A stretch of 64,000 nt of DNA from Micromonosporaceae bacterium KJ-029 (GTDB lineage Bacteria > Actinomycetota > Actinomycetes > Mycobacteriales > Micromonosporaceae), in the NCBI GenBank assembly GCA_005402585.1, contig BIFP01000021.1:1-64000 (forward strand). The letters run 5' to 3'. A model generated the notes under the pieces. That model worked only from the letters and a program-made list of their open reading frames with translations, had not been told where the DNA came from and searched no databases. Positions 1 to 64,000 of the stretch are shown here, one piece after another (position 1 is the stretch's first letter; every line of letters starts with the position of its first letter). The translations under genes and the position numbers were made by a program.

Positions 1-95
1 ACGCCCGGTTACATTCCGAACCCGGAAGCTAAGCCCTCCAGCGCCGATGGTACTGCACCCGGGAGGGTGTGGGAGAGTAGGACACCGCCGGACAT
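1..95 (+). rRNA. rrf: 5S ribosomal RNA, 3' part
   Basis: The sequence carries the conserved 5S core (CCGAACCCGGAAGCTAAG near 17) and the typical 3' half ending GGGAGAGTAGGACACCGCCG. The 5' ~20 bases lie outside the window. It is followed directly by a strong terminator, so it is the last gene of an rRNA operon entering from the left. The exact 3' end is accurate to a few bases. Confidence 0.95.
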
Positions 96-102
96 CTTCT
101 TT

Positions 103-142
103 GAGGGCCACCCCGTATCCGGGGTGGCCCTCAACATTTTTC
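103..142 (+). terminator. rRNA operon terminator
   Basis: A perfect 13-bp GC-rich stem (GAGGGCCACCCCG, loop TATC, complementary arm 120-132) is followed by AACATTTTT. This is a textbook intrinsic terminator just after 5S rRNA. Confidence 0.93.
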
Positions 143-217
143 CACCAATTCGTCACGGCTGGCGTGGCGCGGGGAAACGGCACGCGGTTCTGAGACGCCG
201 GCGCTAGCCTGACGCGG

Positions 218-372
218 GTGACGGCACGCACGGCCGAGGCGGACAGTTCCACCGCGTTGTGGCGAGATCGCTCCTTCGCCATGTTCTGGTCGGCGCAGAC
301 CCTCTCGGTGCTGGGCGACGGGTTCGCGTCGGTGGCCGTACCGCTGCTGGTGCTCCAGGTGACCGGGTCGCA
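218..372 (+). pseudogene. truncated MFS transporter remnant (N-terminus only)
   Basis: A GTG-initiated frame encodes a recognisable MFS N-terminus: a charged start, then RDRSFAMFWSAQTLSVLGDG and a first membrane helix ending in VPLLVLQVTGS. Homology stops near 372, where the frame runs into arginine-rich sequence and then a stop at 523. About 50 residues of a usual ~400-residue transporter remain, so this is a deletion remnant. There is no convincing ribosome site. The downstream 373-631 sequence holds a palindrome but no supported gene. Confidence 0.6.
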
Positions 373-421
373 GCGACGGTGCTGCGGGCGCCAGGGCAGG
401 TCTTACACTCGTCCGCACAAA

Positions 422-437
422 GCAACTCCGGAGTTGC
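422..437. promoter_or_regulatory. 16-bp perfect palindrome, possible operator
   Basis: GCAACTCCGGAGTTGC is a perfect inverted repeat of the size typical for dimeric TetR/MarR-type regulator sites. It sits in a gene-free stretch beside the MFS remnant, where a regulator and its exporter may once have stood. The function is inferred; no gene now starts beside it. Confidence 0.4.
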
Positions 438-575
438 CTGGCAGTCCCACAGCCTGTCGCGTCTCGCGCCCAGGCTCCGCAACTCACGGCCGGCCCCGCA
501 TCGCACGCCTAGCGCGGCGGTGACCGCCGGCCGGTGCCAGGTGATGGGGACGGCTGGTGGGCGTACCACATGGAA

Positions 576-606
576 CGGCCCCGCCGGCGGGGAGCTGGCG
601 GGGCCG
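576..606. terminator. GC hairpin downstream of the VanW gene
   Basis: A 10-bp perfect stem (CGGCCCCGCC/GGCGGGGCCG, 11-nt loop) lies 26 bases past the stop of the leftward VanW-family gene. There is no T-run, so it is a probable rather than certain terminator. Confidence 0.55.
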
Positions 607-631
607 CGACGAGCCTTTTGTGGGACGGCGA

Positions 632-2443
632 TCAGGAAGGCTCCCGCCCGCAGATGAAGCGAGGCTCCGCGTCGTAGGTCCAGGTGAACTTCTCCCGTTT
701 GACGACCTTGCCGTCCTTCTTGATGACGCGGAAGGCGTCCTGGGTGAAGCCCTGACTGCCGTTGGCGGGGATGCAGCTGGGCCCCGGTTCGAGGTAGACC
801 GTCCTGGGTGAGGTGATGTTCCGCCGGGGGCCGTACTCGGTCTTGACGCTGTCCCAGATCTTCGTGCTCCACATCGACACGGTGATCGAGTTGGCGGTGT
901 ACGAGGTGTCGATCAGGACGCCGTACTCGGTGTTGTTGCGGAACTTGAAGTCGAGGTTGGGCCAGAAGATGGTCGACTCGATGACCGCCGGGTAGCGGCT
1001 GAAGTAGTACGAGTGCGGCTTGTGCTCGACGTCCTGGAGCCCGGCGTAGTACGACGCGTTGAACAGGGTGGTGGTGAACTGCGAGGTGCCGCCGCCGACC
1101 CCCGGCACGAGCTTGCCGTCGAGGATGACCGGGGCGTCGCGGTAGCCCTGCGCGTAACCGCGCTCGCCGGTGTGCCCGTTCAGCGAGAACGTCTCGCCGG
1201 GCAGCACCACGGTGCCTTTCACGTCGTTGGCGATCGTCACGATGTTCTGGCTGCGCGGCGAGGAGAGACCGCCGGTGAAGTTGGTGGTGAAGGAGGAGAC
1301 CTTCTCCTTGATACCCAGGCCGGCGAGCTTCTCCGCGGTGAGCTTCGGCTGGACCGGCTTGAGGTCGGCGGAGACCGTACGGTCCTCGCTGCGCGGTAGC
1401 ACGGCGAGCAGGTCACGGCCGAGCGTGCTGGTGTCCACCTGCTGCCCCGGGCGCCCGTCGACCACCTTCGGCTTGCCCCCGGAGATGCTCATCTTTGCAT
1501 CCTTCGGCGCGACCTCGACGGCGTCGAGCTTGTTCCCGAGGGCGGCCCGCAGCTGCTTGACGTCGACGCTGGGCGTGAGCTTGCCAGTCTTGTCGGCCTT
1601 GAAGCGGAGCCCCTTGGCGATCACCTGTGGCGAGATGTTCACCGACCCCCGCTCGGTGGTCAGCTTCACCGGTGCCGCCACCGCCGGCTTGGCCAGCTCG
1701 GCGACCATCCGGTCCAACTCCTCGGCGGAGGTGGCCGGGTGGTTCTCCACCAACGGTACGGTCACCGGCTGCCCGCTGAGCCAGCCCTCCTTGACCACCT
1801 GCGCGGAGTGCTCCGCGTCCACGGCGAGGCTCGGCTTCGGGTAGCGCACCTTCGGCGTGGTGCCGGAGAAGGTGATGGCCGGCATCGTCATCTTCCGGCC
1901 CTGGTTGCCGACCAGCTTCTTCAGCTCGGCCTCCAGCTTCGGCACGTCGACCGACACCACCGGCTGGATCTCTCGTGAGCCGACCAGCCGGTCCACAGCG
2001 TGCGCGTCGGCGGCGGCTGCGGCGGCCACGGTGGCGTCCACGTCGACGGTGAGCCCGACCTCGGCCGGGTTGATCTCGGCCGTCCGCTCGCCCACGCGTA
2101 CCTGGATCGGGGCGGTGAGTTCGGCCGCGCGCCGGTCGAGCTGCGCCCGCAACTCCCGCGCCGCGTCCGTCCGACTGCGCCCGCCGAGTTCGGTGCCCAG
2201 CACGGTGGTGCCGCGCGGCACGTCACCGGCGTACGCCCAGACGGCCACTGCGCCGACGGAAGCGAGCACGGTGGTGGCCACCCCGCCAGCGATGAGCAGC
2301 CGGAACCGGCGTGGGCGGGACGCGACGGCCTGCTCGCCGGCGCCCACGGAGGGCTCTGGCCGATCGGTCGGCCAGTTGACCGCGGTTACTTCCACGGTGG
2401 GCCGATCGTCGGCGGGAGGAGTCTTCTCGCCGTACAACGTCAC
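632..2443 (-). CDS. VanW family / peptidoglycan-binding domain membrane protein
   Basis: Predicted 603-residue single-pass membrane protein. A Pro/Thr-rich cytoplasmic N-terminus (~48 residues) is followed by one helix at about 49-71, then a long extracellular part. The extracellular part has repeated PG_binding_4-like segments and a C-terminal VanW domain (about 380-550) with the characteristic LPGETFSLNGHTGERGYAQG and GGGTSQFTTTLFNASYYAG stretches. VanW/YoaR proteins occur in Gram-positive envelopes; their biochemical role is not firmly established. The GTG at 2443 is chosen because AGAGG lies 6 bases upstream; a longer start exists at 2509. It runs leftward alone at the edge of the envelope locus, next to the FN3 surface protein. 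Confidence 0.88.
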   Translation of the reverse strand: MTLYGEKTPPADDRPTVEVTAVNWPTDRPEPSVGAGEQAVASRPRRFRLLIAGGVATTVLASVGAVAVWAYAGDVPRGTTVLGTELGGRSRTDAARELRAQLDRRAAELTAPIQVRVGERTAEINPAEVGLTVDVDATVAAAAAADAHAVDRLVGSREIQPVVSVDVPKLEAELKKLVGNQGRKMTMPAITFSGTTPKVRYPKPSLAVDAEHSAQVVKEGWLSGQPVTVPLVENHPATSAEELDRMVAELAKPAVAAPVKLTTERGSVNISPQVIAKGLRFKADKTGKLTPSVDVKQLRAALGNKLDAVEVAPKDAKMSISGGKPKVVDGRPGQQVDTSTLGRDLLAVLPRSEDRTVSADLKPVQPKLTAEKLAGLGIKEKVSSFTTNFTGGLSSPRSQNIVTIANDVKGTVVLPGETFSLNGHTGERGYAQGYRDAPVILDGKLVPGVGGGTSQFTTTLFNASYYAGLQDVEHKPHSYYFSRYPAVIESTIFWPNLDFKFRNNTEYGVLIDTSYTANSITVSMWSTKIWDSVKTEYGPRRNITSPRTVYLEPGPSCIPANGSQGFTQDAFRVIKKDGKVVKREKFTWTYDAEPRFICGREPS

Positions 2444-2649
2444 AGCAACCTCTTTGGGGAACGCCGCAGGGGGGTGGGCCCCTGCCCGGAAGACACCTAC
2501 GGTAACCAACGGCGGGGCTCCGCCGGGAGTCTACGTCCCGCTGGCCCGGGCGCCCGCCGTGCAGGTGTCGTGGTGCGTCCGCCCAGTGACTTTCAGTGAC
2601 ATAAGCGCGTCGGTGGTGTTAGGCACCCACGGCATGTCGAGGAGGTCCC

Positions 2650-5178
2650 TCACCGCACGGTCACAGCCGCGACCTCACTCGGCTCGCCCTCGTCCTGACC
2701 GTCGGTGACGACAACCCGGAACTCGTACCGGTGATCCCGGACGAGCAGGATGACGTCCGAACGGGTTTCGGAAACCGGGTACCGGTCGGCCCGCCACGGC
2801 TCCCCGGTGGTCGCGTCGCGTAGGTATACCCGGTAGGCGAAGTCGGGGCCGGCCGACCGCCAGCTCAGCCGCACCTCACCGGAGCCGCTTGCCGTCGCGA
2901 CGAGCCCGGCAGGCGTGGGCAGCCGGGGCGTGGCCCGGACTGGTTTGCTCAACGGGCCGGGACCGGCCTGGTTGACTGCGGCCACCGCGAACTCGTACTG
3001 GTGCCCGTTGCGCAAGAGCGTGATGGTGGCGCGGTTTCCCTGCACCGGCACCTTCTCCTCGGTGAACTCCCGCTCCCCGGTGGTGAGGTCGCGCCGGTAT
3101 ACCCGGTGCCATCCGCCGGGCACCGAGGACCGCCAGGTCAGCTCGACGCTGCCCGCCTTGGGCTCGGCCCGCAGGTTCTGCGGGGCGGCGTCCGGCGGAG
3201 CGAACTGGGCGCGTACCCGAACCGGGTCGGAGAATCCGCCCTCACCGCCGCTGTTGACCGCGCGGACGGCGAACTCGTACTCGTGATCATGCTCGAGGTG
3301 CCGGGCGAGGTGTGCCGGTCCGGCCTCCACCGCCGGTAGGCCGAGCCGGGGCTGGCCCCGGGTCACGTCCCGCCGGTAGATCCGATAGCTGACGCCCGGT
3401 CCGAGCGTCTTCCAGGTCACTCGTACGTTGCCGTCGGCCAGCGGTACGGCGGTGAGCCCGCTCGGCGGGGCTGGCGGGGTGACGAAGGCGGTAGCCCGGG
3501 CCGGCGCGGAGTGCGGACTGTCTCCGCCGCCGCCCACCGCGATCACCGTGAACTCGTACGTCCGGGCGTGCCATAGCGAGTCGATGGTGGCGGTGGTTCC
3601 GGTGTACGTGCCGACGAGGGCCCGGCCACGCTCACCCGAGCTGACCTCACGCCGGTAGACCTGGTACACCTGGACGAACGGCACCGCTTCCCAGCGCAGC
3701 GTGACATCCCCGGCGATTCCGGCAACGGCCAGCACGCCATTCGGGGCCGGTGGCGGTGGCACGGTGGCGGTCATCCGAGCCACCGGCGACGGCGGGCTCT
3801 CCCCGCGTCCGACGGTGGTCACCTGGAACTCGTACTGATGACCATTGACCAGGAAGTCGGCGGACCAGCGCGTCTCGGCGGTCGGTTCACCGAGCCGGAC
3901 GAAGTGGGTCTGACCGGTGGTGACGTCACGCCGATGCACCTGGTAGCGCAGCTTGTCGTCCCCGGCGGCACGCCATGTCAGGTCCGCGTTACCGGCACCC
4001 TGGGCCACCGCGCTCAGCGCCGACGGCGACGGCGGCACATCCCGTTGGTCCGACTGGCGGCGGGGCCAGTCGATCTCGATGAACCTCGGCCGGTAGACGC
4101 TGGCGTCGGCGTACGTCACCGCGTCGTCGAGGTTGTTCACGTTGTACGAGATCAGAAGTTTGCCGGGCCGGGCCAACTCGGGATGCACGTCCGCGTCGTA
4201 GACGATGTGCCCGGCCGCGTTCTCCGGAGCCCGATGCAGGTAATCCGGTCCCTCGAAAGGCCCGGTCGGGACGGCGGCCGAGTACGCCACCAGTTCGGCG
4301 CTCAGGGCCAGGTTGTTCTCGTGGGTGACGAGCACGTACCGCCCGCCGATTCGCTGCACTCCGTACGCGGTGCCGACGCCGCTGAGCACCCGGGCCGAGG
4401 CGGCGACGTCCGGCACCCAGGTGGTGCCCGTCCAGAACTCCCACCGGCCGCCGATGTCGTCCCCGGCGACCCGGGCGACGTGCGCGAACTTCGCCTCGCC
4501 GACCGCCTCGGTGCCGTACACGTAGGTGTGTCCGCCGTCGCGGAGCAGCGTGGAGCCCCAGGAGATTCGGTCGCCGAGGGGCAGCGGCCGCAGCCCGGTG
4601 GGCGCCAACGAAGGCAGCGCGAAGGTGGCCAGCTCGGTGCCCAGCAGGATGTGGTCCAGCGGCCCGGCGCCGGTGCGACGGTAGCGGTTCACCAGCACCT
4701 GGAGGGTTTCTTCGACGACCTGGGCGTCGCCGACCCAGTAGAACTGGTCGGCGGCCGGCGGCGGCACCAGGGCGGCCGGGTTCTCGCTGGTTCCGCCGTG
4801 CACAGTTTCGCGCAGCTCGTCGCCCTGCTGTACCACCGCCGAGTTGTTGATGAAGGGGGCGGTATGCGGGCGCGAACCATCCGGGTTGACAGGGCCGAGA
4901 AACGTGTCGGAGAAGAGCCAGAGCATCCGGCCGTCGGGAAGTCGCACCGAGGCCGTCCGGTCGGCACCGCTCCACCAGCCCGAGGTGTCGCCGTACTGGT
5001 CGAAGAGGGTGGTCAGCTTGGCGGCCGAGAAACCGCCTTGCGGCTCCGGGGATCGGCGTACGGCTGCGGCCAGGGCCAGCACCAGTACCGTCACCAGGCA
5101 GATCGCGCAGAGCAGTAGCAGCCAACGGGCTGGCCGGCGTACGCCGAACCGCCCCCGGCCCGAGTCGGCCACCAGCAC
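2650..5178 (-). CDS. membrane-anchored DUF5005/DUF4185-like beta-propeller protein with five FN3 domains
   Basis: About 842 residues. A single N-terminal anchor helix (RWLLLLCAICLVTVLVLALA) is followed by a ~330-residue domain with repeated W/F-S-D-T-F and GDAQVV motifs. This resembles the DUF5005/DUF4185 five-bladed propeller group related to glycan-active folds. From about residue 380 to the end there are five ~92-residue fibronectin type III domains, each opening with a PP(A/S)P linker and holding a Y-x-V-Y/H-R-R-(D/E)-V-T-T-G strand. Likely a cell-surface carbohydrate-binding or -cleaving protein; the substrate is unknown. The start is ambiguous: GTG 5178 has a G-rich upstream tract, while GTG 5289 would add 37 residues and put the start inside an inverted repeat. 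It lies just downstream of the flippase gene and is probably cotranscribed with it. Confidence 0.82.
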   Translation of the reverse strand: MLVADSGRGRFGVRRPARWLLLLCAICLVTVLVLALAAAVRRSPEPQGGFSAAKLTTLFDQYGDTSGWWSGADRTASVRLPDGRMLWLFSDTFLGPVNPDGSRPHTAPFINNSAVVQQGDELRETVHGGTSENPAALVPPPAADQFYWVGDAQVVEETLQVLVNRYRRTGAGPLDHILLGTELATFALPSLAPTGLRPLPLGDRISWGSTLLRDGGHTYVYGTEAVGEAKFAHVARVAGDDIGGRWEFWTGTTWVPDVAASARVLSGVGTAYGVQRIGGRYVLVTHENNLALSAELVAYSAAVPTGPFEGPDYLHRAPENAAGHIVYDADVHPELARPGKLLISYNVNNLDDAVTYADASVYRPRFIEIDWPRRQSDQRDVPPSPSALSAVAQGAGNADLTWRAAGDDKLRYQVHRRDVTTGQTHFVRLGEPTAETRWSADFLVNGHQYEFQVTTVGRGESPPSPVARMTATVPPPPAPNGVLAVAGIAGDVTLRWEAVPFVQVYQVYRREVSSGERGRALVGTYTGTTATIDSLWHARTYEFTVIAVGGGGDSPHSAPARATAFVTPPAPPSGLTAVPLADGNVRVTWKTLGPGVSYRIYRRDVTRGQPRLGLPAVEAGPAHLARHLEHDHEYEFAVRAVNSGGEGGFSDPVRVRAQFAPPDAAPQNLRAEPKAGSVELTWRSSVPGGWHRVYRRDLTTGEREFTEEKVPVQGNRATITLLRNGHQYEFAVAAVNQAGPGPLSKPVRATPRLPTPAGLVATASGSGEVRLSWRSAGPDFAYRVYLRDATTGEPWRADRYPVSETRSDVILLVRDHRYEFRVVVTDGQDEGEPSEVAAVTVR

Positions 5179-5195
5179 CAGAAACCCCCGTCTAC

Positions 5196-5288
5196 TGAAC
5201 CTTTTTCCAGCCTCCCCCCTGCGGTCCGTCGTGCCCTTGGGTGAGAGCCGGGGTGCGGGCGCCACGTGGTTCAGGTGGAAAAGGTTCA
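5196..5288. repeat. inverted repeat in the 5' region of the FN3 protein gene
   Basis: Arms TGAACCTTTTTCCA (5196-5209) and TGGAAAAGGTTCA (5276-5288) are complementary apart from one extra T and enclose 66 bases. On the leftward transcript this would fold into a hairpin between the flippase stop codon and the FN3 gene start. A small mobile-element remnant is an alternative. Confidence 0.5.
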
Positions 5289-5292
5289 CTGG

Positions 5293-6609
5293 TTACTCGG
5301 TCTGCAGCTTGGCACGGGCTCCAGTTGGGGCGGTAGCGGCCGTACGGGTGTTTTCGATCCCGGTGTCCACTCTGCGTCGGACCGTCAGGGCTCCGGTCAC
5401 CAGCGCGGTGATCGCGGCTGTTACCAGCGCGGCGCTCGCGATACCGGCGACGGTGTGCGGCACAGCGAACACGACCGCGGTGACGAACGCCAGCGCCGAA
5501 ATCCACAGTGGTGCGGACGGCCACCGGGCCGAGGCCGCCACCCGAGCGTTGACCAGGACGAAGACCAGTGCGTACAGGGCGCCGGTGGCCGCGAACAGCG
5601 GCGCGTACCGGCCGGCGGCGGCGTAGTAGGGGCCGCCCGCCAGCCGGAAGGCGAGGCCACCGGCGAGCGCCGACCCGAGCACCAACACCGCGCCGGCGGC
5701 GCCGACCAGGCCCAACGCGGCGAGAAGGGTCCGCCGGTCACCCCGAGCCAACCGGGGCAGGGCGATCACGGTCACGACCTGCGGTGCCCAGAGCGCTCCC
5801 TTGGTCAGCACGGTGCCGACCGCATACGTGCCCGAGGCGTCCGGCGGCAGGAACCGCCGGGCCAGCAGAAGGTCAGCGTAGGAGACGACGAGCATCGCCA
5901 GGGTGGCGCCGCCGGCGGTGAGCACCGCGCGAGTGGCCAGCCTCGGGGCAACCGGGTCGATGCCGGCACCCCGGTTGAGCCGGACCAGCAGCGCGAGCAC
6001 CAGCGCGGAGGTGACTGCGCCGGCCAGCAGCGAACCGGTGAGGCCGCCGCCGAGCGCGAGCCCGCCGACCATCCCGCCGTACCGGCCGACGGCGAGCATC
6101 GCCATCCCGGCGGCCAGGCGCAGGAAGCGCTGGTCCCCCTGCATCTCGCCGAGCCACCGGCCGGCGGCGACCACTGCCACGGTGAGCAGGCCGAGCAGCA
6201 GCACGGCGATCGCGGGTAGCCGGAGCTGGATGGCGGCAACCGGAAGCACAACGGCCAACAACGCCGTGGTGACCAGCACGGTCAGCACCGCCGGCCGGGT
6301 GGTGGCGGCCCGCGCGTGCCTGGCCCGGTGCACGGCGACCGCGATCTGCAGGCCGGTGCTGGCCACCCCACCGATCGCGCCGAGGGCCAGCAGCGTGGCG
6401 AGCGCGCTCAGCTCCGCCGGGGGCAGGTGTCGCGCTCCGAGGACCGGCACCACGTATGCCAGTCCGTTGACGAACAGGCCGGCCACCGTGACGGCGAACC
6501 CGGCCGCGCCGATGCCGGCCGCCCAGCCGCGTCTGTCCCAGTCCCTGCCCATGACCGCCCCGTTGTCGCCGGCTCCGCCGGTGACCGGCGGCGCGTACAG
6601 TGTCGCCAC
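5293..6609 (-). CDS. polysaccharide flippase-like membrane protein (MOP/Wzx superfamily)
   Basis: 438-residue polytopic protein with about 12 hydrophobic helices and short charged loops. The layout (paired helices, VSYADLLLARRFLPPDASGTYAVG in the middle) matches the Wzx/MATE-like MOP flippase superfamily, which moves lipid-linked glycans across the membrane. GTG 6609 is chosen because GAGGG stands 7 bases upstream; ATG further in would cut into the N-terminal tail. It is divergent from the GT-C-like gene at 6716 and 4 bases from the longest start of the FN3 gene, so it probably works in the same envelope-glycan pathway. The family assignment is from hydropathy and motif feel, not a search. 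Confidence 0.72.
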   Translation of the reverse strand: MATLYAPPVTGGAGDNGAVMGRDWDRRGWAAGIGAAGFAVTVAGLFVNGLAYVVPVLGARHLPPAELSALATLLALGAIGGVASTGLQIAVAVHRARHARAATTRPAVLTVLVTTALLAVVLPVAAIQLRLPAIAVLLLGLLTVAVVAAGRWLGEMQGDQRFLRLAAGMAMLAVGRYGGMVGGLALGGGLTGSLLAGAVTSALVLALLVRLNRGAGIDPVAPRLATRAVLTAGGATLAMLVVSYADLLLARRFLPPDASGTYAVGTVLTKGALWAPQVVTVIALPRLARGDRRTLLAALGLVGAAGAVLVLGSALAGGLAFRLAGGPYYAAAGRYAPLFAATGALYALVFVLVNARVAASARWPSAPLWISALAFVTAVVFAVPHTVAGIASAALVTAAITALVTGALTVRRRVDTGIENTRTAATAPTGARAKLQTE

Positions 6610-6715
6610 GTCGACGCCCTCGTCGGGTCGCCTGAGGTCAGGCCGGCGCCTCATCGGGTCAGCGTGTCGAGTCAGGCGGGCGCCTGGCCGGGTCAGCATA
6701 TTGAGGAGGTCAATC

Positions 6716-8275
6716 CTGCGGGAAAGGTTGCTGCTCGCCGGGGTCGGGCTGGCCGTCACCGGACTCGTCCTCGCTCCGCTCGCCGCGCCCGGCTACGTGC
6801 TCAGCTACGACATGGTCTTCGTGCCCCGGCAGCCGTGGCGCGCCGAACTCGTGCTGCCCACCGGTTCGCTGCCGCGCGCGGTACCGCTGGACGCGCTGGT
6901 CTCGCTGACCAACCTGGTGCTGCCGGGCTGGTTGCTGCAACGGCTGGTGCTCGCCGCCGCGCTGCTGCTCGCCGCGATCGGGGCTGGCCGGTTGGTGCCG
7001 GCGCGGCATCCGGCCACCCGCCTGGTCGCAGCGGTCGGGTACGCGTGGACGCCGTACCTGGCCGAGCGGCTGTTGATCGGGCACTGGGGACTGCTGCTGG
7101 CGTACGGGGCGCTGCCGTGGCTGGTCAGCGCGGCTCTCCGGGTACGCGAGGGGCGTTCGGGCGGTCTGCCCCGGTTGGCGCTCGCGGCCGCGCCCGCGGT
7201 CGTCATCCCGACCGGCGGGCTGATCGCGGTGGTGGTCACCGTGATGCTGGTCGTCCGGCGGGGCGGTGCCCGGGTCGGCGCGGCGGCGGTGGGCCTGGTG
7301 CTGGCGTTGAACCTGCCCTGGCTGGTCGCGGCGGCACTGACCGCTCCCGACGGGCGTACCGACCCGGACGGCGTGGCCGCCTTCGCCGCCCGGGCGGAGA
7401 ACTGGAGCGGGGTATTCGGAGCGCTGGCCGGCACCGGTGGCATCTGGAACGCGCAGACCACCCCGGTGAGCCGGACCTCCCCGCTGGCCCCGCTGGCGAC
7501 CCTGGTGCTTCTGGTGCTGGCAGTGCTCGGGTTCCAGGCATTGCGGCGGCGTTGGCCGACCGGTATCGCCGACCGGCTCGCGCTGCTGGCGGCCGGTGCC
7601 TTCCTCACCGCCGCCCTCGGCGTGTTGCCGGGCACGTCCACCATGCTCGAATGGCTGGTCGCGGCGGTGCCGGGAGCCGGGCTGCTCAGGGACGGGCAGA
7701 AGTTCCTCATGCCGTACGCGCTGTGCCTGGTGCTCGGTGCGGCGCTCGGTGCGGAACGGCTGGCCGGCGCTCTCGCCGGCCGAGCGGGCCGGGCCGCCGC
7801 GGGTGCGGTACTGGCCGGGGCGGCGCTCCTGCCGGTGGTGGTCCTGCCCGACCTGGCGCTCGGCGCGGCGGGGCGGTTGCGTCCGGTGAACTACCCGGCG
7901 GACTGGGCTGCGGTCGCCGCCCGGCTCGACGGAAAACCGGGCGAGGTGCTCTCACTGCCGTTCGGCGCCTATCGGGCCTATCCGTGGAACGGCGGCCGGA
8001 CGGCGCTCGACCCGCTGCCGCGCTACGTCAACGCGGATGTGCTCGTCGACGACACCCTGTGGGTGGGCCGTACCGAGGTCAGCGGTGAGAACGCGCGGGC
8101 CGCCGAGGTCCGTCGGCTGCTGGCCGGTGGGGCGCCGGCCAGCGCGACCGGGGTGCGCTGGGTGGTGGTGCAACGCCTGGTCGGCGATTACCGGGTGGAT
8201 CCTGCCGTGCTGGCCGGGCTTCGCCAGGTCTACGCCGGCCCCGACCTGTCGCTCTACGAGAACCCGGGGATGTGA
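6716..8275 (+). CDS. polytopic membrane protein, GT-C-like, of the AftD neighbourhood
   Basis: About 520 residues with some 10 to 12 transmembrane helices and a C-terminal soluble part. An early loop reads YVLSYDMVFVPRQPW, with an Asp after the first helix as in GT-C glycosyltransferases; no specific family is certain. A perfect GAGGAGG (6702-6708) stands 7 bases before a CTG (6716). No ATG or GTG is in frame nearby; TTG at 6701 or 6728 are the alternatives. It is divergent from the flippase gene, and the neighbours (flippase, GT4, AftD) suggest a step in lipid-linked glycan assembly or export. The mycobacterial Rv0226c is the likely counterpart by context (recalled, unchecked). Confidence 0.75.
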   Translation: MRERLLLAGVGLAVTGLVLAPLAAPGYVLSYDMVFVPRQPWRAELVLPTGSLPRAVPLDALVSLTNLVLPGWLLQRLVLAAALLLAAIGAGRLVPARHPATRLVAAVGYAWTPYLAERLLIGHWGLLLAYGALPWLVSAALRVREGRSGGLPRLALAAAPAVVIPTGGLIAVVVTVMLVVRRGGARVGAAAVGLVLALNLPWLVAAALTAPDGRTDPDGVAAFAARAENWSGVFGALAGTGGIWNAQTTPVSRTSPLAPLATLVLLVLAVLGFQALRRRWPTGIADRLALLAAGAFLTAALGVLPGTSTMLEWLVAAVPGAGLLRDGQKFLMPYALCLVLGAALGAERLAGALAGRAGRAAAGAVLAGAALLPVVVLPDLALGAAGRLRPVNYPADWAAVAARLDGKPGEVLSLPFGAYRAYPWNGGRTALDPLPRYVNADVLVDDTLWVGRTEVSGENARAAEVRRLLAGGAPASATGVRWVVVQRLVGDYRVDPAVLAGLRQVYAGPDLSLYENPGM

Positions 8276-8401
8276 ACGCAGGGGGCCGACTGCCGGGGTG
8301 CGGTCAAAGGGTTGGTATCGACGATCCTCGCGGCCCTCCCCTGCCGCGCTACTTGGTGGTAACGTCCGGCGCACGCAGCTCACGAGGAGGAAAACCACCC
8401 C

Positions 8402-8605
8402 ATGCGCACTGTGCTTTCGTTGGTACTCATCGGAGTGGCTGCGGTCGCTCTCGGTGTGTTCGGCACGGTGGCGTTGGCCACCACCCTGAGTGGTACGTCG
8501 GCGAGCGAGGCGGCAACGGCCGAGGATGCCCGGATCAGCAGTTCGGGAGGCAACAGCAACAGCAGCGATGGCGGCAGCCAGCCGCTGGTCTATGGCAACA
8601 GGTAG
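8402..8605 (+). CDS. DUF2613-like small membrane/secreted protein
   Basis: 67 residues: one N-terminal hydrophobic helix (VLSLVLIGVAAVALGVFGTVALA), then a Ser/Gly/Asn-rich tail. GGAGG precedes the ATG. Small DUF2613 proteins sit beside aftD in mycobacteria (Rv0236A), which matches this position between the GT-C-like gene and AftD. Its 3' end overlaps the convergent glycosyltransferase gene by 16 bases. No biochemical role is known. Confidence 0.75.
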   Translation: MRTVLSLVLIGVAAVALGVFGTVALATTLSGTSASEAATAEDARISSSGGNSNSSDGGSQPLVYGNR

Positions 8606-9798
8606 GTCGTCGCCACCTGTTCGGTCGGCGTTCGCGCCGGCGCCTTCGCGGCCCTCATGACGAGGGCCGCGAACTTTTCCCCCGAGACCGGCCAGGTGAA
8701 CCGGCCGGCGTGCGCCCGCGCCGCTTCCCCCATCGTCGACCGGTACGTCTCGTCGGTCAGCAACAGCCGTGCCTTTGCCACGAAGTCATCGATATCGTCG
8801 GCGAGCAGGCCGGTCTCGCCGTCGACCAGCGCCTCCTCGACACCGCCCGCCCCTCGGAACGCCACCGTCGGGGTGCCGACCGCGGCGGCCTCCACGATGG
8901 TCAGTCCCCAGCCCTCCTTGATCGAGGGCGTCAGCGCGACCCAGGAGGCGGCGAGTAGTTCCCGCTTCTCCTGATCGCTGACGAAGCCGGTGAACCGGAC
9001 CCGGTCGGTGACCTCGAGGTCAGCCGCGAGTTGCCGAAGTTGCGGCTCCCACCAGCCCTGTCCGGCGACCGTCAGGGTTAGCCCGGGAAGTTCCTCGGCG
9101 AGGTTCGCCAGCGTACGCAGGGCCACCTCGACCTGCTTGTGCGGCACCAGCCGCCCGAGCACCACCAGCGACGGGTGTGTCGATCGCTGGACCGCCCGAA
9201 CGGTCATGTCGGGGGTGCCGTTGTGCACGATGGCGACACGGGCCGGATCGATACCAAGGCTGGCCAACTCGACCTGGGTGGCGGTGGAGACGGTCACGTA
9301 CTGGCAGCGGCGGTAGACGCGGGGAGCCAACCAGGACTCCACCCACCAGCCGAACCGGGCCAGCCAGCGACCCAGCACCACGCACCATTGTTCTCGGTGC
9401 ACATGGTGCACCAACGCGATCACGGGCCGGCGGGCGTAGAGCGCGGAGAGGAAGGGCAGGCCGTTGCAGACGTCCACGATCAGGTCGGGTCGGCCGCCGT
9501 GACTTTGGGTCAGCGGCCCGATACCCAGGGCGCCGGCCAGGTATAGGAGCGCGGCCCGTAGGTAGACCGTGTGCCGGCCGCCGCGCCGCAACACCCGTAC
9601 GCCTTCGGCGGTGACCTCCTCGGCCAAGCCGTTGACATGGGTGGCGCAGAGCAGGGTGGCGCGGTGGCCTCGGCGGACGAGTTCGCCGGCGATCCGCTCG
9701 ACGTACACCTCGGAGCCGCCGCCCTCCGGGTTCCGGGTGTCCCGCCAGTTGAGGAAAAGTACGTGCCTAGTGGCGGCAGCTGGTGCTTCCACACTCAC
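8590..9798 (-). CDS. GT4-type glycosyltransferase (GT-B fold)
   Basis: 402 residues, the usual length for GT4 enzymes. The N-terminal half opens with RHVLFLNWRDTRNPEGGGSE, the glycine-rich acceptor-side loop. The C-terminal half has a nucleotide-sugar site with the E-x7-E pattern in KEGWGLTIVEAAAVGTP (around residue 295-310). Soluble and likely membrane-associated; it transfers a hexose from an NDP-sugar to a lipid-linked acceptor, exact sugar unknown. GTG 9798 starts the gene; it is divergent from AftD with only 81 bases between them, so the two may share a control region. Rv0225 of M. tuberculosis is a plausible counterpart by context. Confidence 0.88.
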   Translation of the reverse strand: MSVEAPAAATRHVLFLNWRDTRNPEGGGSEVYVERIAGELVRRGHRATLLCATHVNGLAEEVTAEGVRVLRRGGRHTVYLRAALLYLAGALGIGPLTQSHGGRPDLIVDVCNGLPFLSALYARRPVIALVHHVHREQWCVVLGRWLARFGWWVESWLAPRVYRRCQYVTVSTATQVELASLGIDPARVAIVHNGTPDMTVRAVQRSTHPSLVVLGRLVPHKQVEVALRTLANLAEELPGLTLTVAGQGWWEPQLRQLAADLEVTDRVRFTGFVSDQEKRELLAASWVALTPSIKEGWGLTIVEAAAVGTPTVAFRGAGGVEEALVDGETGLLADDIDDFVAKARLLLTDETYRSTMGEAARAHAGRFTWPVSGEKFAALVMRAAKAPARTPTEQVATTYLLP

Positions 9799-9879
9799 TC
9801 CTACTGCCGAGTAATCTTCGCGGGTCGCGTCACACTATGGGCTTCGTCACGTAGCCCGCAATGCCCTCTCGGAGGCGAG

Positions 9880-12800
9880 ATGCAGCAATCTCCGGTCCGC
9901 CCGGAGCCGGCCGAGCGATCGGACGACGCATCGAGAACGGTGTGGCGTCTGCGCTTGGTCGCGGTCTGTCTCGGTTTGTCGGCCCTGGCGTTCCTCCAGG
10001 ATCCGGGAATGATCGTCATCGACACGAAGGTCGACCTCGCGATCGATCCAGCCGGATGGATGAGCCGCGCCCTGCACGTCTGGGACCCGGAGGGGACCTT
10101 CGGCCAGCTGCAGAATCAGGCGTACGGCTATCTCTGGCCGATGGGACCGTTCTTCCTCGCCGGCGAACTCCTCGCCATACCGGCCTGGGTGGTGCAGCGG
10201 CTGTGGTGGGCGTTGGTGATGACGGTGGCCTGTACCGGCGTCGTCCGGCTCGCCGAGCGGCTGCACATCGGTACGCCATGGGCCCGGCTGCTGGCCGGTG
10301 TCGCCTTCGCGCTCTCACCGCGGTTGGTGACCGAACTCGGTCCGATCTCGGTGGAGGCGTGGCCGAGCGCGCTCGCCCCCTGGGTGCTGGTGCCGTTGGT
10401 CGGGCTGGCCGAGGGAGCATCGGTGCGCCGCGCGGTGACCCGGTCCGCGCTTGTGGTGGCCTGTGCGGGCGGGGTGAACGCGACCGCGGTGCTGGCGGTG
10501 GTCCCGTTGGCCGGGCTGTGGCTGGTCGGCCTCCACCCCGCCTGGCTACGGATCCGTGCGCTGGTGGCCTGGGGGCTGGCCGTCGCGGCGGCCACCGCTT
10601 GGTGGTTGGTGCCACTGCTGCTGCTGGGCCGGTACAGCCCGCCGTTCCTGGACTACATCGAGACCGCGCCGGTGACCACCGCGCCGACGGACACCACCAC
10701 CATCCTGCGCGGCGCCGCCCACTGGCACGCGTACCTCAACGGGGCGTACGGACCGCCCTGGACCGCCGGCTGGCGACTGGCGACCGAACGACCGCTGGTG
10801 GTGGCGACCCTGGTGGTGGCTGCACTCGGCATCGCCGGGCTGGCCCGGCGTGGGATGCCGTACCGACGGTTCCTGATCACCGGCCTGCTGGTCGGGCTGG
10901 CGCTGGTCGGGCTCGGTCACGTCGGTCAGCTCGACGGGTTCGCCGCGCAGAGCCTGCGGAACTTCCTCGACGGGGCCGGGGCGCCGCTGCGCAACGTGCA
11001 CAAGTTCGACGTCGTGCTCCGCCTACCGCTCATCCTCGGCCTGGCCCACCTGGTCGGACTGGTGCTGCGCGCCGCCCGGGCCGGCGACCGGCCCGACCTG
11101 CCGGCGGGAGCGCCCCGGCTGCTCCAGCCGGTGCGGATGCGCGCCGCGCTGGTCGCCGGTACGGCGCTGGTCTCGGTGGCCGGCGTGGCCGCACCCGCGC
11201 TCGCCGGCGGGCTCGCCGCGCCGGGCAGCTACCGCGAGGTGCCTGGCTACTGGCGGCAGGCCGCCTCCTGGCTCGACCGCAACGCCGGCGACGACCGGGT
11301 GCTGGTGGTGCCGGCGGCCCGATTCCCCCGCTACCTCTGGGGAAGCCCGAGCGACGAGATGACCCAGCCGCTGCTCAACAGCCCGTGGGCGGTGCGCAGT
11401 TCGATCCCGTTGACCCCGCCGGGCACCATCCGCCTCCTGGACACGGTCGACTCGGTGCTGGCCAGTGGGGAGGGCTCGGCCGGCCTGGCGGACCTGCTCG
11501 CCCGCTCCGGCGTGCGGTACCTGCTGCTCCGGTCCGACCTGGACTACGGCCGCTCCGGCGCCACCCAGCCGGTGGTGGTGCGGCAGGCGCTGGAACGCTC
11601 GCCCGGCCTGCGCGCGGTCCGTAGCTTCGGCCCCGAGGTCGGCGGGGGCGCACTGCCCGGCAACTTCGTCGACCGGGGCCTCGACGTCAAGGTCCACGCG
11701 CTGGAGGTGTACGAGGTTCAGCGGCCGGTCAGCCCGGTGGTGGCGTACGACGTTGACGGCATGACCACAGTCGTCGGTGGGCCCGAGTCGCTGCTTGCCC
11801 TGGCCGCCGCGGACCGGCTGCCCGCCGCCCCGGCGGTGCTGGCCGGGGATCGGCCGGCGGAACTCGACGGCGGACGGGTAACACTCACCGACGGCCTGCG
11901 TCGGCGGGAGGTCGCGTTCGGGCAGTCGCGCGACAACGCCTCGGCGACGATGACGCCGACGGAGCGGACGCGGCTCGGCGCCCCCGCGCGGGACTACCTC
12001 CCGGACTGGGGGGAGGAACAGGCCACGGTGGTGCGCTATCACGGCATCGGCTCGGTCACCGCGTCGAGTTCCTGGTCGGATGCGCAGCCGCTGGGTGGTG
12101 GCCGTCCGGCTCACCAGCCGTACGCGGCCGTCGACGGGGACATCGGTACGTCCTGGCGTTCCGCACCCGGCATTCCGGCGGTGGGGCAGTGGTTCGAGGT
12201 GGAGCTGGACAAACCTCAGGTGGTTCGGGAGGTGCTCATCGCCTTCGACACCGGCGCCGACTCGCTGCCCACCCGGATCACGGTGACCGCCGGCCGGCAG
12301 CAGACCACGGTGGAGAGCTTCGCCCAGACGGTGGTGGCCAACCTGCCCGACGGCTACCCCACCCGCCGGGTTCGGGTCACCGTCGAACAGGTCTTCGACG
12401 TCCGGGCCGGCTTCGGCGGGGTGGGTATCACGGAGCTGGAGATACCCGGCGTCGAGGCCGAGCGGACCCTGGTCGTGCCACCGGCGCCGAGCACCACCGT
12501 GCCGGCCTCGGTGGTGCTCACCGCCGCGCCAGCCGTGTCGGCCTGCGTCTTCGACGAGGGACGGCCGCTCTGCGACGGCGGGTTGGCCCGCGCGTCCGAG
12601 GACGGTGACCGGATCGACCGTACGGTGGGTCTTCCCGTCGCCAGTGACTACCAGCTCAGCCTGCGGGCGCGGCCCCGACCGGGGCCGGCGCTCAACACGC
12701 TGCTCGACGGCGGTGGCCGGGCCGCGGTAACCACGGGCGTCACGCCGGTGGTCACCGCCTCCTCGGTGGAGGTGCCGCATCCGGCCGCCCGGCCCGGTGC

Positions 12801-14148
12801 GGTGGTGGACGGCGACCCGGCGACCACCTGGTACGCCGCAGACACCGACCGGCAGCCGTGGCTGCGGCTGACCTGGCCCAAGAAGCGGACGATCAGCGGT
12901 GTGCGGCTGGCCCTGCCGCCGACCGCCGCGGCTGCCCGGCCCTGGCAGGTCACCGTGATCGGTGACGGCGGGATGCGCGGCGGCGCGCTCGACGAGGGCG
13001 GCACGCTGGTCTTCGACCGGCCGCTGCTCAGCGACGAGATCACCGTGCTGATCACCGATGTCGTACCGGCCCGGACCCATGATCCGTACCGGCGGTTGTC
13101 CCGGGACCTCGCGGTGGGTGTCGGCGAGCTGACCGTACTGCCCGACGGCGCGCCAGACCCGGCTGACCTGATGGAGCCCGTTACGCTGCCCTGCGGCAGC
13201 GGGCCGACGGTCGAGGTGGCCGGCGCCGAACGCCGGACGTCGCTGGTCGCCACCCGACGCGAGCTGCTCGAGCTGCGCGATGTCGACGCGGTGCTCTGTG
13301 GTGACGGCGCCGAGTCCCCACTGGAACTGCCCCGGGGCGAGACCAGGGTGGTCGCGGCGGCCAGCCGACTCGCGACGCCCACCCAACTGGTGCTCACCCC
13401 GGACCCGGAGCTGCCCGGCCCGGACGGCGGCACGGCAGCCGGGGCGGCCGAGCAGAGCGTGGTGCGGACCCCGGTCCGGGTCGACGGCTGGTCGGCCACC
13501 GAACGCCGGCTCCACCTGGCCGGGCACCCGAACCAGCGGGTGCTGGCGTTGCGGGAGAACGCGAATGCGGGCTGGGTGGCCACCGCCGCCGGGCGGACGC
13601 TGACCCCGTTCGTGGTGGACGGCTGGCAGCAGGGTTGGTTGGTCCCGGCCGGGTTCTCCGGCGAGGTGGTGCTGCGGTTCGCTGCCGACCGTGGATACGT
13701 GCTCGCCCTGCGGATCGGTGCCGTGCTGCTCGCCGGGGTGGCGGTGCTGGCCCTGCTACCGGTGCGACGTACCGCCCCGATACCACCGGCGTCGGTTCAC
13801 CGGCGGCGGTACCGCTTGGTGGCAGTGCTCTTCGGCGGGTTGGCGTTGCTGCTGGTCGGCGGCCCATCCGCCGGGGCGGTGATGCTGTTCCTCGCCGCCT
13901 TGGCGCTGACCGCGCGCGCCCTGGAGCCGCAACTGCACCCGCCGGACAAGCGGCAACTGCACCGGGTCCGGCAGGGTGTGGTGCGCTGGCTGCCGGTGGC
14001 CTGCTTCGCCGTCGCCGGCTGGTACACGATGGCCCTCGGCGGGCACACGGCGGCGGCGCCTCAGCTGGCTGCGGTCGCCACCGCCACCGTGCTCTGGCTG
14101 TCGGTGGTGATGCGCCGGCGGCGGGGCCACCGACGGCTCCAGAGCTGA
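9880..14148 (+). CDS. aftD: alpha-(1->3)-arabinofuranosyltransferase AftD-like (DUF3367)
   Basis: 1422 residues, matching the unusual size of AftD. An N-terminal multi-helix GT-C domain carries the Asp-rich first loop (IDTKVDLAIDP, about residues 47-57). A large periplasmic part contains two discoidin/CBM-like beta-sandwiches, near nt 12045-12450 and 12740-13140, with the A-VDGD-x-x-T-SW/TW signature. Two C-terminal helices follow. AftD adds branching arabinofuranose to arabinan in mycobacteria, using decaprenyl-phospho-arabinose outside the membrane. ATG 9880 has GGAGG 5 bases before it. In a non-mycolate actinomycete the acceptor glycan is unknown. The 3' end overlaps the convergent acyltransferase gene by 88 bases. 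Confidence 0.88.
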   Translation: MQQSPVRPEPAERSDDASRTVWRLRLVAVCLGLSALAFLQDPGMIVIDTKVDLAIDPAGWMSRALHVWDPEGTFGQLQNQAYGYLWPMGPFFLAGELLAIPAWVVQRLWWALVMTVACTGVVRLAERLHIGTPWARLLAGVAFALSPRLVTELGPISVEAWPSALAPWVLVPLVGLAEGASVRRAVTRSALVVACAGGVNATAVLAVVPLAGLWLVGLHPAWLRIRALVAWGLAVAAATAWWLVPLLLLGRYSPPFLDYIETAPVTTAPTDTTTILRGAAHWHAYLNGAYGPPWTAGWRLATERPLVVATLVVAALGIAGLARRGMPYRRFLITGLLVGLALVGLGHVGQLDGFAAQSLRNFLDGAGAPLRNVHKFDVVLRLPLILGLAHLVGLVLRAARAGDRPDLPAGAPRLLQPVRMRAALVAGTALVSVAGVAAPALAGGLAAPGSYREVPGYWRQAASWLDRNAGDDRVLVVPAARFPRYLWGSPSDEMTQPLLNSPWAVRSSIPLTPPGTIRLLDTVDSVLASGEGSAGLADLLARSGVRYLLLRSDLDYGRSGATQPVVVRQALERSPGLRAVRSFGPEVGGGALPGNFVDRGLDVKVHALEVYEVQRPVSPVVAYDVDGMTTVVGGPESLLALAAADRLPAAPAVLAGDRPAELDGGRVTLTDGLRRREVAFGQSRDNASATMTPTERTRLGAPARDYLPDWGEEQATVVRYHGIGSVTASSSWSDAQPLGGGRPAHQPYAAVDGDIGTSWRSAPGIPAVGQWFEVELDKPQVVREVLIAFDTGADSLPTRITVTAGRQQTTVESFAQTVVANLPDGYPTRRVRVTVEQVFDVRAGFGGVGITELEIPGVEAERTLVVPPAPSTTVPASVVLTAAPAVSACVFDEGRPLCDGGLARASEDGDRIDRTVGLPVASDYQLSLRARPRPGPALNTLLDGGGRAAVTTGVTPVVTASSVEVPHPAARPGAVVDGDPATTWYAADTDRQPWLRLTWPKKRTISGVRLALPPTAAAARPWQVTVIGDGGMRGGALDEGGTLVFDRPLLSDEITVLITDVVPARTHDPYRRLSRDLAVGVGELTVLPDGAPDPADLMEPVTLPCGSGPTVEVAGAERRTSLVATRRELLELRDVDAVLCGDGAESPLELPRGETRVVAAASRLATPTQLVLTPDPELPGPDGGTAAGAAEQSVVRTPVRVDGWSATERRLHLAGHPNQRVLALRENANAGWVATAAGRTLTPFVVDGWQQGWLVPAGFSGEVVLRFAADRGYVLALRIGAVLLAGVAVLALLPVRRTAPIPPASVHRRRYRLVAVLFGGLALLLVGGPSAGAVMLFLAALALTARALEPQLHPPDKRQLHRVRQGVVRWLPVACFAVAGWYTMALGGHTAAAPQLAAVATATVLWLSVVMRRRRGHRRLQS

Positions 14149-15257
14149 AACGGGCGCTCGATGGCGTAGTAGCTGACCGCGGCGAGGACCAGCCCACCGA
14201 CGACGGTGAGCAGGAACGTGGGTAGCGGGTCGCCGGTGAACTCGGGCCGGTCCTCGACGAGGTAGATGCCCTCCAGCACGAGCGGGTGCCAGAGGAACAG
14301 CCCGTAGGAAACCCGGCCGAGCCACCGGGCCAGGAGGCTGTAGAAGACGGCCTTGGTCCGCGTCGGCGGGCCGAACGCGATCGGCACGAGCAGCATCACC
14401 GCGACCACGAGGTACAGGAACAGCTTCGCGCCGAACTCACCGGCGGTCGGCTCAGCGAGGTCGCGCGGGCCGGCCAGTGGCGTGGTGGCGACGGCGAGCG
14501 CGGCCAGCGCGATGGCCCAGCAGGCCAGTGGGGCGGCGCCCAACTCGTCCAGCCACCGCCAGCGCTGGCCGCCGCCGGTGCGCAGTTCGACGTGCACGAC
14601 GGCCAGTGCCATCCCGGCGCCGAACCAGGCACCGTACGAGGGCAGCCACATCGTGTGCAGGCCGAGGCTGAGCATGCCCAGCCCCATCAGCACCACCCAC
14701 CCGCCGGTGACCAACAGCGCGGCCACGGCGATCCGGAATACCCGACCGGGGCGCCATTGCCGGCCGAGCAGCAGCACCGCGAGCACGGGCAGCACCAGAT
14801 AGAAGGCGACCTCGGTGGCCAGGCTCCAGGTCTGGCCGAGTCCGTGCTTCAACTGGCCGTGCTGGTAGATCTGGGTCAGCGTGAAGTGCCGTACCCAATC
14901 GCCGGCTGTGGCCTGCTGGTTCTGCGGCAGCACCAGCAGGCAGACCACCACGGCGACCCAGTACGCGGGCAGGATCCGCGCGGCCCGCCGCCACAGGTAG
15001 CGCCCGGTTGTCGGGCCGGGCTGCCGGGTGGCCAGGGCATGGGCGTACGGCCGGAGCAGCAGGAAGCCGGAGAGCACGAAGAAGACGGCGACGCCCACGT
15101 CGAGCCGGGACAGCCAAGGGCCCAGCGACTCGTCGCCGGTGTTGCGTCCGGTGGCGAAGCCGACGTGGTGGCCGACGACGGCCAGCGCACCGATGACCCG
15201 TACCGCGTCGAGCGCGGGCAGTCGCCGCAGGACCAGATCGGGAATCGGGGCAGACAT
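14061..15257 (-). CDS. acyltransferase family 3 membrane protein (OafA/YrhL type)
   Basis: 398 residues with about 10 helices and the PF01757 N-terminal pattern: ALDAVRVIGALAVVGHHVGF with the conserved Arg and His, then VAVFFVLSGFLLLRPY and RYLWRRAARILPAYW. These enzymes O-acylate extracytoplasmic sugars or glycans with acyl-CoA-derived groups. Start ATG 15257. Convergent with AftD (88-base overlap) and divergent from the DUF3068 gene, so it very likely decorates the glycan made by this locus. Rv0228 is the probable mycobacterial counterpart. Confidence 0.88.
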   Translation of the reverse strand: MSAPIPDLVLRRLPALDAVRVIGALAVVGHHVGFATGRNTGDESLGPWLSRLDVGVAVFFVLSGFLLLRPYAHALATRQPGPTTGRYLWRRAARILPAYWVAVVVCLLVLPQNQQATAGDWVRHFTLTQIYQHGQLKHGLGQTWSLATEVAFYLVLPVLAVLLLGRQWRPGRVFRIAVAALLVTGGWVVLMGLGMLSLGLHTMWLPSYGAWFGAGMALAVVHVELRTGGGQRWRWLDELGAAPLACWAIALAALAVATTPLAGPRDLAEPTAGEFGAKLFLYLVVAVMLLVPIAFGPPTRTKAVFYSLLARWLGRVSYGLFLWHPLVLEGIYLVEDRPEFTGDPLPTFLLTVVGGLVLAAVSYYAIERPFQLWSRRWPRRRRITTDSQSTVAVATAAS

Positions 15258-15365
15258 CAACCGTCCAGAGGGTCGCGTAAATATGTGACTCGGGAGTAAC
15301 GTGCGCTCAGTCTATGGATCGCATGACCCGCCGGATACGGCTGACTGTTTTTGTTGGGAGGATCA

Positions 15366-16544
15366 GTGAAGGCTCGCCTGGGCGCCGCGCTGTTCGGCAT
15401 AGGCGTTCTGTCGCTCGTGGTCGCCGCCGGTGCGGCGTTCTACGTGGCGCCGTCAGTGACGAAACTGCCGTACGACCTGGTGCTCTGTGACAAGGATGGT
15501 GGGCCCGAGGGCTGCCTGAAGGCAAGCGTCGCAGTCGCGGAGAACGCCCAGTTCATGCAGGTGGTCGGCACGACTCCGACGCTGCGGACCGGCAACCTGG
15601 AGGCGACCACCGAGGTAGTGCCGCAGGCCGGAACGACCAAGAACGAGATGACCGGTGACCTGGAGGGCAAGGCAGTCGTCTGGGACGTCTATGGCACGGT
15701 CAAGTGGGTGCCCTCCGGTGCCGTGATCAACCAGTACTCGGTGGAGTTCGCGCTGGACCGGGTGACCGCCGAGGCCGTGACGTGGGACAAGCAGTACCTC
15801 GACACCGACGGAGACGAGGACGCCGACCACAGCGTGGAGATGGCTGGGCAGACCTACAAGTTCCCGTTCCACACGGCGCGCAAGGACTACGAGTACTTCG
15901 ACCGTGACCTGCGCCGGGCGCTGCCGATCAAGTTCGACGGCACCGAGCAGATCAAGGGCACCGAGACCTACCGGTTCGTCCAAGTCATCGAGGAGACCGA
16001 CCTGAACATGCCGGCCGCCTCGATCGGCTTCCTGACCGGTGCGTTCGCACCGGAGGCGGCCAGCGGCAAGGTCCTCTACAGCAACACCCGGACCATCTGG
16101 GTAGAGCCCGTGAGCGGCAACTTCGTCAAGGTGCGCGAGCAGCAGAAGAAGACGCTGGTGCCCGATCAGGGCCCGACGACCACCCTGCTGGACGGCGACT
16201 TCAACTACACCGAGGAGACCATCGACAACAGCCTCGCGTCCGCCGGTGACACCCGCAGCAAGCTGCTGCTGATCAGCCGGAACCTGCCGATCGGGCTCGC
16301 CGTGCTGGGCCTGCTGCTGATCGTCGTCGCGTTCCTGGTCTCGCGCCGTAGTGCCCCGGCTGCCGGGGCCCGGCACGCCGCCGACCCGGCGCCGACCCGC
16401 ATCGACCAGCCGGCGGTCCGGGACGACGAGCGGGAGGGCGGTCCGCTGACCGACGAGATTCCGCCCGCGTCGACGAACTGGAAGTCCGACGAGCCGACGG
16501 TGCCGGGCCAGCGGCCCGCGCAGGGCGAGGCGGAGAAGCACTGA
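15366..16544 (+). CDS. DUF3068 (PorA-family-like) membrane protein
   Basis: 392 residues: helix at the N-terminus (about 5-25), a ~270-residue extracytoplasmic domain rich in beta strands (YVAPSVTKLPYDL... WVEPVSGNFVKVREQQ), a second helix near 305-325 (LPIGLAVLGLLLIVVAFLVS) and a Pro/Asp/Glu-rich cytoplasmic tail. This two-helix architecture and the VTKLPYD start match DUF3068. GTG 15366 is 4 bases after GGGAGG. M. tuberculosis Rv0227c belongs to the same family by memory, and its neighbours include a GT and an acyltransferase as here. Molecular role unknown. Confidence 0.85.
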   Translation: MKARLGAALFGIGVLSLVVAAGAAFYVAPSVTKLPYDLVLCDKDGGPEGCLKASVAVAENAQFMQVVGTTPTLRTGNLEATTEVVPQAGTTKNEMTGDLEGKAVVWDVYGTVKWVPSGAVINQYSVEFALDRVTAEAVTWDKQYLDTDGDEDADHSVEMAGQTYKFPFHTARKDYEYFDRDLRRALPIKFDGTEQIKGTETYRFVQVIEETDLNMPAASIGFLTGAFAPEAASGKVLYSNTRTIWVEPVSGNFVKVREQQKKTLVPDQGPTTTLLDGDFNYTEETIDNSLASAGDTRSKLLLISRNLPIGLAVLGLLLIVVAFLVSRRSAPAAGARHAADPAPTRIDQPAVRDDEREGGPLTDEIPPASTNWKSDEPTVPGQRPAQGEAEKH

Positions 16545-16568
16545 CCGGCTGAGCCGCGAGAACGCGCC

Positions 16569-16597
16569 GAGGGGCGGGCCCGATCGGCCCGCCCCTC
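16569..16597. terminator. bidirectional terminator between DUF3068 and DUF885 genes
   Basis: A stem of 11-12 bp (GAGGGGCGGGCC and its complement) with a 5-nt loop lies between two convergent stop codons. No T-run on either side, as is usual for this GC content. Confidence 0.65.
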
Positions 16598-16606
16598 GCC
16601 ACAGGC

Positions 16607-18277
16607 CTAGAGGCGGGCCAGGGCGCGGCGTAGCGGGTCGAGGCCGAGTCCGCCGAGGTCGAGGGCCTGGCGGTGGAACTCGCGCAGGTCGAAGTCGGCG
16701 CCCTTGCGGGCCTTGGCGTCCTGCCGGGCCTGGAGCCAGATCCGCTCGCCCACCTTGTACGACGGTGCCTGCCCCGGCCAGCCCAGGTAGCGGTTCAGCT
16801 CGAAGCGCAGCATCTCGTCCGGCACCCGGCAGTGCGCCCGCAGGAACTCCCAGCCCAGCTCCGGCGTCCAGCGCTCGCCCGGGTGGAAGTCGAACGGGTT
16901 GTCCTTCGGGATCTCCAGCTCCAGGTGCATGCCGATGTCGACGATCACGCGCGCCGCCCGGAACGCCTGGCCGTCCAGCATGCCGAGCTTGTTGCCCGGG
17001 TCCTCCAGGTAGCCCAGCTCGTCCATCAGCCGCTCGGCGTACAGCGCCCAGCCCTCGCCGTGCCCGGAGACCCAGCAGAGCAGCCGCTGCCAACGGTTGA
17101 GCAGTTCGGCCCGGACGGCGGTCTGCCCGACCTGGAGGTGATGGCCGGGCACTCCCTCGTGGTAGACGGTGGTCACCTCGCGCCAGGTGGAGAAGTCGGT
17201 GACACCCTGCGGCACCGCCCACCACATCCGGCCCGGCCGGCTGAAGTCCTCGCTGGGGCCGGTGTAGTAGATGGAGCCGTCGCTGGTCGGTGCGAGCATG
17301 CACTCGATCCGTCGCACCTGCTCCGGGATGTCGAAGTGGGTGCCGTTCAGGTCAGTGATCGCCTGGTCGGCCAGTGTCTGCATCCAGTCGCGGAAGGCAT
17401 CCTTGCCTCGGATGGTGCGGGCCGGGTCGGCGTCCAGCGCCGCGACCGCCTCGTCGATGCTGGCGCCGGGGCCGACGATCTGCCCGGCCACCGTGCGCAT
17501 GTCGGCCTCCAGCCGGGCCAGCTCCGCGAACCCCCAGGCGTACGTCTCGTCGAGGTCGATCCGGGCGCCCAGGAAATACTGCGAGGCCAGCTCGTAGCGG
17601 TCCCGCCCGGCGGCCTGCTTCTCCCGGCCGTGCGGGGCCAGCTCGGTGCGGAGGAACTGCCCGAACTCGGCAGTCGCCGCAGTGGCCGCCGCCGCACCAC
17701 GGCGCAGCTCGGCACCGAGGGTGCCGTCGGCCCCCAGCCGCTCGACCAGCCCGTGGAAGATGTTGTCGCCGTCCGGGTCGACCCAGGCGTCGCACTGCTT
17801 GGCCACCTCGAGCAACTGCACCTGGGAGCTGATCCGCCCGGCGGCCGCCGCCTCGCGCAGGGTGGTCTTGTAGCCCTCCAGCGCGCCGGAGAAGAGGTTC
17901 AGCCGGGCGGCGATGTTGGCCTGCGCCTCGGCGCCCTCGGTCGACATCAGGTCGAAGCCCATCCGGATCTCGTGCAATCCGCTGGTGATGACGCTGACCT
18001 CACTGGTCGTCTCGCCGGCCTCGTACCGGGTCAGGTCGAGGCCCAGCCGTTCCTGCATCGCCTCCCGGGCGGTGCGCTCGGACTCCGTGTCCGGCTCCGT
18101 CGCGTCGAGGTCGGCCAGGGTACGGCGGGTCAGCTCGGCGCGCGCGGCGTATCCGTCCGGCGACAGGTCGTCCAGCTGGTCCTCGTGGCCGGGGATGCCG
18201 ACGTAGGTGGCGCCGGTCGGGTTGAGCGCGGCCCAGTCGGCCACGTAGCGGTTCGCGAGGTCGTCGATTCGTCCCAC
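16607..18277 (-). CDS. DUF885 family metallopeptidase-like protein
   Basis: 556 residues, the normal length of DUF885 proteins. The diagnostic zinc-site stretch YHEGVPGHHLQVG lies around residue 370, followed by GHGEGWALYAERLMDELGYL about 30 residues later (probable third ligand Glu). No signal peptide is seen, so cytoplasmic. The substrate is unknown; the family is related to M3/M32-like thermolysin-fold peptidases. ATG 18277; divergent from the EamA exporter. Confidence 0.88.
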   Translation of the reverse strand: MGRIDDLANRYVADWAALNPTGATYVGIPGHEDQLDDLSPDGYAARAELTRRTLADLDATEPDTESERTAREAMQERLGLDLTRYEAGETTSEVSVITSGLHEIRMGFDLMSTEGAEAQANIAARLNLFSGALEGYKTTLREAAAAGRISSQVQLLEVAKQCDAWVDPDGDNIFHGLVERLGADGTLGAELRRGAAAATAATAEFGQFLRTELAPHGREKQAAGRDRYELASQYFLGARIDLDETYAWGFAELARLEADMRTVAGQIVGPGASIDEAVAALDADPARTIRGKDAFRDWMQTLADQAITDLNGTHFDIPEQVRRIECMLAPTSDGSIYYTGPSEDFSRPGRMWWAVPQGVTDFSTWREVTTVYHEGVPGHHLQVGQTAVRAELLNRWQRLLCWVSGHGEGWALYAERLMDELGYLEDPGNKLGMLDGQAFRAARVIVDIGMHLELEIPKDNPFDFHPGERWTPELGWEFLRAHCRVPDEMLRFELNRYLGWPGQAPSYKVGERIWLQARQDAKARKGADFDLREFHRQALDLGGLGLDPLRRALARL

Positions 18278-18456
18278 GCTGCGACCTTACGTGACCTCCC
18301 CGGCACCGTGTCGACCCTGTTTGCCGTGTTCAACCCGCCCGGGACGGAGGCCGCCGCGACCCCGCCTCCCGGCCGGCAGGACCGGCAACTGTGGTGCGCA
18401 ACACGGTGGCCGAAAACCGCGCGACTTTGTCGTACGCCAGGGGCAGAGTGTCAGGG

Positions 18457-19500
18457 GTGACAGCGGACTTCACTCCTGACCGGCCGGCGCTGCGGAGCTG
18501 GCTGCCCGGCTTTGTCGCCCTCGCCGCGATCTGGGGCTCCAGCTTCCTGTTCATCAAGATCGGCGTGGCCGAGCTGCATCCGCTGCACCTCACCCTCTAC
18601 CGGGTCGCCGCCGGGGCGCTGACCCTGCTCGTGGTGCTCGCCGTGCTGCGGGACCGGCTGCCCCGGGAGCCGCGGGTGTGGGCCCACCTCACCGTGGTCG
18701 CCGCCTTCGGGGTGGCCCTGCCGTTCACCCTGTTCGGCTATGGCGAGCAGCGGGTCGAGTCGATGCTCGCGGGCATCTGGAACGCCACCACCCCGCTGGT
18801 CGTGCTGCCGCTGGCGGTGCTGGTCTTTCGCACCGAACGGCTGACCGCCCGCGGTGCCGTCGGGCTGGGCCTCGGCTTCGCCGGCGTGATGGTGGTGCTC
18901 GGCGTCTGGCAGGGCGTCGGTGGGGCACACTTCGTCGGCCAGCTGATGTGCTTCGGGGCGGCCGCCTGCTACGGCCTCGCCATCCCGTACCAGAAGAAGT
19001 TCATCGCCGGCAGCGCGCTGTCCGGGGTGTCCCTGTCGGCCGCGCAGCTACTGGTCGCGGCGGTCCAGTTGGCGGTCGTCGCGCCGCTGGTGGCCGGCCC
19101 GCCGCCGCTGCCGACCGCGCTGTCGCCCAAGGTGTTCGCGGCCGTGCTGGCGCTGGGCGCGCTCGGCACCGGGCTGGCCTTCGTGATCAACCTGCGGAAC
19201 ATCCGGATCGTCGGGGCGACCACCGCGTCCACCGTGACCTACCTGATCCCGGTCTTCGCGGTGTTGATCGGTGCCGTCGTGCTCGACGAGCGGCTTACCT
19301 GGCACCAGCCGGTCGGCGCGCTGATCGTGCTGCTCGGCGTCGCGGTGTCCCAGGGCCTGGTCGGGCGTGGGCGGGGCCAGGTCCGGCGTCGGCAGGCCAG
19401 CTATGCCAGCGACGGCGGGGCGTCCCTTCCCGCGCACCAGCCCTTGTCCCCGGCAACGGCTGTCCCCGGACCGCCAGCACCCGGCCCGGCCGGTCACTGA
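18457..19500 (+). CDS. EamA/DMT family transporter
   Basis: 347 residues with ten predicted helices in two EamA repeats (GSSFLFIKIGVAELHP in the first, STVTYLIPVFAVLIGAVVLDERL in the second). The second motif is the hallmark end of DMT exporters. Likely a drug/metabolite or amino-acid exporter at the inner membrane; substrate unknown. GTG 18457 is used; a longer GTG-initiated form from 18391 is possible. The last ~35 residues form an Ala/Pro/Gly-rich tail beyond the family core. Confidence 0.85.
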   Translation: MTADFTPDRPALRSWLPGFVALAAIWGSSFLFIKIGVAELHPLHLTLYRVAAGALTLLVVLAVLRDRLPREPRVWAHLTVVAAFGVALPFTLFGYGEQRVESMLAGIWNATTPLVVLPLAVLVFRTERLTARGAVGLGLGFAGVMVVLGVWQGVGGAHFVGQLMCFGAAACYGLAIPYQKKFIAGSALSGVSLSAAQLLVAAVQLAVVAPLVAGPPPLPTALSPKVFAAVLALGALGTGLAFVINLRNIRIVGATTASTVTYLIPVFAVLIGAVVLDERLTWHQPVGALIVLLGVAVSQGLVGRGRGQVRRRQASYASDGGASLPAHQPLSPATAVPGPPAPGPAGH

Positions 19501-19512
19501 CCACCCACCAGG

Positions 19513-20577
19513 TCAGGCGTGCGTCCAGGCGACCAGGGCGTCGGCCGTCCACGTGTTGATCACCCGGGCGGCGGGGACGCCGCAGCGGGCCGCCCGCTCG
19601 CAGCCGAAGCGCTGCCAGTCGAGCTGCCCGGGGGCGTGCGCGTCGGTGTTGATGGCGAACACGCAGCCGGCCTCCAGTGCCCGGCGGATCAACCGTTTCG
19701 GCGGGTCCTGCCGCTCCGGGCGCGAGTTGATCTCCACGGCGGTGCCGTGCTCGACACAGGCGGCGAAGACCGCGTCGGCGTCGAAGTCGCTCTCCGCGCG
19801 GGTCCGGGCGCGGTGCCCCCGATCGCCCGGCCCGGTCACCCCCACCGGGCGGGACGACACCATCCGACCGGTGCAGTGGCCGAGGATGTCCAGGTGCGGG
19901 TTGGCGATCGCGGTCAGCATCCGGCGGGTCATCTTCGCCCGGTCGTCGTTCAGGCCGCTGTGTACCGACCCGACCACCACGTCCAGCCGGGCGAGCAACT
20001 CCTCGTCCTGGTCGAGGGAGCCGTCGGCGAGGATGTCCACCTCGATGCCGGTGAGGATCCGGAACCCCTCCGGCAGCGCCTCGTTCAGCCGCCCGACGTG
20101 GTCGAGTTGGCGGCGTAGCCGGTCCGCGGTGAGCCCACGGGCGACCTTGAGCCGGGGCGAGTGGTCGGTCAGCACCAGGTATTCATGGCCCAGATCGACG
20201 GCGGCCAGCGCCATCTCCTCGATCGGTGACCCGCCGTCCGACCAGTCGGAGTGGGTGTGGCAGTCGCCGCGCAGCGCGGTACGCAGGTTGGTGGCCTCGG
20301 CGTCCAGGTCGCTGCCCTCGGTGGCGAGCAGCCGGCGCAGGTAGACCGGTTCCTCGCCGGCCAGCGACTCGGCCACGCAGCGGGCCGTGACGTCACCAAC
20401 CCCGGACAGCTCGGTGAGCTTGCCGGCGCGGGCCCGCTCGGCCACCTCCGTCCCCGGTAGCGCGGCCAGCGCGTTCGCCGCCGACCGGAAGGCGCGGACC
20501 CGGTAGGTGGCCTCGTTCGCCCGCTCCAACAGGAAGGCGATCCGGCGCAGGTCGGCGATAGGGTCCCGCTCGCTCAC
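19513..20577 (-). CDS. PHP domain hydrolase with N-terminal helix-hairpin-helix region
   Basis: 354 residues. Residues 1-95 resemble the HhH region of PolX polymerases (ELSGVGDVTARCVAESL). A PHP domain follows, with metal ligands in DCHTHSDWSDGG (about 104-115), LTDHS, EVDIL, GSVHS and NTDAH. It is thus a PolX-like protein lacking the polymerase core, of the kind annotated as a PHP-type phosphoesterase. It stands between two unrelated genes, convergent to the EamA exporter (12-base gap). Confidence 0.87.
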   Translation of the reverse strand: MSERDPIADLRRIAFLLERANEATYRVRAFRSAANALAALPGTEVAERARAGKLTELSGVGDVTARCVAESLAGEEPVYLRRLLATEGSDLDAEATNLRTALRGDCHTHSDWSDGGSPIEEMALAAVDLGHEYLVLTDHSPRLKVARGLTADRLRRQLDHVGRLNEALPEGFRILTGIEVDILADGSLDQDEELLARLDVVVGSVHSGLNDDRAKMTRRMLTAIANPHLDILGHCTGRMVSSRPVGVTGPGDRGHRARTRAESDFDADAVFAACVEHGTAVEINSRPERQDPPKRLIRRALEAGCVFAINTDAHAPGQLDWQRFGCERAARCGVPAARVINTWTADALVAWTHA

Positions 20578-20676
20578 GTCGGCACCCCGCTGCCCTGCGT
20601 GCCACCGTGCTGCACCAAGGCACTGAGCGGATGATTCGCTCGCTGGCGCTTGCTCATGTCCAGCAACCTAACGCGC

Positions 20677-20707
20677 CCGCGCCGCCGGTCGGGGTACGAC
20701 CGGCGGC
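20677..20707. terminator. hairpin between GH81 gene and PHP gene
   Basis: A 13-bp perfect stem (GCGCCGCCGGTCG, loop GGGTA) lies 22 bases beyond the stop of the leftward GH81 gene. Probable terminator without a T-run. Confidence 0.65.
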
Positions 20708-20729
20708 GCGGAGGTGGTGGTACGCGGGA

Positions 20730-23603
20730 TCAGGAGTACGGCAGCCGCACCACCGACTGGTTACCGACACCGAGCGTGCTGGGGTTGGTGCCGATCGCAG
20801 ACCAGACCTCCACCCGGACGGTGCCGCCGCGCAGGTTGCCGAGAGATCCGCTGCTGGAGTGCAGCCCGGCGGACTGGGTGTAGTGCTCCCAGCCGGGCAC
20901 CGGGTCGGTGGCGAAGTAGCGGTACGTCTCCACCCGTTCCCAGCTGCCGTCGCCGGTCAGGTCGTACGAGACGCGGAGCTGCACCCCGTTGCCGACCGCC
21001 GTGCCGGCGTCGAGGAAGAGGTCGAACGCGGTCTGCCCACCGTTGTGGTTCAGGTTGAGCCCGGTCGCGGTGAACACCACCGGGTTGGTCGGCGTGCCGT
21101 CGCGGTTGGTGCCGCCCGCGCTGGCCACCGTCTGGGTGCCGGCGGTGCCCGCCGCCGCCAGTCCGCCGCCGGAAAGCAGGTAGCGGTTCGGCTGACCCGA
21201 TCCCGGTGGGTCGGTGGGAGTCGGGGTGGGCGTCGGGGTCGGCTGGACACCCCCGCCACCGCTGCCGCCGACCCAGGTGTGCGCGCCACTGGTGGCGGTA
21301 CGCCCGGCTGCCACAGTGAGCTGCGTCCCGTCGGAGAACCGTACGGTCAGCGGCGTACTGGAGATGTTGCTGGCCACGTACGTGCGGGCGCCGCCCCGAT
21401 TGAAGACCGCGGCCAGCGGATGGTCGGCGGTGACCCCGGTGTCGACCCGCCCCAGCGCGGCCAGGTTGCGGACCCAGTGGAAGGTGTGCGCCCGGCTCTC
21501 GCCCTCCTCCGGGGTGTAGCCGGGGTTGGCGCGCAGCTTGGCCAAGGCCGCGTCGGCGTCACCGAGCGCCAGGAACTGCCAGTGGAGGTCCTGCCACACC
21601 GTCGGCTCGCCGCCCTTATTGCGGACCAGTTCCGCGTACTTGATGGAGTTGTAGTTCGGGTGGTAGCCCAGGTAGAGGTGCCCACCGGTGATGGGCAGCA
21701 GGTTGATGCCCTGGATCATCTCCGGCGCGGCGCTGAACCAGGTGGCGTAGGCCCCGCCGTCACCCCAGACCATGCCCACGTTGTTGTGCCCGAACGCGGC
21801 GGGGAAGTTCTCGTCGTTGACGTCGAACCAGTACTCGTGGATCGCCGCCGCCTGGGTGGTGTAGAGGTAGATGCCGGCGTCCCGGACGGCGGTGTTCCCG
21901 GTGGCCTGCCCCCACTGGATGAGGGCGTTGGCGAAGTTCATCCCCTCGGACGACGACTCCTGGTTGTTGCCGCTGGCGAACGCGCCGTGCCCGGAGGCCC
22001 AGTCGTGCCCGGCGTAGATGTCGAAGTCGCGCAGGTACGGGAAGCGGGTGTCCGCGCGGTCGTAGTTGTTCGCGTCCCGGATGAGCAGGTCGATCATGCC
22101 GCCGTACTGGTCCTGGCGAGCCCAGGTGGGGTCGAACTTGGCCAGCGTCGCGGCGGCGGCGATGTAGTAGCCGTAGTGGAAGTGGTGGTCGTTGAGTTCC
22201 TGGTCGGAGCCGTACGAGGCCGGGTAGCCGATCAGCGTGCCCCACCGCTGGTCGTAGTAGAAGAGACGCTGGGTCTCGCCGGGCGAGGCGGTGAGCCAGT
22301 CGGTGAGCGTGGAGCGGATGGCGTTCAGCGCGGCGGTCCGTGTCTCGGCGTCGCCGACCAGGTCGGCGATCTCGGCGATCCGGGCCGCCCGGCCGAGCCC
22401 CTTGCCGGTCCAGTAGGTGTCCCCGCCGCGCTGGTCCATCGGGTTGCCCCGGACCGTGGCCAGGTGCTGCCGCAGCGTGGTCAGGTCGGCGCCGGCCCCG
22501 GTGGCGACGGCCGGCAGCTCGGGCAGTACGCCGTGGAACCGCATCGAGGTGCGGAACTCACCGACCCCGGTGAGCACCTTCATCCGGCCCCGGGCCGACG
22601 GGTAGGTCTGCGTGATCGGGGTGGCCCCGGCCAGCGCCTTCCACTGGTGTGGGTAGAGGCTGACCACGGTCCGCGTCTCGGTGCCCTCGCGGGGCGTGGT
22701 GGTGAAGGTGTAGCGGGTCTCCACCTGGCTGGTCGACTGGTTGTAGGTGTAACCGACCCGGGTGCCGGTGACGTGCGCGTGCGCGTACTGGCCGTAGCTG
22801 CTGGCGAGCTGGGCGCGGGCCGTGCTGTCGCTGGTGGCCGGCAACAGCGCGACGGAGAAGTAGCCGCGACCGGCGAGGTTGGAGCTGATCCGGGTACCGC
22901 TCACGGTCCAGCCGGCGCCAACCGGCGCGTACGCGACGTAGTCGTGGCCGCGGACGGTGAAGCCGATGGTGCCGCCGCTGTTGGACCAGACCGTGAAGCC
23001 GCCACCGGTCGCGTTGATCACCGCGTCGCCGCCGCTGGTGCGGAAGTACGCGAACGGCAGGCCGTGGCCGATGGTGGCGCGCAGGGTTCGCGTCCCGTCA
23101 CTCCAGTACGGGGTGACCGTCCAGTCCGTCCAGTCGGCCACCTGCACGACCGGGGCGCCGAGCCCGGCCACCCCGACCCGGATGTCCTCGACGTACGGGT
23201 ACTTGTACTCGCCGACGCCGGTCGCGGTGCCGGTGATGGTGGGGGTGGAGGTGGCGGAGAAGCCGAGCCCGTCGGTAACCGGCTGGTAGGAGACCGGGTG
23301 CGCGTGCAGCGGCTCGCTGAAGGAGCAGTTCAGGCGCTTCCACAGCAGCGAGGACCACCAGTCGTTGGTGGGCACCGGCCCCGGCGGCGCGTCGGCGGTG
23401 GCGAACTGCCGGGGGTTGTTGGCGATGTTTCCGCAGCCGCTGGGGAGCGGGCCGACGGGGGTGGTGGTGTAGCTGCCGGCGCCGACCGGCGCGGCCTGCG
23501 CGGCGGAGGTGGCGGTGACGGCCAGGCCGCCGAGGACGAGGGCCGCGGCGGCGGTGGCGGCCAGGAGTCGGCGGTGGGTGCGGTGTGGGACGGGAGGTCG
23601 CAT
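20730..23603 (-). CDS. secreted GH81 endo-beta-1,3-glucanase with C-terminal carbohydrate-binding module
   Basis: 957 residues. A signal peptide (RRLLAATAAAALVLGGLAVTATSAAQA) ends near residue 38. The GH81 catalytic part spans about 45-780, with PTNDWWSSLLW near the start and the catalytic-Glu region GNNQESSSEGMNF near residue 550. A PTPTPTPT linker leads to a ~150-residue C-terminal beta-sandwich, possibly CBM56-like. Secreted enzyme for hydrolysis of laminarin, curdlan or fungal wall glucan. ATG 23603 has GGAGGAAAG directly upstream. A LacI-type palindrome about 75 bases upstream suggests sugar-induced expression. Confidence 0.93.
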   Translation of the reverse strand: MRPPVPHRTHRRLLAATAAAALVLGGLAVTATSAAQAAPVGAGSYTTTPVGPLPSGCGNIANNPRQFATADAPPGPVPTNDWWSSLLWKRLNCSFSEPLHAHPVSYQPVTDGLGFSATSTPTITGTATGVGEYKYPYVEDIRVGVAGLGAPVVQVADWTDWTVTPYWSDGTRTLRATIGHGLPFAYFRTSGGDAVINATGGGFTVWSNSGGTIGFTVRGHDYVAYAPVGAGWTVSGTRISSNLAGRGYFSVALLPATSDSTARAQLASSYGQYAHAHVTGTRVGYTYNQSTSQVETRYTFTTTPREGTETRTVVSLYPHQWKALAGATPITQTYPSARGRMKVLTGVGEFRTSMRFHGVLPELPAVATGAGADLTTLRQHLATVRGNPMDQRGGDTYWTGKGLGRAARIAEIADLVGDAETRTAALNAIRSTLTDWLTASPGETQRLFYYDQRWGTLIGYPASYGSDQELNDHHFHYGYYIAAAATLAKFDPTWARQDQYGGMIDLLIRDANNYDRADTRFPYLRDFDIYAGHDWASGHGAFASGNNQESSSEGMNFANALIQWGQATGNTAVRDAGIYLYTTQAAAIHEYWFDVNDENFPAAFGHNNVGMVWGDGGAYATWFSAAPEMIQGINLLPITGGHLYLGYHPNYNSIKYAELVRNKGGEPTVWQDLHWQFLALGDADAALAKLRANPGYTPEEGESRAHTFHWVRNLAALGRVDTGVTADHPLAAVFNRGGARTYVASNISSTPLTVRFSDGTQLTVAAGRTATSGAHTWVGGSGGGGVQPTPTPTPTPTDPPGSGQPNRYLLSGGGLAAAGTAGTQTVASAGGTNRDGTPTNPVVFTATGLNLNHNGGQTAFDLFLDAGTAVGNGVQLRVSYDLTGDGSWERVETYRYFATDPVPGWEHYTQSAGLHSSSGSLGNLRGGTVRVEVWSAIGTNPSTLGVGNQSVVRLPYS

Positions 23604-23678
23604 CTTTCCTCCATCGCGCGCCGGTCCGGCCGCGCCGGCGACGGCACGTTTCGTCGTCATTGTGAGGTTAGGTGCGTA

Positions 23679-23692
23679 AGAGAGCGCTCTCT
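23679..23692. promoter_or_regulatory. LacI-family operator upstream of the GH81 glucanase
   Basis: AGAGAGCGCTCTCT is a perfect 14-bp palindrome with the central CG step typical of LacI/GalR operators (compare CebR sites around GAGCGCTC). It lies 76 bases before the GH81 start, a common place for repression of extracellular glycosidases. The cognate regulator is not in the window. Confidence 0.7.
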
Positions 23693-23772
23693 CACTCTGT
23701 TACGGCGGACGGTAGTTCATTGGGTAGACCTACGTCAATGTGTCGGACTGATGAAACGCGGGTGACGCCCCA

Positions 23773-23813
23773 CACGGCGCCGTGACTCGGCCGGTGTGGG
23801 TCACGGTGCCGTG
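23773..23813. terminator. terminator hairpin downstream of the M23 lipoprotein gene
   Basis: Arms CACGGCGCCGTGAC and GTCACGGTGCCGTG pair across a 13-nt loop; each arm is also self-palindromic. It ends 3 bases before the stop codon of the leftward M23 gene. Confidence 0.55.
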
Positions 23814-23815
23814 AC

Positions 23816-24553
23816 TCAGCGCCGCTTCGGCTCCTCCGGGCAGCCGTGCCGCTGGTGCCAGGCGGTGACCTCGGCCGCCGGCGCGCGGTTGCCACCCTTG
23901 CGCCACGAATCCAGGTACGGCGCCGGCCAGACGACCCCCCGACGGATCCACCAACCGTCCTCGCCCAGGCACGGCGGTGAGATGCCGAAGTGCAGGTGGC
24001 AGACGTTGTTGGCGTTGCCCGTCCGGCCCACGGTGCCGAGCTGCTGACCGGCCCGTATCCGCACCCCGGGGTCGATGCCCTCGGCGACCTCGGTCAGGTG
24101 CGAGCCGTAGTAGCGCACGCCGTCGTCGCCGATGACCGACACCGACAGGCCGCCGTTGTACGGGCCCTGTGGCCCCTGCTTGTCGTACCGGTCGCGCCGG
24201 CTGACCTCGCCGATCGTGCCGTCGGTGACCGCGACGAACGGTTCGCCGCAGTCGGCGAAGATGTCCGTGCCCGGGTACGCGGAGTGGGTCGGGTGGTACG
24301 CCACCTTCTTTGCGCGTACCGGAAAGACGTGCGGCAGGCGGGCCCGGGTCGGCGTGGCGGTCGGCGCCGGTTGGTCGGCGGTGTCGGGCCCCGGGGTGGT
24401 CGCGGTCGGCGTGGCGGCGGCGGCCGGTGAGCTGGTCGCGGCCGTCGGACCGGCCGCCGTCGGGGGCGCTCCGGTTCCGCAGCCGGCGGCGAGCACCGGC
24501 ACGAGCAGCAGCACCGCGTACGCCGGGCGGCGTCCGATCGTCAGCGAGAGCAC
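23816..24553 (-). CDS. M23 family peptidase-like lipoprotein
   Basis: 245 residues. A signal peptide with lipobox LLLVPVLAAGC is followed by a Thr/Ala/Pro-rich spacer, then an LytM/M23 domain. HPTHSAYPGTDIFADC (about 88-103) supplies the H-x(n)-D zinc ligands; HLHFGI (about 186-191) supplies the H-x-H motif. The enzyme class cleaves peptidoglycan cross-bridges; the retained ligands suggest it is active. GTG 24553 with AGGA 7 bases upstream. Divergent from a small membrane protein gene. Confidence 0.88.
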   Translation of the reverse strand: MLSLTIGRRPAYAVLLLVPVLAAGCGTGAPPTAAGPTAATSSPAAAATPTATTPGPDTADQPAPTATPTRARLPHVFPVRAKKVAYHPTHSAYPGTDIFADCGEPFVAVTDGTIGEVSRRDRYDKQGPQGPYNGGLSVSVIGDDGVRYYGSHLTEVAEGIDPGVRIRAGQQLGTVGRTGNANNVCHLHFGISPPCLGEDGWWIRRGVVWPAPYLDSWRKGGNRAPAAEVTAWHQRHGCPEEPKRR

Positions 24554-24620
24554 CCGGTCATCCTGGCACGGTGGGTACGGTGGGCAGACAGCCGTCCATG
24601 CGTGGGAGGAGTGGGCAGGG

Positions 24621-24962
24621 ATGATGCCGTACAACCCGTCGGGACTCTTCCCCTCCGGGCGGCCCCCGCGCCCCACCTACCGTGAGCCGAACCCGGTCAA
24701 CGGTGCCGGCGTGGCGGCGGGTGCCGCCGGGACGATCGCCTGGCTGGTCCTCTTCGGCCTGCTCGGCCGCAGCCTCGCCGGGTACGCCTGGTGGACCCTG
24801 CTCGCCGGTGGCCTGGCCTGGCTCGCGGCCCTGGTGCTGGTCCGGATCGGTGACCGGGGGGTGGCCGTCGGCATCGCGATCGTCACCGCCGGGGGCTGGA
24901 GCATCGCCGCCGCCGCGGTGGCCGCCCGCTGGGCGGCCACCGGCGACTGGCCGCTCTGGTGA
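24621..24962 (+). CDS. small three-helix membrane protein, unknown
   Basis: 113 residues: a Pro-rich N-terminus (YNPSGLFPSGRPPRP), then three hydrophobic helices ending near the C-terminus. GGGAGGA lies 10 bases before the ATG; a second ATG follows at once. No family recognised. Divergent from the M23 lipoprotein with 67 bases between them. Confidence 0.7.
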   Translation: MMPYNPSGLFPSGRPPRPTYREPNPVNGAGVAAGAAGTIAWLVLFGLLGRSLAGYAWWTLLAGGLAWLAALVLVRIGDRGVAVGIAIVTAGGWSIAAAAVAARWAATGDWPLW

Positions 24963-25049
24963 TTCCCACCCGCATCGACTGCGTTGCGTCGTCGTGCAGG
25001 CACTGAAACCCGTCTTGACTCGGCCGCCGCGACTCGGCACTCTCCCGGT

Positions 25050-25217
25050 ATGGCCTGGACCACTCCGCGGCTCGATCCAGATCGCAGCCGTCGCCGCCTT
25101 CAGCTCCTGGCACAGTTGGCGGACGCCCGCGCGGTACGCGAACGGGAACGGCCGCAGCGGGCGCGCACCGAGCGGCTGCGCCAGCTGATCGCCACCCGCC
25201 GCCGCCTCGCCGGCTGA
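25050..25217 (+). CDS. small arginine-rich ORF, uncertain
   Basis: 55 residues, MAWTTPRLDPDRSRRRLQ and a helical Arg/Leu/Ala-rich remainder. No ribosome site before the ATG. The amphipathic helix and position in an otherwise empty stretch make a real small protein possible, but no family is recognised. Confidence 0.35.
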   Translation: MAWTTPRLDPDRSRRRLQLLAQLADARAVRERERPQRARTERLRQLIATRRRLAG

Positions 25218-25347
25218 GCGGCGGCCGATACTTTCCCCAGGAATGACCGGCCCTTCGGGGCGTTGACCGGTCGCCTGCCGACCCGACCGGCTAACGTACG
25301 CGCGTAACGGGCCGGCGTGAGCTGTGCCGAGGCTACTTGGGGGGACA

Positions 25348-25875
25348 GTGTCGTACTTCGCTGCGGCCGTGGTGCGCGAGAAGGGCGGTTGGACGGCCGC
25401 CGAGATGAACCTGCGGGGTGCCGCCGACGTCGACGAGGTCGCCGAGCGGCTGCGTGACGTCGCTCCCGACGCCGACCTGTCGCTGCTGTTCGTCGAGGCG
25501 GACGACACCTACCTGGTCATCCTGCGCCTCGACGAGGGCGAGGACCTGCGGGTCTTCGGCTCCGACTCGGCGTACGCGGAGGAGTCCCGGCTGGGCGCCC
25601 TGCTGGTCGGTGACCTCAAGACGTCGGTCACCGGGCTGGACGACACCGAGGAGGCGCGTCCGGTCGCCACCGGCGACGACGACAACGAGCAGCCCGCCGT
25701 CGACCCGGAGGCGGACCCGGTCGGCGAGGCGGATCTCCTGACCGACCTGGGCATTCCCGCGCAACGGCTGCTCGCCCTCTGCACCCACGAGGGGATGATG
25801 CCGGCCGACGTCACCGCGGAGGTCTGCCAGGTGCTGGGCTGCGTCGACGAGGTCGAGGAACTGCGTGAGGTCTGA
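25348..25875 (+). CDS. tRNA adenosine deaminase-associated protein
   Basis: 175-residue acidic protein starting VSYFAAAVVREKGGW, followed by repeated Asp/Glu stretches and a C-terminal segment GIPAQRLLALCTHEGMMPADV. This family is found directly upstream of tadA in actinobacteria and is named for that context only. GTG 25348 follows a GGGGGG tract by 3 bases. The stop overlaps the tadA start by 11 bases, implying translational coupling. Confidence 0.87.
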   Translation: MSYFAAAVVREKGGWTAAEMNLRGAADVDEVAERLRDVAPDADLSLLFVEADDTYLVILRLDEGEDLRVFGSDSAYAEESRLGALLVGDLKTSVTGLDDTEEARPVATGDDDNEQPAVDPEADPVGEADLLTDLGIPAQRLLALCTHEGMMPADVTAEVCQVLGCVDEVEELREV

Positions 25876-26665
25876 GCCGGCTGGCGGTGCCGCACCCTCG
25901 GGTGACGGCGGGCCGGTCGGTTCCCGGTCAGGCGGGCCGGGAGGTTCTGTGCTGGGCGGGCCGGGAGGTTCGGCGCCGCTCGGCGGTGGTGAACCGGCGG
26001 ACGCGACCGACCCGGCGCTGGAGACGGTCCGGCCCGGTCAGCCCACCCCGGGCAGGGTGGGGCGGGTGGGGCCGGGAGCGGACGAGGGGCTGGCCGACCC
26101 GTCGGGCACCGGCCGGCGGCAGCGGCACGAGATGTGGATGCGCCGCGCGCTCGAGGTCGCCGTCACCGGTCCGGACGTGCCCGGCGAGTCTGCCGTGGCC
26201 GCGGGCGGTGCTGGGGTGCCCGGTTCCGAGCCGGTCCCCGGCGGTGCTGGGGTGCCCGGTTCCAAGCCGGTGCCCGGTATGGGCGATGACGTGCCGGTGG
26301 GCGCGGTGCTCTACGGGCCGGACGGCACCGAGCTGGCGATCGGCCGCAACGAGCGGGAGCTGACCGGCGACCCGACCGCGCACGCCGAGGTGTTGGCGCT
26401 GCGCCGGGCGGCACAACGGCTGGGCCGCTGGCGGCTGGACGGTTGCACCCTGGTGGTGACCCTGGAACCGTGCACCATGTGCGCGGGCGCACTCGTGCTG
26501 GCCCGGGTCTCGACCGTGGTCTTCGGCGCCTGGGAGCCGAAGACCGGCGCGGCCGGCTCGCTCTGGGACGTGCTACGTGACCGCCGGCTCAACCACCGCC
26601 CCGAGGTGTACGGCGGCGTCCTGGAAACCGAAACCGCCGCCGTCCTGCGCGCCTTCTTCCGCTGA
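25865..26665 (+). CDS. tadA: tRNA-specific adenosine deaminase (A34 to inosine), enlarged
   Basis: Zinc deaminase with HAEV (around residue 173) and PCTMCAG (around 202), the ligand/catalytic motifs of TadA, which converts A34 of tRNA-Arg(ACG) to inosine. At 266 residues it is ~110 longer than usual. Residues 1-85 form a Gly/Pro/Ser-rich extension, and a second insert of about 30 residues splits the first helix (MWMRRALEVAV) from the first strand (DDVPVGAVLYG). The insert is a tandem repeat of GGAGVPGS-x-PVPG units. GTG 25865 is coupled to the upstream gene; an internal start nearer MWMRRAL is possible. Confidence 0.88.
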   Translation: MRSEPAGGAAPSGDGGPVGSRSGGPGGSVLGGPGGSAPLGGGEPADATDPALETVRPGQPTPGRVGRVGPGADEGLADPSGTGRRQRHEMWMRRALEVAVTGPDVPGESAVAAGGAGVPGSEPVPGGAGVPGSKPVPGMGDDVPVGAVLYGPDGTELAIGRNERELTGDPTAHAEVLALRRAAQRLGRWRLDGCTLVVTLEPCTMCAGALVLARVSTVVFGAWEPKTGAAGSLWDVLRDRRLNHRPEVYGGVLETETAAVLRAFFR

Positions 26666-26734
26666 GACCACCGCGGCCCGAGCCGACCAGTGGTGGTCGG
26701 GCCGGTATCGGCGAGCTGGTGGGATGCGGCGTCA

Positions 26735-26897
26735 GGGCGTGTCTCCTGGATCTCGTCGAGCCGAGACGAGGCCCAGGCGACGATTCGGCAAGGCGGCGGT
26801 TCGTCCGGATACCGGTGTTGTATCCGGACGAACCACCAACGCCGCCGGGCGCCGTCTGGGCCCGTCGCAGGCCGGCGAAGATCCGGGAGACACGCCC
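26735..26897. repeat. structured ~163-bp palindromic element, copy 1
   Basis: Ends GGGCGTGTCTCC-T-GGATC and its complement GATCCGGGAGACACGCCC (18-bp arms, one mismatch). The centre has a perfect 15-bp hairpin (26798-26834, loop CGGTGTT). The interior matches the copy at 41921-42089, including GTCGAGCCGAG, CGGCAAGGCGG, CCGGTGT and GTCTGGGCCCG. It fills the space between the tadA stop and the stop of the convergent thioesterase gene. MITE, or structured RNA/terminator; no coding capacity is evident. Confidence 0.8.
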
Positions 26898-27359
26898 CTA
26901 GGCCGGGCCGGGACGGAGCAGGGCGGCGGCCACCTGCCGCGCGGTGTCGGTCCACGGGGCCGGGCGCAGGGTCGCCGGGTCGAACCGGACGATCGCGCGC
27001 CGACCCTCCGCGTACGCCGTGGTGCCGTCGAGTGAGTGGAACCGGAAGGCGTACTCGGCGCTGCTGGTGCCGAAGTGCTCCAGCCAGAAGTGGACCGCGA
27101 CCGGGCCGGTGCCGGTGATCGGCGCGCGGTAGGTGATGGTGAACTCGCGTACCGCGTGGAACACGTCGGGCGTGCTGGCCTGCCCGCCCTGGTACGACAC
27201 CCCGCGCTCGGACCAGTACGCGGTGAGGACCCGCTCCAGCAGCAACGCGTACCGGGCGTTGTGCAGGAGGCCGAGGGCGTCGAGGTCGTCGAAGTGCACC
27301 ATGGCGTGCTCGACGTGGCCGTACTCGACGGCGGGCTGTTCGGCGAGGGCGTGGCTCAT
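26898..27359 (-). CDS. hotdog-fold acyl-CoA thioesterase-like protein
   Basis: 153 residues, typical 4HBT length. HFDDLDALGLLHNARYALLLERV near the N-terminus holds the conserved Asp and Tyr of YbgC-like thioesterases, and FHAVREFTITYRAPI is the long central helix/strand region. Probably hydrolyses an acyl-CoA. ATG 27359 overlaps the TGA of the upstream TetR gene (ATGA), so the two are coupled. The last codon touches the structured repeat. Confidence 0.82.
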   Translation of the reverse strand: MSHALAEQPAVEYGHVEHAMVHFDDLDALGLLHNARYALLLERVLTAYWSERGVSYQGGQASTPDVFHAVREFTITYRAPITGTGPVAVHFWLEHFGTSSAEYAFRFHSLDGTTAYAEGRRAIVRFDPATLRPAPWTDTARQVAAALLRPGPA

Positions 27360-27994
27360 GACTGGCCTTCCGGTAGCAGGGTGAGGTCGGGGCACAAGGC
27401 CCGCAGGCGGCCCAGCACGCCGAGGCGGGCGTGCCGGTAGGTGGTCTCCGGGTCCAGCAGCCGGGAGCGCATCGCGGCGGCGATCCCACACGCGTCGATC
27501 TCGTACGCCAGCAGCGCGGCGTCCACGTCGGAGGGAAGCTCGCCGAGGTCGACCGCCTCCCGGACGAGCCGTTCCAGGAACGCGGTCCAGGCGGCGAAGA
27601 CCTCGGCGAGGCGGTCCCGGACCGCGCCCGGCCGGGCGTTGAACTCGAACTCCGTGGTGGCGAAGAAACATCCACCGGGCAGCACCTGGGCGGCGTAGAA
27701 GTCGATCCGGGCCTCGTGCAGCGCCCGGATCCGGCGTACCCCCCGGGGAGCGCGCAGGGCCGGGGCGATGATCCGTTCCTGCCACTGCGTAACGGCCCGG
27801 TCGATGGTGGCGAGCTGGAGGGCCTCCTTGGAGCGCCAGTGCGCGAAGAGGCCGGACTTGCTCACCCCGAGCGAGTCGGCGAGGTGCCCGAGGGAGAGTC
27901 CGTCGAGTCCGTTGGCGGAGGCCAGGCTGACGGCGGCGTCCAGCACGGCAGTGCGGGTGCGCTCACCCCGGGCGAGCCGGCCGTCGACGGTCAT
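27356..27994 (-). CDS. TetR family transcriptional regulator
   Basis: 212 residues. The N-terminal HTH (about 12-58: RTRTAVLDAAVSLASANGLDG, then SLGHLADSLGVSKSGLFAHW) is clearly TetR. The ligand domain follows, with FDYA-like FYAAQVLPGGCFFATTEFEF of the TetR_C_6 type. First gene of a two-gene unit with the thioesterase; likely autoregulated through the palindrome 24 bases upstream. Inducer unknown, perhaps an acyl compound. Confidence 0.9.
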   Translation of the reverse strand: MTVDGRLARGERTRTAVLDAAVSLASANGLDGLSLGHLADSLGVSKSGLFAHWRSKEALQLATIDRAVTQWQERIIAPALRAPRGVRRIRALHEARIDFYAAQVLPGGCFFATTEFEFNARPGAVRDRLAEVFAAWTAFLERLVREAVDLGELPSDVDAALLAYEIDACGIAAAMRSRLLDPETTYRHARLGVLGRLRALCPDLTLLPEGQS

Positions 27995-28017
27995 GCCACG
28001 ACCCTACTAAAGAAGAC

Positions 28018-28027
28018 CGACCGGTCG
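28018..28027. promoter_or_regulatory. candidate TetR operator
   Basis: CGACCGGTCG, a perfect 10-bp palindrome in an A/T-richer stretch, lies 24 bases before the TetR start codon. Position and symmetry fit an autoregulatory site; the short arms leave this uncertain. Confidence 0.45.
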
Positions 28028-28103
28028 TATTTATTTCGCCGGTGACGGTCGTCACCACTGGTCGGGAAAGGTCGAAGGAGCGATCGCCTGGCGCCGACAC
28101 GAA

Positions 28104-28138
28104 AGCGTCCCGCCACCGGCGCTCGGTGGCGGGACGCT
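28104..28138. terminator. terminator downstream of deoD
   Basis: A 14-bp perfect stem (AGCGTCCCGCCACC, 7-nt loop) is followed on the minus strand by TTTCG, 13 bases past the deoD stop. Confidence 0.8.
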
Positions 28139-28151
28139 GTCAGGGCGTGTC

Positions 28152-28859
28152 TCAGGCGATGATCGTGTCCAGGGCGATCTCGACCATCTGGCTGAAGGTC
28201 TGCTCGCGCTCCTGTGACGTGGTCTTCTCGCCGGTCTTGATGTGGTCGCTGACCGTCAGCAGGGTCAGGGCGCGGGCCTTGAACCGGGCGGCGATGGTGT
28301 AGAGCGCGGCCGACTCCATCTCCACCGCCAGCACGCCGTAGTCGGCGAGGGTGTCGTAGAGGTCCGGCCGGTCGGTGTAGAAGGCGTCCGCGGCCAGGAT
28401 CGGCCCGACCCGCATCGCGATGCCGCGCCGTTCCGCCACCTCGACCGAGGTACGCAGCAGCCCGAAGTCGGCGACCGGGGCGTAGTCGATCAGCCCGTCG
28501 AAGCGCATCCGGTTCATGTTCGAGTCGGTCGACGACCCGCTCGCCGCGATCACGTCGCGCAGCTGGAGGTCCTCGCTGAGGGCGCCGCACGAGCCGACCC
28601 GGATCAGCGACTTCACGCCGTACTCGTTGACCAGCTCGTGGGCGTAGATCGAGGCCGAGGGCATCCCCATCCCGGAGCCCTGCACGGAAACCTCGACGCC
28701 GTTCCAGCGGCCGGTGAAGCCCAGCATCCCCCGGACCGTCGAGTAGCAGTTCGCGCCCTCGAGGTAGGTCTCCGCGATCCACTTGGCCCGCAGGGGGTCA
28801 CCCGGCATCAGGACCCGCTCGGCGATCTCGCCCGGCTTCGCGCCGATGTGCGTACTCAT
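28152..28859 (-). CDS. deoD: purine nucleoside phosphorylase, DeoD type
   Basis: 235 residues, the standard hexameric DeoD length. Motifs: [14 protein letters not shown] (phosphate loop), [22 protein letters not shown], the ribose-binding VEMESAALY and the catalytic SDHI. Phosphorolysis of purine (deoxy)nucleosides in salvage, cytoplasmic. ATG 28859. Monocistronic with its own terminator; divergent from tRNA-Ser. Confidence 0.95.
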
Positions 28860-28934
28860 GGCAGAGATCCTGCCAGGCCTGCCAGGCCGGGACCGGTTCG
28901 GCGTCGGAACCGGTGGTCCTGTACCCTACTCGGC

Positions 28935-29021
28935 GGTGGCGTGTCCGAGTGGCCTAAGGAGCACGCCTCGAAAGCGTGTGAGGGTTTACGCCCTCCGCGG
29001 GTTCAAATCCCGCCGCCACCG
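28935..29021 (+). tRNA. tRNA-Ser(CGA)
   Basis: Acceptor GGTGGCG pairs with CGCCACC, discriminator G. The anticodon loop CTCGAAA in stem ACGC/GCGT gives anticodon CGA (reads UCG). There is a long variable arm as in class II tRNAs and a GGTTCAAATCC T-arm. No encoded CCA. TACCCT about 12 bases upstream is a likely -10. Confidence 0.97.
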
Positions 29022-29036
29022 CTCGTGAAACAGCGA

Positions 29037-29082
29037 GAACGCCCGGCCGGTCCGTCAGGACCGGCCGGGCGTTCCGCTTCTC
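29037..29082 (+). terminator. terminator after tRNA-Ser(CGA)
   Basis: A 17-bp perfect stem (GAACGCCCGGCCGGTCC, loop GTCA) is followed by the T/C-rich CGCTTCTCGTCTC. It also lies just beyond the stop of the convergent sigma factor gene. Confidence 0.88.
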
Positions 29083-29100
29083 GTCTCAGTTCCGGTGTCG

Positions 29101-29685
29101 TCAGCTCCGGACGAAGTCTTCGCCGAGCAGTGCCCGGATCCGGCTCAACGCGCGCGTGTTCTGCATCTTGACCACCGAGGCGGATACGCCGAGGATCTCG
29201 GCGACGGTGTCCACGCTCTGGTCCTCCCAGTGCCGCAGTACCACGATCGCCTGGTCACGGACGGGCAGCGTGGCCAGTGCCGTCATCAGCGTGACGTGGA
29301 GATCCGTGTTCGGTGCCGGTTCCGGCGATTCGGGCAGTTGGGCGCGGACGATCTCCGAGTCGCTTCGCCGCTGTTTCTGGTCGAAGACGGCGTTCATGAG
29401 AACCCGGCGGCTGTACGCCTCAAGATTTGCGGTGCGCCAGATCCGACCCCACGACGCGTACATCTTCGTGAACGTGATCTGGGTCAGGTCCTGCGCGAGG
29501 TGCCAGTCCCGGCACATCAGGTACGCGGTGCGTCTCAGCCGGGGCGCGGCAGCCGCGACGAACGCGGCGAACTCCTCATCCCGGGTGGCCCGTACCCGCC
29601 GGCTCACGATGCCCCATCGGGCCAGCCGACCTGCCTGGGGGCCGTCGGACGACCCGACGGACGCGGCGGTGCCGATGCTCGTCAC
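29101..29685 (-). CDS. SigE-family ECF RNA polymerase sigma factor
   Basis: 194 residues. Sigma-2 region RDEEFAAFVAAAAPRLRRTAYLM...DLTQITFTKMYASW (about 27-80) and sigma-4 region LPVRDQAIVVLRHWEDQSVDTVAEIL (about 138-180) with the HTH. Residues follow the small-sigma pattern of actinobacterial SigE-family factors. GTG 29685 overlaps the TGA of the upstream membrane protein gene (GTGA) and has GGGGAGG before it, so the two are translated together. Likely held by that protein until a surface signal arrives (inference). Confidence 0.88.
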   Translation of the reverse strand: MTSIGTAASVGSSDGPQAGRLARWGIVSRRVRATRDEEFAAFVAAAAPRLRRTAYLMCRDWHLAQDLTQITFTKMYASWGRIWRTANLEAYSRRVLMNAVFDQKQRRSDSEIVRAQLPESPEPAPNTDLHVTLMTALATLPVRDQAIVVLRHWEDQSVDTVAEILGVSASVVKMQNTRALSRIRALLGEDFVRS

Positions 29686-30287
29686 CCATCCTCCCCGGAC
29701 CGGGCGCCCGCAGGGCACATGCTGCCCAGGATCAGGTCGACGCCGTCGGTGCCGTCGAACTTCGCTACGAACGTCAGGTACTCCGCCGGATTCGTGAGCT
29801 TGACGTGGAAGGACTCCGGAAGCTGGTCGACCGTGACCGCCTCGATCAGGTCCGGATCATCCTTGAACATCTTCCTGAACCTGTCGTATGCCTGTTCCCG
29901 ACTCTCGAACGTCACGCTTCGGACGAGCGGGTCCGACTGTAGGTCGCCGCGTAGGTCGAGGCGCTGCTCGTCGGTGATCTCAAGACGCAGGAAAACCCGG
30001 ACGTGGGTCGCCTCACGGTGCGCCGGCGCGGCGCAGATGGTGCTCCCCGGTGGTATCAACGCCCCGGGCGTCACCACCAGCGGAGCCGTACCACCCGTCG
30101 GGGCCGTGCTCAGTGCGACCATCGTGGCGATGACCGCGACCACGCCGGTCGCACCACCCGTGAGCAGACCGCGCCGACGGCGCAGGGCCGTCCCCCGAAC
30201 CATGGCCTCCTGAGCCAGGTTTCCCGGCGGGGGCATGGGTTCGTCACCGAGGGCCCGCTCGAAGAGCACACGCAAGTTCTGATCCAC
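29682..30287 (-). CDS. membrane protein with FtsX extracellular-like domain, probable sigma partner
   Basis: 201 residues: ~45-residue cytoplasmic N-terminus (DQNLRVLFERALGDEPMPPP), one helix (GLLTGGATGVVAVIATMVALS), then an extracytoplasmic domain. Residues after about 90 (VRVFLRLEITDEQRLDLRGD... VTFESREQAYDRFRKMF... LPESFHVKL) match the FtsX_ECD pattern of cell-division FtsX, without the FtsX permease helices. GTG 30287 has GAGGAA upstream. The N-terminal part resembles the conserved tail partners of SigE-family factors, so an anti-sigma role is likely but unproven. Confidence 0.78.
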   Translation of the reverse strand: MDQNLRVLFERALGDEPMPPPGNLAQEAMVRGTALRRRRGLLTGGATGVVAVIATMVALSTAPTGGTAPLVVTPGALIPPGSTICAAPAHREATHVRVFLRLEITDEQRLDLRGDLQSDPLVRSVTFESREQAYDRFRKMFKDDPDLIEAVTVDQLPESFHVKLTNPAEYLTFVAKFDGTDGVDLILGSMCPAGARSGEDG

Positions 30288-30521
30288 AGTTCGTTCCTCG
30301 TTTCCGGTTGCTTCCCTCCTCAAGGACTGGTCGGGCCGCCGGTTCGGTCACATCGCGCGGCAGACCCGTACCGCGAACCGGCCGCGCGTTCGCTCTCGGT
30401 CTCATTCGTGCTCCGGCGGCGGATTCAGCCCGTCCAGGTCGGCATGTGTGGCCGACCGGACATGGCTATCGATCGACATCTCCCTAGGATGTGGGGGCGT
30501 CCACGGGGAGCGGGGGTTGTG

Positions 30522-32180
30522 ATGCGACGGAGAGTTGCCGGGGTGTCCGTGCTGGCGGTGTTGGCCAGCCTGGCGGTGAGCGCCCCCGCGCAGGCGGCGG
30601 ACGAGTTCCGGACCATCACCCGGGACGGCCTCGTCATGCAGTATCACCGGGTGGCGAAGGCGGTCACTGCGGTGAAGGGGACGGGGACCACCCGTTCCGA
30701 CTTCGACGGCGACGGCGTCGACGACATCGCGGCCTCCGCCGAGACCCTCAACCACAGCCAACTGCCCTACTACCCGACCGGCGTGGTCGTCGTGCGCTAC
30801 TCGTCCGCGCCGCAGGTCGACTACTTCATCGGTGCCATGACGACGGACGTCGGCTCCAGCTTCGGCATCGCGCTGGTGGCCGGTGACTTCAACGGTGACG
30901 GCTACGACGACCTGGCGATCGGCGACGCGGACGAGGTCGACACCCGGAACAAGGCCCGCGGTGGCGGTGTCTGGGTCATCCCGGGCAGCCCCACTGGCCT
31001 GGTGGTCGACTCGACCAAGCACTTCAACCAGAGCTCGCCGGGTGTCCCTGGCGAGTCGGAGAACTACGACGCGTTCGGTGCGTCACTCGCGGCCGGTGAC
31101 ATCAACGGCGACGGCCGCGACGACCTCGCGATCGGTGCCTTCAAGGAGTCGATCGGCAGCGTGGCGGAGGCCGGCGCGGTCACCGTCCTCTACGGCGGAA
31201 CCGGTGGCCTCACCGGCACCGGCGCGCAGCAGCTGCACCAGAACCAGGCCGCCGTGCCCGGCACGGCGGAACGTCGCGACCACTTCGGGATGTCCCTCGC
31301 GATCGGGAAGGTCAACAACAACAAGTACGCCGACCTGGTCATCGGTGCGCCCCACGAGAACGACGGCCAGTCGATCTGGAACGGCACCGGCATGGTCACC
31401 CTGATGTGGGGCTCGGCGAGTGGGGTGAAGCTCAGCGGCGCCACCTCGGTCACTGGTGCGGGGGTGTACAAGGCGACCGGGCGCAGCGACACGATCGCCT
31501 GGTACCTGGGCACGTCGCTTGCGATCGGTGACGTGAACGGGGACGGGCTCGGCGAGGTGATCGCCGGTGCGCCAAACGCGCAGACCCCACACCTCGACGG
31601 TGGTCTGATCGCGGTCTTCACCGGGCGGACCGGTGGCCTGTCCGGCAGCGCGGTAAAGATCATCACGCAACGTACGACCGGTGTGCCAGGCTCCCCAGAG
31701 GACCTGGACCGGTTCGGCGCGACGCTCGCGGCCGGCGACGTGACCGGCGACGGCAGAGCGGACGTGCTGGTCGGTGCGTACACCGAGGCGATCGGCACGA
31801 AGCGCGAGGCGGGCATGATCGTGCTGCTCAAGGGCTCCTCGTCCGGGCTGACCGGCAGCGGTGCCCAGGGCTTCGACCAGGACCACCCGGTCGTCCCGGG
31901 CGGTGCGGAACGCGGGGACCGTTTCGGTGGCTCAGTGGCGCTGCTGAACCTCAACGGCACCGGTCCGCTGGACGCCGTCGTGGCGTCACCGGGCGAAGAG
32001 GTCGCCGGCGACCTGGCGGGATACTCCTCCGGGACGTTGTCCCGGTTCCACGGCTCCTCCGGCGGGCTCGTCCCGCAGTCCGCCTCCTGGAGCGGGCGCG
32101 CCCTGAACACCGACCGCCTTCAGCTCCTGGACTACGGCCACCAGATCGCCGGTCCGCAGAGCAGCGGCCCGTGGTACTGA
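30522..32180 (+). CDS. secreted FG-GAP (integrin-alpha-like) beta-propeller protein 1
   Basis: 552 residues. A signal peptide (VLAVLASLAVSAPAQA) is followed by seven FG-GAP repeats with Ca-binding-like DxDGDGxDD loops: DFDGDGVDD, DFNGDGYDD, DINGDGRDD, KVNNNKYAD, DVNGDGLGE, DVTGDGRAD, NLNGTGPLD. Seven repeats predict a closed seven-bladed propeller. Extracellular; ligand unknown. ATG 30522 (GTG 30519 directly before) follows a purine-rich GGGGAGCGGGGG. First of three tandem paralogues. It lacks the Cys-x-Cys pair that copies 2 and 3 have in the second blade (SSFG here). Confidence 0.88.
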   Translation: MRRRVAGVSVLAVLASLAVSAPAQAADEFRTITRDGLVMQYHRVAKAVTAVKGTGTTRSDFDGDGVDDIAASAETLNHSQLPYYPTGVVVVRYSSAPQVDYFIGAMTTDVGSSFGIALVAGDFNGDGYDDLAIGDADEVDTRNKARGGGVWVIPGSPTGLVVDSTKHFNQSSPGVPGESENYDAFGASLAAGDINGDGRDDLAIGAFKESIGSVAEAGAVTVLYGGTGGLTGTGAQQLHQNQAAVPGTAERRDHFGMSLAIGKVNNNKYADLVIGAPHENDGQSIWNGTGMVTLMWGSASGVKLSGATSVTGAGVYKATGRSDTIAWYLGTSLAIGDVNGDGLGEVIAGAPNAQTPHLDGGLIAVFTGRTGGLSGSAVKIITQRTTGVPGSPEDLDRFGATLAAGDVTGDGRADVLVGAYTEAIGTKREAGMIVLLKGSSSGLTGSGAQGFDQDHPVVPGGAERGDRFGGSVALLNLNGTGPLDAVVASPGEEVAGDLAGYSSGTLSRFHGSSGGLVPQSASWSGRALNTDRLQLLDYGHQIAGPQSSGPWY

Positions 32181-32340
32181 CCCAGGCGGCGGGCATGGCC
32201 GTGCGTTACTGTGAGTGATTGATCGCTGTCGCTGCGATTCCGTGCGATGGTTTTCCCATGCTGCCTGTCGAGGCCGGCCCACCCGGATCGCCGCGGCGGC
32301 TGACCAGCCGGTGGACGTCTACGGGGAGCGGGGGTTTCTG

Positions 32341-33996
32341 ATGCGACGGAAAGTCGCCAGCGTGTCCGTGCTGGCGGTGTTGGCCAGCCTGGCGGTGAGC
32401 GCCCCCGCGCGGGCGGCGGACGAGTTCCGGACCATCACCCGGGAGGGCGTGGTCCTGCAGTATCACCGGGTGGCGAAGGCGGTCACCCCGGTGAAGGGGA
32501 GCGGGCCGACCCGGTCCGACTTCGACGGGGACGGCGTCGACGACATCGCGGCCAACGGCGATCCCTCCTACTTCGACCCGTCGCGCCACCCGACCGGTGC
32601 GGTTGTGGTGCGCTACTCGTCCGCGCCGCACGTCGACTACTTTTCGGGTGTCCTTTCCCCCGACGGCGGCTGCAGCTGCTTCGGCATGGCGCTCGTGGCC
32701 GGCGACTTCAACGGGGACGGCTACGACGACCTGGCAATCGGTGACTCGGACGAGGTCGACCCGCGTAACAAGACCCACGCCGGCGGCGTCTGGGTCATTC
32801 CGGGCAGCCGTACCGGTCTGGTGGTCGACTCGGCGCAGCACTTCAACCAGAGCACGCCGGGAGTACCCGGTGAGGCGGAGGAACACGACAGGTTCGGCTC
32901 GGCGCTCGCGGCCGGCGACATCAACGGCGACGGCCGCGACGACCTGGCGATCGGGGCGTACGGCGAATCGATCGGGAAGATCGCGGAGGCCGGCGCGGTC
33001 ACCGTTCTTTACGGCGGGGTCGGTGGCCTGAAGGTCACCGGCGCGCAGCAGCTTCACCAGAACCAGGCCGCGGTGCCGGGCGCTGCGGAGCGCCGCGACC
33101 ACTTCGGCTGGACGCTCGCGATCGGGAAGGTCAACAACAACAAGTACGCGGACCTGGTCATCGCTGCTCCCCACGAGAACGACGGCCAGAGCTGGACCGG
33201 CAGCGGCATGGTGACCCTGATGTGGGGTTCGGCGGGCGGCGTGAAACTGAGCGGCGCAACCTCGGTAACCGGCGCGGCGGTGAAGAAGGCGATGGGCCAC
33301 CGCGACACGATCGCCTGGTACCTCGGTGAGGCGCTCGCGATAGGTGACGTGAACGGGGACGGGCTCGGTGAGGTGATCGCTGGCGCGCCCAGCGCCCAGA
33401 CCCCGCACATCTATGGTGGCCTGATCGCGGTCTTCACCGGCCGGACCGGGGGCCTGTCCGGCAGCGCCGTTAAGATCATCACGCAGCGTACGGCCGGTGT
33501 GCCGGGCTCGCCGGAGGCCGGGGACCGGTTCGGTGCGACGCTCGCGGTGGGTGACGTGACCGGCGACGGCCGGGCCGACGTGCTGGTCGGCGCGCCCGGC
33601 GAGGCGATCGGTACGAAGGCCGAGGCAGGCATGATCACTCTGCTCAAGGGTTCGTCCTCGGGGCTGACCGGCAGCGGTGCCCAGGGCTTCGACCAGGACC
33701 ACCCGGTCGTCCCGGGCGGCGCGGAGCGCGGCGACAAGTTCGGTGCCTCGGTGGCGCTGCTCAACCTCAACGGCACCGGTCCGCTGGACGCTGTGGTGGC
33801 GTCGACCGGCGAAGAGGTGTCCGGAGATCAGGCCGGTTACCCGTCCGGAACGTTGTCCCGTTTCCACGGTGCTTCCGGCGGGCTCGTCCCGCAGTCCGGC
33901 TCGTGGAGCGGCCTGTCACTGCGTACCGACCGGGTCTGGCCGCAGCGGTACGGCCTGCGCATCGCCGGCCCGCAGAGCGGCGGCCCGCTCTTCTGA
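32341..33996 (+). CDS. secreted FG-GAP beta-propeller protein 2
   Basis: 551 residues, same signal peptide and seven FG-GAP repeats as its neighbours. Differs by a CSCFG pair in blade 2. The 5' flank repeats the ACGGGGAGCGGGGGTT tract before copy 1, showing that the duplication included the ribosome site. Separated from copy 1 by 160 bases without a clear terminator. Confidence 0.88.
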   Translation: MRRKVASVSVLAVLASLAVSAPARAADEFRTITREGVVLQYHRVAKAVTPVKGSGPTRSDFDGDGVDDIAANGDPSYFDPSRHPTGAVVVRYSSAPHVDYFSGVLSPDGGCSCFGMALVAGDFNGDGYDDLAIGDSDEVDPRNKTHAGGVWVIPGSRTGLVVDSAQHFNQSTPGVPGEAEEHDRFGSALAAGDINGDGRDDLAIGAYGESIGKIAEAGAVTVLYGGVGGLKVTGAQQLHQNQAAVPGAAERRDHFGWTLAIGKVNNNKYADLVIAAPHENDGQSWTGSGMVTLMWGSAGGVKLSGATSVTGAAVKKAMGHRDTIAWYLGEALAIGDVNGDGLGEVIAGAPSAQTPHIYGGLIAVFTGRTGGLSGSAVKIITQRTAGVPGSPEAGDRFGATLAVGDVTGDGRADVLVGAPGEAIGTKAEAGMITLLKGSSSGLTGSGAQGFDQDHPVVPGGAERGDKFGASVALLNLNGTGPLDAVVASTGEEVSGDQAGYPSGTLSRFHGASGGLVPQSGSWSGLSLRTDRVWPQRYGLRIAGPQSGGPLF

Positions 33997-34046
33997 CCCG
34001 AGAATCTGATCTTGACATGGTTGGCGCTACAGAGAACGGGGAACGA

Positions 34047-35702
34047 GTGCGACGGAGAATTGCCGGGGTGTCCGTGCTGGCGGTTGTGGCCGGCATGGCG
34101 GTGAGTACGCCCGCGCGGGCGGCGGACGAGTTCCGGACGGTCACCCGGGACGGTGTGATCCTGCAGAATCACCGGGTGGCGAAGGCGGTCACCCCGGTGA
34201 AGGGGACCGGTCCGACCCGGTCCGACTTCGACGGTGACGGCATCGACGACATCGCGGCCAGCGCCGATCCCTTCGAGCACAGCTTCCCCCAGTCGACAGC
34301 CGGCGTGGTCGTCGTGCGCTACTCGTCGGCGCCGCAGGTCGACTATTACGCCACGGCCGTCCCATCCGTCGGCGGCTGCGGCTGCTTCGGCGAAACCCTC
34401 GCCGCAGGGGACTTCAACGGCGACGGCTACGACGATCTGGCAATCGGGGACATCGGCGAGTACGACGTGAGCGCGAAGGTGCATGCCGGTGGGGTGTGGG
34501 TGATTCCGGGCAGCAGCACCGGCCTGCGGGTCGACTCGGCGAAGCACTTCAACCAGAGCACGCCCGGCGTACCGGGTGCCTCGGAGAAGGAGGACTGGTT
34601 CGGGTCCGCGCTCGCGACTGGCGACATCAACGGCGACGGGCGCGACGACCTGGCGATCGGGGCGTACGGCGAGGCGATCGGAACCATCAAGGAGGCCGGC
34701 GCGGTCACCGTCCTGTACGGCAGTGTCGGTGGCCTGACCGCCACCGGCGCCCAGCAGTTGCACCAGAACCAGGCCGCGGTGCCCGGCGCGGCGGAACGCG
34801 GTGACCACTTCGGCTGGACCCTCGCGATCGGGAAGGTCAACAACAACAAGTACGCCGACCTGGTCATCGGCGCACCGCAGGAAAACGAGAGCACCACTTC
34901 CAGGGGCAGCGGAATGATCACGCTGATGTGGGGCTCGGCGAGCGGCGTGAAGCTCAGCGGGGCCACCTCGGTCACCGGGGCAGCGCTGCGCAAGGCGACC
35001 GGGCGTAGCGACAGCTACGTCTGGCAGCTTGGCATGGCGCTCGCGGTCGGCGACGTGAACGGCGACGGGCTGGGCGAGGTGATCGCCGGTGCGCCGTTCG
35101 CGCAGAGCCCGAAGGGCAACGAGGGCATGGTCGCGGTCCTCACCGGTCGGACCGGCGGCCTGTCGAGCAGCGCCGTGAAGCTCTTCAGCCAGCGTACGGC
35201 CGGGGTTCCGGGGTCACCGGAGGCCGGTGACCTGTTCGGTGCGACGCTCGCCGTTGGCGATGTGACCGGCGACGGCCGGGCCGACGTGCTGGTGGGTGCG
35301 CCCGGCGAGGCGATCGGCACCAGGGCCGAGGCGGGCATGGTCGCCCTGCTCAAGGGTTCTGCCGCCGGGCTGACCGGCAGCGGTGCCCAGGGCTTCGACC
35401 AGAACCACCCGATCGTCCCGGGCGGCGCAGAGCGGGGCGACCGATTCGGTGGCTCGGTCGCGATCCTCAACCTCAACGGGACCGGTCCGCTGGACGCGGT
35501 CGTGGCGTCGCCCGGCGAAGAGGTGGCCGGCGATCAGGCTGGGCTCGGATCCGGCTCGGTTGCCCTGTTCCACGGTGCTTCCGGTGGGCTCGTCCCGCTG
35601 TCCACCTCATGGAGTGGCCTGAGCGTGCGTACCGACCTCGTCTGGCCCAAGTGGTACGGCCGCCGCCTCGCCACCCCCCAAACCGGCGGCGTCTACTTCT
35701 GA
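34047..35702 (+). CDS. secreted FG-GAP beta-propeller protein 3
   Basis: 551 residues, signal peptide ending in ARA and seven FG-GAP repeats (NLNGTGPLD in the last). CGCFG pair in blade 2 as in copy 2. Only 50 bases follow copy 2, so they are probably cotranscribed. GTG 34047 with GGGGAAC before it; an in-frame ATG at 34017 would add 10 residues. The strong terminator at 35727 closes the cluster. Confidence 0.87.
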   Translation: MRRRIAGVSVLAVVAGMAVSTPARAADEFRTVTRDGVILQNHRVAKAVTPVKGTGPTRSDFDGDGIDDIAASADPFEHSFPQSTAGVVVVRYSSAPQVDYYATAVPSVGGCGCFGETLAAGDFNGDGYDDLAIGDIGEYDVSAKVHAGGVWVIPGSSTGLRVDSAKHFNQSTPGVPGASEKEDWFGSALATGDINGDGRDDLAIGAYGEAIGTIKEAGAVTVLYGSVGGLTATGAQQLHQNQAAVPGAAERGDHFGWTLAIGKVNNNKYADLVIGAPQENESTTSRGSGMITLMWGSASGVKLSGATSVTGAALRKATGRSDSYVWQLGMALAVGDVNGDGLGEVIAGAPFAQSPKGNEGMVAVLTGRTGGLSSSAVKLFSQRTAGVPGSPEAGDLFGATLAVGDVTGDGRADVLVGAPGEAIGTRAEAGMVALLKGSAAGLTGSGAQGFDQNHPIVPGGAERGDRFGGSVAILNLNGTGPLDAVVASPGEEVAGDQAGLGSGSVALFHGASGGLVPLSTSWSGLSVRTDLVWPKWYGRRLATPQTGGVYF

Positions 35703-35726
35703 CCCACCGCTTCTGACCCACCGCGA

Positions 35727-35780
35727 CGAGATCTTGGTACGGATCCGCCCCTCGGAGGGCGGCTTCGTATCAAGATCTCG
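35727..35780. terminator. terminator after the FG-GAP cluster
   Basis: A long hairpin: CGAGATCTTG (35727-35736) pairs with CAAGATCTCG (35771-35780), continued inward through TACG/CGTA and CCGCC/GGCGG. It sits between convergent stops and probably serves both genes. Confidence 0.8.
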
Positions 35781-35783
35781 GTG

Positions 35784-36314
35784 TCAGCAGGGGCCATGGC
35801 CCTCGACGAAGAGGCGGTGCGCCCAGTCGGCGTATCCGACGATGATTTTGCGGACCGTGTGCCCGTCGTGCAGAAACAGGTACGCGCGGTCGCCGTCGCG
35901 GGCGAGCAGGCCGTCGAAGCGGTGCGCCCCCTGTGGAGCGCGGAGCTGACGTACGGTCGAGTAGGTGTCCCTGACCTCGGCGATCGGCGTGCCGGCCGTG
36001 ATCCCCTCGGGGGTGCGGACCGGGTCGCCGGCCCAGAGCAGCACCAGCCGGTTGTTGATGAAGATCGGGCTGACCATCTCGTGCCCGGCCAGCGTGGGGC
36101 CGCAGGCGTCGACGTCGGTGCGGAGTATGCCGCGCCGGGTCAGTTCGCTCTCGGTGGCGCCGAAGTCGATGTCGGCGAGCCCGTCGAGGTCGACCACGGT
36201 GACCGACGCGACGGGTTCGCGCACGGCGATGGTTTCCGGCGGCACGGGTCCGCTGCCCGAGATCGAGGCAGCCAGAATCAGTGTGGCGATGAAGCCGAAT
36301 TGACGCAGTTTCAT
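35784..36314 (-). CDS. secreted protein of unknown function
   Basis: 176 residues with a signal peptide (KLRQFGFIATLILAASISGSG). The mature part has few charges clusters, one central Cys and a C-terminal Cys (EGHGPC), which may form a disulfide. ATG 36314 with GGGGGA 7 bases upstream. No family recognised. Convergent to the FG-GAP cluster and downstream of another unknown gene. Confidence 0.75.
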   Translation of the reverse strand: MKLRQFGFIATLILAASISGSGPVPPETIAVREPVASVTVVDLDGLADIDFGATESELTRRGILRTDVDACGPTLAGHEMVSPIFINNRLVLLWAGDPVRTPEGITAGTPIAEVRDTYSTVRQLRAPQGAHRFDGLLARDGDRAYLFLHDGHTVRKIIVGYADWAHRLFVEGHGPC

Positions 36315-36354
36315 TGGAAATCCCCCAGTCCCCAACGGGACGGGAGCGGAGAGG

Positions 36355-36912
36355 TTATTGCCGAGCCTCCCATTCATCGGCCAATTCGTCCCAGTAGTCG
36401 GCGCTCAGCCCGCGCCGCCCGTGCGCCAGCCAGCCCTCGGTGCTGCGCTCGACATGCAGCCCCAGCTCGGCGAACGGGTCGATCCACCGGCCCGGCTCCG
36501 CGCCCAGCTGGATCAGTGCGGCATTGATCGGCCAGTCAGGGCGCGGGCCGTCGAGCGCCGCGTCGAAGCGCGGCCCCCAGGCTAGGGTGCCGCCCAACCA
36601 GACTGCCGCCGCCTGGTGCCCGGCCCCGCCGGCGAACTCCGCCTCGACGTACGCCAGCGGGCCGCGCTGTGACCAGCGGGCCAGCACCTCGGTCAGCGCG
36701 GGAGAGAGGATCAGCGTGAAAGGAGTCTCCGGGCCGGGTTCGTCGATCGCGTAGTCCGGCGGTGTGCCGGTCAGCTCCTGCACCAGCTGCGGGGTCACCG
36801 GCAGCAGGGCGAAGTCCTGGCGCAACCCGCCGAGGACGGCATGGTCCAGCTCGCGGGTCTCCTCGCGCAGCAGATCGGCGTCCGCGACGACCGCGCTGAG
36901 CTGGTAACTCAC
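36355..36912 (-). CDS. conserved hypothetical protein, cytoplasmic
   Basis: 185 residues, no signal or helix. Starts VSYQLSAVVADADLLRE and contains WLGGTLAWGPRF and DYWDELADEWEARQ at the end. No family is recognised. GTG 36912 follows directly on the 33-bp element at 36917-36949, without a good ribosome site, so the transcript may start within that element. Confidence 0.65.
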   Translation of the reverse strand: MSYQLSAVVADADLLREETRELDHAVLGGLRQDFALLPVTPQLVQELTGTPPDYAIDEPGPETPFTLILSPALTEVLARWSQRGPLAYVEAEFAGGAGHQAAAVWLGGTLAWGPRFDAALDGPRPDWPINAALIQLGAEPGRWIDPFAELGLHVERSTEGWLAHGRRGLSADYWDELADEWEARQ

Positions 36913-36916
36913 CCCG

Positions 36917-36949
36917 CGTCCACAGCCTGTGGATAGAACATGTGTACGA
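36917..36949 (-). promoter_or_regulatory. 33-bp conserved motif, copy 1
   Basis: Read on the minus strand it begins TCGTACACATGTTC and ends CTATCCACAGGCTGTGGACG. It contains the inverted repeat TCCACAG-G-CTGTGGA and a sequence close to actinobacterial SOS boxes (consensus around CGAACnnnnGTTCG). Copy 2 at 60120-60152 differs at one base of 33. Directly upstream of the gene at 36912. Confidence 0.65.
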
Positions 36950-36953
36950 CGGG

Positions 36954-37157
36954 TCAGCGCTTGTCGGCCAGCCCGCCGACGAACGCTCGCCAGGCGACGG
37001 GGGTGAAGGCCAGCGCCGGGCCGGTCGGGTCCTTCGAGTCGCGTACGCCGACCACGCCGGGCAGGTTGTCGGCGACCTCGACGCAGTCGCCGCCATTGCC
37101 GCTGCTGCTCTTGCGCCACCGGGCGCCGGTTGGCGTTATGACTCCGGTCAGTTCCAT
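36954..37157 (-). CDS. DUF397 domain protein
   Basis: 67 residues with the DUF397 signature W-R-KSS-S-GNGGDCVEVA and DSKDPTGPALAFTPVAWRAFV. Such proteins are partners of XRE/DUF5753 regulators and are encoded just after them. Here the partner upstream is broken. ATG 37157 overlaps the fragment's stop in another frame. Confidence 0.88.
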   Translation of the reverse strand: MELTGVITPTGARWRKSSSGNGGDCVEVADNLPGVVGVRDSKDPTGPALAFTPVAWRAFVGGLADKR

Positions 37158-37320
37158 GACTCCGCCACCTCCCTGATCAGGTCGACCGACTGCCAGTGGG
37201 AGAGCGTCTCGCCGCGCAGGTTCTCCCACGCGGCCAGTATCGCCGCGATGTCGGCCTGCCCGCTAACCACCTGTCCCTGAAGCTGGTTGTCCAGGTAGCT
37301 GGCGATGCGGTGATCCGCCG
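37148..37320 (-). pseudogene. C-terminal fragment of an XRE/DUF5753 regulator
   Basis: The minus strand reads in frame from about 37317 RIASYLDNQLQGQ..., DIAAILAAWENLRGETLS, ending LIREVAESWN and a TGA at 37148-37150. This is the C-terminal end of the DUF5753 domain of an XRE regulator. The HTH and some 220 residues are missing; the remainder breaks off at the terminator hairpin at 37322-37351. It is the usual partner of DUF397, which starts in the overlapping frame. Confidence 0.65.
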
Positions 37321-37321
37321 C

Positions 37322-37351
37322 GGGAGCCGGACCCGGGCGGGCCCGGCTCCT
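37322..37351. terminator. terminator downstream of the repeat-containing secreted protein
   Basis: GGAGCCGG/CCGGCTCC arms with inner CCCG/CGGG pairs form a GC hairpin 12 bases past the leftward stop at 37363. Its position marks the break in the DUF5753 fragment. Confidence 0.6.
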
Positions 37352-37362
37352 GTGGTGGGTTG

Positions 37363-38499
37363 CTACTTCTTCTTCAGGGCGACGTGGTCACCGGCGGCCG
37401 AGACGGAGGCGACGGTGGAACTTCCCGCGTACGAGAAGCGCCAGTAGCCGGCGGCCTTGGCGGTGGTGGTCGTCTTCAGGTTGCCCTTGGCATCGGTGTA
37501 GACGGTCTTGACGGTGGTGTACTTGCTGCTGCCGGACTTGCGGAACTGCAGCTTGACCGGCTGCTTCGCGTAGCCGACGAAGGTGCTGGCGGCGTCGGTG
37601 GTGGCCCGCGTCAGCCGGCCGGTCACGGTCAACTTGCCGCCCTTGGTCACCGGCTCCGGGAAGGCGTTCACGGTCAACTTGGAGACCTTGTAGAGGGTGA
37701 CGCTGTCGCCGCCGGACGTCGAGCCGACGGAGGTGCTGCTGCCGGCGAACGACCACCGCCACGTTCCCGAGGTGGTGGCCTTGACCGTCGTCTTCAGCTT
37801 GCCGTCGGCACCGGAGGTGACCGTCTTGACGGTGCTGTACGACGTGGCACCGGCCTTCTTGAACTGAAGCCGCACCGGCTGGCCGGCGTAGCCGACCACG
37901 ACCTTCGTGCTGCCGTCGGCCTCCAGGGCACTCCAGTTTGGCTGGGTGAGCCGGCCGGCGACGGTGAGGGTGCCGTTCTTGCGGGCGGGCTCGGGCGTCG
38001 CGTTTGCCGTCGCCTGCCAGGTCTGCTTCAACAGTGGAACGCTGTCCGCCGAGTCGCTCAGCAGGTTGTCGTAGCGCCCGCCGTCGATGGCATAACCCGA
38101 AATCCGCAGGTGGACGGGGCGGCCTGCCGACGCATCGTCCACGTCGTACTGGTGAACCATCGCGGTTCCGGTGCAGATCTGCGTGGTGGACGTGGCCTCC
38201 ACGCAGGTCATGTTGTAGCCGGCGTCGCCCTCAAGGAAGACGAAGAAGAAGCCGCCGCCGACGGTGCGGAGCTGGGCGTCGATCCGCACCACACCGCCGG
38301 AGTCGTCGTAGATCTCGGTCGTGACCGGGACCGCGACCACACCTGCGGCGCCCATCACGATCGGCTTGCCGTTGTTGATGGTGGTGCTGAGGATCTTGGT
38401 GTCGTGATAGACCGGGTCAGCCTGGGCCGGCGGTGCCAGCAGCAGTCCGCCCGCGATCGTTCCCGCCAAGATCAGCCCGACATTGCGTACGGATGTCAA
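37363..38499 (-). CDS. secreted protein with two Ig-like C-terminal repeats
   Basis: 378 residues. A signal peptide (VGLILAGTIAGGLLLAPPAQA) is followed by an N-terminal domain with a Cys pair (MTCVEATSTTQICTG). Two ~95-residue repeats then follow, each with GRLT, VGYA-QPV-LQF-K and W-FS(F/Y)AGSST. The repeats resemble bacterial Ig-like domains of secreted Streptomyces proteins; the function is unknown. TTG 38499 follows GGGGGA by 5 bases; an ATG start at 38577 would hide the signal peptide behind 26 residues and is less likely. Confidence 0.75.
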   Translation of the reverse strand: MTSVRNVGLILAGTIAGGLLLAPPAQADPVYHDTKILSTTINNGKPIVMGAAGVVAVPVTTEIYDDSGGVVRIDAQLRTVGGGFFFVFLEGDAGYNMTCVEATSTTQICTGTAMVHQYDVDDASAGRPVHLRISGYAIDGGRYDNLLSDSADSVPLLKQTWQATANATPEPARKNGTLTVAGRLTQPNWSALEADGSTKVVVGYAGQPVRLQFKKAGATSYSTVKTVTSGADGKLKTTVKATTSGTWRWSFAGSSTSVGSTSGGDSVTLYKVSKLTVNAFPEPVTKGGKLTVTGRLTRATTDAASTFVGYAKQPVKLQFRKSGSSKYTTVKTVYTDAKGNLKTTTTAKAAGYWRFSYAGSSTVASVSAAGDHVALKKK

Positions 38500-38626
38500 G
38501 AAAATCCCCCATGGATCAGAAAACCACCCCTGTGGGTGCGGTGGCCGCATCGTGCCATTCCGGTCCGTCATGATCAATGAGTCGGAGGGCAGCCCCGGGC
38601 CGCCCTGGGTGGCCCGAGCGCGACAA

Positions 38627-38654
38627 AGGCCCCGACCTTGATCGGTCGGGGCCT
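38627..38654. terminator. terminator after tRNA-Ser(GGA)
   Basis: An 11-bp stem AGGCCCCGACC with a 6-nt loop lies 24 bases beyond the tRNA 3' end on the minus strand, followed by TTGTCG. Confidence 0.75.
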
Positions 38655-38678
38655 CACGTCTGCCCTGCTGGGCGGGTG

Positions 38679-38763
38679 CGGAGGATACGAGATTCGAACT
38701 CGTGAGGGTGTGAACCCAACACGCTTTCCAAGCGTGCGCCCTAGGCCTCTAGGCGAATCCTCC
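38679..38763 (-). tRNA. tRNA-Ser(GGA)
   Basis: Acceptor GGAGGAT/ATCCTCC with discriminator G. The anticodon loop within ACGCTT-GGA-AAGCGT gives GGA (reads UCC/UCU). Long variable arm, T-arm GAGTTCGAATCTC. CCA not encoded. TATCCT about 8 bases upstream is a likely -10. Confidence 0.97.
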
Positions 38764-38839
38764 GCCGAACAGGATACAGGTCTCCGTGGGGCCGCTCACC
38801 CCACCACCCCCTGAAGATCGACCGAGGGTCGGGTAGGGT

Positions 38840-38935
38840 GGAGGTACCTCCCGTGCGGCGGTATCTCGTGAACCTCCCCAGGGCCGGAAGGCAGCAAGGA
38901 TAAGCGAGCTCTGCCGGGTGCACGGGGGGCCTTTC
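38840..38935 (+). ncRNA. ffs: signal recognition particle 4.5S-type RNA
   Basis: Contains the invariant SRP helix 8 core, CCAGGGCCGGAAGGCAGCAAGG then AGCGAGCTCTGCCGGG split by a loop, flanked by the long pairing arms CCTCCCGTGC and GCACGGGGGG. T-rich CTTTCT follows. It lies upstream of dnaX as in many actinobacteria. Ends are accurate to a few bases. Confidence 0.93.
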
Positions 38936-38981
38936 TGTCTCCGGCGCCCGACGCGCCCACGCCCACCCGCCAGGCTCGGGT

Positions 38982-39036
38982 GTTAACAAGGGGCCCCTCC
39001 TCTACCGGAGGCGTTAATAAGGTGCCCTTCCTTGCA
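38982..39036 (+). repeat. GTTAA/GGGGCCC palindromic repeat, copy 1
   Basis: GTTAACAAGGGGCCCCTCC ... GCGTTAATAAGGTGCCCTTCC with TTGCA at the end: two half-sites of the same motif in tandem, each with its own palindromic GGGGCCCC core. Lies between the SRP RNA and dnaX. The family recurs at 49634, 52389 and 52514. Confidence 0.75.
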
Positions 39037-39111
39037 CCTCCACCAGCGGGGTGGGTGGTCAGGCGGGGCGAGGCGGCGGAGAATGGCGCGGTCGAGAGGA
39101 GGCGGGACGCC

Positions 39112-41916
39112 GTGGCACTGGCGCTCTACCGCAAATACCGGCCGCGTACCTTCGCCGAGGTCATCGGGCAGGAGCACGTCACCGAGCCGCTGTCGCAGGC
39201 GCTGCGCAGCGGGCGGCTCAACCACGCGTACCTCTTCTCCGGCCCGCGCGGCTGCGGCAAGACCTCCAGCGCCCGCATCCTGGCCCGCTCGCTCAACTGC
39301 GAGCACGGCCCGACCCCGGAGCCCTGCGGCACCTGCGCCTCCTGCCGTTCGCTGACCAGCGACGGGGCCGGCTCGATCGACGTCATCGAGATCGACGCGG
39401 CCAGCCACGGCGGTGTGGACGACGCCCGTGAGTTGCGGGAGAAGGCGTTCTTCGCCCCGGCCAACAGCCGCTTCAAGATCTACGTCATCGACGAGGCGCA
39501 CATGGTCTCGTCGGCCGGCTTCAACGCCCTGCTCAAGCTGGTCGAGGAGCCCCCGGAGTACGTCAAGTTCATCTTCGCCACCACCGAGCCGGAGAAGGTC
39601 CTCGGCACGATCAAGTCGCGGACCCACCACTACCCGTTCCGGCTGATCCCGCCGAAGGTGCTCCGGCCGTACCTTGAGCAGCTCTGCGAGGCCGAGGGGG
39701 TCCAGGTCGAGCCGGCGGTGTTCCCCCTCGTCGTGCGTGCCGGTGGCGGCAGCGCCCGGGACAGCCTCTCCGTACTCGACCAGCTCATCGCCGGTGCCGG
39801 CCCCGACGGCGTCAGCTACGCCCGGGCCGCCGCGCTGCTCGGCGTCACCGACTCGGCGTTGATCGACGAGATGTGCGACGCGCTCGCCGCCGGGGACGGT
39901 GCTGCCGCCTACGCCACCGTCGACCGGGTCGCCGAGGCCGGGCACGACCCCCGGCGGTTCGCCTCCGACCTGCTGGAACGCCTGCGTGATTTGATCGTGC
40001 TCCAGCAGGTGCCGGACGCCGCGACCAAGGGCCTCATCGACGGGCCGGACGACCAGATCGAGCGGATGGCCGCCCAGGCCCAGCGGCTTGGTCCGGGCAC
40101 CCTGTCCCGCTGTGCCGACATCGTGCACGACGGCCTGGTGGAGATGCGCGGCACCACCGCCCCCCGGCTGCTGCTGGAGCTGATCTGCGCCCGGATGCTG
40201 CTGCCCGGCGTCGACGACGCCGCCGGCGGTCTGCTTCAGCGCCTCGAACGCATGGAGCGCCGGCTCACCCTCGCCGGCACCGACGCGCCGCCGGCCGCCG
40301 CCGACTCCGCACAAGCCTCCGCCCCCGCCACGGTACGCACCCAGCCTCCCGCCGCGCCCGCGGCTGGCGCCGCGACTCCGGGCCCGACCGCCGGCGAGCC
40401 GGCGGCTCCCGGTGCCCGGTCCGGGGTGGCCGCCGCACGCGCCGCCGCTGCCAGTGCCGGTGCCCGAGGAGCCGCTGGCGGTAACGCCGGTGCCCTGGGG
40501 ACGGCCGCCGGAGCCCCCGGAGTGGCTGCCGGCGATGCTGGTGCTCAGGGACCGGCTGTCCCGAATGGTGGCCCGGGAGTGGTCGCCGCGACCGGTGGTG
40601 GCCCGGGAACAGCCGGCGCGCCGGCAGCAGGCCCGACCGGGCCGCAGACTTCCCGCCGCCCTGTGCCCTCGTCGGCCGTCATGCCCGATCCGGCCACTCC
40701 CGAGCCGCCCAGGCCGGGCTCGGTGAAACCCGGCGCGCTCGATGCGGTCGCGGTGCGCCGGGTCTGGCCGGAGGTGGTCGGAAAGGTCAACCGGAGCAAC
40801 AAGAAGATCGCGGCGCTGATGCGCGACGCGGTCGTCCGCGACCTCGACGGTGACACGCTCGTGCTGACCGTGAAGTCGACCGTGCTGGCCCGGATGATGT
40901 CTGATCACGCCCAGGTGCTCACCGACGCGCTCTACGAGGAGTTGGGCGGGCGCTGGCAGATCCGGTGCGAGGTGGCTGGTGAACGCGGCGGGACGTCGCC
41001 CGGCAACTCCCGTGCCACGACCAGCCCGCCCCCTGCCGCCACGTCTGCTCCCACGTCCACCCATGGCTCCAGCGCCGCCGCTGTCCGCCCGACGCCTGCC
41101 GTCGCGCCGAGCGGCCCGGCCGCCGGAACTGGCGCAGCGGGACGGCCCGGCGGCGCCCCCAGCGGACCGTCCGGTGGCGCGGCGCCTGGTACCCCCGAGG
41201 ACGACGACGAGGGCTGGCCGGAACCGGCCCGGCCCGGCGGTGCCACCCCCGTCGCGGCAGGTGACGCGGACGACGGCTGGCCGGAGGCGGCCCGCCCGGG
41301 CGGCACGCCCGCGTCGTCCGACACCTCCCCGGCCGCTGGCGCCCCAGCCGCTGGAACGTCGGCCGCTCGCGGGTCTACTGCTGGCGCCTCGGCCCGCGGT
41401 GCCCCAGTTCCTGGTACTCCGGCCGCCGGCGGATCCGCTACCAGTGCCCCGGGTGCTCCGACAGTGGATCGGGTCGGTGCTCCGGGCGGCCCGGGCGCGG
41501 CCGTGCCGGCCGGGCCGAAGGCGTCCGTCCCGCCGCGCCAGACCCCGCCGGCCAACGGCAACGGCAGCACCGGTGGCGCGCGGGTGAGCAGCGCGATCGC
41601 GGCGGCTCGCGCGGCGGCGGCCGGCCGGGGTACGCGTACCGCCCAGGCGACCCGGCAGACCGCGGACGTCGAGTTTGCTGGCGAGCCGCCGTACGATCCG
41701 GACTTCGACGGCCCGGTGCGCGGCGGCGGGGGACGACCCGGCGGCGCCCAGACGGCGGCCACGGCGGCCTACGAGGGCTTCGACCCGGGCGACGAGCCGC
41801 TGGACGAGATCATCGACGAGAAGACCGCCCGCGAGTCGAGCGAGGAACAGGCCGTACGTCTACTCCGCGAAGCATTCGCCGCCACCGAGAAGATCAGCGA
41901 AGTAGACACCCGCTAG
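39112..41916 (+). CDS. dnaX: DNA polymerase III subunit gamma/tau
   Basis: 934 residues. RFC-like AAA+ ATPase (1-370): Walker A GPRGCGKTSS (about 44-53), the four-Cys zinc module (C-x8-C-x2-C-x2-C, about 63-79), Walker B VIDEAHMVS (about 125), sensor KSRTHHYPFR. Clamp-loader ATPase joining polymerase and DnaB. The rest is a tau-like segment (WPEVVGKVNRSNKKIAALMRDA, about 545-615) placed between two long Ala/Pro/Gly-rich linkers, making the protein longer than the ~650 of most relatives. GTG 39112 has GAGAGGAGG upstream; the upstream in-frame extension is not coding. Confidence 0.95.
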   Translation: MALALYRKYRPRTFAEVIGQEHVTEPLSQALRSGRLNHAYLFSGPRGCGKTSSARILARSLNCEHGPTPEPCGTCASCRSLTSDGAGSIDVIEIDAASHGGVDDARELREKAFFAPANSRFKIYVIDEAHMVSSAGFNALLKLVEEPPEYVKFIFATTEPEKVLGTIKSRTHHYPFRLIPPKVLRPYLEQLCEAEGVQVEPAVFPLVVRAGGGSARDSLSVLDQLIAGAGPDGVSYARAAALLGVTDSALIDEMCDALAAGDGAAAYATVDRVAEAGHDPRRFASDLLERLRDLIVLQQVPDAATKGLIDGPDDQIERMAAQAQRLGPGTLSRCADIVHDGLVEMRGTTAPRLLLELICARMLLPGVDDAAGGLLQRLERMERRLTLAGTDAPPAAADSAQASAPATVRTQPPAAPAAGAATPGPTAGEPAAPGARSGVAAARAAAASAGARGAAGGNAGALGTAAGAPGVAAGDAGAQGPAVPNGGPGVVAATGGGPGTAGAPAAGPTGPQTSRRPVPSSAVMPDPATPEPPRPGSVKPGALDAVAVRRVWPEVVGKVNRSNKKIAALMRDAVVRDLDGDTLVLTVKSTVLARMMSDHAQVLTDALYEELGGRWQIRCEVAGERGGTSPGNSRATTSPPPAATSAPTSTHGSSAAAVRPTPAVAPSGPAAGTGAAGRPGGAPSGPSGGAAPGTPEDDDEGWPEPARPGGATPVAAGDADDGWPEAARPGGTPASSDTSPAAGAPAAGTSAARGSTAGASARGAPVPGTPAAGGSATSAPGAPTVDRVGAPGGPGAAVPAGPKASVPPRQTPPANGNGSTGGARVSSAIAAARAAAAGRGTRTAQATRQTADVEFAGEPPYDPDFDGPVRGGGGRPGGAQTAATAAYEGFDPGDEPLDEIIDEKTARESSEEQAVRLLREAFAATEKISEVDTR

Positions 41917-41920
41917 GGCC

Positions 41921-42089
41921 CTAGGGCCTGTGTCGAAGTCCTCGGTCGAGCCGAGGCGGAGTCCAGGCGGCGGCCGGCAAGGCGGAGATTCGCGCGGATA
42001 CCGGTGTCGTATCCGGACGAATCTCCAACGCCGCCGGTCGTTGTCTGGGCCCGCCGCAGGCCGGCCAGGGACTTCGACACAGGCCCTAG
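41921..42089. repeat. structured ~169-bp palindromic element, copy 2
   Basis: Perfect 20-bp terminal inverted repeats (CTAGGGCCTGTGTCGAAGTC, 41921-41940 and 42070-42089). The inner hairpin 41984-42026 has 16 of 18 pairs and the same CGGTGT loop as copy 1. The interior matches copy 1, while stem arms differ in both strands at once. Starts 5 bases after the dnaX stop. No protein-coding capacity recognised. Confidence 0.82.
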
Positions 42090-42161
42090 CCGTATTGCGG
42101 GCGCGCCCGGGCCCTCGGATGCCCGTCACCAGGGCTCCCTCCGTCCGCTGATGATCGTGCT

Positions 42162-42214
42162 GATCACGGATCGAGTGTTCCCGGCTTGATGTGGTGGCTA
42201 CTCGATCCGTGATC
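42162..42214. repeat. 15-bp inverted repeat between dnaX and ybaB
   Basis: GATCACGGATCGAGT and its exact complement ACTCGATCCGTGATC enclose a 23-nt loop. It may be a terminator for dnaX or a regulatory site for the ybaB-recR pair; there is no T-run. Nothing else is recognised in 42090-42334. Confidence 0.6.
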
Positions 42215-42334
42215 GAGGGTGGCCTTGAACCGGGCGCCGAGCGGGCTCGTGGGGCGGGTTGTGGCGGGCGGGGCAGGGTCGGTGCCGACCGTTAGGCTGG
42301 GCGGCGGTCACGTAGACGAGTCGAGGGAGCCATC

Positions 42335-42667
42335 GTGCGGCCTGGTGGACAGCCGAACATGCAGCAGATGCTGAAGCAGGCGCAGAAGATGCAGCAGCAG
42401 ATCGCCAAGGCGCAGGCCGAGCTGGCCGAGGCCGAGGTGACCGGCACCGCCGGTGGTGGTCTGGTCACCGCGACCGTCTCCGGCGCCGGTGAGGTCAAGG
42501 GCATCAAGATCGACCCGAAGGTGGTCGACCCGGACGACGTGGAGACCCTGGAGGACCTGATCGTCGCCGCCCTGCACAACGCCGCCCAGGCGGCCCACGA
42601 GCTGACCGAGCAGAAGATGGGCCCGGTCGCGGGCGGGATGGGCGGCCTCGGCCTGCCCGGGTTCTGA
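42335..42667 (+). CDS. YbaB/EbfC family nucleoid-associated protein
   Basis: 110 residues. The coiled-coil N-terminus [22 protein letters not shown], then [27 protein letters not shown] is the family signature. Dimeric DNA-binding protein. GTG 42335 after GAGGGAG. Eight bases before recR; the dnaX-ybaB-recR order is conserved across bacteria. Confidence 0.94.
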
Positions 42668-42675
42668 GCCCGCAG

Positions 42676-43269
42676 ATGTACGAGGGTGCCATCCAGGATC
42701 TGATCGACGAGCTGGGGCGGTTGCCGGGCGTGGGCCCGAAGAGCGCCCAGCGGATCGCCTTCCACGTCCTGTCCGCCGACCCGGCCGACGTCAACCGGCT
42801 GGCCGGCGCGCTGCGCAAGGTCAAGGAGCTGGTGCGGTTCTGCACCAGCTGCTACAACGTCGCCGAGTCCGAGCAGTGCCGGATCTGCCGCGACCCGCGC
42901 CGCAGCGACGAGGTTGTCTGCGTGGTCGAGGAGCCGAAGGACGTGGTCGCGATCGAGCGGACCGGTGAGTTCCGCGGGCGGTATCACGTGCTCGGTGGGG
43001 CGATCAATCCGCTGGAGGGCATCGGGCCGGACAATCTACGTATCCGGGAGCTGATGGCGCGGCTCGGCGGCGGCGCGGTCCGCGAGCTGATCCTGGCCAC
43101 CGATCCGAACACCGAGGGCGAGGCGACCGCCACGTACCTCGCGCTGATGGTCAAGCCGATGGGGATCGCCGTGACCCGGCTGGCCAGTGGGCTACCGGTC
43201 GGCGGCGACCTGGAGTACGCCGACGAGATCACTCTGGGCCGGGCCTTCGAGGGCCGCCGGGCCGTCTAG
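42676..43269 (+). CDS. recR: recombination mediator RecR
   Basis: 197 residues. Hh[19 protein letters not shown]4 zinc finger [16 protein letters not shown] (about 56-71), Toprim domain [20 protein letters not shown] ... [15 protein letters not shown]. Acts with RecO/RecF in loading RecA at gaps. ATG 42676, followed by a strong terminator at 43358. Confidence 0.97.
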
Positions 43270-43357
43270 GGAGGCCGTGGGTCGTCGGCCCGGCGGCCGT
43301 CCAGCCATTGGCCCGACCAGTCCCCGCGTGACGCGGTGGCAGTCCTGCTTCGGACCT

Positions 43358-43404
43358 GATGCCACTGAGACATGAACATGTCTCAGTGGCATCGGGCTTT
43401 TGGG
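43358..43404 (+). terminator. recR terminator
   Basis: Stem GATGCCACTGAGACATG is matched perfectly by its complement across a loop of two A residues (effectively 16 bp plus tetraloop), then GGGCTTTTGGG. Lies 89 bases past the recR stop. The rest of 43270-43712 shows an A/T-rich stretch around 43500 and the hairpin at 43559 but no gene. Confidence 0.9.
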
Positions 43405-43558
43405 ACGGACAGTCACATCCGCCCGGTCCCTCACGTCGTGGGCAGGCGGCTGCGGTGGGCCTGAGGGGTATGACAGTGGGCGGTTGGCCCGTTCGATTGA
43501 TGTAACAGAATGATATCGATCGGACGGGGCTAATGTGGCGATTTGTCCGTAAGCCCAT

Positions 43559-43579
43559 TGACCCGCGTTACGCGGGTCA
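43559..43579. promoter_or_regulatory. inverted repeat upstream of the peptide transporter
   Basis: TGACCCGCG-TTA-CGCGGGTCA, a perfect 9-bp arm repeat 134 bases before the substrate-binding protein gene and just after an A/T-rich, promoter-like stretch. Could be an operator or a 5' UTR hairpin. Confidence 0.45.
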
Positions 43580-43712
43580 GTCACTAAGGACACGATCCGG
43601 TACCAAGAGCTTCTCGCTCTGTTTCCGGGTGGTCCGAACGGGGGCTAAGGTTCCGGCCATCGGTGACCCTGTCACCACGTTGTCCGTACCCCCTAGGACG
43701 AGGTGAAGCACC

Positions 43713-45374
43713 ATGCGTGCATCCAGGCCGAAGGTCGCCATCGCGGCCGTAGCGGTCGCGGCCCTCGCGGTAGCAGGCTGTGCCGAGAGCGACCGTGAAG
43801 GTTCCGGCGGTAGTAAGAAGGACACCCTCGTCTTCGGCGTCGCCGGAGACCCGAAGGTGCTCGACCCCACCATGGCGAGCGACGGTGAGTCGCTGCGCGT
43901 GGCCCGTCAGGTGTTCGAGACGCTCGTGCGTCCGGAGGAGGGCGGCACCAAGGTCAGCCCCGGTCTCGCCGAATCCTGGACGCCGGACGCCGCGGGCACG
44001 ACTTGGACGTTCAAGCTGCGGTCCGGCGTGAAGTTCCACGACGGCACCGACTTCAACGCCGAGGCCGTCTGCGTCAACTTCAACCGCTGGTTCAACGCCA
44101 AGGGCCTCATGCAGAGCCCGGACGTGACCGCGTACTGGCAGGACATCATGGGTGGCTTCGCCGCCAATGAGGACGAAACGCTCCCGCCGAGCCTCTTCAA
44201 GTCCTGCACCGCCACCGACCCCACGACGGTCGACCTGGCCTTCACCCGGGTCTCCAGCAAGATCCCGGCTGCCCTGATGCTGCCGTCCTTCTCCATCCAC
44301 AGCCCGAAGGCGCTGCAGGACTACGACGCCAGCAACGTCAGCGGCAGCGCGGACGACATCAAGTACCCCGCGTACGCGACCGAGCACCCGACCGGTACCG
44401 GTCCGTTCAAGTTCAAGTCCTGGGACGTCCCCAACAAGACGCTGACCCTGGAGCGGAACGAGGACTACTGGGGCGACAAGGCCAAGCTGAAGAGCCTGAT
44501 CTTCAAGACCATCTCGGACGAGAACGCCCGCAAGCAGGCGCTGCGCTCCGGTGACATCCAGGGCTACGACCTGGTCGGCCCGGCCGACGTCGAGCCGCTG
44601 AAGGGTGAGGGCTTCAACGTCCTGACCCGCCCGGCGTTCAACATCCTCTACCTGGCCATCAACCAGAAGGGGAACCCGAAGCTGGCCGACCTCAAGGTCC
44701 GGCAGGCGATCGCCCACGCGATCAACCGCCAGGCCCTGGTCGACTCGAAGCTGCCCCCGGGCGCCCAGGTCGCGGTGAACTTCTTCCCCGACACCGTCGA
44801 GGGCTGGAACGGCGACGTCACCAAGTACGACTACGACGTCGAGAAGGCCAAGGCGCTGCTGGCCGAGGCGGGTGCGTCGAACCTGAGCCTGCGGTTCCAC
44901 TACCCGACCGAGGTCACCCGGCCGTACATGCCGAACCCGAAGGACCTCTTCGAGCTGATCTCGGCGGACCTCCAGGCGGCCGGCATCAAGATCGAGGCGA
45001 TCCCGCTGAAGTGGAGCCCGGACTACCTCAACGCCACCACCTCCGGCAACAAGCACGACATCCACTTCCTCGGGTGGACCGGTGACTACGGCGACGGCTA
45101 CAACTTCATCGGTACCTTCTTCGACCGACAGAAGGACGAGTGGGGCTTCAACAACCCCGCCCTGTTCGAGAAGTTCAAGCAGGCGGACACCACCGCGGAC
45201 CAGGCGGCCAAGGTGGCGCTCTACAAGGAGCTGAACGCCGACATCATGAACTTCCTGCCGGGCGTGCCGATCTCGCACTCGCCGCCGGCGATCGTGTTCG
45301 GCAAGGACGTGACCGGGGTCAAGGCGAGCCCGCTCACCGACGAGCGGTTCTCCTCCGCCGAGTTCAAGTCCTGA
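43713..45374 (+). CDS. peptide/nickel-type ABC transporter substrate-binding lipoprotein
   Basis: 553 residues, SBP_bac_5 (cluster C) family. Lipobox ALAVAGC after a short signal. Signature LVRPEEGGTKVSPGLAESWTPDAAGTTWTFKLRSGVKFHDG near residues 75-115. Membrane-anchored receptor of oligopeptides. ATG 43713 with GAGGTGA upstream. First gene of a five-gene transporter; a strong hairpin follows it. Confidence 0.93.
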   Translation: MRASRPKVAIAAVAVAALAVAGCAESDREGSGGSKKDTLVFGVAGDPKVLDPTMASDGESLRVARQVFETLVRPEEGGTKVSPGLAESWTPDAAGTTWTFKLRSGVKFHDGTDFNAEAVCVNFNRWFNAKGLMQSPDVTAYWQDIMGGFAANEDETLPPSLFKSCTATDPTTVDLAFTRVSSKIPAALMLPSFSIHSPKALQDYDASNVSGSADDIKYPAYATEHPTGTGPFKFKSWDVPNKTLTLERNEDYWGDKAKLKSLIFKTISDENARKQALRSGDIQGYDLVGPADVEPLKGEGFNVLTRPAFNILYLAINQKGNPKLADLKVRQAIAHAINRQALVDSKLPPGAQVAVNFFPDTVEGWNGDVTKYDYDVEKAKALLAEAGASNLSLRFHYPTEVTRPYMPNPKDLFELISADLQAAGIKIEAIPLKWSPDYLNATTSGNKHDIHFLGWTGDYGDGYNFIGTFFDRQKDEWGFNNPALFEKFKQADTTADQAAKVALYKELNADIMNFLPGVPISHSPPAIVFGKDVTGVKASPLTDERFSSAEFKS

Positions 45375-45388
45375 TCTGAAGCACAGAC

Positions 45389-45422
45389 CGCGGGCGGGCG
45401 CTGACCACAGCGCCCGCCCGCG
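45389..45422 (+). terminator. intergenic hairpin after the binding-protein gene
   Basis: A 15-bp perfect stem (CGCGGGCGGGCGCTG, loop ACCA) between the receptor gene and the first permease gene. Such hairpins partly terminate or stabilise mRNA so that the binding protein is made in excess over the membrane parts. Confidence 0.8.
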
Positions 45423-45448
45423 ATCCTCAGCACCCCTTCGAGGCCGCC

Positions 45449-46453
45449 GTGTTCCGGTTCATCATCAGACGCCTGTTGCAGCTGATACCCACGCTGTTCG
45501 GGCTCTCCATCCTGTTGTTCATCTGGCTCCGGCGGCTGCCCGGCGGCCCCGAGACCGCGATTCTCGGCGAGCGGGGTACGCCCGAGATGCGTGCCGCGAT
45601 CCGCAACAACCTCGGCCTCGACGAGCCGATCCTGTTCCAGTACGGCCGGTTCGTGCGGCGGATGATCCGCCTCGACCTGGGCACCTCGATCTCGACCAAG
45701 CGCGAGGTCACCACCGAGTTCCTCCAGCGTTTCCCCGGCACTGTCGAGCTGACCATCACCGCTATGGTGATCGCGATCGGGATCGGCATCCCGCTGGGCT
45801 ACCTCGCGGCCCGTCGGCGTGGCCGGCTGCTGGATCACATGTCGGTCGGCGGCTCGCTGATCGGCATCTGCATCCCGGTCTTCTTCCTGGCGTACATCCT
45901 CAAGGCCATCTTCTCCGAGAACCTCGGCTGGTTCCCGTCCAGCGGCCGGCAGGACCCGACCCTCGGCGCCACCCGGATCACCAACTTCTTCGTCCTCGAC
46001 GGGCTGATGACCCGCGAGTGGGACGCCGCCGCCGACGCGCTCTGGCACCTGATCCTGCCGGGCATCGCGCTGGCCAGCATCCCGCTGGCGATCATCGTGC
46101 GGATCACTCGGGCCAGCGTGCTGGAGGTGCTCAACGAGGACTTCGTACGCACCGCCGAGGCCAAGGGCCTGACCGAGAACGTGGTCCGCCGCCGGCATGT
46201 GCTGCGCAACTCGCTGCTGCCGGTGGTCACCTCGATCGGCCTGCTCACCGGTGGTCTGCTCTCCGGCGCGGTGCTCACCGAGACCGTCTTCGCGTTCAGC
46301 GGTATCGGGGCGTTCGTCGCGGAGGCGATCAGCCAGCGCGACTACCCGGTGCTGATGGGCTTCATCATGATCATCGCGGTGGTGTACGTGCTGGTGAACC
46401 TGATCGTGGACCTCTCCTATAGCCTGATCGACCCGAGGGTGAGGGTCCGATGA
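45449..46453 (+). CDS. peptide ABC transporter permease (DppB type)
   Basis: 334 residues, six helices, N-terminal FRFIIRRLLQLIPTLFGLSILLF and the DppB-type LPGGP / GLDEPI elements. The EAA loop EDFVRTAEAKGLTENVVRRRHVLRNSL docks the ATPases. GTG 45449 after GAGG. The stop overlaps the next permease gene (ATGA). Confidence 0.93.
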   Translation: MFRFIIRRLLQLIPTLFGLSILLFIWLRRLPGGPETAILGERGTPEMRAAIRNNLGLDEPILFQYGRFVRRMIRLDLGTSISTKREVTTEFLQRFPGTVELTITAMVIAIGIGIPLGYLAARRRGRLLDHMSVGGSLIGICIPVFFLAYILKAIFSENLGWFPSSGRQDPTLGATRITNFFVLDGLMTREWDAAADALWHLILPGIALASIPLAIIVRITRASVLEVLNEDFVRTAEAKGLTENVVRRRHVLRNSLLPVVTSIGLLTGGLLSGAVLTETVFAFSGIGAFVAEAISQRDYPVLMGFIMIIAVVYVLVNLIVDLSYSLIDPRVRVR

Positions 46454-47412
46454 CGCTCATCAGCGGCAAGAAGAAGGAAAGGATCGACCGGCTCGCCGAG
46501 CTGGCCGCCCGGGACGATGAGCGTGGCGTCAGCCTCTGGCAGGAGGCCCTCCGCCGGCTGCGCCGCAACCCGGCCGCGATCGTCGGCGCGGTGGTCCTGG
46601 GCGTGTTCCTCGTCATCGCCATCGTCGGCCCCTTCCTCGTCCCGCACGCGCCCGAGGCGCAACTGTGGAAGGGCGAGGTCCGGGAGAACATCGGCTACAT
46701 TCCCGGCGCGCGTGCCGAGAACTGGTTCGGCGTCGACCACATCGGCCGCGACGAGTTCAGCCGCATGATCGTCGGAGCCCGGCAGACCCTCCTGGTCGGC
46801 GTGGTCGCGACGATGATCGGTCTGGCCGTGGGCTCGCTGATCGGCGGGATCGCCGGTGCCGCCGCCGGCCTCGGCGGTCGCTGGGGCCGGGCCGTCGACA
46901 ACGTCCTGATGCGCTTCATCGACATGCTGCTGGCCATGCCGAGCCTGCTGCTCGCGATCAGCATCGCGGCGATTCTGGGCGCCAGTCTCACCACAGTCAT
47001 GATCGCGGTGGGTACGGTCTCGGTTCCGGTCTTCGCACGACTGCTACGCGGGTCGATGATCGCGCAGTCCAACAGCGACTACGTTCTGGCCGCGACGTCA
47101 CTGGGCGTACGGAAACCGAAGATCGCGCTGGCCCACGTGGTGCCGAACTCGCTGGCCCCGGTGATCGTGCAGGCCACGCTCACGCTGGCCACGGCGATCA
47201 TCGAGGCCGCCGCACTCTCGTTCCTCGGTCTGGGTAACAACGACGCGTCCATCCCCGAGTGGGGCATGATGCTCGCCGACGCGCAGCGCTACATCGACAT
47301 CGCACCGCGACTGGCGATCCTGCCCGCACTCGGCATCATCATCACCGCGCTGGGCTTCACCCTGCTCGGTGAGGCGATGCGTGAGGCTCTCGACCCGAAG
47401 CTGCGGAAGTAG
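46450..47412 (+). CDS. peptide ABC transporter permease (DppC type)
   Basis: 320 residues. Cytoplasmic N-terminus (ISGKKKERIDRLAELAARDD), first helix, GVDHIGRDEFSRMIVGARQTL as in DppC, EAA loop SDYVLAATSLGVRKPKIALAHVVPNSLAP. ATGA overlap with the upstream permease gives coupled translation. Forms the translocation pore with its partner. Confidence 0.93.
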   Translation: MTLISGKKKERIDRLAELAARDDERGVSLWQEALRRLRRNPAAIVGAVVLGVFLVIAIVGPFLVPHAPEAQLWKGEVRENIGYIPGARAENWFGVDHIGRDEFSRMIVGARQTLLVGVVATMIGLAVGSLIGGIAGAAAGLGGRWGRAVDNVLMRFIDMLLAMPSLLLAISIAAILGASLTTVMIAVGTVSVPVFARLLRGSMIAQSNSDYVLAATSLGVRKPKIALAHVVPNSLAPVIVQATLTLATAIIEAAALSFLGLGNNDASIPEWGMMLADAQRYIDIAPRLAILPALGIIITALGFTLLGEAMREALDPKLRK

Positions 47413-47421
47413 GTTCCATCC

Positions 47422-48456
47422 ATGGCACTACTCGAAGTGGACGACCTCTCCGTCACCTTCGCCCGGCGCGGTCAGCGCGCCGTGCACGCCGTCGACGGGG
47501 TCTCCTTCTCCGTCGACGCCGGTGAGGTGGTCGGCCTGGTCGGCGAGTCCGGCTGCGGCAAGTCCGTGACCTCGCTGGCGATCATGGGGCTGCTGCCCAA
47601 GCAGCCCGGCCTGCGGGTGGGCGGCAAGGCGGTGTTCGACGGGACCGACCTGCTCCAGCTCGACGACCGTTCGCGGCGGGACATCCGGGGCCGGGACATC
47701 GCGATGATCTTCCAGGACCCGCTGTCGTCGCTCAATCCGGTCGTCCCGATCGGCCTTCAGGTGACCGAGGTGCTGACCCGGCACCGGGGGATGAAGGGCG
47801 ACGTGGCGACGAAGGAGGCCGCCCGGCTGCTCGACCGCGTCGGCATTCCCGACCCGACGCGGCGGCTGAAGGAGTACCCGCACCAGCTCTCCGGCGGGAT
47901 GCGCCAGCGTGCGTTGATCGCCATGGCGGTGGCCTGCCAGCCCCGGCTGCTGATCGCCGACGAGCCGACGACCGCCCTGGACGTCACCATCCAGGCGCAG
48001 ATCCTGGAGCTGTTGAAGGACCTGGTCCGGGACTCCGGCACCGCGCTGGTGATGATCACGCACGACCTCGGCGTGGTGGCGGGGATGTGCGACTCGATCA
48101 ACGTGCTGTACGGCGGCCGGGTGGTGGAGACCGCGCGGCGACGCCCGCTGTTCCGCGAGCCCCGGCACCCGTACACCGTTGGGTTGCTCGGTTCGGTGCC
48201 GCGCCTGGACGCCGGGCGTGGCGAACGGCTCAACCCCATCCCCGGTTCGGTGCGGGACCTGCTGCCCTGGCCAGACGGCTGCGCCTTCTCCCCGCGCTGC
48301 ACCCGCCGGCTGGACGCCTGCGTCGGCGAGCCCCCGGAGCTGGTGCTGGCCCACGACGGCCGCAGCTACCGTTGCGTCAACCCGGCCCCGGTGCCGGGCC
48401 TGGCGCGGGCCGCCGACGCGGCACCGGTGCCCGCCCCGCGCGAGGAGGAAAAGTAG
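47422..48456 (+). CDS. peptide ABC transporter ATP-binding protein (DppD type)
   Basis: 344 residues. Walker [10 protein letters not shown]-loop in [13 protein letters not shown], signature LSGGMRQR, Walker [13 protein letters not shown], switch His. The C-terminal oligopeptide extension has Cys ([14 protein letters not shown]... CVNPAP), a motif typical of DppD/OppD. ATG 47422, 9 bases after DppC. Confidence 0.94.
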
Positions 48457-48458
48457 CC

Positions 48459-48533
48459 ATGAGCGAGCGAACCATCAGGCTCAGCGCGGATGTGCCTCAG
48501 GACGGCATGCAGCGGAGCGGAGTGCCGGCATGA
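48459..48533 (+). CDS. 24-codon ORF linking the two ATPase genes
   Basis: GAGGAGGAAAAG precedes an ATG at 48459. The peptide is [20 protein letters not shown] followed by GVPA; its stop TGA (48531-48533) overlaps the ATG of the next ATPase gene. It may act only as a translational bridge or be part of a repeated element; an actual product is unproven. Confidence 0.45.
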
Positions 48534-49636
48534 GCGAGCAGAGCGAATTCCTCGTCGAGGTACGAGACCTGAAGGTGCACTTCCCGATCAAGCGGGGGGT
48601 GCTGTTCGAGCGCACGGTCGGGCATGTCAAGGCCGTCGACGGGGTCGACCTGAGCATCCCGCGTGGCAAGACCTACGGTCTGGTCGGTGAGTCGGGCTGC
48701 GGCAAGTCCACCCTCGGGCGGGCGCTGCTCCAGCTCACCCCGCCCACCGCCGGTGAGGTGAGCTTCGACGGGGTCGAGCTGACCAAGCTGGCGCCGGGCA
48801 AGCTGCGCGCGATGCGCAAGCGGATGCAGATGATCTTCCAGGATCCGATGTCCAGCCTCGACCCGCGACAGAACGTCGAGTCGATCCTCACCGAGGGCCT
48901 GCAGGCGCACGGCATCGGCGGCGACCGGGACGGACGCCGGAAGATCATCGCCGAGACGCTGGACAAGGTCGGCCTGCCCCGGTGGGCGCTCTCCCGCTAC
49001 CCGCACGAGTTCTCCGGTGGTCAGCGGCAGCGCATCGGCATCGCCCGCGCCCTGGTGCTGGGGCCGGAGCTGATCGTCGCCGACGAGCCGGTCTCCGCGC
49101 TGGACGTGTCGATCCAGGCCCAGGTGGTCAACCTGCTCGACGAGTTGCAGGACAACCTCGGCCTGACCTACCTGGTGATCGCGCACGACCTGGCGGTGGT
49201 CCGGCACATCTCCGACACGGTCGGCGTGATGTACCTCGGCGGCCTGGTCGAGGAGGCGCCGAGTGACCGGCTCTACACCGAGCCGCTGCACCCGTACACC
49301 CGGGCGCTGATGTCGGCGGTGCCGGTGCCGGACCCGGACGTGGAGGACCGCCGGGAGCGGATCCTGCTCGCCGGCGACCTGCCCTCGCCGGCCAACCCGC
49401 CGTCGGGCTGCCGCTTCCACACCCGGTGCCCTTGGGCGCAGCCGACCCGCTGCGCCGACGAGCGGCCGGTGCTGCGGGAGATCGGCGGCAGCCGGGTCGC
49501 CTGTCACTTCGCCGAGCAGATCGCCAGCGGCGAACTGCGCCCGCACAAGGTGAGCGCGGAGATCGTCCGGCCGGAGGGTGAGGGCGACGAGCCCGGGGTG
49601 GTCTCCGCCCCCAGCGAGCCCGGCTCCTTCGTGTAA
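48530..49636 (+). CDS. peptide ABC transporter ATP-binding protein (DppF type)
   Basis: 368 residues. Walker [23 protein letters not shown], signature FSGGQRQR, Walker [13 protein letters not shown], oligo_HPY C-terminal part with [15 protein letters not shown]. Partner of the upstream ATPase. ATG 48530 overlaps the 24-codon ORF stop; GGAG lies upstream. The stop codon is the first part of the GTTAA repeat copy 2. Confidence 0.94.
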
Positions 49637-49687
49637 GGAGGGGCCCCTTCCTAACGCCTCGCGTATAGGAAGGGGCCCCTCTTAACA
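49634..49687 (-). repeat. GTTAA/GGGGCCC palindromic repeat, copy 2
   Basis: On the minus strand: GTTAAGAGGGGCCCCTTCC, then TATACGCGAGGCGTTAGGAA and GGGGCCCCTCC. Includes the stop codon of the DppF-type gene and lies between convergent genes. May act as a bidirectional terminator. Confidence 0.75.
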
Positions 49688-49699
49688 GACAGCCGCGCC

Positions 49700-50140
49700 T
49701 CAGCCCTCAGGGCGGTTGAGCAGGCCGACGGCGATGCTGTGCACCGCGTCCAGCCCGGCGGCGTCGTCCAGCGGCGCCTTGCCGCCGGTGACCACGTACC
49801 ACTCGTCGGCGTCCTTGTACTGCACGTGCAGGGTGACCTGGCCGTCGGCGTAGTCGGTGCGCAGGGTCAGCTCGCCGGTGACCACGCCGACCTCGTCGGT
49901 CATCACCCCGCCCGGCCCGGGCACGATGTCCGTGGTCCGGCTCTGTGGGCCGGTGGCGCCCCCAGCGTCGGCCGTCATCCCGGCGCCGGGCACCTCCACC
50001 TGGCCGGCTGCGGCGCCGTCGGCGGTCATCCCGGCCGTGGCCGAGCCGGATGGTGGGCTGCCGGTGGCCGCCCCCGCGTCCTCCCCGTCGCGGTCCGGCC
50101 CCGGACCGCCGTCGGCCCCGGTTACGGCTTGCTCTCCCAT
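49700..50140 (-). CDS. conserved hypothetical protein
   Basis: 146 residues. A Gly/Ala/Thr-rich disordered first half with repeated GMTAD is followed by a compact second half (VGVVTGELTLRTDYADGQVTL, then DEWYVVTGGKAPLDDAAGLDAVHS). No signal or helix. ATG 50140 lies 19 bases inside the 3' end of the upstream HNH gene, so the two are cotranscribed. No family recognised. Confidence 0.65.
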   Translation of the reverse strand: MGEQAVTGADGGPGPDRDGEDAGAATGSPPSGSATAGMTADGAAAGQVEVPGAGMTADAGGATGPQSRTTDIVPGPGGVMTDEVGVVTGELTLRTDYADGQVTLHVQYKDADEWYVVTGGKAPLDDAAGLDAVHSIAVGLLNRPEG

Positions 50141-50784
50141 GTGCAGCCCTCCAACATGTCGGTCAGCGCGGCCTTCTCGGCACTGGTCACCGTCAGCTGC
50201 CAGTGGTGTTTCACCGCTACCCAGTCACCGGCGTACTGGCACCAGTATGACCGGTTTGGTGGTTTCCACTGGGATGGATCCTGGTCACCCTTTGACCGGT
50301 TGGAGGACGCGGAAACCGCAAAGAGCTGCGGCCGGTCGAGGTCGTTGGCGAAGTCGCCGCGTTTCGAGTCGTCCCACTCGTCGGCCCCGGAGCGCCAGGC
50401 GTTGGCCAGTGGGACCATGTGGTCGATGTCCACGCTGGACGGGTCGGTGAAAGTGCGTCCGTCGTAGACGCTCTCCCACCGGCCGCCCACCACGTTGCAG
50501 CCGGAGTGCTCGATGTCCTTGCCGTCGCGCTCCAGCACCGTGTCGCGGACGTCGCAGTTCTTGCCGGTCTTACGCCAGTGCGGGAAGCGGTTGCGGCTGT
50601 AGCCCCGCATCGCGCCGGCTTCGGCGACGGTGAGCTGGGAGAGCATCTGGGTGGCGGTGCCGCTGCCGTCGCTGGTCGACGGTGCCTCCGGCTCCTCCAA
50701 CGGGACGCAACCGGCCGCGCCGAGGGTCAGCGCCGCGGCGAGCGCGAGCGCTCCCAGGGCGCGTGGTCCTGATCTGGTACGCAC
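50122..50784 (-). CDS. HNH endonuclease family lipoprotein (DUF1524-like)
   Basis: 220 residues. Lipobox LTLGAAGC after a signal peptide, so exported and lipid-anchored. The nuclease part has DIDHMVPLANAWRSGADEWDD and later NRSKGDQDPSQWKPP, the His/Asn elements of the beta-beta-alpha metal fold, and paired Cys (CDVRDTVLERDGKDIEHSGC). Likely an extracytoplasmic nuclease. GTG 50784, GAGAGG upstream. Overlaps the following unknown gene by 19 bases. Confidence 0.85.
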   Translation of the reverse strand: MRTRSGPRALGALALAAALTLGAAGCVPLEEPEAPSTSDGSGTATQMLSQLTVAEAGAMRGYSRNRFPHWRKTGKNCDVRDTVLERDGKDIEHSGCNVVGGRWESVYDGRTFTDPSSVDIDHMVPLANAWRSGADEWDDSKRGDFANDLDRPQLFAVSASSNRSKGDQDPSQWKPPNRSYWCQYAGDWVAVKHHWQLTVTSAEKAALTDMLEGCTWESKP

Positions 50785-50891
50785 AGGCGACACCTCTCCA
50801 GCTTGGGGCTTTCGGCGATCCCGCACAGTACCCGGGCGAGGTTTCGGCGTTTCGTGGTGTCTGGCACATGGCGCACGGCAGATTGGTAGCC

Positions 50892-52376
50892 ATGTCCGCA
50901 CCCGCGCCAGCCCTGCGATTGGGAACCCCCGCCGGCCGAGGCACCCTGGCCGCCGCCGTACTCGCCTCCGGCATGGTGTTCCTGGACACCACCGTGGTCA
51001 ACGTGGCGCTGCCCCGGCTCGGTGCCGAACTCGGCGCCTCAGTAGCAGGACTACAGTGGACGATCAACGGGTACCTGCTCACGCTCGCGGCGTTCGTCCT
51101 GCTCGGCGGGGCGCTGGGCGACCGGTTCGGGCGGCGACGGATCTTCCTGCTCGGCGTGGTCTGGTTCAGCAGCGCCTCGGTGCTCTGCGGGTTGGCCCTG
51201 TGGATCGACTGGCTGGTGGCCGCGCGGTTCCTCCAGGGTATGGGCGGTGCCCTGCTGGCCCCGGGCTCGCTGGCGCTGCTCCAGTCCAGCTTCCACCCCG
51301 ACGACCGGGCGAAGGTGATCGGGGCGTGGTCGGGTCTGTCCGGCGTCTCCACCGCGCTCGGCCCGTTCGTCGGTGGCTGGCTGATCGACGCGCTCTCCTG
51401 GCGGTGGATCTTCTTCCTGAACCTTCCGTTGGCGGTGCTCGTGGTGCTGGCCACCGTCCGCTGGGTGCCGGAGAGCCGGGACGAGAGCGCCACCCGTACC
51501 CAGGGCCCGGGCCGGCGGGCGCGCCGGTTCGACGTGGCCGGCGCGGTGCTCGGCGCGCTCGCCCTGGCCGGTGTCACGTACGCCCTGGTCGACGCTCCCG
51601 GCAAGGGCCTGCAATCGCCACAGATCGCGGTGGCGGCCCTGGTCGCGGTCCTAGCCGCGGTGGCATTCGTGCTGGTGGAGCGGCGTCGCGGGGAGACCGC
51701 GATGCTGCCCACCGGGCTGTTCGGCAGCCGGCTGTTCTCGGTGCTGAACCTCTTCACCGTGCTGGTCTACGCCGCGCTCGGCGGCTTCACCTTCTTCTTC
51801 TCCGTCTACCTGCAGAACGTGGTCGGCTGGTCGGCCTTCCGCACCGGCCTGGCCCTGCTGCCGATGACCCTGTTGCTGCTGGTCGGCTCCCCGGGAGCCG
51901 GCGCGTTGTCGGCGAAGATCGGGCCGCGGCTGCCGCTGACCGTGGGACCGGTGCTGGCCGCCGCCGGTCTGTTGCTGCTGCGCGAGGTCGAGCCGGGCGC
52001 GTCGTACTGGCGACAGGTGCTACCCGGTGTCGCGCTGTTCGGGGCCGGGCTGACCCTGGTGGTGGCGCCGCTGACCGCCTCCGTGCTGGCCGCCGTCGCG
52101 GACCGCTTCGCCGGGGTGGCGAGCGGCTTCAACAACGCCGCCTCCCGGGTGGGTGGCCTGCTCGCGGTGGCTGCCCTGCCGTTGCTGGTCGGGCTCACCG
52201 GCACCGGGTACGAGCAACGCCCCGAACTGGCCACCGCCTACCGGGGCGCCCTGCTCTGGTGCGCCGGGCTGCTGCTGGCCGGTGCCGTCATCGCCGCCGT
52301 GCTCGTCCACCGACCGACCCGCAAGCCGCCACCGGCCCAGCCCTGCCACTCGTTGCCGGTCTCCACCCCGAAATAG
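50892..52376 (+). CDS. MFS transporter, DHA2 (14-helix drug exporter) family
   Basis: 494 residues with about 14 helices. DHA2 motifs: FLDTTVVNVALPRLGAELGA (motif D1), LGDRFGRRRIFLLG (motif A), motif C LSGVSTALGPFVGGWLID with WRWIFFLNLP. Proton-coupled exporter of toxic compounds, substrate unknown. ATG 50892; in-frame ATG at 50868 is also possible. Divergent from the HNH gene. Confidence 0.9.
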   Translation: MSAPAPALRLGTPAGRGTLAAAVLASGMVFLDTTVVNVALPRLGAELGASVAGLQWTINGYLLTLAAFVLLGGALGDRFGRRRIFLLGVVWFSSASVLCGLALWIDWLVAARFLQGMGGALLAPGSLALLQSSFHPDDRAKVIGAWSGLSGVSTALGPFVGGWLIDALSWRWIFFLNLPLAVLVVLATVRWVPESRDESATRTQGPGRRARRFDVAGAVLGALALAGVTYALVDAPGKGLQSPQIAVAALVAVLAAVAFVLVERRRGETAMLPTGLFGSRLFSVLNLFTVLVYAALGGFTFFFSVYLQNVVGWSAFRTGLALLPMTLLLLVGSPGAGALSAKIGPRLPLTVGPVLAAAGLLLLREVEPGASYWRQVLPGVALFGAGLTLVVAPLTASVLAAVADRFAGVASGFNNAASRVGGLLAVAALPLLVGLTGTGYEQRPELATAYRGALLWCAGLLLAGAVIAAVLVHRPTRKPPPAQPCHSLPVSTPK

Positions 52377-52388
52377 CCGGGTGGGGGT

Positions 52389-52443
52389 GCAAGGAAGGGC
52401 CCCTTGTTAACGCATTCTGCATAGCAGGGGACCCCTGTTAACG
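52389..52443 (-). repeat. GTTAA/GGGGCCC palindromic repeat, copy 3
   Basis: On the minus strand: CGTTAACAGGGGTCCCC, TGCTATGCAGAATGCGTTAA and CAAGGGGCCCTTCCTTGCA. Lies 12 bases past the MFS stop, in opposite orientation to copy 4. Confidence 0.78.
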
Positions 52444-52513
52444 ACACATCCCCGCAATCCGGCGCCGACCCAGCGGGCGGCGCCGGATTGCCGCAACGAG
52501 CGCCCGGCGCGGT

Positions 52514-52566
52514 GAGAAGGGTTCCCTTCTATGCACCAGGCGTTAATAGGGGGCCCTTCCTTGCAC
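52514..52566 (+). repeat. GTTAA/GGGGCCC palindromic repeat, copy 4
   Basis: AGAAGGGTTCCCTTCTATGC, then GCGTTAATAGGGGGCCC and TTCCTTGCACC. It ends directly before the leuA stop codon. With copy 3 it forms an inverted pair around a 70-base spacer between convergent genes. Confidence 0.78.
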
Positions 52567-52567
52567 C

Positions 52568-54343
<1,776 letters not shown>

Positions 54344-54422
54344 TCATGTGACGTCAGCAGTGGAGGTCGGCAGCATTGCCGAGCGGAAAGATCCGGAACA
54401 GTGCTGGCGGCGCGGTTCGACT

Positions 54423-54458
54423 CCGCGACGAGGTGCCGGCCGTCAGGCCTCGTCGCGG
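54423..54458 (-). promoter_or_regulatory. leuA attenuator hairpin
   Basis: An 11-bp perfect stem CCGCGACGAGG/CCTCGTCGCGG. One arm is the last codons of the leader peptide, so a ribosome stalled at the Leu codons would alter its folding. About 100 bases separate it from leuA. Confidence 0.6.
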
Positions 54459-54487
54459 CAACCAAGGAGAAGGTGCGCCTGCCACAT
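54443..54487 (-). CDS. leucine-rich leader peptide of leuA
   Basis: ATG ... TGA encoding MWQAHLLLGCRDEA, with three consecutive leucines (CTT CTC CTT). It lies 117 bases upstream of leuA and its 3' half overlaps the attenuator stem. This is the classic arrangement of ribosome-mediated attenuation of leucine genes. The ribosome site is weak (AGGG 10 bases upstream). Confidence 0.7.
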   Translation of the reverse strand: MWQAHLLLGCRDEA

Positions 54488-54564
54488 GACAGGGTGACCC
54501 TACGTGATGGGGTCGGGTCTGGGAAGGCGCGTCCGGAATTTGAGACGGATTTCGCAGGCGGTGG

Positions 54565-55113
54565 TCAGCCGGTTGCATTCTCGCAGGTCAGGACGATCTC
54601 GCCGAGTGGTCGCCGGTGACGTAGGGCGGTCTCGTCGGCCAGCAGGTCGGCCGGGAGGCTCAGCGGATCGCCGAGTTGCCCGACCGCCACCACCACGTAC
54701 GGTCGCACGTCGCCGGGCAGGTCGAGGTCGGCGACCAGGCCGGCACGGTCGAGATTGGTCACCTGGCGTACGTGCAGCCCCAGCGCGGTGGCCTGCACGG
54801 TCAGGTGGGCCACCGCCTGACCCAGGTCGTACGCCACGAACCGGTGGCCTGTGCGGGGGTGCGCGGCGAGCACCAGGGCGCTGGCCCGCGCGGCCCACCG
54901 CTGTTCCGCCGCCGGCAGGTTGACCAGGATCCGCTTGAACGTCTCGTCGTCGCGGTGCCCGAGCGCGAACCGCCAGGGTTGCCGGTTTCCCACCGACGGT
55001 GCCCAGCGTGCCGCCTCCAGCAGGGTCGCCGCCTCGGTTTGGGCCAGTTCGGCATCCGGGTCGAAGGAACGGGGGCTCCACCGAAACGCGAGCAGCGGGG
55101 TGAGGTCGGCCAT
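54565..55113 (-). CDS. nitroreductase family protein
   Basis: 182 residues. FMN-binding fold: FRWSPRSFD near the N-terminus, EAARWAPSVGNRQPWRF (about 36-52), and a C-terminal RRPLGEIV. The basic residues of these motifs bind the FMN phosphate. Likely NAD(P)H-dependent reductase of unknown substrate. ATG 55113 gives the family start; weak ribosome site. Confidence 0.85.
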   Translation of the reverse strand: MADLTPLLAFRWSPRSFDPDAELAQTEAATLLEAARWAPSVGNRQPWRFALGHRDDETFKRILVNLPAAEQRWAARASALVLAAHPRTGHRFVAYDLGQAVAHLTVQATALGLHVRQVTNLDRAGLVADLDLPGDVRPYVVVAVGQLGDPLSLPADLLADETALRHRRPLGEIVLTCENATG

Positions 55114-55197
55114 GCGAAGAGGGTCCCGTATGGGCGTTTTCGTGGCGATGGTGGGGTGGACGAATGTGGGCAACAGCACCCGTAACGGGATCGGTGG

Positions 55198-56034
55198 TTA
55201 GGGCGTTCCCGCGTCCGGTGAAGAGGAGTCCGGGCTGGTCCCGGGGTCGCCGTCGCTCGGGTCGGTGCCGGCCGGGTCGGTGGGGGGCGGCTCGGGGCCC
55301 AGCGGCTCGCCCTCGACCACCGGCCCGGCCAACTGCACGGTGGCCGGCGCCGGCTCGGGCGGCGCGGTCAGCGTCAGCGTGCCGAACGCCGTGCGGACCG
55401 CAGTCGGGGTGCCGTCGGCGTCGAAGCAATAGATCCCCACGTCCAGCGGAGGGTTGATCGACGCCGTGGTGGTCTCCACCGAGTAGCAGGAGCCGATGGC
55501 CCCGGGCGGGGCCGTGGCCGGCGAGACCGACAGCGGGGCCCGCCGGTCGGTCAACACGTCGAGCCAGTCGGTGAACGGGTGCTGCACCCGGGGGTCGAGC
55601 CGCCGGGGCAGCGTGTCGTCCCGCTCGCCGAGACGTACGCAGCTCGCCGGCTCGGGCCGGGCCGCGGAGGGCAGCGCGCACTGGAACAGCCCGTCGGCCG
55701 TCGCCGCGAGCGAGATGTCCGCCGCGCCGCCGAGCGCACCACCCGGCACGTCCACCCGCCAACTGCCGTCGTTCGCGCTGGTCACCAGGATCGAGCGGTC
55801 GGCGGCCCCATCGGTCACGAGCGCGTACCGGGCGACCATGTGTCGATCCTGCGCGGCTGCGGCAAGGGCGGCCAACTCGTCGCGGGCCGCGTCCAGCCCC
55901 ACGGGCCGTGGTGCGGCGCTCGGGGGCGGCGGCGGTTCGGCGGGCGGGTCGGCCGAGCAGCCGGCGAACAGCACGGGCAGGGCGAGCGCGAGCGGGGCGG
56001 TCAGGCGTCGGGCCGGACGGTTGGCGGCGTACAC
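55198..56034 (-). CDS. lipoprotein of unknown function
   Basis: 278 residues. Signal with lipobox VLFAGC, then a Pro-rich spacer, a domain at about 45-225 with Cys residues ([37 protein letters not shown]) that could form two disulfides, and a Pro/Asp/Ser-rich C-terminal tail. GTG 56034. No family recognised. Divergent from lysC. Confidence 0.78.
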
Positions 56035-56256
56035 CCGGTCATTCTCGGCGTTGCGGCCGGCTTCCGGACACCCCTGGGGAGGTCGACGTTTGCGGCGTGT
56101 CGCGCACCACCCCCGCCGCCCGGCCGGGCCGGATCGTGGGATCACCTGACCCGGCGGTCAGAGCGGCCCGATACCCTGAGGTCGTCCGACCCGCGCCGCC
56201 GGCCCCGGTGCCGGCGGCGTCGGCACGCTCAGGGCAACCGGGAGGGAGTGCACCCC

Positions 56257-57522
56257 GTGGCACTCGTGGTGCAGAAGTACGGCGGGTCCTCCGTCGCCAA
56301 CGCCGAGCGGATCAAGCGCGTGGCCGAGCGGATCGTCGCGGCCCGCAAAGCCGGCGACGACGTGGTGGTCGTGGTCTCGGCGATGGGCGACACCACCGAC
56401 GAGCTGCTCGACCTGGCCAACCAGGTAAGCCCGCTGCCCCCGGGGCGAGAGCTGGACATGCTACTCACCGCCGGGGAGCGGATCTCCATGGCGTTGCTCG
56501 CCATGGCGATCCACAACCTGGGGTACGAAGCCCGCTCGTTCACCGGTTCGCAGGCGGGCGTGATCACCACCTCGGTGCACGGCCGGGCACGGATCATCGA
56601 TGTCACCCCGGGGCGGCTCAAGGGCGCGCTGGACGAGGGCGCCGTGGTCATCGTCGCCGGCTTCCAGGGCGTCTCGCAGGACACCAAGGACGTCACCACC
56701 CTGGGCCGTGGTGGATCGGACACCACTGCGGTGGCGCTGGCCGCCGCGCTCCGTGCCGACGTGTGCGAGATCTACACCGACGTTGACGGGGTCTTCACCG
56801 CCGACCCGCGGATCGTTCCGAACGCCCGGCACATCAAGCAGATCACGTACGAGGAGATGCTGGAGCTGGCCGCCTGCGGCGCGAAGGTGCTGCACCTGCG
56901 GAGCGTGGAGTACGCCCGCCGGGCGGAGCTGCCGATCCACGTGCGTTCGTCATACTCGACCAACACCGGCACCATGGTCACCGGATCGATGGAGGACCTT
57001 CCAGTGGAACAGGCACTGATCACCGGGGTGGCTCACGACCGCAGCGAGGCCAAGATCACCATCGTCGGGGTGCCCGATGAGCCGGGTGCCGCCGCGCGGA
57101 TCTTCGACACGGTCGCGAGCGCTGAGATCAACATCGACATGATCGTGCAGAACGTCTCCACCGAGGGCACCGGCCGCACGGACATCTCCTTCACCCTGCC
57201 GAAGACCGACGGCCCCACCGCGATGGCCGCGCTGAGCAAGATCCAGGAAACGGTCAACTTCAAGGGCCTGCTCTACGACGACCACGTCGGCAAGGTCTCC
57301 CTGATCGGCGCCGGGATGCGGTCGCACCCCGGTGTCGCCGCCGGCTTCTTCGCCGCGCTGGGCCAGGCCGGCGTGAACATCGAGATGATCTCCACCTCGG
57401 AGATCCGGGTCTCCGTGGTCTGTCGGGACACCGACCTCGACGCCGCGGTCCGCGCCATCCACGAGGCGTTCGACCTCGGCGGTGACACCGAAGCCGTGGT
57501 GTACGCGGGGACGGGACGGTAG
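56257..57522 (+). CDS. lysC: aspartate kinase (alpha subunit; beta subunit starts within)
   Basis: 421 residues. [20 protein letters not shown] at the N-terminus, catalytic amino-acid kinase domain (1-250) with [20 protein letters not shown], then two ACT domains. First step of the aspartate pathway to Lys, Thr, Met and diaminopimelate. GTG 56257 after GGGAGGG. As in corynebacterial LysC, a second start GTG at 57004 (ATGGAGGACCTTCCA before it) would give a 172-residue regulatory beta subunit in the same frame. Cotranscribed with asd (6-base gap). Confidence 0.96.
57004..57522 (+). CDS. aspartate kinase beta subunit (internal in-frame start)
   Basis: GTG at 57004 with GGAGG 7 bases upstream starts [20 protein letters not shown], the ACT-domain regulatory part (172 residues). 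The size equals the known corynebacterial beta chain. The alpha2beta2 form binds Lys and Thr for feedback control. Evidence for internal initiation is the site and the family precedent. Confidence 0.7.
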
Positions 57523-57528
57523 CCCGCG

Positions 57529-58590
57529 GTGGCTGGGCTGCCCACCCTGGCCGTGGTCGGGGCGACGGGGGCCGTCGGCACGGTGATGTGTGAGCTGCTC
57601 ACCGGGCGGCGCAACGTGTGGGGCGAGATCCGCCTGCTGGCCTCCGAGCGGTCGGCCGGGCGGAAGGTGCGCTGCCGGGGCGAGGAACTGACCGTCCAGG
57701 CGCTGTCCGAGGCGGCGCTCGACGGCGTGGACGTGGCGATGTTCGACGTCCCGGACGAGGTCTCCGCGCACTGGGCGCCGATCGCGGTGAGCCGCGGCGC
57801 GGTGGTGGTGGACAACTCCGGCGCCTTCCGGATGGACCGGGACGTCCCGCTGGTGGTGCCGGAGATCAATCCGGAGCAGCTGCGCGACCGGCCCCGGGGC
57901 ATCGTCGCCAACGCGAACTGCACCACCCTCGCGATGATCATCGCGGTCGCCCCGCTGCACCGCGAGTACGGCCTCCGTGAGCTGGTGCTCGCCTCGTACC
58001 AGGCGGTGTCCGGCGCGGGTCAGGTCGGCGCGGACACCTTGCACGACCAGTTGACCAAGGTGGCGGGCGACCGGCTGCTCGGCTCGCGTACCGGCGACGT
58101 GCGGCAGGCGGTCGGTGACGACCTCGGCCCGTTCCCCGCCCCGATGGCGCTCAACGTGGTGCCGTGGGCCGGCTCGCTGGCCGACGGTGACTGGTCGTCC
58201 GAGGAGATGAAGATGCGCAACGAGTCGCGCAAGATCCTCGGGATGCCCGACCTCAAGGTCTCCGCCACCTGCGTACGGGTGCCGGTGGTGACCGGCCACT
58301 CGGTCGCGGTGCACGCCGTCTTCGCCACCGAGATCGACGCCGACGGTGCCCGCGGGGTGCTGCGCAACGCGCCCGGGGTGATCGTGGTGGACGACCCGGC
58401 GGCCGGGGAGTTCCCGATGCCGATCGACGCGGTCGGCACCGATCCGTCCTGGGTCGGCCGGATCCGCCGGGCCCTCGACGACCCCCGCGCGTTGGACTTC
58501 TTCGTCACCGGCGACAACCTCCGCAAGGGCGCCGCCCTCAACACCGCCCAGATCGCCGAACTCCTCGCCGAAGAACTAACCCACCCCTGA
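57529..58590 (+). CDS. asd: aspartate-semialdehyde dehydrogenase
   Basis: 353 residues. NADP site GATGAVGTVMCELL at the N-terminus, active-site Cys in NANCTT (about residue 130), SYQAVSGAG, and the substrate His region RVPVVTGHSVAVHAVF. Reduces aspartyl phosphate to aspartate semialdehyde after LysC. GTG 57529 immediately after lysC. Confidence 0.96.
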   Translation: MAGLPTLAVVGATGAVGTVMCELLTGRRNVWGEIRLLASERSAGRKVRCRGEELTVQALSEAALDGVDVAMFDVPDEVSAHWAPIAVSRGAVVVDNSGAFRMDRDVPLVVPEINPEQLRDRPRGIVANANCTTLAMIIAVAPLHREYGLRELVLASYQAVSGAGQVGADTLHDQLTKVAGDRLLGSRTGDVRQAVGDDLGPFPAPMALNVVPWAGSLADGDWSSEEMKMRNESRKILGMPDLKVSATCVRVPVVTGHSVAVHAVFATEIDADGARGVLRNAPGVIVVDDPAAGEFPMPIDAVGTDPSWVGRIRRALDDPRALDFFVTGDNLRKGAALNTAQIAELLAEELTHP

Positions 58591-58613
58591 CCGGCAGGAC
58601 ACGACCCACGCCC

Positions 58614-60038
58614 CTAGGCGGCGGAAAGGCGGACGCCGTCGCGGCCTTGGCGTTTCACGGCGTAGAGGGCCTGGTCGGCGCGGCGCAGGGTCAGCTCGGG
58701 TGATTCGCCCGGCCGGGGCAGGGCGACGCCGATGCTGATCGTGCGGCCGATCCGGCGGGCCGCCTCGGTGAGTCGTTCGGCGACCCGTACCGCCTCCTCC
58801 GGGCGGCTCACCTCGATCACCGCGACGAACTCGTCGCCGCCGATCCGGTACAACTCGTCCCCCTGGCGTAGCGCACCCTCCAGGGCCCGGGCCAGACCGA
58901 TCAGCACGCGGTCACCCGCCTGGTGGCCGTACGTGTCGTTGACGGTCTTGAAGCCGTCGACGTCGATCGCCAGCAGAGCGGTACGCCCGGGGGTCGCGGC
59001 GGCGATCCGCTGCCCGAACGGGCCGGTGTGCCGTAGCCCGGTGAGCGGGTCGGAGCTGGCCTGCTCGCGTAGCCGGTCCAGGGTGCGCAGCCGGTCCAGG
59101 CAGCTCCACGCCTGGCCGGCCAGCAGCTCCAGCAGGTTGACCGTGGTGGGATCCGGGCGGAGTAGCCGCTCGTCGGCCACCAGCAGCACCCCACCGTTCC
59201 CGGCCGGACCGACCGGCACCGCCACCAGCGTGCGTACCCCGGCCCGGACCAGCGGCTCGTGCTCGGCGGTGGGCGGGTGGCCGGCCTCGCCGAGGGTGTA
59301 GCCGGCACCATACCGGTGGGCCCGGTCGTTGATGCGCCGTAGCGCCTGCGCGCCCGCCTCGGTCAACTCGGCGCGCATCCGGGCCTCCAGGTCGCCGGGG
59401 GCGACCGTCGGGGCGCCGAGCCGCGGGCCGTTACGGCCGGCGAGCACCAGGACGGCCGCGGCGAGGGCCGATACGTCCCGGGCGGCCCCGATCGCGGCGG
59501 CCATCAGGTCCCACTCGGTGCTCGCGGCGGTCATCGCGGAGGCGTGCCGGAGCAGCTTCTCGCCGCGGCTCTCGGCCGGCCCGCCGAGCGCCAGGATCCG
59601 GGCGCCGAGGCGGGCGGCCACCCGCTCGGCCGTCGTCCGCCAGGACCCGAGGTCGGCCGGGCCGGTCCACTGCAAATCGAGTACGCCGATGGCTCGACCC
59701 GCCGGATCCAGCACCGGTACGCACACCTCGGCGGTGACGTCGGGGCGTACCGGGATGTGGTCGGGGTCGGCCGTGACATCCGGGACGACGGCCGGCTTGC
59801 CGCCGGTGTGGACCCGGCCGACGATCCCGGCGTCCGGCGCGACAGTGGCGAAGACCTGCCAGGAGCCGGTGGCGGCGACGCAACGCAGCCGGCCGTGGAC
59901 GCGTAGCAGGACGGCGATGGTGGCGGGTGTGTACCGGGCCAGCGCGGCGACGGTCGCCTGGCAGACCTCGGTGACGGTCGACGCCATGGGCAGGCGGACC
60001 GTGACGTCACGGATGACTTGCTGGTGATCCACTCGCAC
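58614..60038 (-). CDS. diguanylate cyclase with GAF domains
   Basis: 474 residues. GAF domain at about 20-150 (TVTEVCQATVAALARYTPATIAVLL), a second GAF-like region at about 175-310, and a GGDEF domain from about 315 with IGGDEFVAV (about 398-406). RQGD stands five residues before GGDEF, the RxxD product-inhibition (I) site. Cytoplasmic sensor making c-di-GMP. GTG 60038. Divergent from the CpdA-like gene. Confidence 0.9.
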   Translation of the reverse strand: MRVDHQQVIRDVTVRLPMASTVTEVCQATVAALARYTPATIAVLLRVHGRLRCVAATGSWQVFATVAPDAGIVGRVHTGGKPAVVPDVTADPDHIPVRPDVTAEVCVPVLDPAGRAIGVLDLQWTGPADLGSWRTTAERVAARLGARILALGGPAESRGEKLLRHASAMTAASTEWDLMAAAIGAARDVSALAAAVLVLAGRNGPRLGAPTVAPGDLEARMRAELTEAGAQALRRINDRAHRYGAGYTLGEAGHPPTAEHEPLVRAGVRTLVAVPVGPAGNGGVLLVADERLLRPDPTTVNLLELLAGQAWSCLDRLRTLDRLREQASSDPLTGLRHTGPFGQRIAAATPGRTALLAIDVDGFKTVNDTYGHQAGDRVLIGLARALEGALRQGDELYRIGGDEFVAVIEVSRPEEAVRVAERLTEAARRIGRTISIGVALPRPGESPELTLRRADQALYAVKRQGRDGVRLSAA

Positions 60039-60119
60039 GTCGTTCCAGGTCGGGGTACGTTCCGGCCGGTGCCGGGTCGCCGATCAAGCGTACTCACGCT
60101 GGTCGGAAGCGGTCTGGCT

Positions 60120-60152
60120 TCGTACACATGTGCTATCCACAGGCTGTGGACG
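60120..60152 (+). promoter_or_regulatory. 33-bp conserved motif, copy 2
   Basis: TCGTACACATGTGC then TATCCACAGGCTGTGGACG; 32 of 33 bases equal copy 1 (36917-36949, minus strand). Lies 67 bases upstream of the metallophosphoesterase gene in the same orientation relative to the gene as copy 1. It contains the perfect inverted repeat TCCACAG-G-CTGTGGA. Confidence 0.65.
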
Positions 60153-60219
60153 TGGCCTGTGGGCCGTGCGCGGAGGGCCGCGACGATAGCGTGGGATCTC
60201 CCGGTCGAGTGGAGGCCCG

Positions 60220-60999
60220 ATGCTCATTGCCCACCTCAGCGATCCACACCTGACCACCGGCGCGCTCGGCGCCGAGCCGGCCGCCGGGCTGCACCGTGCG
60301 CTGGGCCGGGTGCTGGCGCTGGAACCTCGGCCCGACTGCGTGGTCATCACCGGCGACCTGGCCGACCACGGCCGCCCCGACGAGTACGCCGTGCTGCGCG
60401 AGGTGATCGGCCGCTTCCCGTTGCCGGTGCACCTGGTCACCGGCAACCACGACGACCGGGAGTCGCTGCTCGACGCCTTCGGCGGCACCCCCTGGCTCGG
60501 CGGCGGCTTCTCGGCGTACTACCAGGTCGATCACCCCGGGGCGACCGTGGTGGTGCTCGACTCGCTCGTCCCCGGTACGGACGGCGGGCGGCTCGGCGAC
60601 GAGCAACTCGCCTGGCTCGACGGGGTGCTGGCGGCGCGCCCGGAGGTGCCGGCCGTCGTCTGCCTGCACCACCCGCCGATCGAGGTCGGCATTCCGGCCG
60701 CCGATGCGATTCGGCTCGCCGACGGCGCGGCGCTCGCCGAGGTGCTCCTCCAGCACCCCAACGTGATACGCGTCGCCGCCGGGCACCTGCACCGGCCGGT
60801 GACCGCGGCCTTCGCCGGCACGGTGCTCACCGTCGCCCCGAGCACCTGGCGGCAGGCCACGCTGACGATGGGTGTTGACGAGCAGATCGGCTGGGTCGCC
60901 GAGCCGACCGCTCTGCTGCTGCACCGGGTCACCGAATCCGGGTGTGTCACGCACACCGTCCAGGTCAGCCACACCGCCGGCATGACCTGCGGTTTCTGA
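60220..60999 (+). CDS. CpdA-like class III metallophosphoesterase
   Basis: 259 residues. Metal motifs HLSDPHL (about 5-11), VITGDLADHG, TGNHDDRES, HHPPIEVG, and AGHLHRP. These match the cyclic-nucleotide phosphodiesterase CpdA family; the actual substrate may be cAMP or other phosphoesters. ATG 60220 with GTGGAGG upstream. The 33-bp motif 68 bases before the start may control it. Confidence 0.88.
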   Translation: MLIAHLSDPHLTTGALGAEPAAGLHRALGRVLALEPRPDCVVITGDLADHGRPDEYAVLREVIGRFPLPVHLVTGNHDDRESLLDAFGGTPWLGGGFSAYYQVDHPGATVVVLDSLVPGTDGGRLGDEQLAWLDGVLAARPEVPAVVCLHHPPIEVGIPAADAIRLADGAALAEVLLQHPNVIRVAAGHLHRPVTAAFAGTVLTVAPSTWRQATLTMGVDEQIGWVAEPTALLLHRVTESGCVTHTVQVSHTAGMTCGF

Positions 61000-61374
61000 C
61001 CGCACCCGGGGCTACCTCACGCTGCTTGCGGCCACGACTCGCGGCGGTCCTCTGCTGCCCACCCCGTAGCCTGTCGGCGGCGCCCGCCGACAGGACAGCG
61101 GTCGACGCCGGACGGTCCACAGTGGCGATCGAATGCGGGCTATGATCAGCCGTTCGGTCGGCCGGTCGCGGACCCGCGCCGAGCCGCAACGCCCGGACCG
61201 GCCGCCGGGCCAGAGCCGGCCGGATGCCGATGGACAGCCGCACGGCCGTAATCGTTGGCACGGTGTACGCAGGTGTTCACGTTGCCGATGTCACGTCGCT
61301 AGCCTCGCTCCGTCACGCGTCGGCGTGGCAGATCCGCGCCGGCATCCCGGCGCCGTAAGTGGGGGTAACAACGC
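61000..61374. other. gene-free stretch
   Basis: No supported gene in 375 bases. Visible items: GCGCCGG-CATC-CCGGCGC hairpin-like sequence near 61337-61355 and GTGGGGGTAA before the lamin-tail gene start. No riboswitch class recognised. Confidence 0.5.
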
Positions 61375-61833
61375 ATGACGAGAAGGCTCCTCGGGCTCGT
61401 GGCCGCGCTCACCGTCGCGGTGGGCGGTTCGCTGGCCGTCGCCACCCCGGCGCAGGCCGCCACCCCGGCCATCGAGATCACGAAGGTCTACTACGACTCG
61501 CCGGGTGTGGACAACCGCTCCAACGCCAGCCTCAACGCCGAGTGGGTGCGGCTGACCAACCGGCGTTCCACCACCATCAACCTGAAGAACTGGACGCTGC
61601 GGGACAAGGCCAACCACGTCTACAAGTTCAGCGGGGACTTCAAGCTCGCCAAGGGCAAGAGTGTGGTCATCCACACCGGCAAGGGCAAGAACACCGCTGG
61701 CCACCGCTACTGGGGCTCGGGCAACTACATCTGGAACAACACGGGCGACACCGCGTACCTGCGCAACGCCGGCGGCAAGCTGATCGACTCGTGCAAGTGG
61801 ACGAAGAAGGGCAACGGCTACACCAACTGCTGA
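61375..61833 (+). CDS. secreted lamin-tail domain (LTD) protein
   Basis: 152 residues. Signal peptide (LLGLVAALTVAVGGSLAVATPAQA) ending near residue 29, then an Ig-like LTD domain: IEITKVYYDSPGVDN, EWVRLTNRRSTTINLKNWTL, KFSGDFKLAKGKSVVIHTG, DTAYLRNAGGKLIDSC. The domain occurs in secreted bacterial nucleases and stand-alone proteins; the lone domain has no known activity. Two Cys (DSCKW and terminal C) could pair. ATG 61375. Confidence 0.9.
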   Translation: MTRRLLGLVAALTVAVGGSLAVATPAQAATPAIEITKVYYDSPGVDNRSNASLNAEWVRLTNRRSTTINLKNWTLRDKANHVYKFSGDFKLAKGKSVVIHTGKGKNTAGHRYWGSGNYIWNNTGDTAYLRNAGGKLIDSCKWTKKGNGYTNC

Positions 61834-61839
61834 GCCACC

Positions 61840-61871
61840 GGTGCCGGCGCACACTCGGGTGGGCCGGCGCC
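61840..61871 (+). terminator. hairpin after the lamin-tail gene
   Basis: GGTGCCGGC and GCCGGCGCC pair over 9 bp (one G-T) across a 14-nt loop, starting 7 bases past the stop. No T-run; moderate support. Confidence 0.5.
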
Positions 61872-62017
61872 GCCCCGGCCGGTTGACTCGCGGTTGCCTT
61901 CGGCAAGGCGCGCTCGAAAAGGCCGGGGGCGGCGGAAAGCGAAGCGGATCACTATCGTGGAACGATGAGCGCGATGGTGGTCGTCCCGAGCCCGGTCGAG
62001 GGGCCGATGCGGATCGG

Positions 62018-62473
62018 GTGGTAGGGGTCGTGCCGAGGCGCGCAGTCCCCGTGCTGATGGTGGCGTTGCTGCTGGCTACGCCGGTGGCGACGGCCTGGCT
62101 CGTCGGTGACCTGACCAACGGGGAGGCCCGCCGTCTGGCCGCCGAGGGGGAGTCGCTCGACTACGTCGTACGCCCGGTCAGCCTCGGCGCGACGGGCGAC
62201 CGGGTGGTCGGCGTGCTGGCCTGTGTGCTGGTGGTCGTCTCGCTGGCGCTGCTGATCCGCGCCACCGCCACCCGCACGCTCAATTCCCGCCGGTGGACGG
62301 TGATCGTTCCGCTGATGCTGGCCGGCGTGCTGATCGGTTTCGCCTGGCGGGTGGTGACCGCCGGGGCGATCGGTGCCAACATCGGCGCGGGTCTCGTGGT
62401 CTTCGCCGGCGGCCCGGCGTTGCTGATCCTGCTCGTCATCGCCGCCGTGCAGACGCTCAGACTGCGCCGTTGA
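62018..62473 (+). CDS. four-helix membrane protein, unknown
   Basis: 151 residues with about four hydrophobic helices (AVPVLMVALLLATPVATAWLV, VVGVLACVLVVVSLALLI, WTVIVPLMLAGVLIGFAW, AGLVVFAGGPALLILLVIAAV). No family recognised. GTG at 62018 or 62030 are possible starts. A 19-codon ATG frame (61965-62024) overlaps the start and may be a leader. Confidence 0.65.
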   Translation: MVGVVPRRAVPVLMVALLLATPVATAWLVGDLTNGEARRLAAEGESLDYVVRPVSLGATGDRVVGVLACVLVVVSLALLIRATATRTLNSRRWTVIVPLMLAGVLIGFAWRVVTAGAIGANIGAGLVVFAGGPALLILLVIAAVQTLRLRR

Positions 62474-62517
62474 CAGGCGTGACAGCGACGATTGCCGTGA
62501 TGGTCAGGCAGAACGCC

Positions 62518-62550
62518 AGAGGGCACATCCAGCGACTGGATGTGCCCTCT
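62518..62550. terminator. terminator hairpin after tRNA-Pro
   Basis: A 15-bp perfect stem AGAGGGCACATCCAG, loop CGA. It is 4 bases past the tRNA 3' end on the minus strand and 44 past the stop of the plus-strand membrane protein gene. Confidence 0.85.
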
Positions 62551-62554
62551 CACC

Positions 62555-62631
<77 letters not shown>

Positions 62632-62645
62632 AGGCGTGCCGACAA

Positions 62646-62673
62646 ATAGTAGCCCACCCGCCTCCGGGGTCAA
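62646..62673 (-). promoter_or_regulatory. tRNA-Pro promoter
   Basis: TTGACC (-35, 62668-62673) and TACTAT (-10, 62646-62651) on the minus strand with a 16-base spacer, 14 bases before the tRNA. Good match to the housekeeping consensus. Confidence 0.7.
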
Positions 62674-62696
62674 ACTCGGTACCCCGGGGCGGGCGG

Positions 62697-63590
62697 TCAG
62701 CGCGGGATCAGCGTCAGCAGGCTGGCCTCCGGCGGGCAGGCGAAGCGGACCGGGGCGGTCGGATGGGTGCCGAGGCCGGCGGAGACGTGCAGCCAGGAGT
62801 CCGAGCCGGGCCACCGGTGCAGGCCCTTCGCCATCGACCGGGGCAACCCGCAGTTGGTCACCAGCGCCCCCACTCCCGGCACGCACACCTGGCCACCGTG
62901 GGTGTGGCCGGCGAGCAGCAGCCCGAAGCCGTCGGCGGCCATCTCGTCGAGCAGCGCCGGCTCGGGGGAGTGGGTCAGGGCGATGGAGAGGTCGGCCGAG
63001 GAAGCCACCGGGCCGGCCACCGCGCCGTAGTCGTCCCGTTCGACGTGCGGGTCGTCGACCCCGGCCATGTCGATCGCCCGGCCGCCGGCCTTGATCGTTA
63101 CGCGATGGTTGTTGAGGTCCGCCCAGCCGGCGCCGGTGAGCACGTCGCGCAGTTCCTCGGAGGGCAGCTCGATCCCCTCGGCGTACTCCCGGTCGGGCAG
63201 GAAATAGCTGAACGGGTTCTTCCAGACCGGCCCGGTGTAGTCGTTTGAGCCGAAGACGAACGCGCCCGGGTAGTCGAGCAGCGGTTGCAGCGCCCGCAGC
63301 ACCCCCGGCACCGCCCCGGGGTGGGCCATGTTGTCCCCCGTTACCACGACCAGGTCGGGGTCGAGGGCAGCCAGCGACGCGACCCACTGCTGCTTGCGTA
63401 GCTGATTGGGGGTCATGTGCAGGTCCGACAGGTGCAGCACGCGCAGCGGCTCGGTGCCGGTCGGGAGCACCGGAACATCGAAGCGCCGGAGCGTGAACAT
63501 GTTGCGTTCGACGAGCGACGCGTACGCCAGGGCGGCGGCGCCCGTCGCGACGGTGGCGGTCGCAAGCCGGAATAGTGTGCGCTTTCGCAT
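62697..63590 (-). CDS. membrane-anchored metallophosphoesterase
   Basis: 297 residues. N-terminal helix ([21 protein letters not shown]) anchors it. Metal motifs HLSDLHM (about 53-59), [20 protein letters not shown] in place of GNHD, LTHSPEP, and [11 protein letters not shown]. The YkuE-like family acts outside the membrane on phosphoesters. ATG 63590; weak ribosome site. Divergent from the GatB/YqeY gene 25 bases away. Confidence 0.88.
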
Positions 63591-63615
63591 GCCGATCAGG
63601 GTAGTTTGACCGTCC

Positions 63616-64000
63616 ATGAGCACGCTGAAGGACCGTCTCACATCCGACATGCGCGCCGCCCTGAAGGCCCGCGACGAGCTGACCACCTCCACCCTGCGGA
63701 TGGCCCTGGCCGCCGTCGGCAACGCCGAGGTCTCCGGCAAGGCCAAGCGCGAGCTCAGCGACGACGAGGTGCTGGCCGTGCTGACCAAGGAGGCCAAGAA
63801 GCGTCGGGAGGCCGCGACCGCCTTCGCCGACGCGGGCCGCGCCGAGCAGGCCGCCAAGGAGACCGCCGAGGGTGAGGTGCTGGATCGCTACCTGCCGAAA
63901 CAGCTCTCCGACGCCGAGCTGACCGACCTTGTCGCGGGGGCTCTCGCAGCCGGTGGCTTCACCGGTAAGGCGCAGATGGGCCCGGCGATGAAGGCGGCCC
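63616..64000 (+). CDS. GatB/YqeY domain protein, 5' part
   Basis: 128 codons without stop before the window edge. STLKDRLTSDMRAALKARDE, LSDDEVLAVLTKEAKKRREAA and YLPKQLSDAELTDLV are the GatB/YqeY signatures (expected ~150 residues). ATG 63616 has no ribosome site, but TAGTTT ends 8 bases upstream and may be a -10, so the message could be leaderless. The family binds tRNA-like partners. Confidence 0.92.
   Translation, partial: MSTLKDRLTSDMRAALKARDELTTSTLRMALAAVGNAEVSGKAKRELSDDEVLAVLTKEAKKRREAATAFADAGRAEQAAKETAEGEVLDRYLPKQLSDAELTDLVAGALAAGGFTGKAQMGPAMKAA

Follow-up and report, generated by a model that had tools for sequence, protein, structure and literature searches.

Does the self-complementarity of two short elements in this locus reflect a fold under selection, as in a structured RNA, or arms that are homogenised within each copy of a mobile element? 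The window, i.e. the whole stretch of 64,000 nucleotides that was analysed, contains both of the structured copies described in an earlier note, copy 1 at 26735-26897 and copy 2 at 41924-42086, each 163 bp long with the motif strand on the + strand; the 41921-42089 previously given for copy 2 comprise the element plus the flanking C and TA. Both are imperfect palindromes with a G+C content of 0.71, and the interior that they have in common, with the CGGTGT loop, is found as claimed, as are the paired changes of the outer arms and the inner stem. The end type is GGGCGTGTCTCC in copy 1 and GGGCCTGTGTCGAAGTC in copy 2.

The terminal inverted repeats of copy 1 (26735-26752, + strand, and 26880-26897, - strand) enclose three modules, all given on the + strand. 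Module M1 consists of GAGCCGAG at 26758-26765, which faces GTCGCAGGCC at 26864-26873, module M2 of GGCAAGGCGG at 26787-26796 (AA unpaired) and CAACGCCGCC at 26837-26846 (AAC unpaired), and module M3 is the hairpin loop CCGGTGTTG at 26812-26820. The same arrangement is found in copy 2, with terminal inverted repeats at 41924-41940 (+) and 42070-42086 (-), M1 at 41948-41955 and 42053-42062 (GCCGCAGGCC on the right side), M2 at 41976-41985 (GGCAAGGCGG) and 42026-42035 (CAACGCCGCC), and the M3 loop CCGGTGTCG at 42001-42009, again with all modules on the + strand.

The CTAG tetranucleotide previously noticed near a stop codon at both copies is the insertion target. An exact TA duplication (41922-41923 and 42087-42088) brackets copy 2, which starts 7 bp past the stop of ORF 38980-41916, while the flanks of copy 1 are decayed, with CA on the left and CTA on the right, and this copy directly adjoins the convergent ORF 26898-27785 at its stop codon, which reads CTA on + and TAG on -.

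Other repeats occur in the window. An inverted repeat, GATCACGGATCGAGT..ACTCGATCCGTGATC, lies at 42162-42214 between ORFs 38980-41916 and 42335-42667, which we take to be dnaX-like and ybaB-like, respectively; among the loci examined it is seen only in copies of the same place. Direct and inverted copies of another intergenic repeat family, AAGGGGCCCCT..GGCGTTAATA..GCCCTTCC, lie at 38942-39057 and 52380-52586. The region 30512-35423 contains a tandem array of three units, each about 1.7-1.8 kb long and with a weaker inner repeat; where compared, the units are 74-90% alike. A 49-nt inverted pair that is 84% alike (36914-36962 and 60107-60155) has CCACAGCCTGTGGATAG and CTATCCACAGGCTGTGGA on its two sides.

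The window elements are MITEs, one of the two readings offered in the earlier note. They are short, have terminal inverted repeats and are devoid of a transposase gene (coding being judged by length and palindrome), and this reading is borne out by target duplications, many copies, absence of copy 1 from its site in relatives, and a partner IS for one subtype. A near-identical third copy, 98% identical to copy 1, lies just beyond the window (C21:64071-64233), and the copy at C50:140064-140226 shows 94% identity to copy 1. With copies 1 and 2 as queries, the own genome gives 41 and 42 rows, respectively (E<=0.001), among which partial copies and the opposite strands of the palindromes are also counted. 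When a covariance model built on the inner 124 positions is used, 51 rows are obtained at the same threshold, corresponding to 49 distinct places, as two rows are second strands. The length of the element is nearly fixed, mostly 160-166 bp.

Beyond the own genome, which is included in each of the following counts, the covariance model finds the element in 92 of 397 genomes and 32 of 85 genera of the order. In a phylum-wide sample it is found in 8 of 296 genomes, a count that still holds two doubtful ones (L301 in G462 and L302 in G316), whose matches are without terminal repeats and look like chance. An exact pattern of the three core motifs occurs in 16 of 250 genomes of the host's family, and the reversed pattern has no match in the same 250 genomes. 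Among the exact-pattern matches listed are Micromonospora, Verrucosispora, Plantactinospora, Rugosimonospora, Virgisporangium, Stackebrandtia, Actinomadura, Nocardioides, Amycolatopsis, Pseudonocardia, and Actinoallomurus; one Pseudomonas match (L201) was taken as chance and dropped before duplications and gene orientation were counted. Elements also occur in tandem, at 132534/132730/132926 and 2561169/2561365/2561588 in genome G004 and at 3523025/3523188, 163 bp apart, in genome G536. In plasmid and phage collections copy 2 has no match at E<=1e-5 by blastn, a search that distant relatives would escape.

Identical target duplications flank 68 of the 118 unique exact-motif elements (35 TA and 33 TNA), a figure affected by the bonus that the search for element ends gave to a duplication; they are absent in 49, and one element lies at a contig edge. 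Insertion at stop codons is frequent because TNA and CTAG contain TGA, TAA, and TAG. Filled and empty sites were compared for copy 1: in 15 of the 19 relatives read, the same convergent gene pair is present, 6-105 bp apart, without the element. The other four are unusable, as the gene matches are about 5.7 kb apart in two (L420, L421) and the left gene alone is confidently matched in the other two (L428, L429). In three relatives (L415, L419, L424), pieces resembling the AAGGGGCCCCT..GGCGTTAATA..GCCCTTCC family lie between the copy-1-site genes.

A full-length IS with the same ends, proposed earlier as a check, is found for end type C. It lies at C34:19085-20108, is 1024 bp long with ends GAGACTGTCGGGTAAC and a TAA duplication, and codes for a 300-aa transposase (NF033580, IS5_3, E 4.2e-64). 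This IS and the type C MITE share only the ~15 outermost bp, and the latter is therefore not a simple deletion derivative of the former; derivation of the interior from the partner IS, which not all definitions of MITEs demand, is thus not observed for type C. At C56 lies another IS5_3 element, with two overlapping reading frames and a right end, GGCCTGTCCTGTCGATCATGG, that resembles MITE ends in other genomes. For the two end types of the window copies, neither a search with the end pattern nor the 13 PF01609 loci examined gave a partner IS in the own genome. Target length is linked to subgroups of IS5, and the subtypes with a partner combine an IS5-family partner transposase with a TA or TNA target, as in IS5-family mobilisation. 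Type C IS ends directly adjoin a type E MITE, with a common TNA flank, at two places (L128, C34:18400-20700, and L131, C47:1-2500). A 115-bp derivative without much of the core occurs at two loci with TA duplications, and the core therefore seems dispensable in cis for movement. Copies of about 40 bp, with little beyond the two terminal repeats and TGA on both sides, are also found (L133, C66:9688-9727, and L134, C67:603645-603687).

The ends of the element vary around a kept core. Among the 68 elements with identical duplications, nine end types can be distinguished by a lax rule, and, averaged over the 36 pairs of end types, identity amounts to 0.56 in the terminal parts and 0.77 in the interior. 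In the closest pairs, the interior is 0.90-0.92 identical and the ends 0.57-0.64, for example an inner identity of 0.92 with terminal repeats at 0.64. Within the own genome, families of 26 type E and 14 type C copies were compared (L394 of type E and L405 and L407 of type C were left unoriented). In three copies, L377 (C66:152679), L393 (C30:4965), and L372 (C56:60650), 129, 127, and 124 of the 133 middle positions match the family, so that their middles keep 93-97% of the centre, while only 6-8 of 13 positions match at each end. The left and right ends of these copies are changed to nearly the same new repeat, and the duplications are TAA, TAA, and TGA, respectively. Comparison of the copies shows that the ends have been exchanged while the core was kept. 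We infer that a new end is acquired by recombination on one side and that template switching in the hairpin then copies the new arm across to the other.

Template switching also bears on the question of selection. Compensatory changes can arise from this process alone, to which PMC8794818 also attributes asymmetric frequencies of base pairs in the stems of RNAs; this counts against reading the fold as selected. In two copies, L408 (C67:337420) and L409 (C66:45574), the hairpin tip is inverted relative to the arms, with loop AACACCGG, and such inversions are known to result when switching occurs from one repeat arm to the other (PMC8604942). Homogenisation of the arms, the second possibility raised in the earlier note, thus seems to be active, although alone it poorly explains the unpaired bases and the excess of G.T over A.C mismatches.

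The fold itself is well marked. The inner 150 nt are far more stable than their shuffles, with z = -7.7 for copy 1 and -8.3 for copy 2 (0 of 200 shuffles each). RNAalifold on 27 representatives (28 minus L222) gives 52 pairs, of which 42 show compensated changes. In the consensus structure, which was derived from the same alignment, 87.2% of cells are paired, compared with 70.2% after shuffling and 35-45% after sliding. Changes on both sides are seen in 244 cells, where shuffles give 83.7 (0 of 500). An absence of further copies, or of covariation beyond chance, had been named beforehand as what would speak against the element; neither was the case. Covariation of the outer helix is trivial because the terminal repeats must match, an excuse that the inner helices do not have.

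In the consensus, M1 is formed by GAGCGAGC facing GCCGCAGCC, M2 by GGC-AA-GGCGGA facing (TCC or GAC)-AAC-GCC-GCC, and M3 is the loop CCGGTGTTG. Where the right side of M2 has GAC instead of TCC, a possible tandem G.A may form with the GGA opposite. The invariance of M2 and M3 among the 27 representatives is built in, because these were found by the exact M2 and M3 pattern. The model found 43 rows that were not chosen by motif. In these, M2 is retained in 36 on the left side and likewise in 36 on the right (the left word is present in 39, but lies outside the module in L349, L357, and L365), and the exact M3 loop CCGGTGTTG is found in only 12; M2 is different in three rows, all from one genome. 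The AA and AAC bulges are retained even between genera with entirely different inner stems. Within the two own-genome families, motif sites show 8 single changes in 2086 site-copies versus 19 in 1752 for stem sites (p=0.011 pooled), with p=0.58 in the larger family and 0.013 in the smaller; these counts leave out the three end-switched type E copies and the two tip-inverted type C copies. Constraint within living copies is weak.

These data can be set against the view that the element is an ordinary IS5-derived MITE with a functionless core, its arms being kept complementary by template switching and its core by common descent. The weak constraint within families would fit such an element, as would the two inverted tips and the core-deleted copies at two loci. 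Nevertheless, homogenisation should erase asymmetric bulges such as AA and AAC, which are kept across genera with different inner stems, and neither the G.T excess nor the presence of the element in 32 of 85 sampled genera is readily accommodated. We regard a functionless core as unlikely.

The G.T excess was read from each element aligned to its own reverse complement, which treats both strands alike. Stem mismatches in the 27 representatives comprise 163 G.T versus 49 A.C, with G.T in excess in 25 elements and A.C in one. In 11 distant matches chosen from 21 loci (L296-L316), there are 76 G.T versus 15 A.C, with G.T in excess in all 11; the model that found these rewards G.U, whereas the representatives were found otherwise. 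By depth, G.T and A.C amount to 26 versus 3 at the ends, 29 versus 38 in the M1 zone, and 75 versus 4 and 45 versus 8 inside, and columns dominated by A-T show 26 versus 5. Changes within the two own-genome families are balanced: C>T (5) and A>G (15) add up to 20, as do G>A (10) and T>C (10). A mutational bias of one strand is therefore an unlikely cause of the G.T excess, and a mutational origin was rejected on this balance. With G.T far above A.C, the fold of one strand is probably under selection. The earlier proposal of a selected fold is supported by the covariation, and RNA is its presumed product.

Instead of RNA, the working form of the selected strand could be single-stranded DNA, folded either at the fork during replication or in an intermediate of transposition. 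The G.T excess extends to the terminal repeats, as if the whole strand folded, and the motif strand lies against the replication fork in 97 of the 150 matches listed from 9 genomes (p 4e-4), the terminus being assumed opposite dnaA; without G004, which has tandem copies, this is the case for 67 of the 109 matches listed (p 0.02). Such a lean would favour DNA, but it places the motif strand on the leading-strand template, usually not the most exposed strand, and among the matches listed it is significant in only three of the nine genomes (30:11 in G004, 14:4 in G046, and 11:2 in G536). The core-deleted copies at two loci also argue against a need for folded DNA in transposition. We consider single-stranded DNA somewhat unlikely as the working form.

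Gene neighbourhoods were examined in a sample of 163 elements with home-made ORF calls, of which 108 were counted, 22 overlap an ORF, 6 are without neighbours, and 27 are too near the end of the locus. The upstream gene lies on the motif strand in 65 of the 108 and the downstream gene in 46, and 25 of the 65 upstream motif-strand genes end within 2 nt of the nominal border of the element. An RNA element at the 3' end that acts on the neighbouring transcript, through its stability or as an RNase III site, would be consistent with this adjacency, and such roles have been proposed for ERIC and Correia elements, as sections of PMC2229807 and PMC10969869 state. The adjacency, however, is a consequence of the stop codons within the TNA/CTAG target, and there is little preference for one orientation; on these grounds a role in the host transcript was rejected, and we find this explanation quite improbable.

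Taken together, we favour, with good confidence, a non-autonomous MITE that is mobilised in trans, switches its ends between IS5-family transposases, and has a core that folds as RNA or single-stranded DNA. Its terminal repeats would be recognised by IS5-family transposases, which would insert it at TA (CTAG) or TNA, often exactly at a stop codon. The outer ~12-20 bp would switch on both sides together, such that the same core could be carried by different IS5-type transposases. The strand with GGCAAGGCGG...CCGGTGTTG...CAACGCCGCC is predicted to form a single long hairpin, interrupted by non-helical modules, and to work single-stranded, which would be the reason for the conservation of the core. 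The core would most likely work as a structured RNA and less likely as folded single-stranded DNA. More tentatively, and with less than even confidence, we hypothesize that these elements form a class of mobile structured RNA, in which a protein-free, heritable folded core survives across the order by exchanging both ends among active IS5-type transposases.

The family is widespread in actinobacteria. Its conserved core and replaceable ends provide a natural series on how non-autonomous elements switch helpers, and also bear on the reason for which one strand of a hairpin core would be under selection. As a rule, MITEs are identified by the ends that they have in common with a parent IS, the core being of little meaning; to our knowledge, described MITEs are unlike the present ones, in which the core is conserved and the ends are variable.

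A description of this element family was not found in searches of open-licence papers. No Rfam family matches either copy at the gathering score in a search of the whole window, and at E<=10 nothing credible is found for copy 1, the best being MIR1883 (E 0.0017, 29 bits versus 128 needed). Bacterial MITEs in general, as treated in parts of PMC10969869, are likewise short and non-coding, with terminal inverted repeats, target duplications, and hairpin-forming capacity, but are typically AT-rich, whereas the window copies are G+C-rich (0.71); the words actinobacteria and Streptomyces occur 0 times in that review. IS5-family IS (NF033580, PF13340 and PF01609) have ends matched by the terminal repeats of the type C MITE and share its TNA target; they differ in their transposase gene, the MITE having none and sharing only the ~15 outermost bp with the 1024-bp IS. 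A REP element, a palindrome of 20-40 bp with a GTAG or CGTC tag according to PMC3733652, was considered and rejected for an element of 163 bp with long terminal inverted repeats and TA/TNA duplications. ERIC, Correia/NEMIS, and the Yersinia palindromic sequence, according to portions of PMC2229807, are also about 100-200 bp long, most with terminal inverted repeats and terminal TA, and form long stem-loops in transcripts; these descriptions set them apart by their other hosts and mostly A+T-rich sequences. The Tn3-derived TIMEs, as presented in passages of PMC4133298, are likewise non-autonomous, share terminal repeats with transposons, and have predicted RNA structures and short conserved stretches in the core. 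They belong to the Tn3 family, however, and show the opposite pattern, with conserved terminal repeats and a less conserved core.
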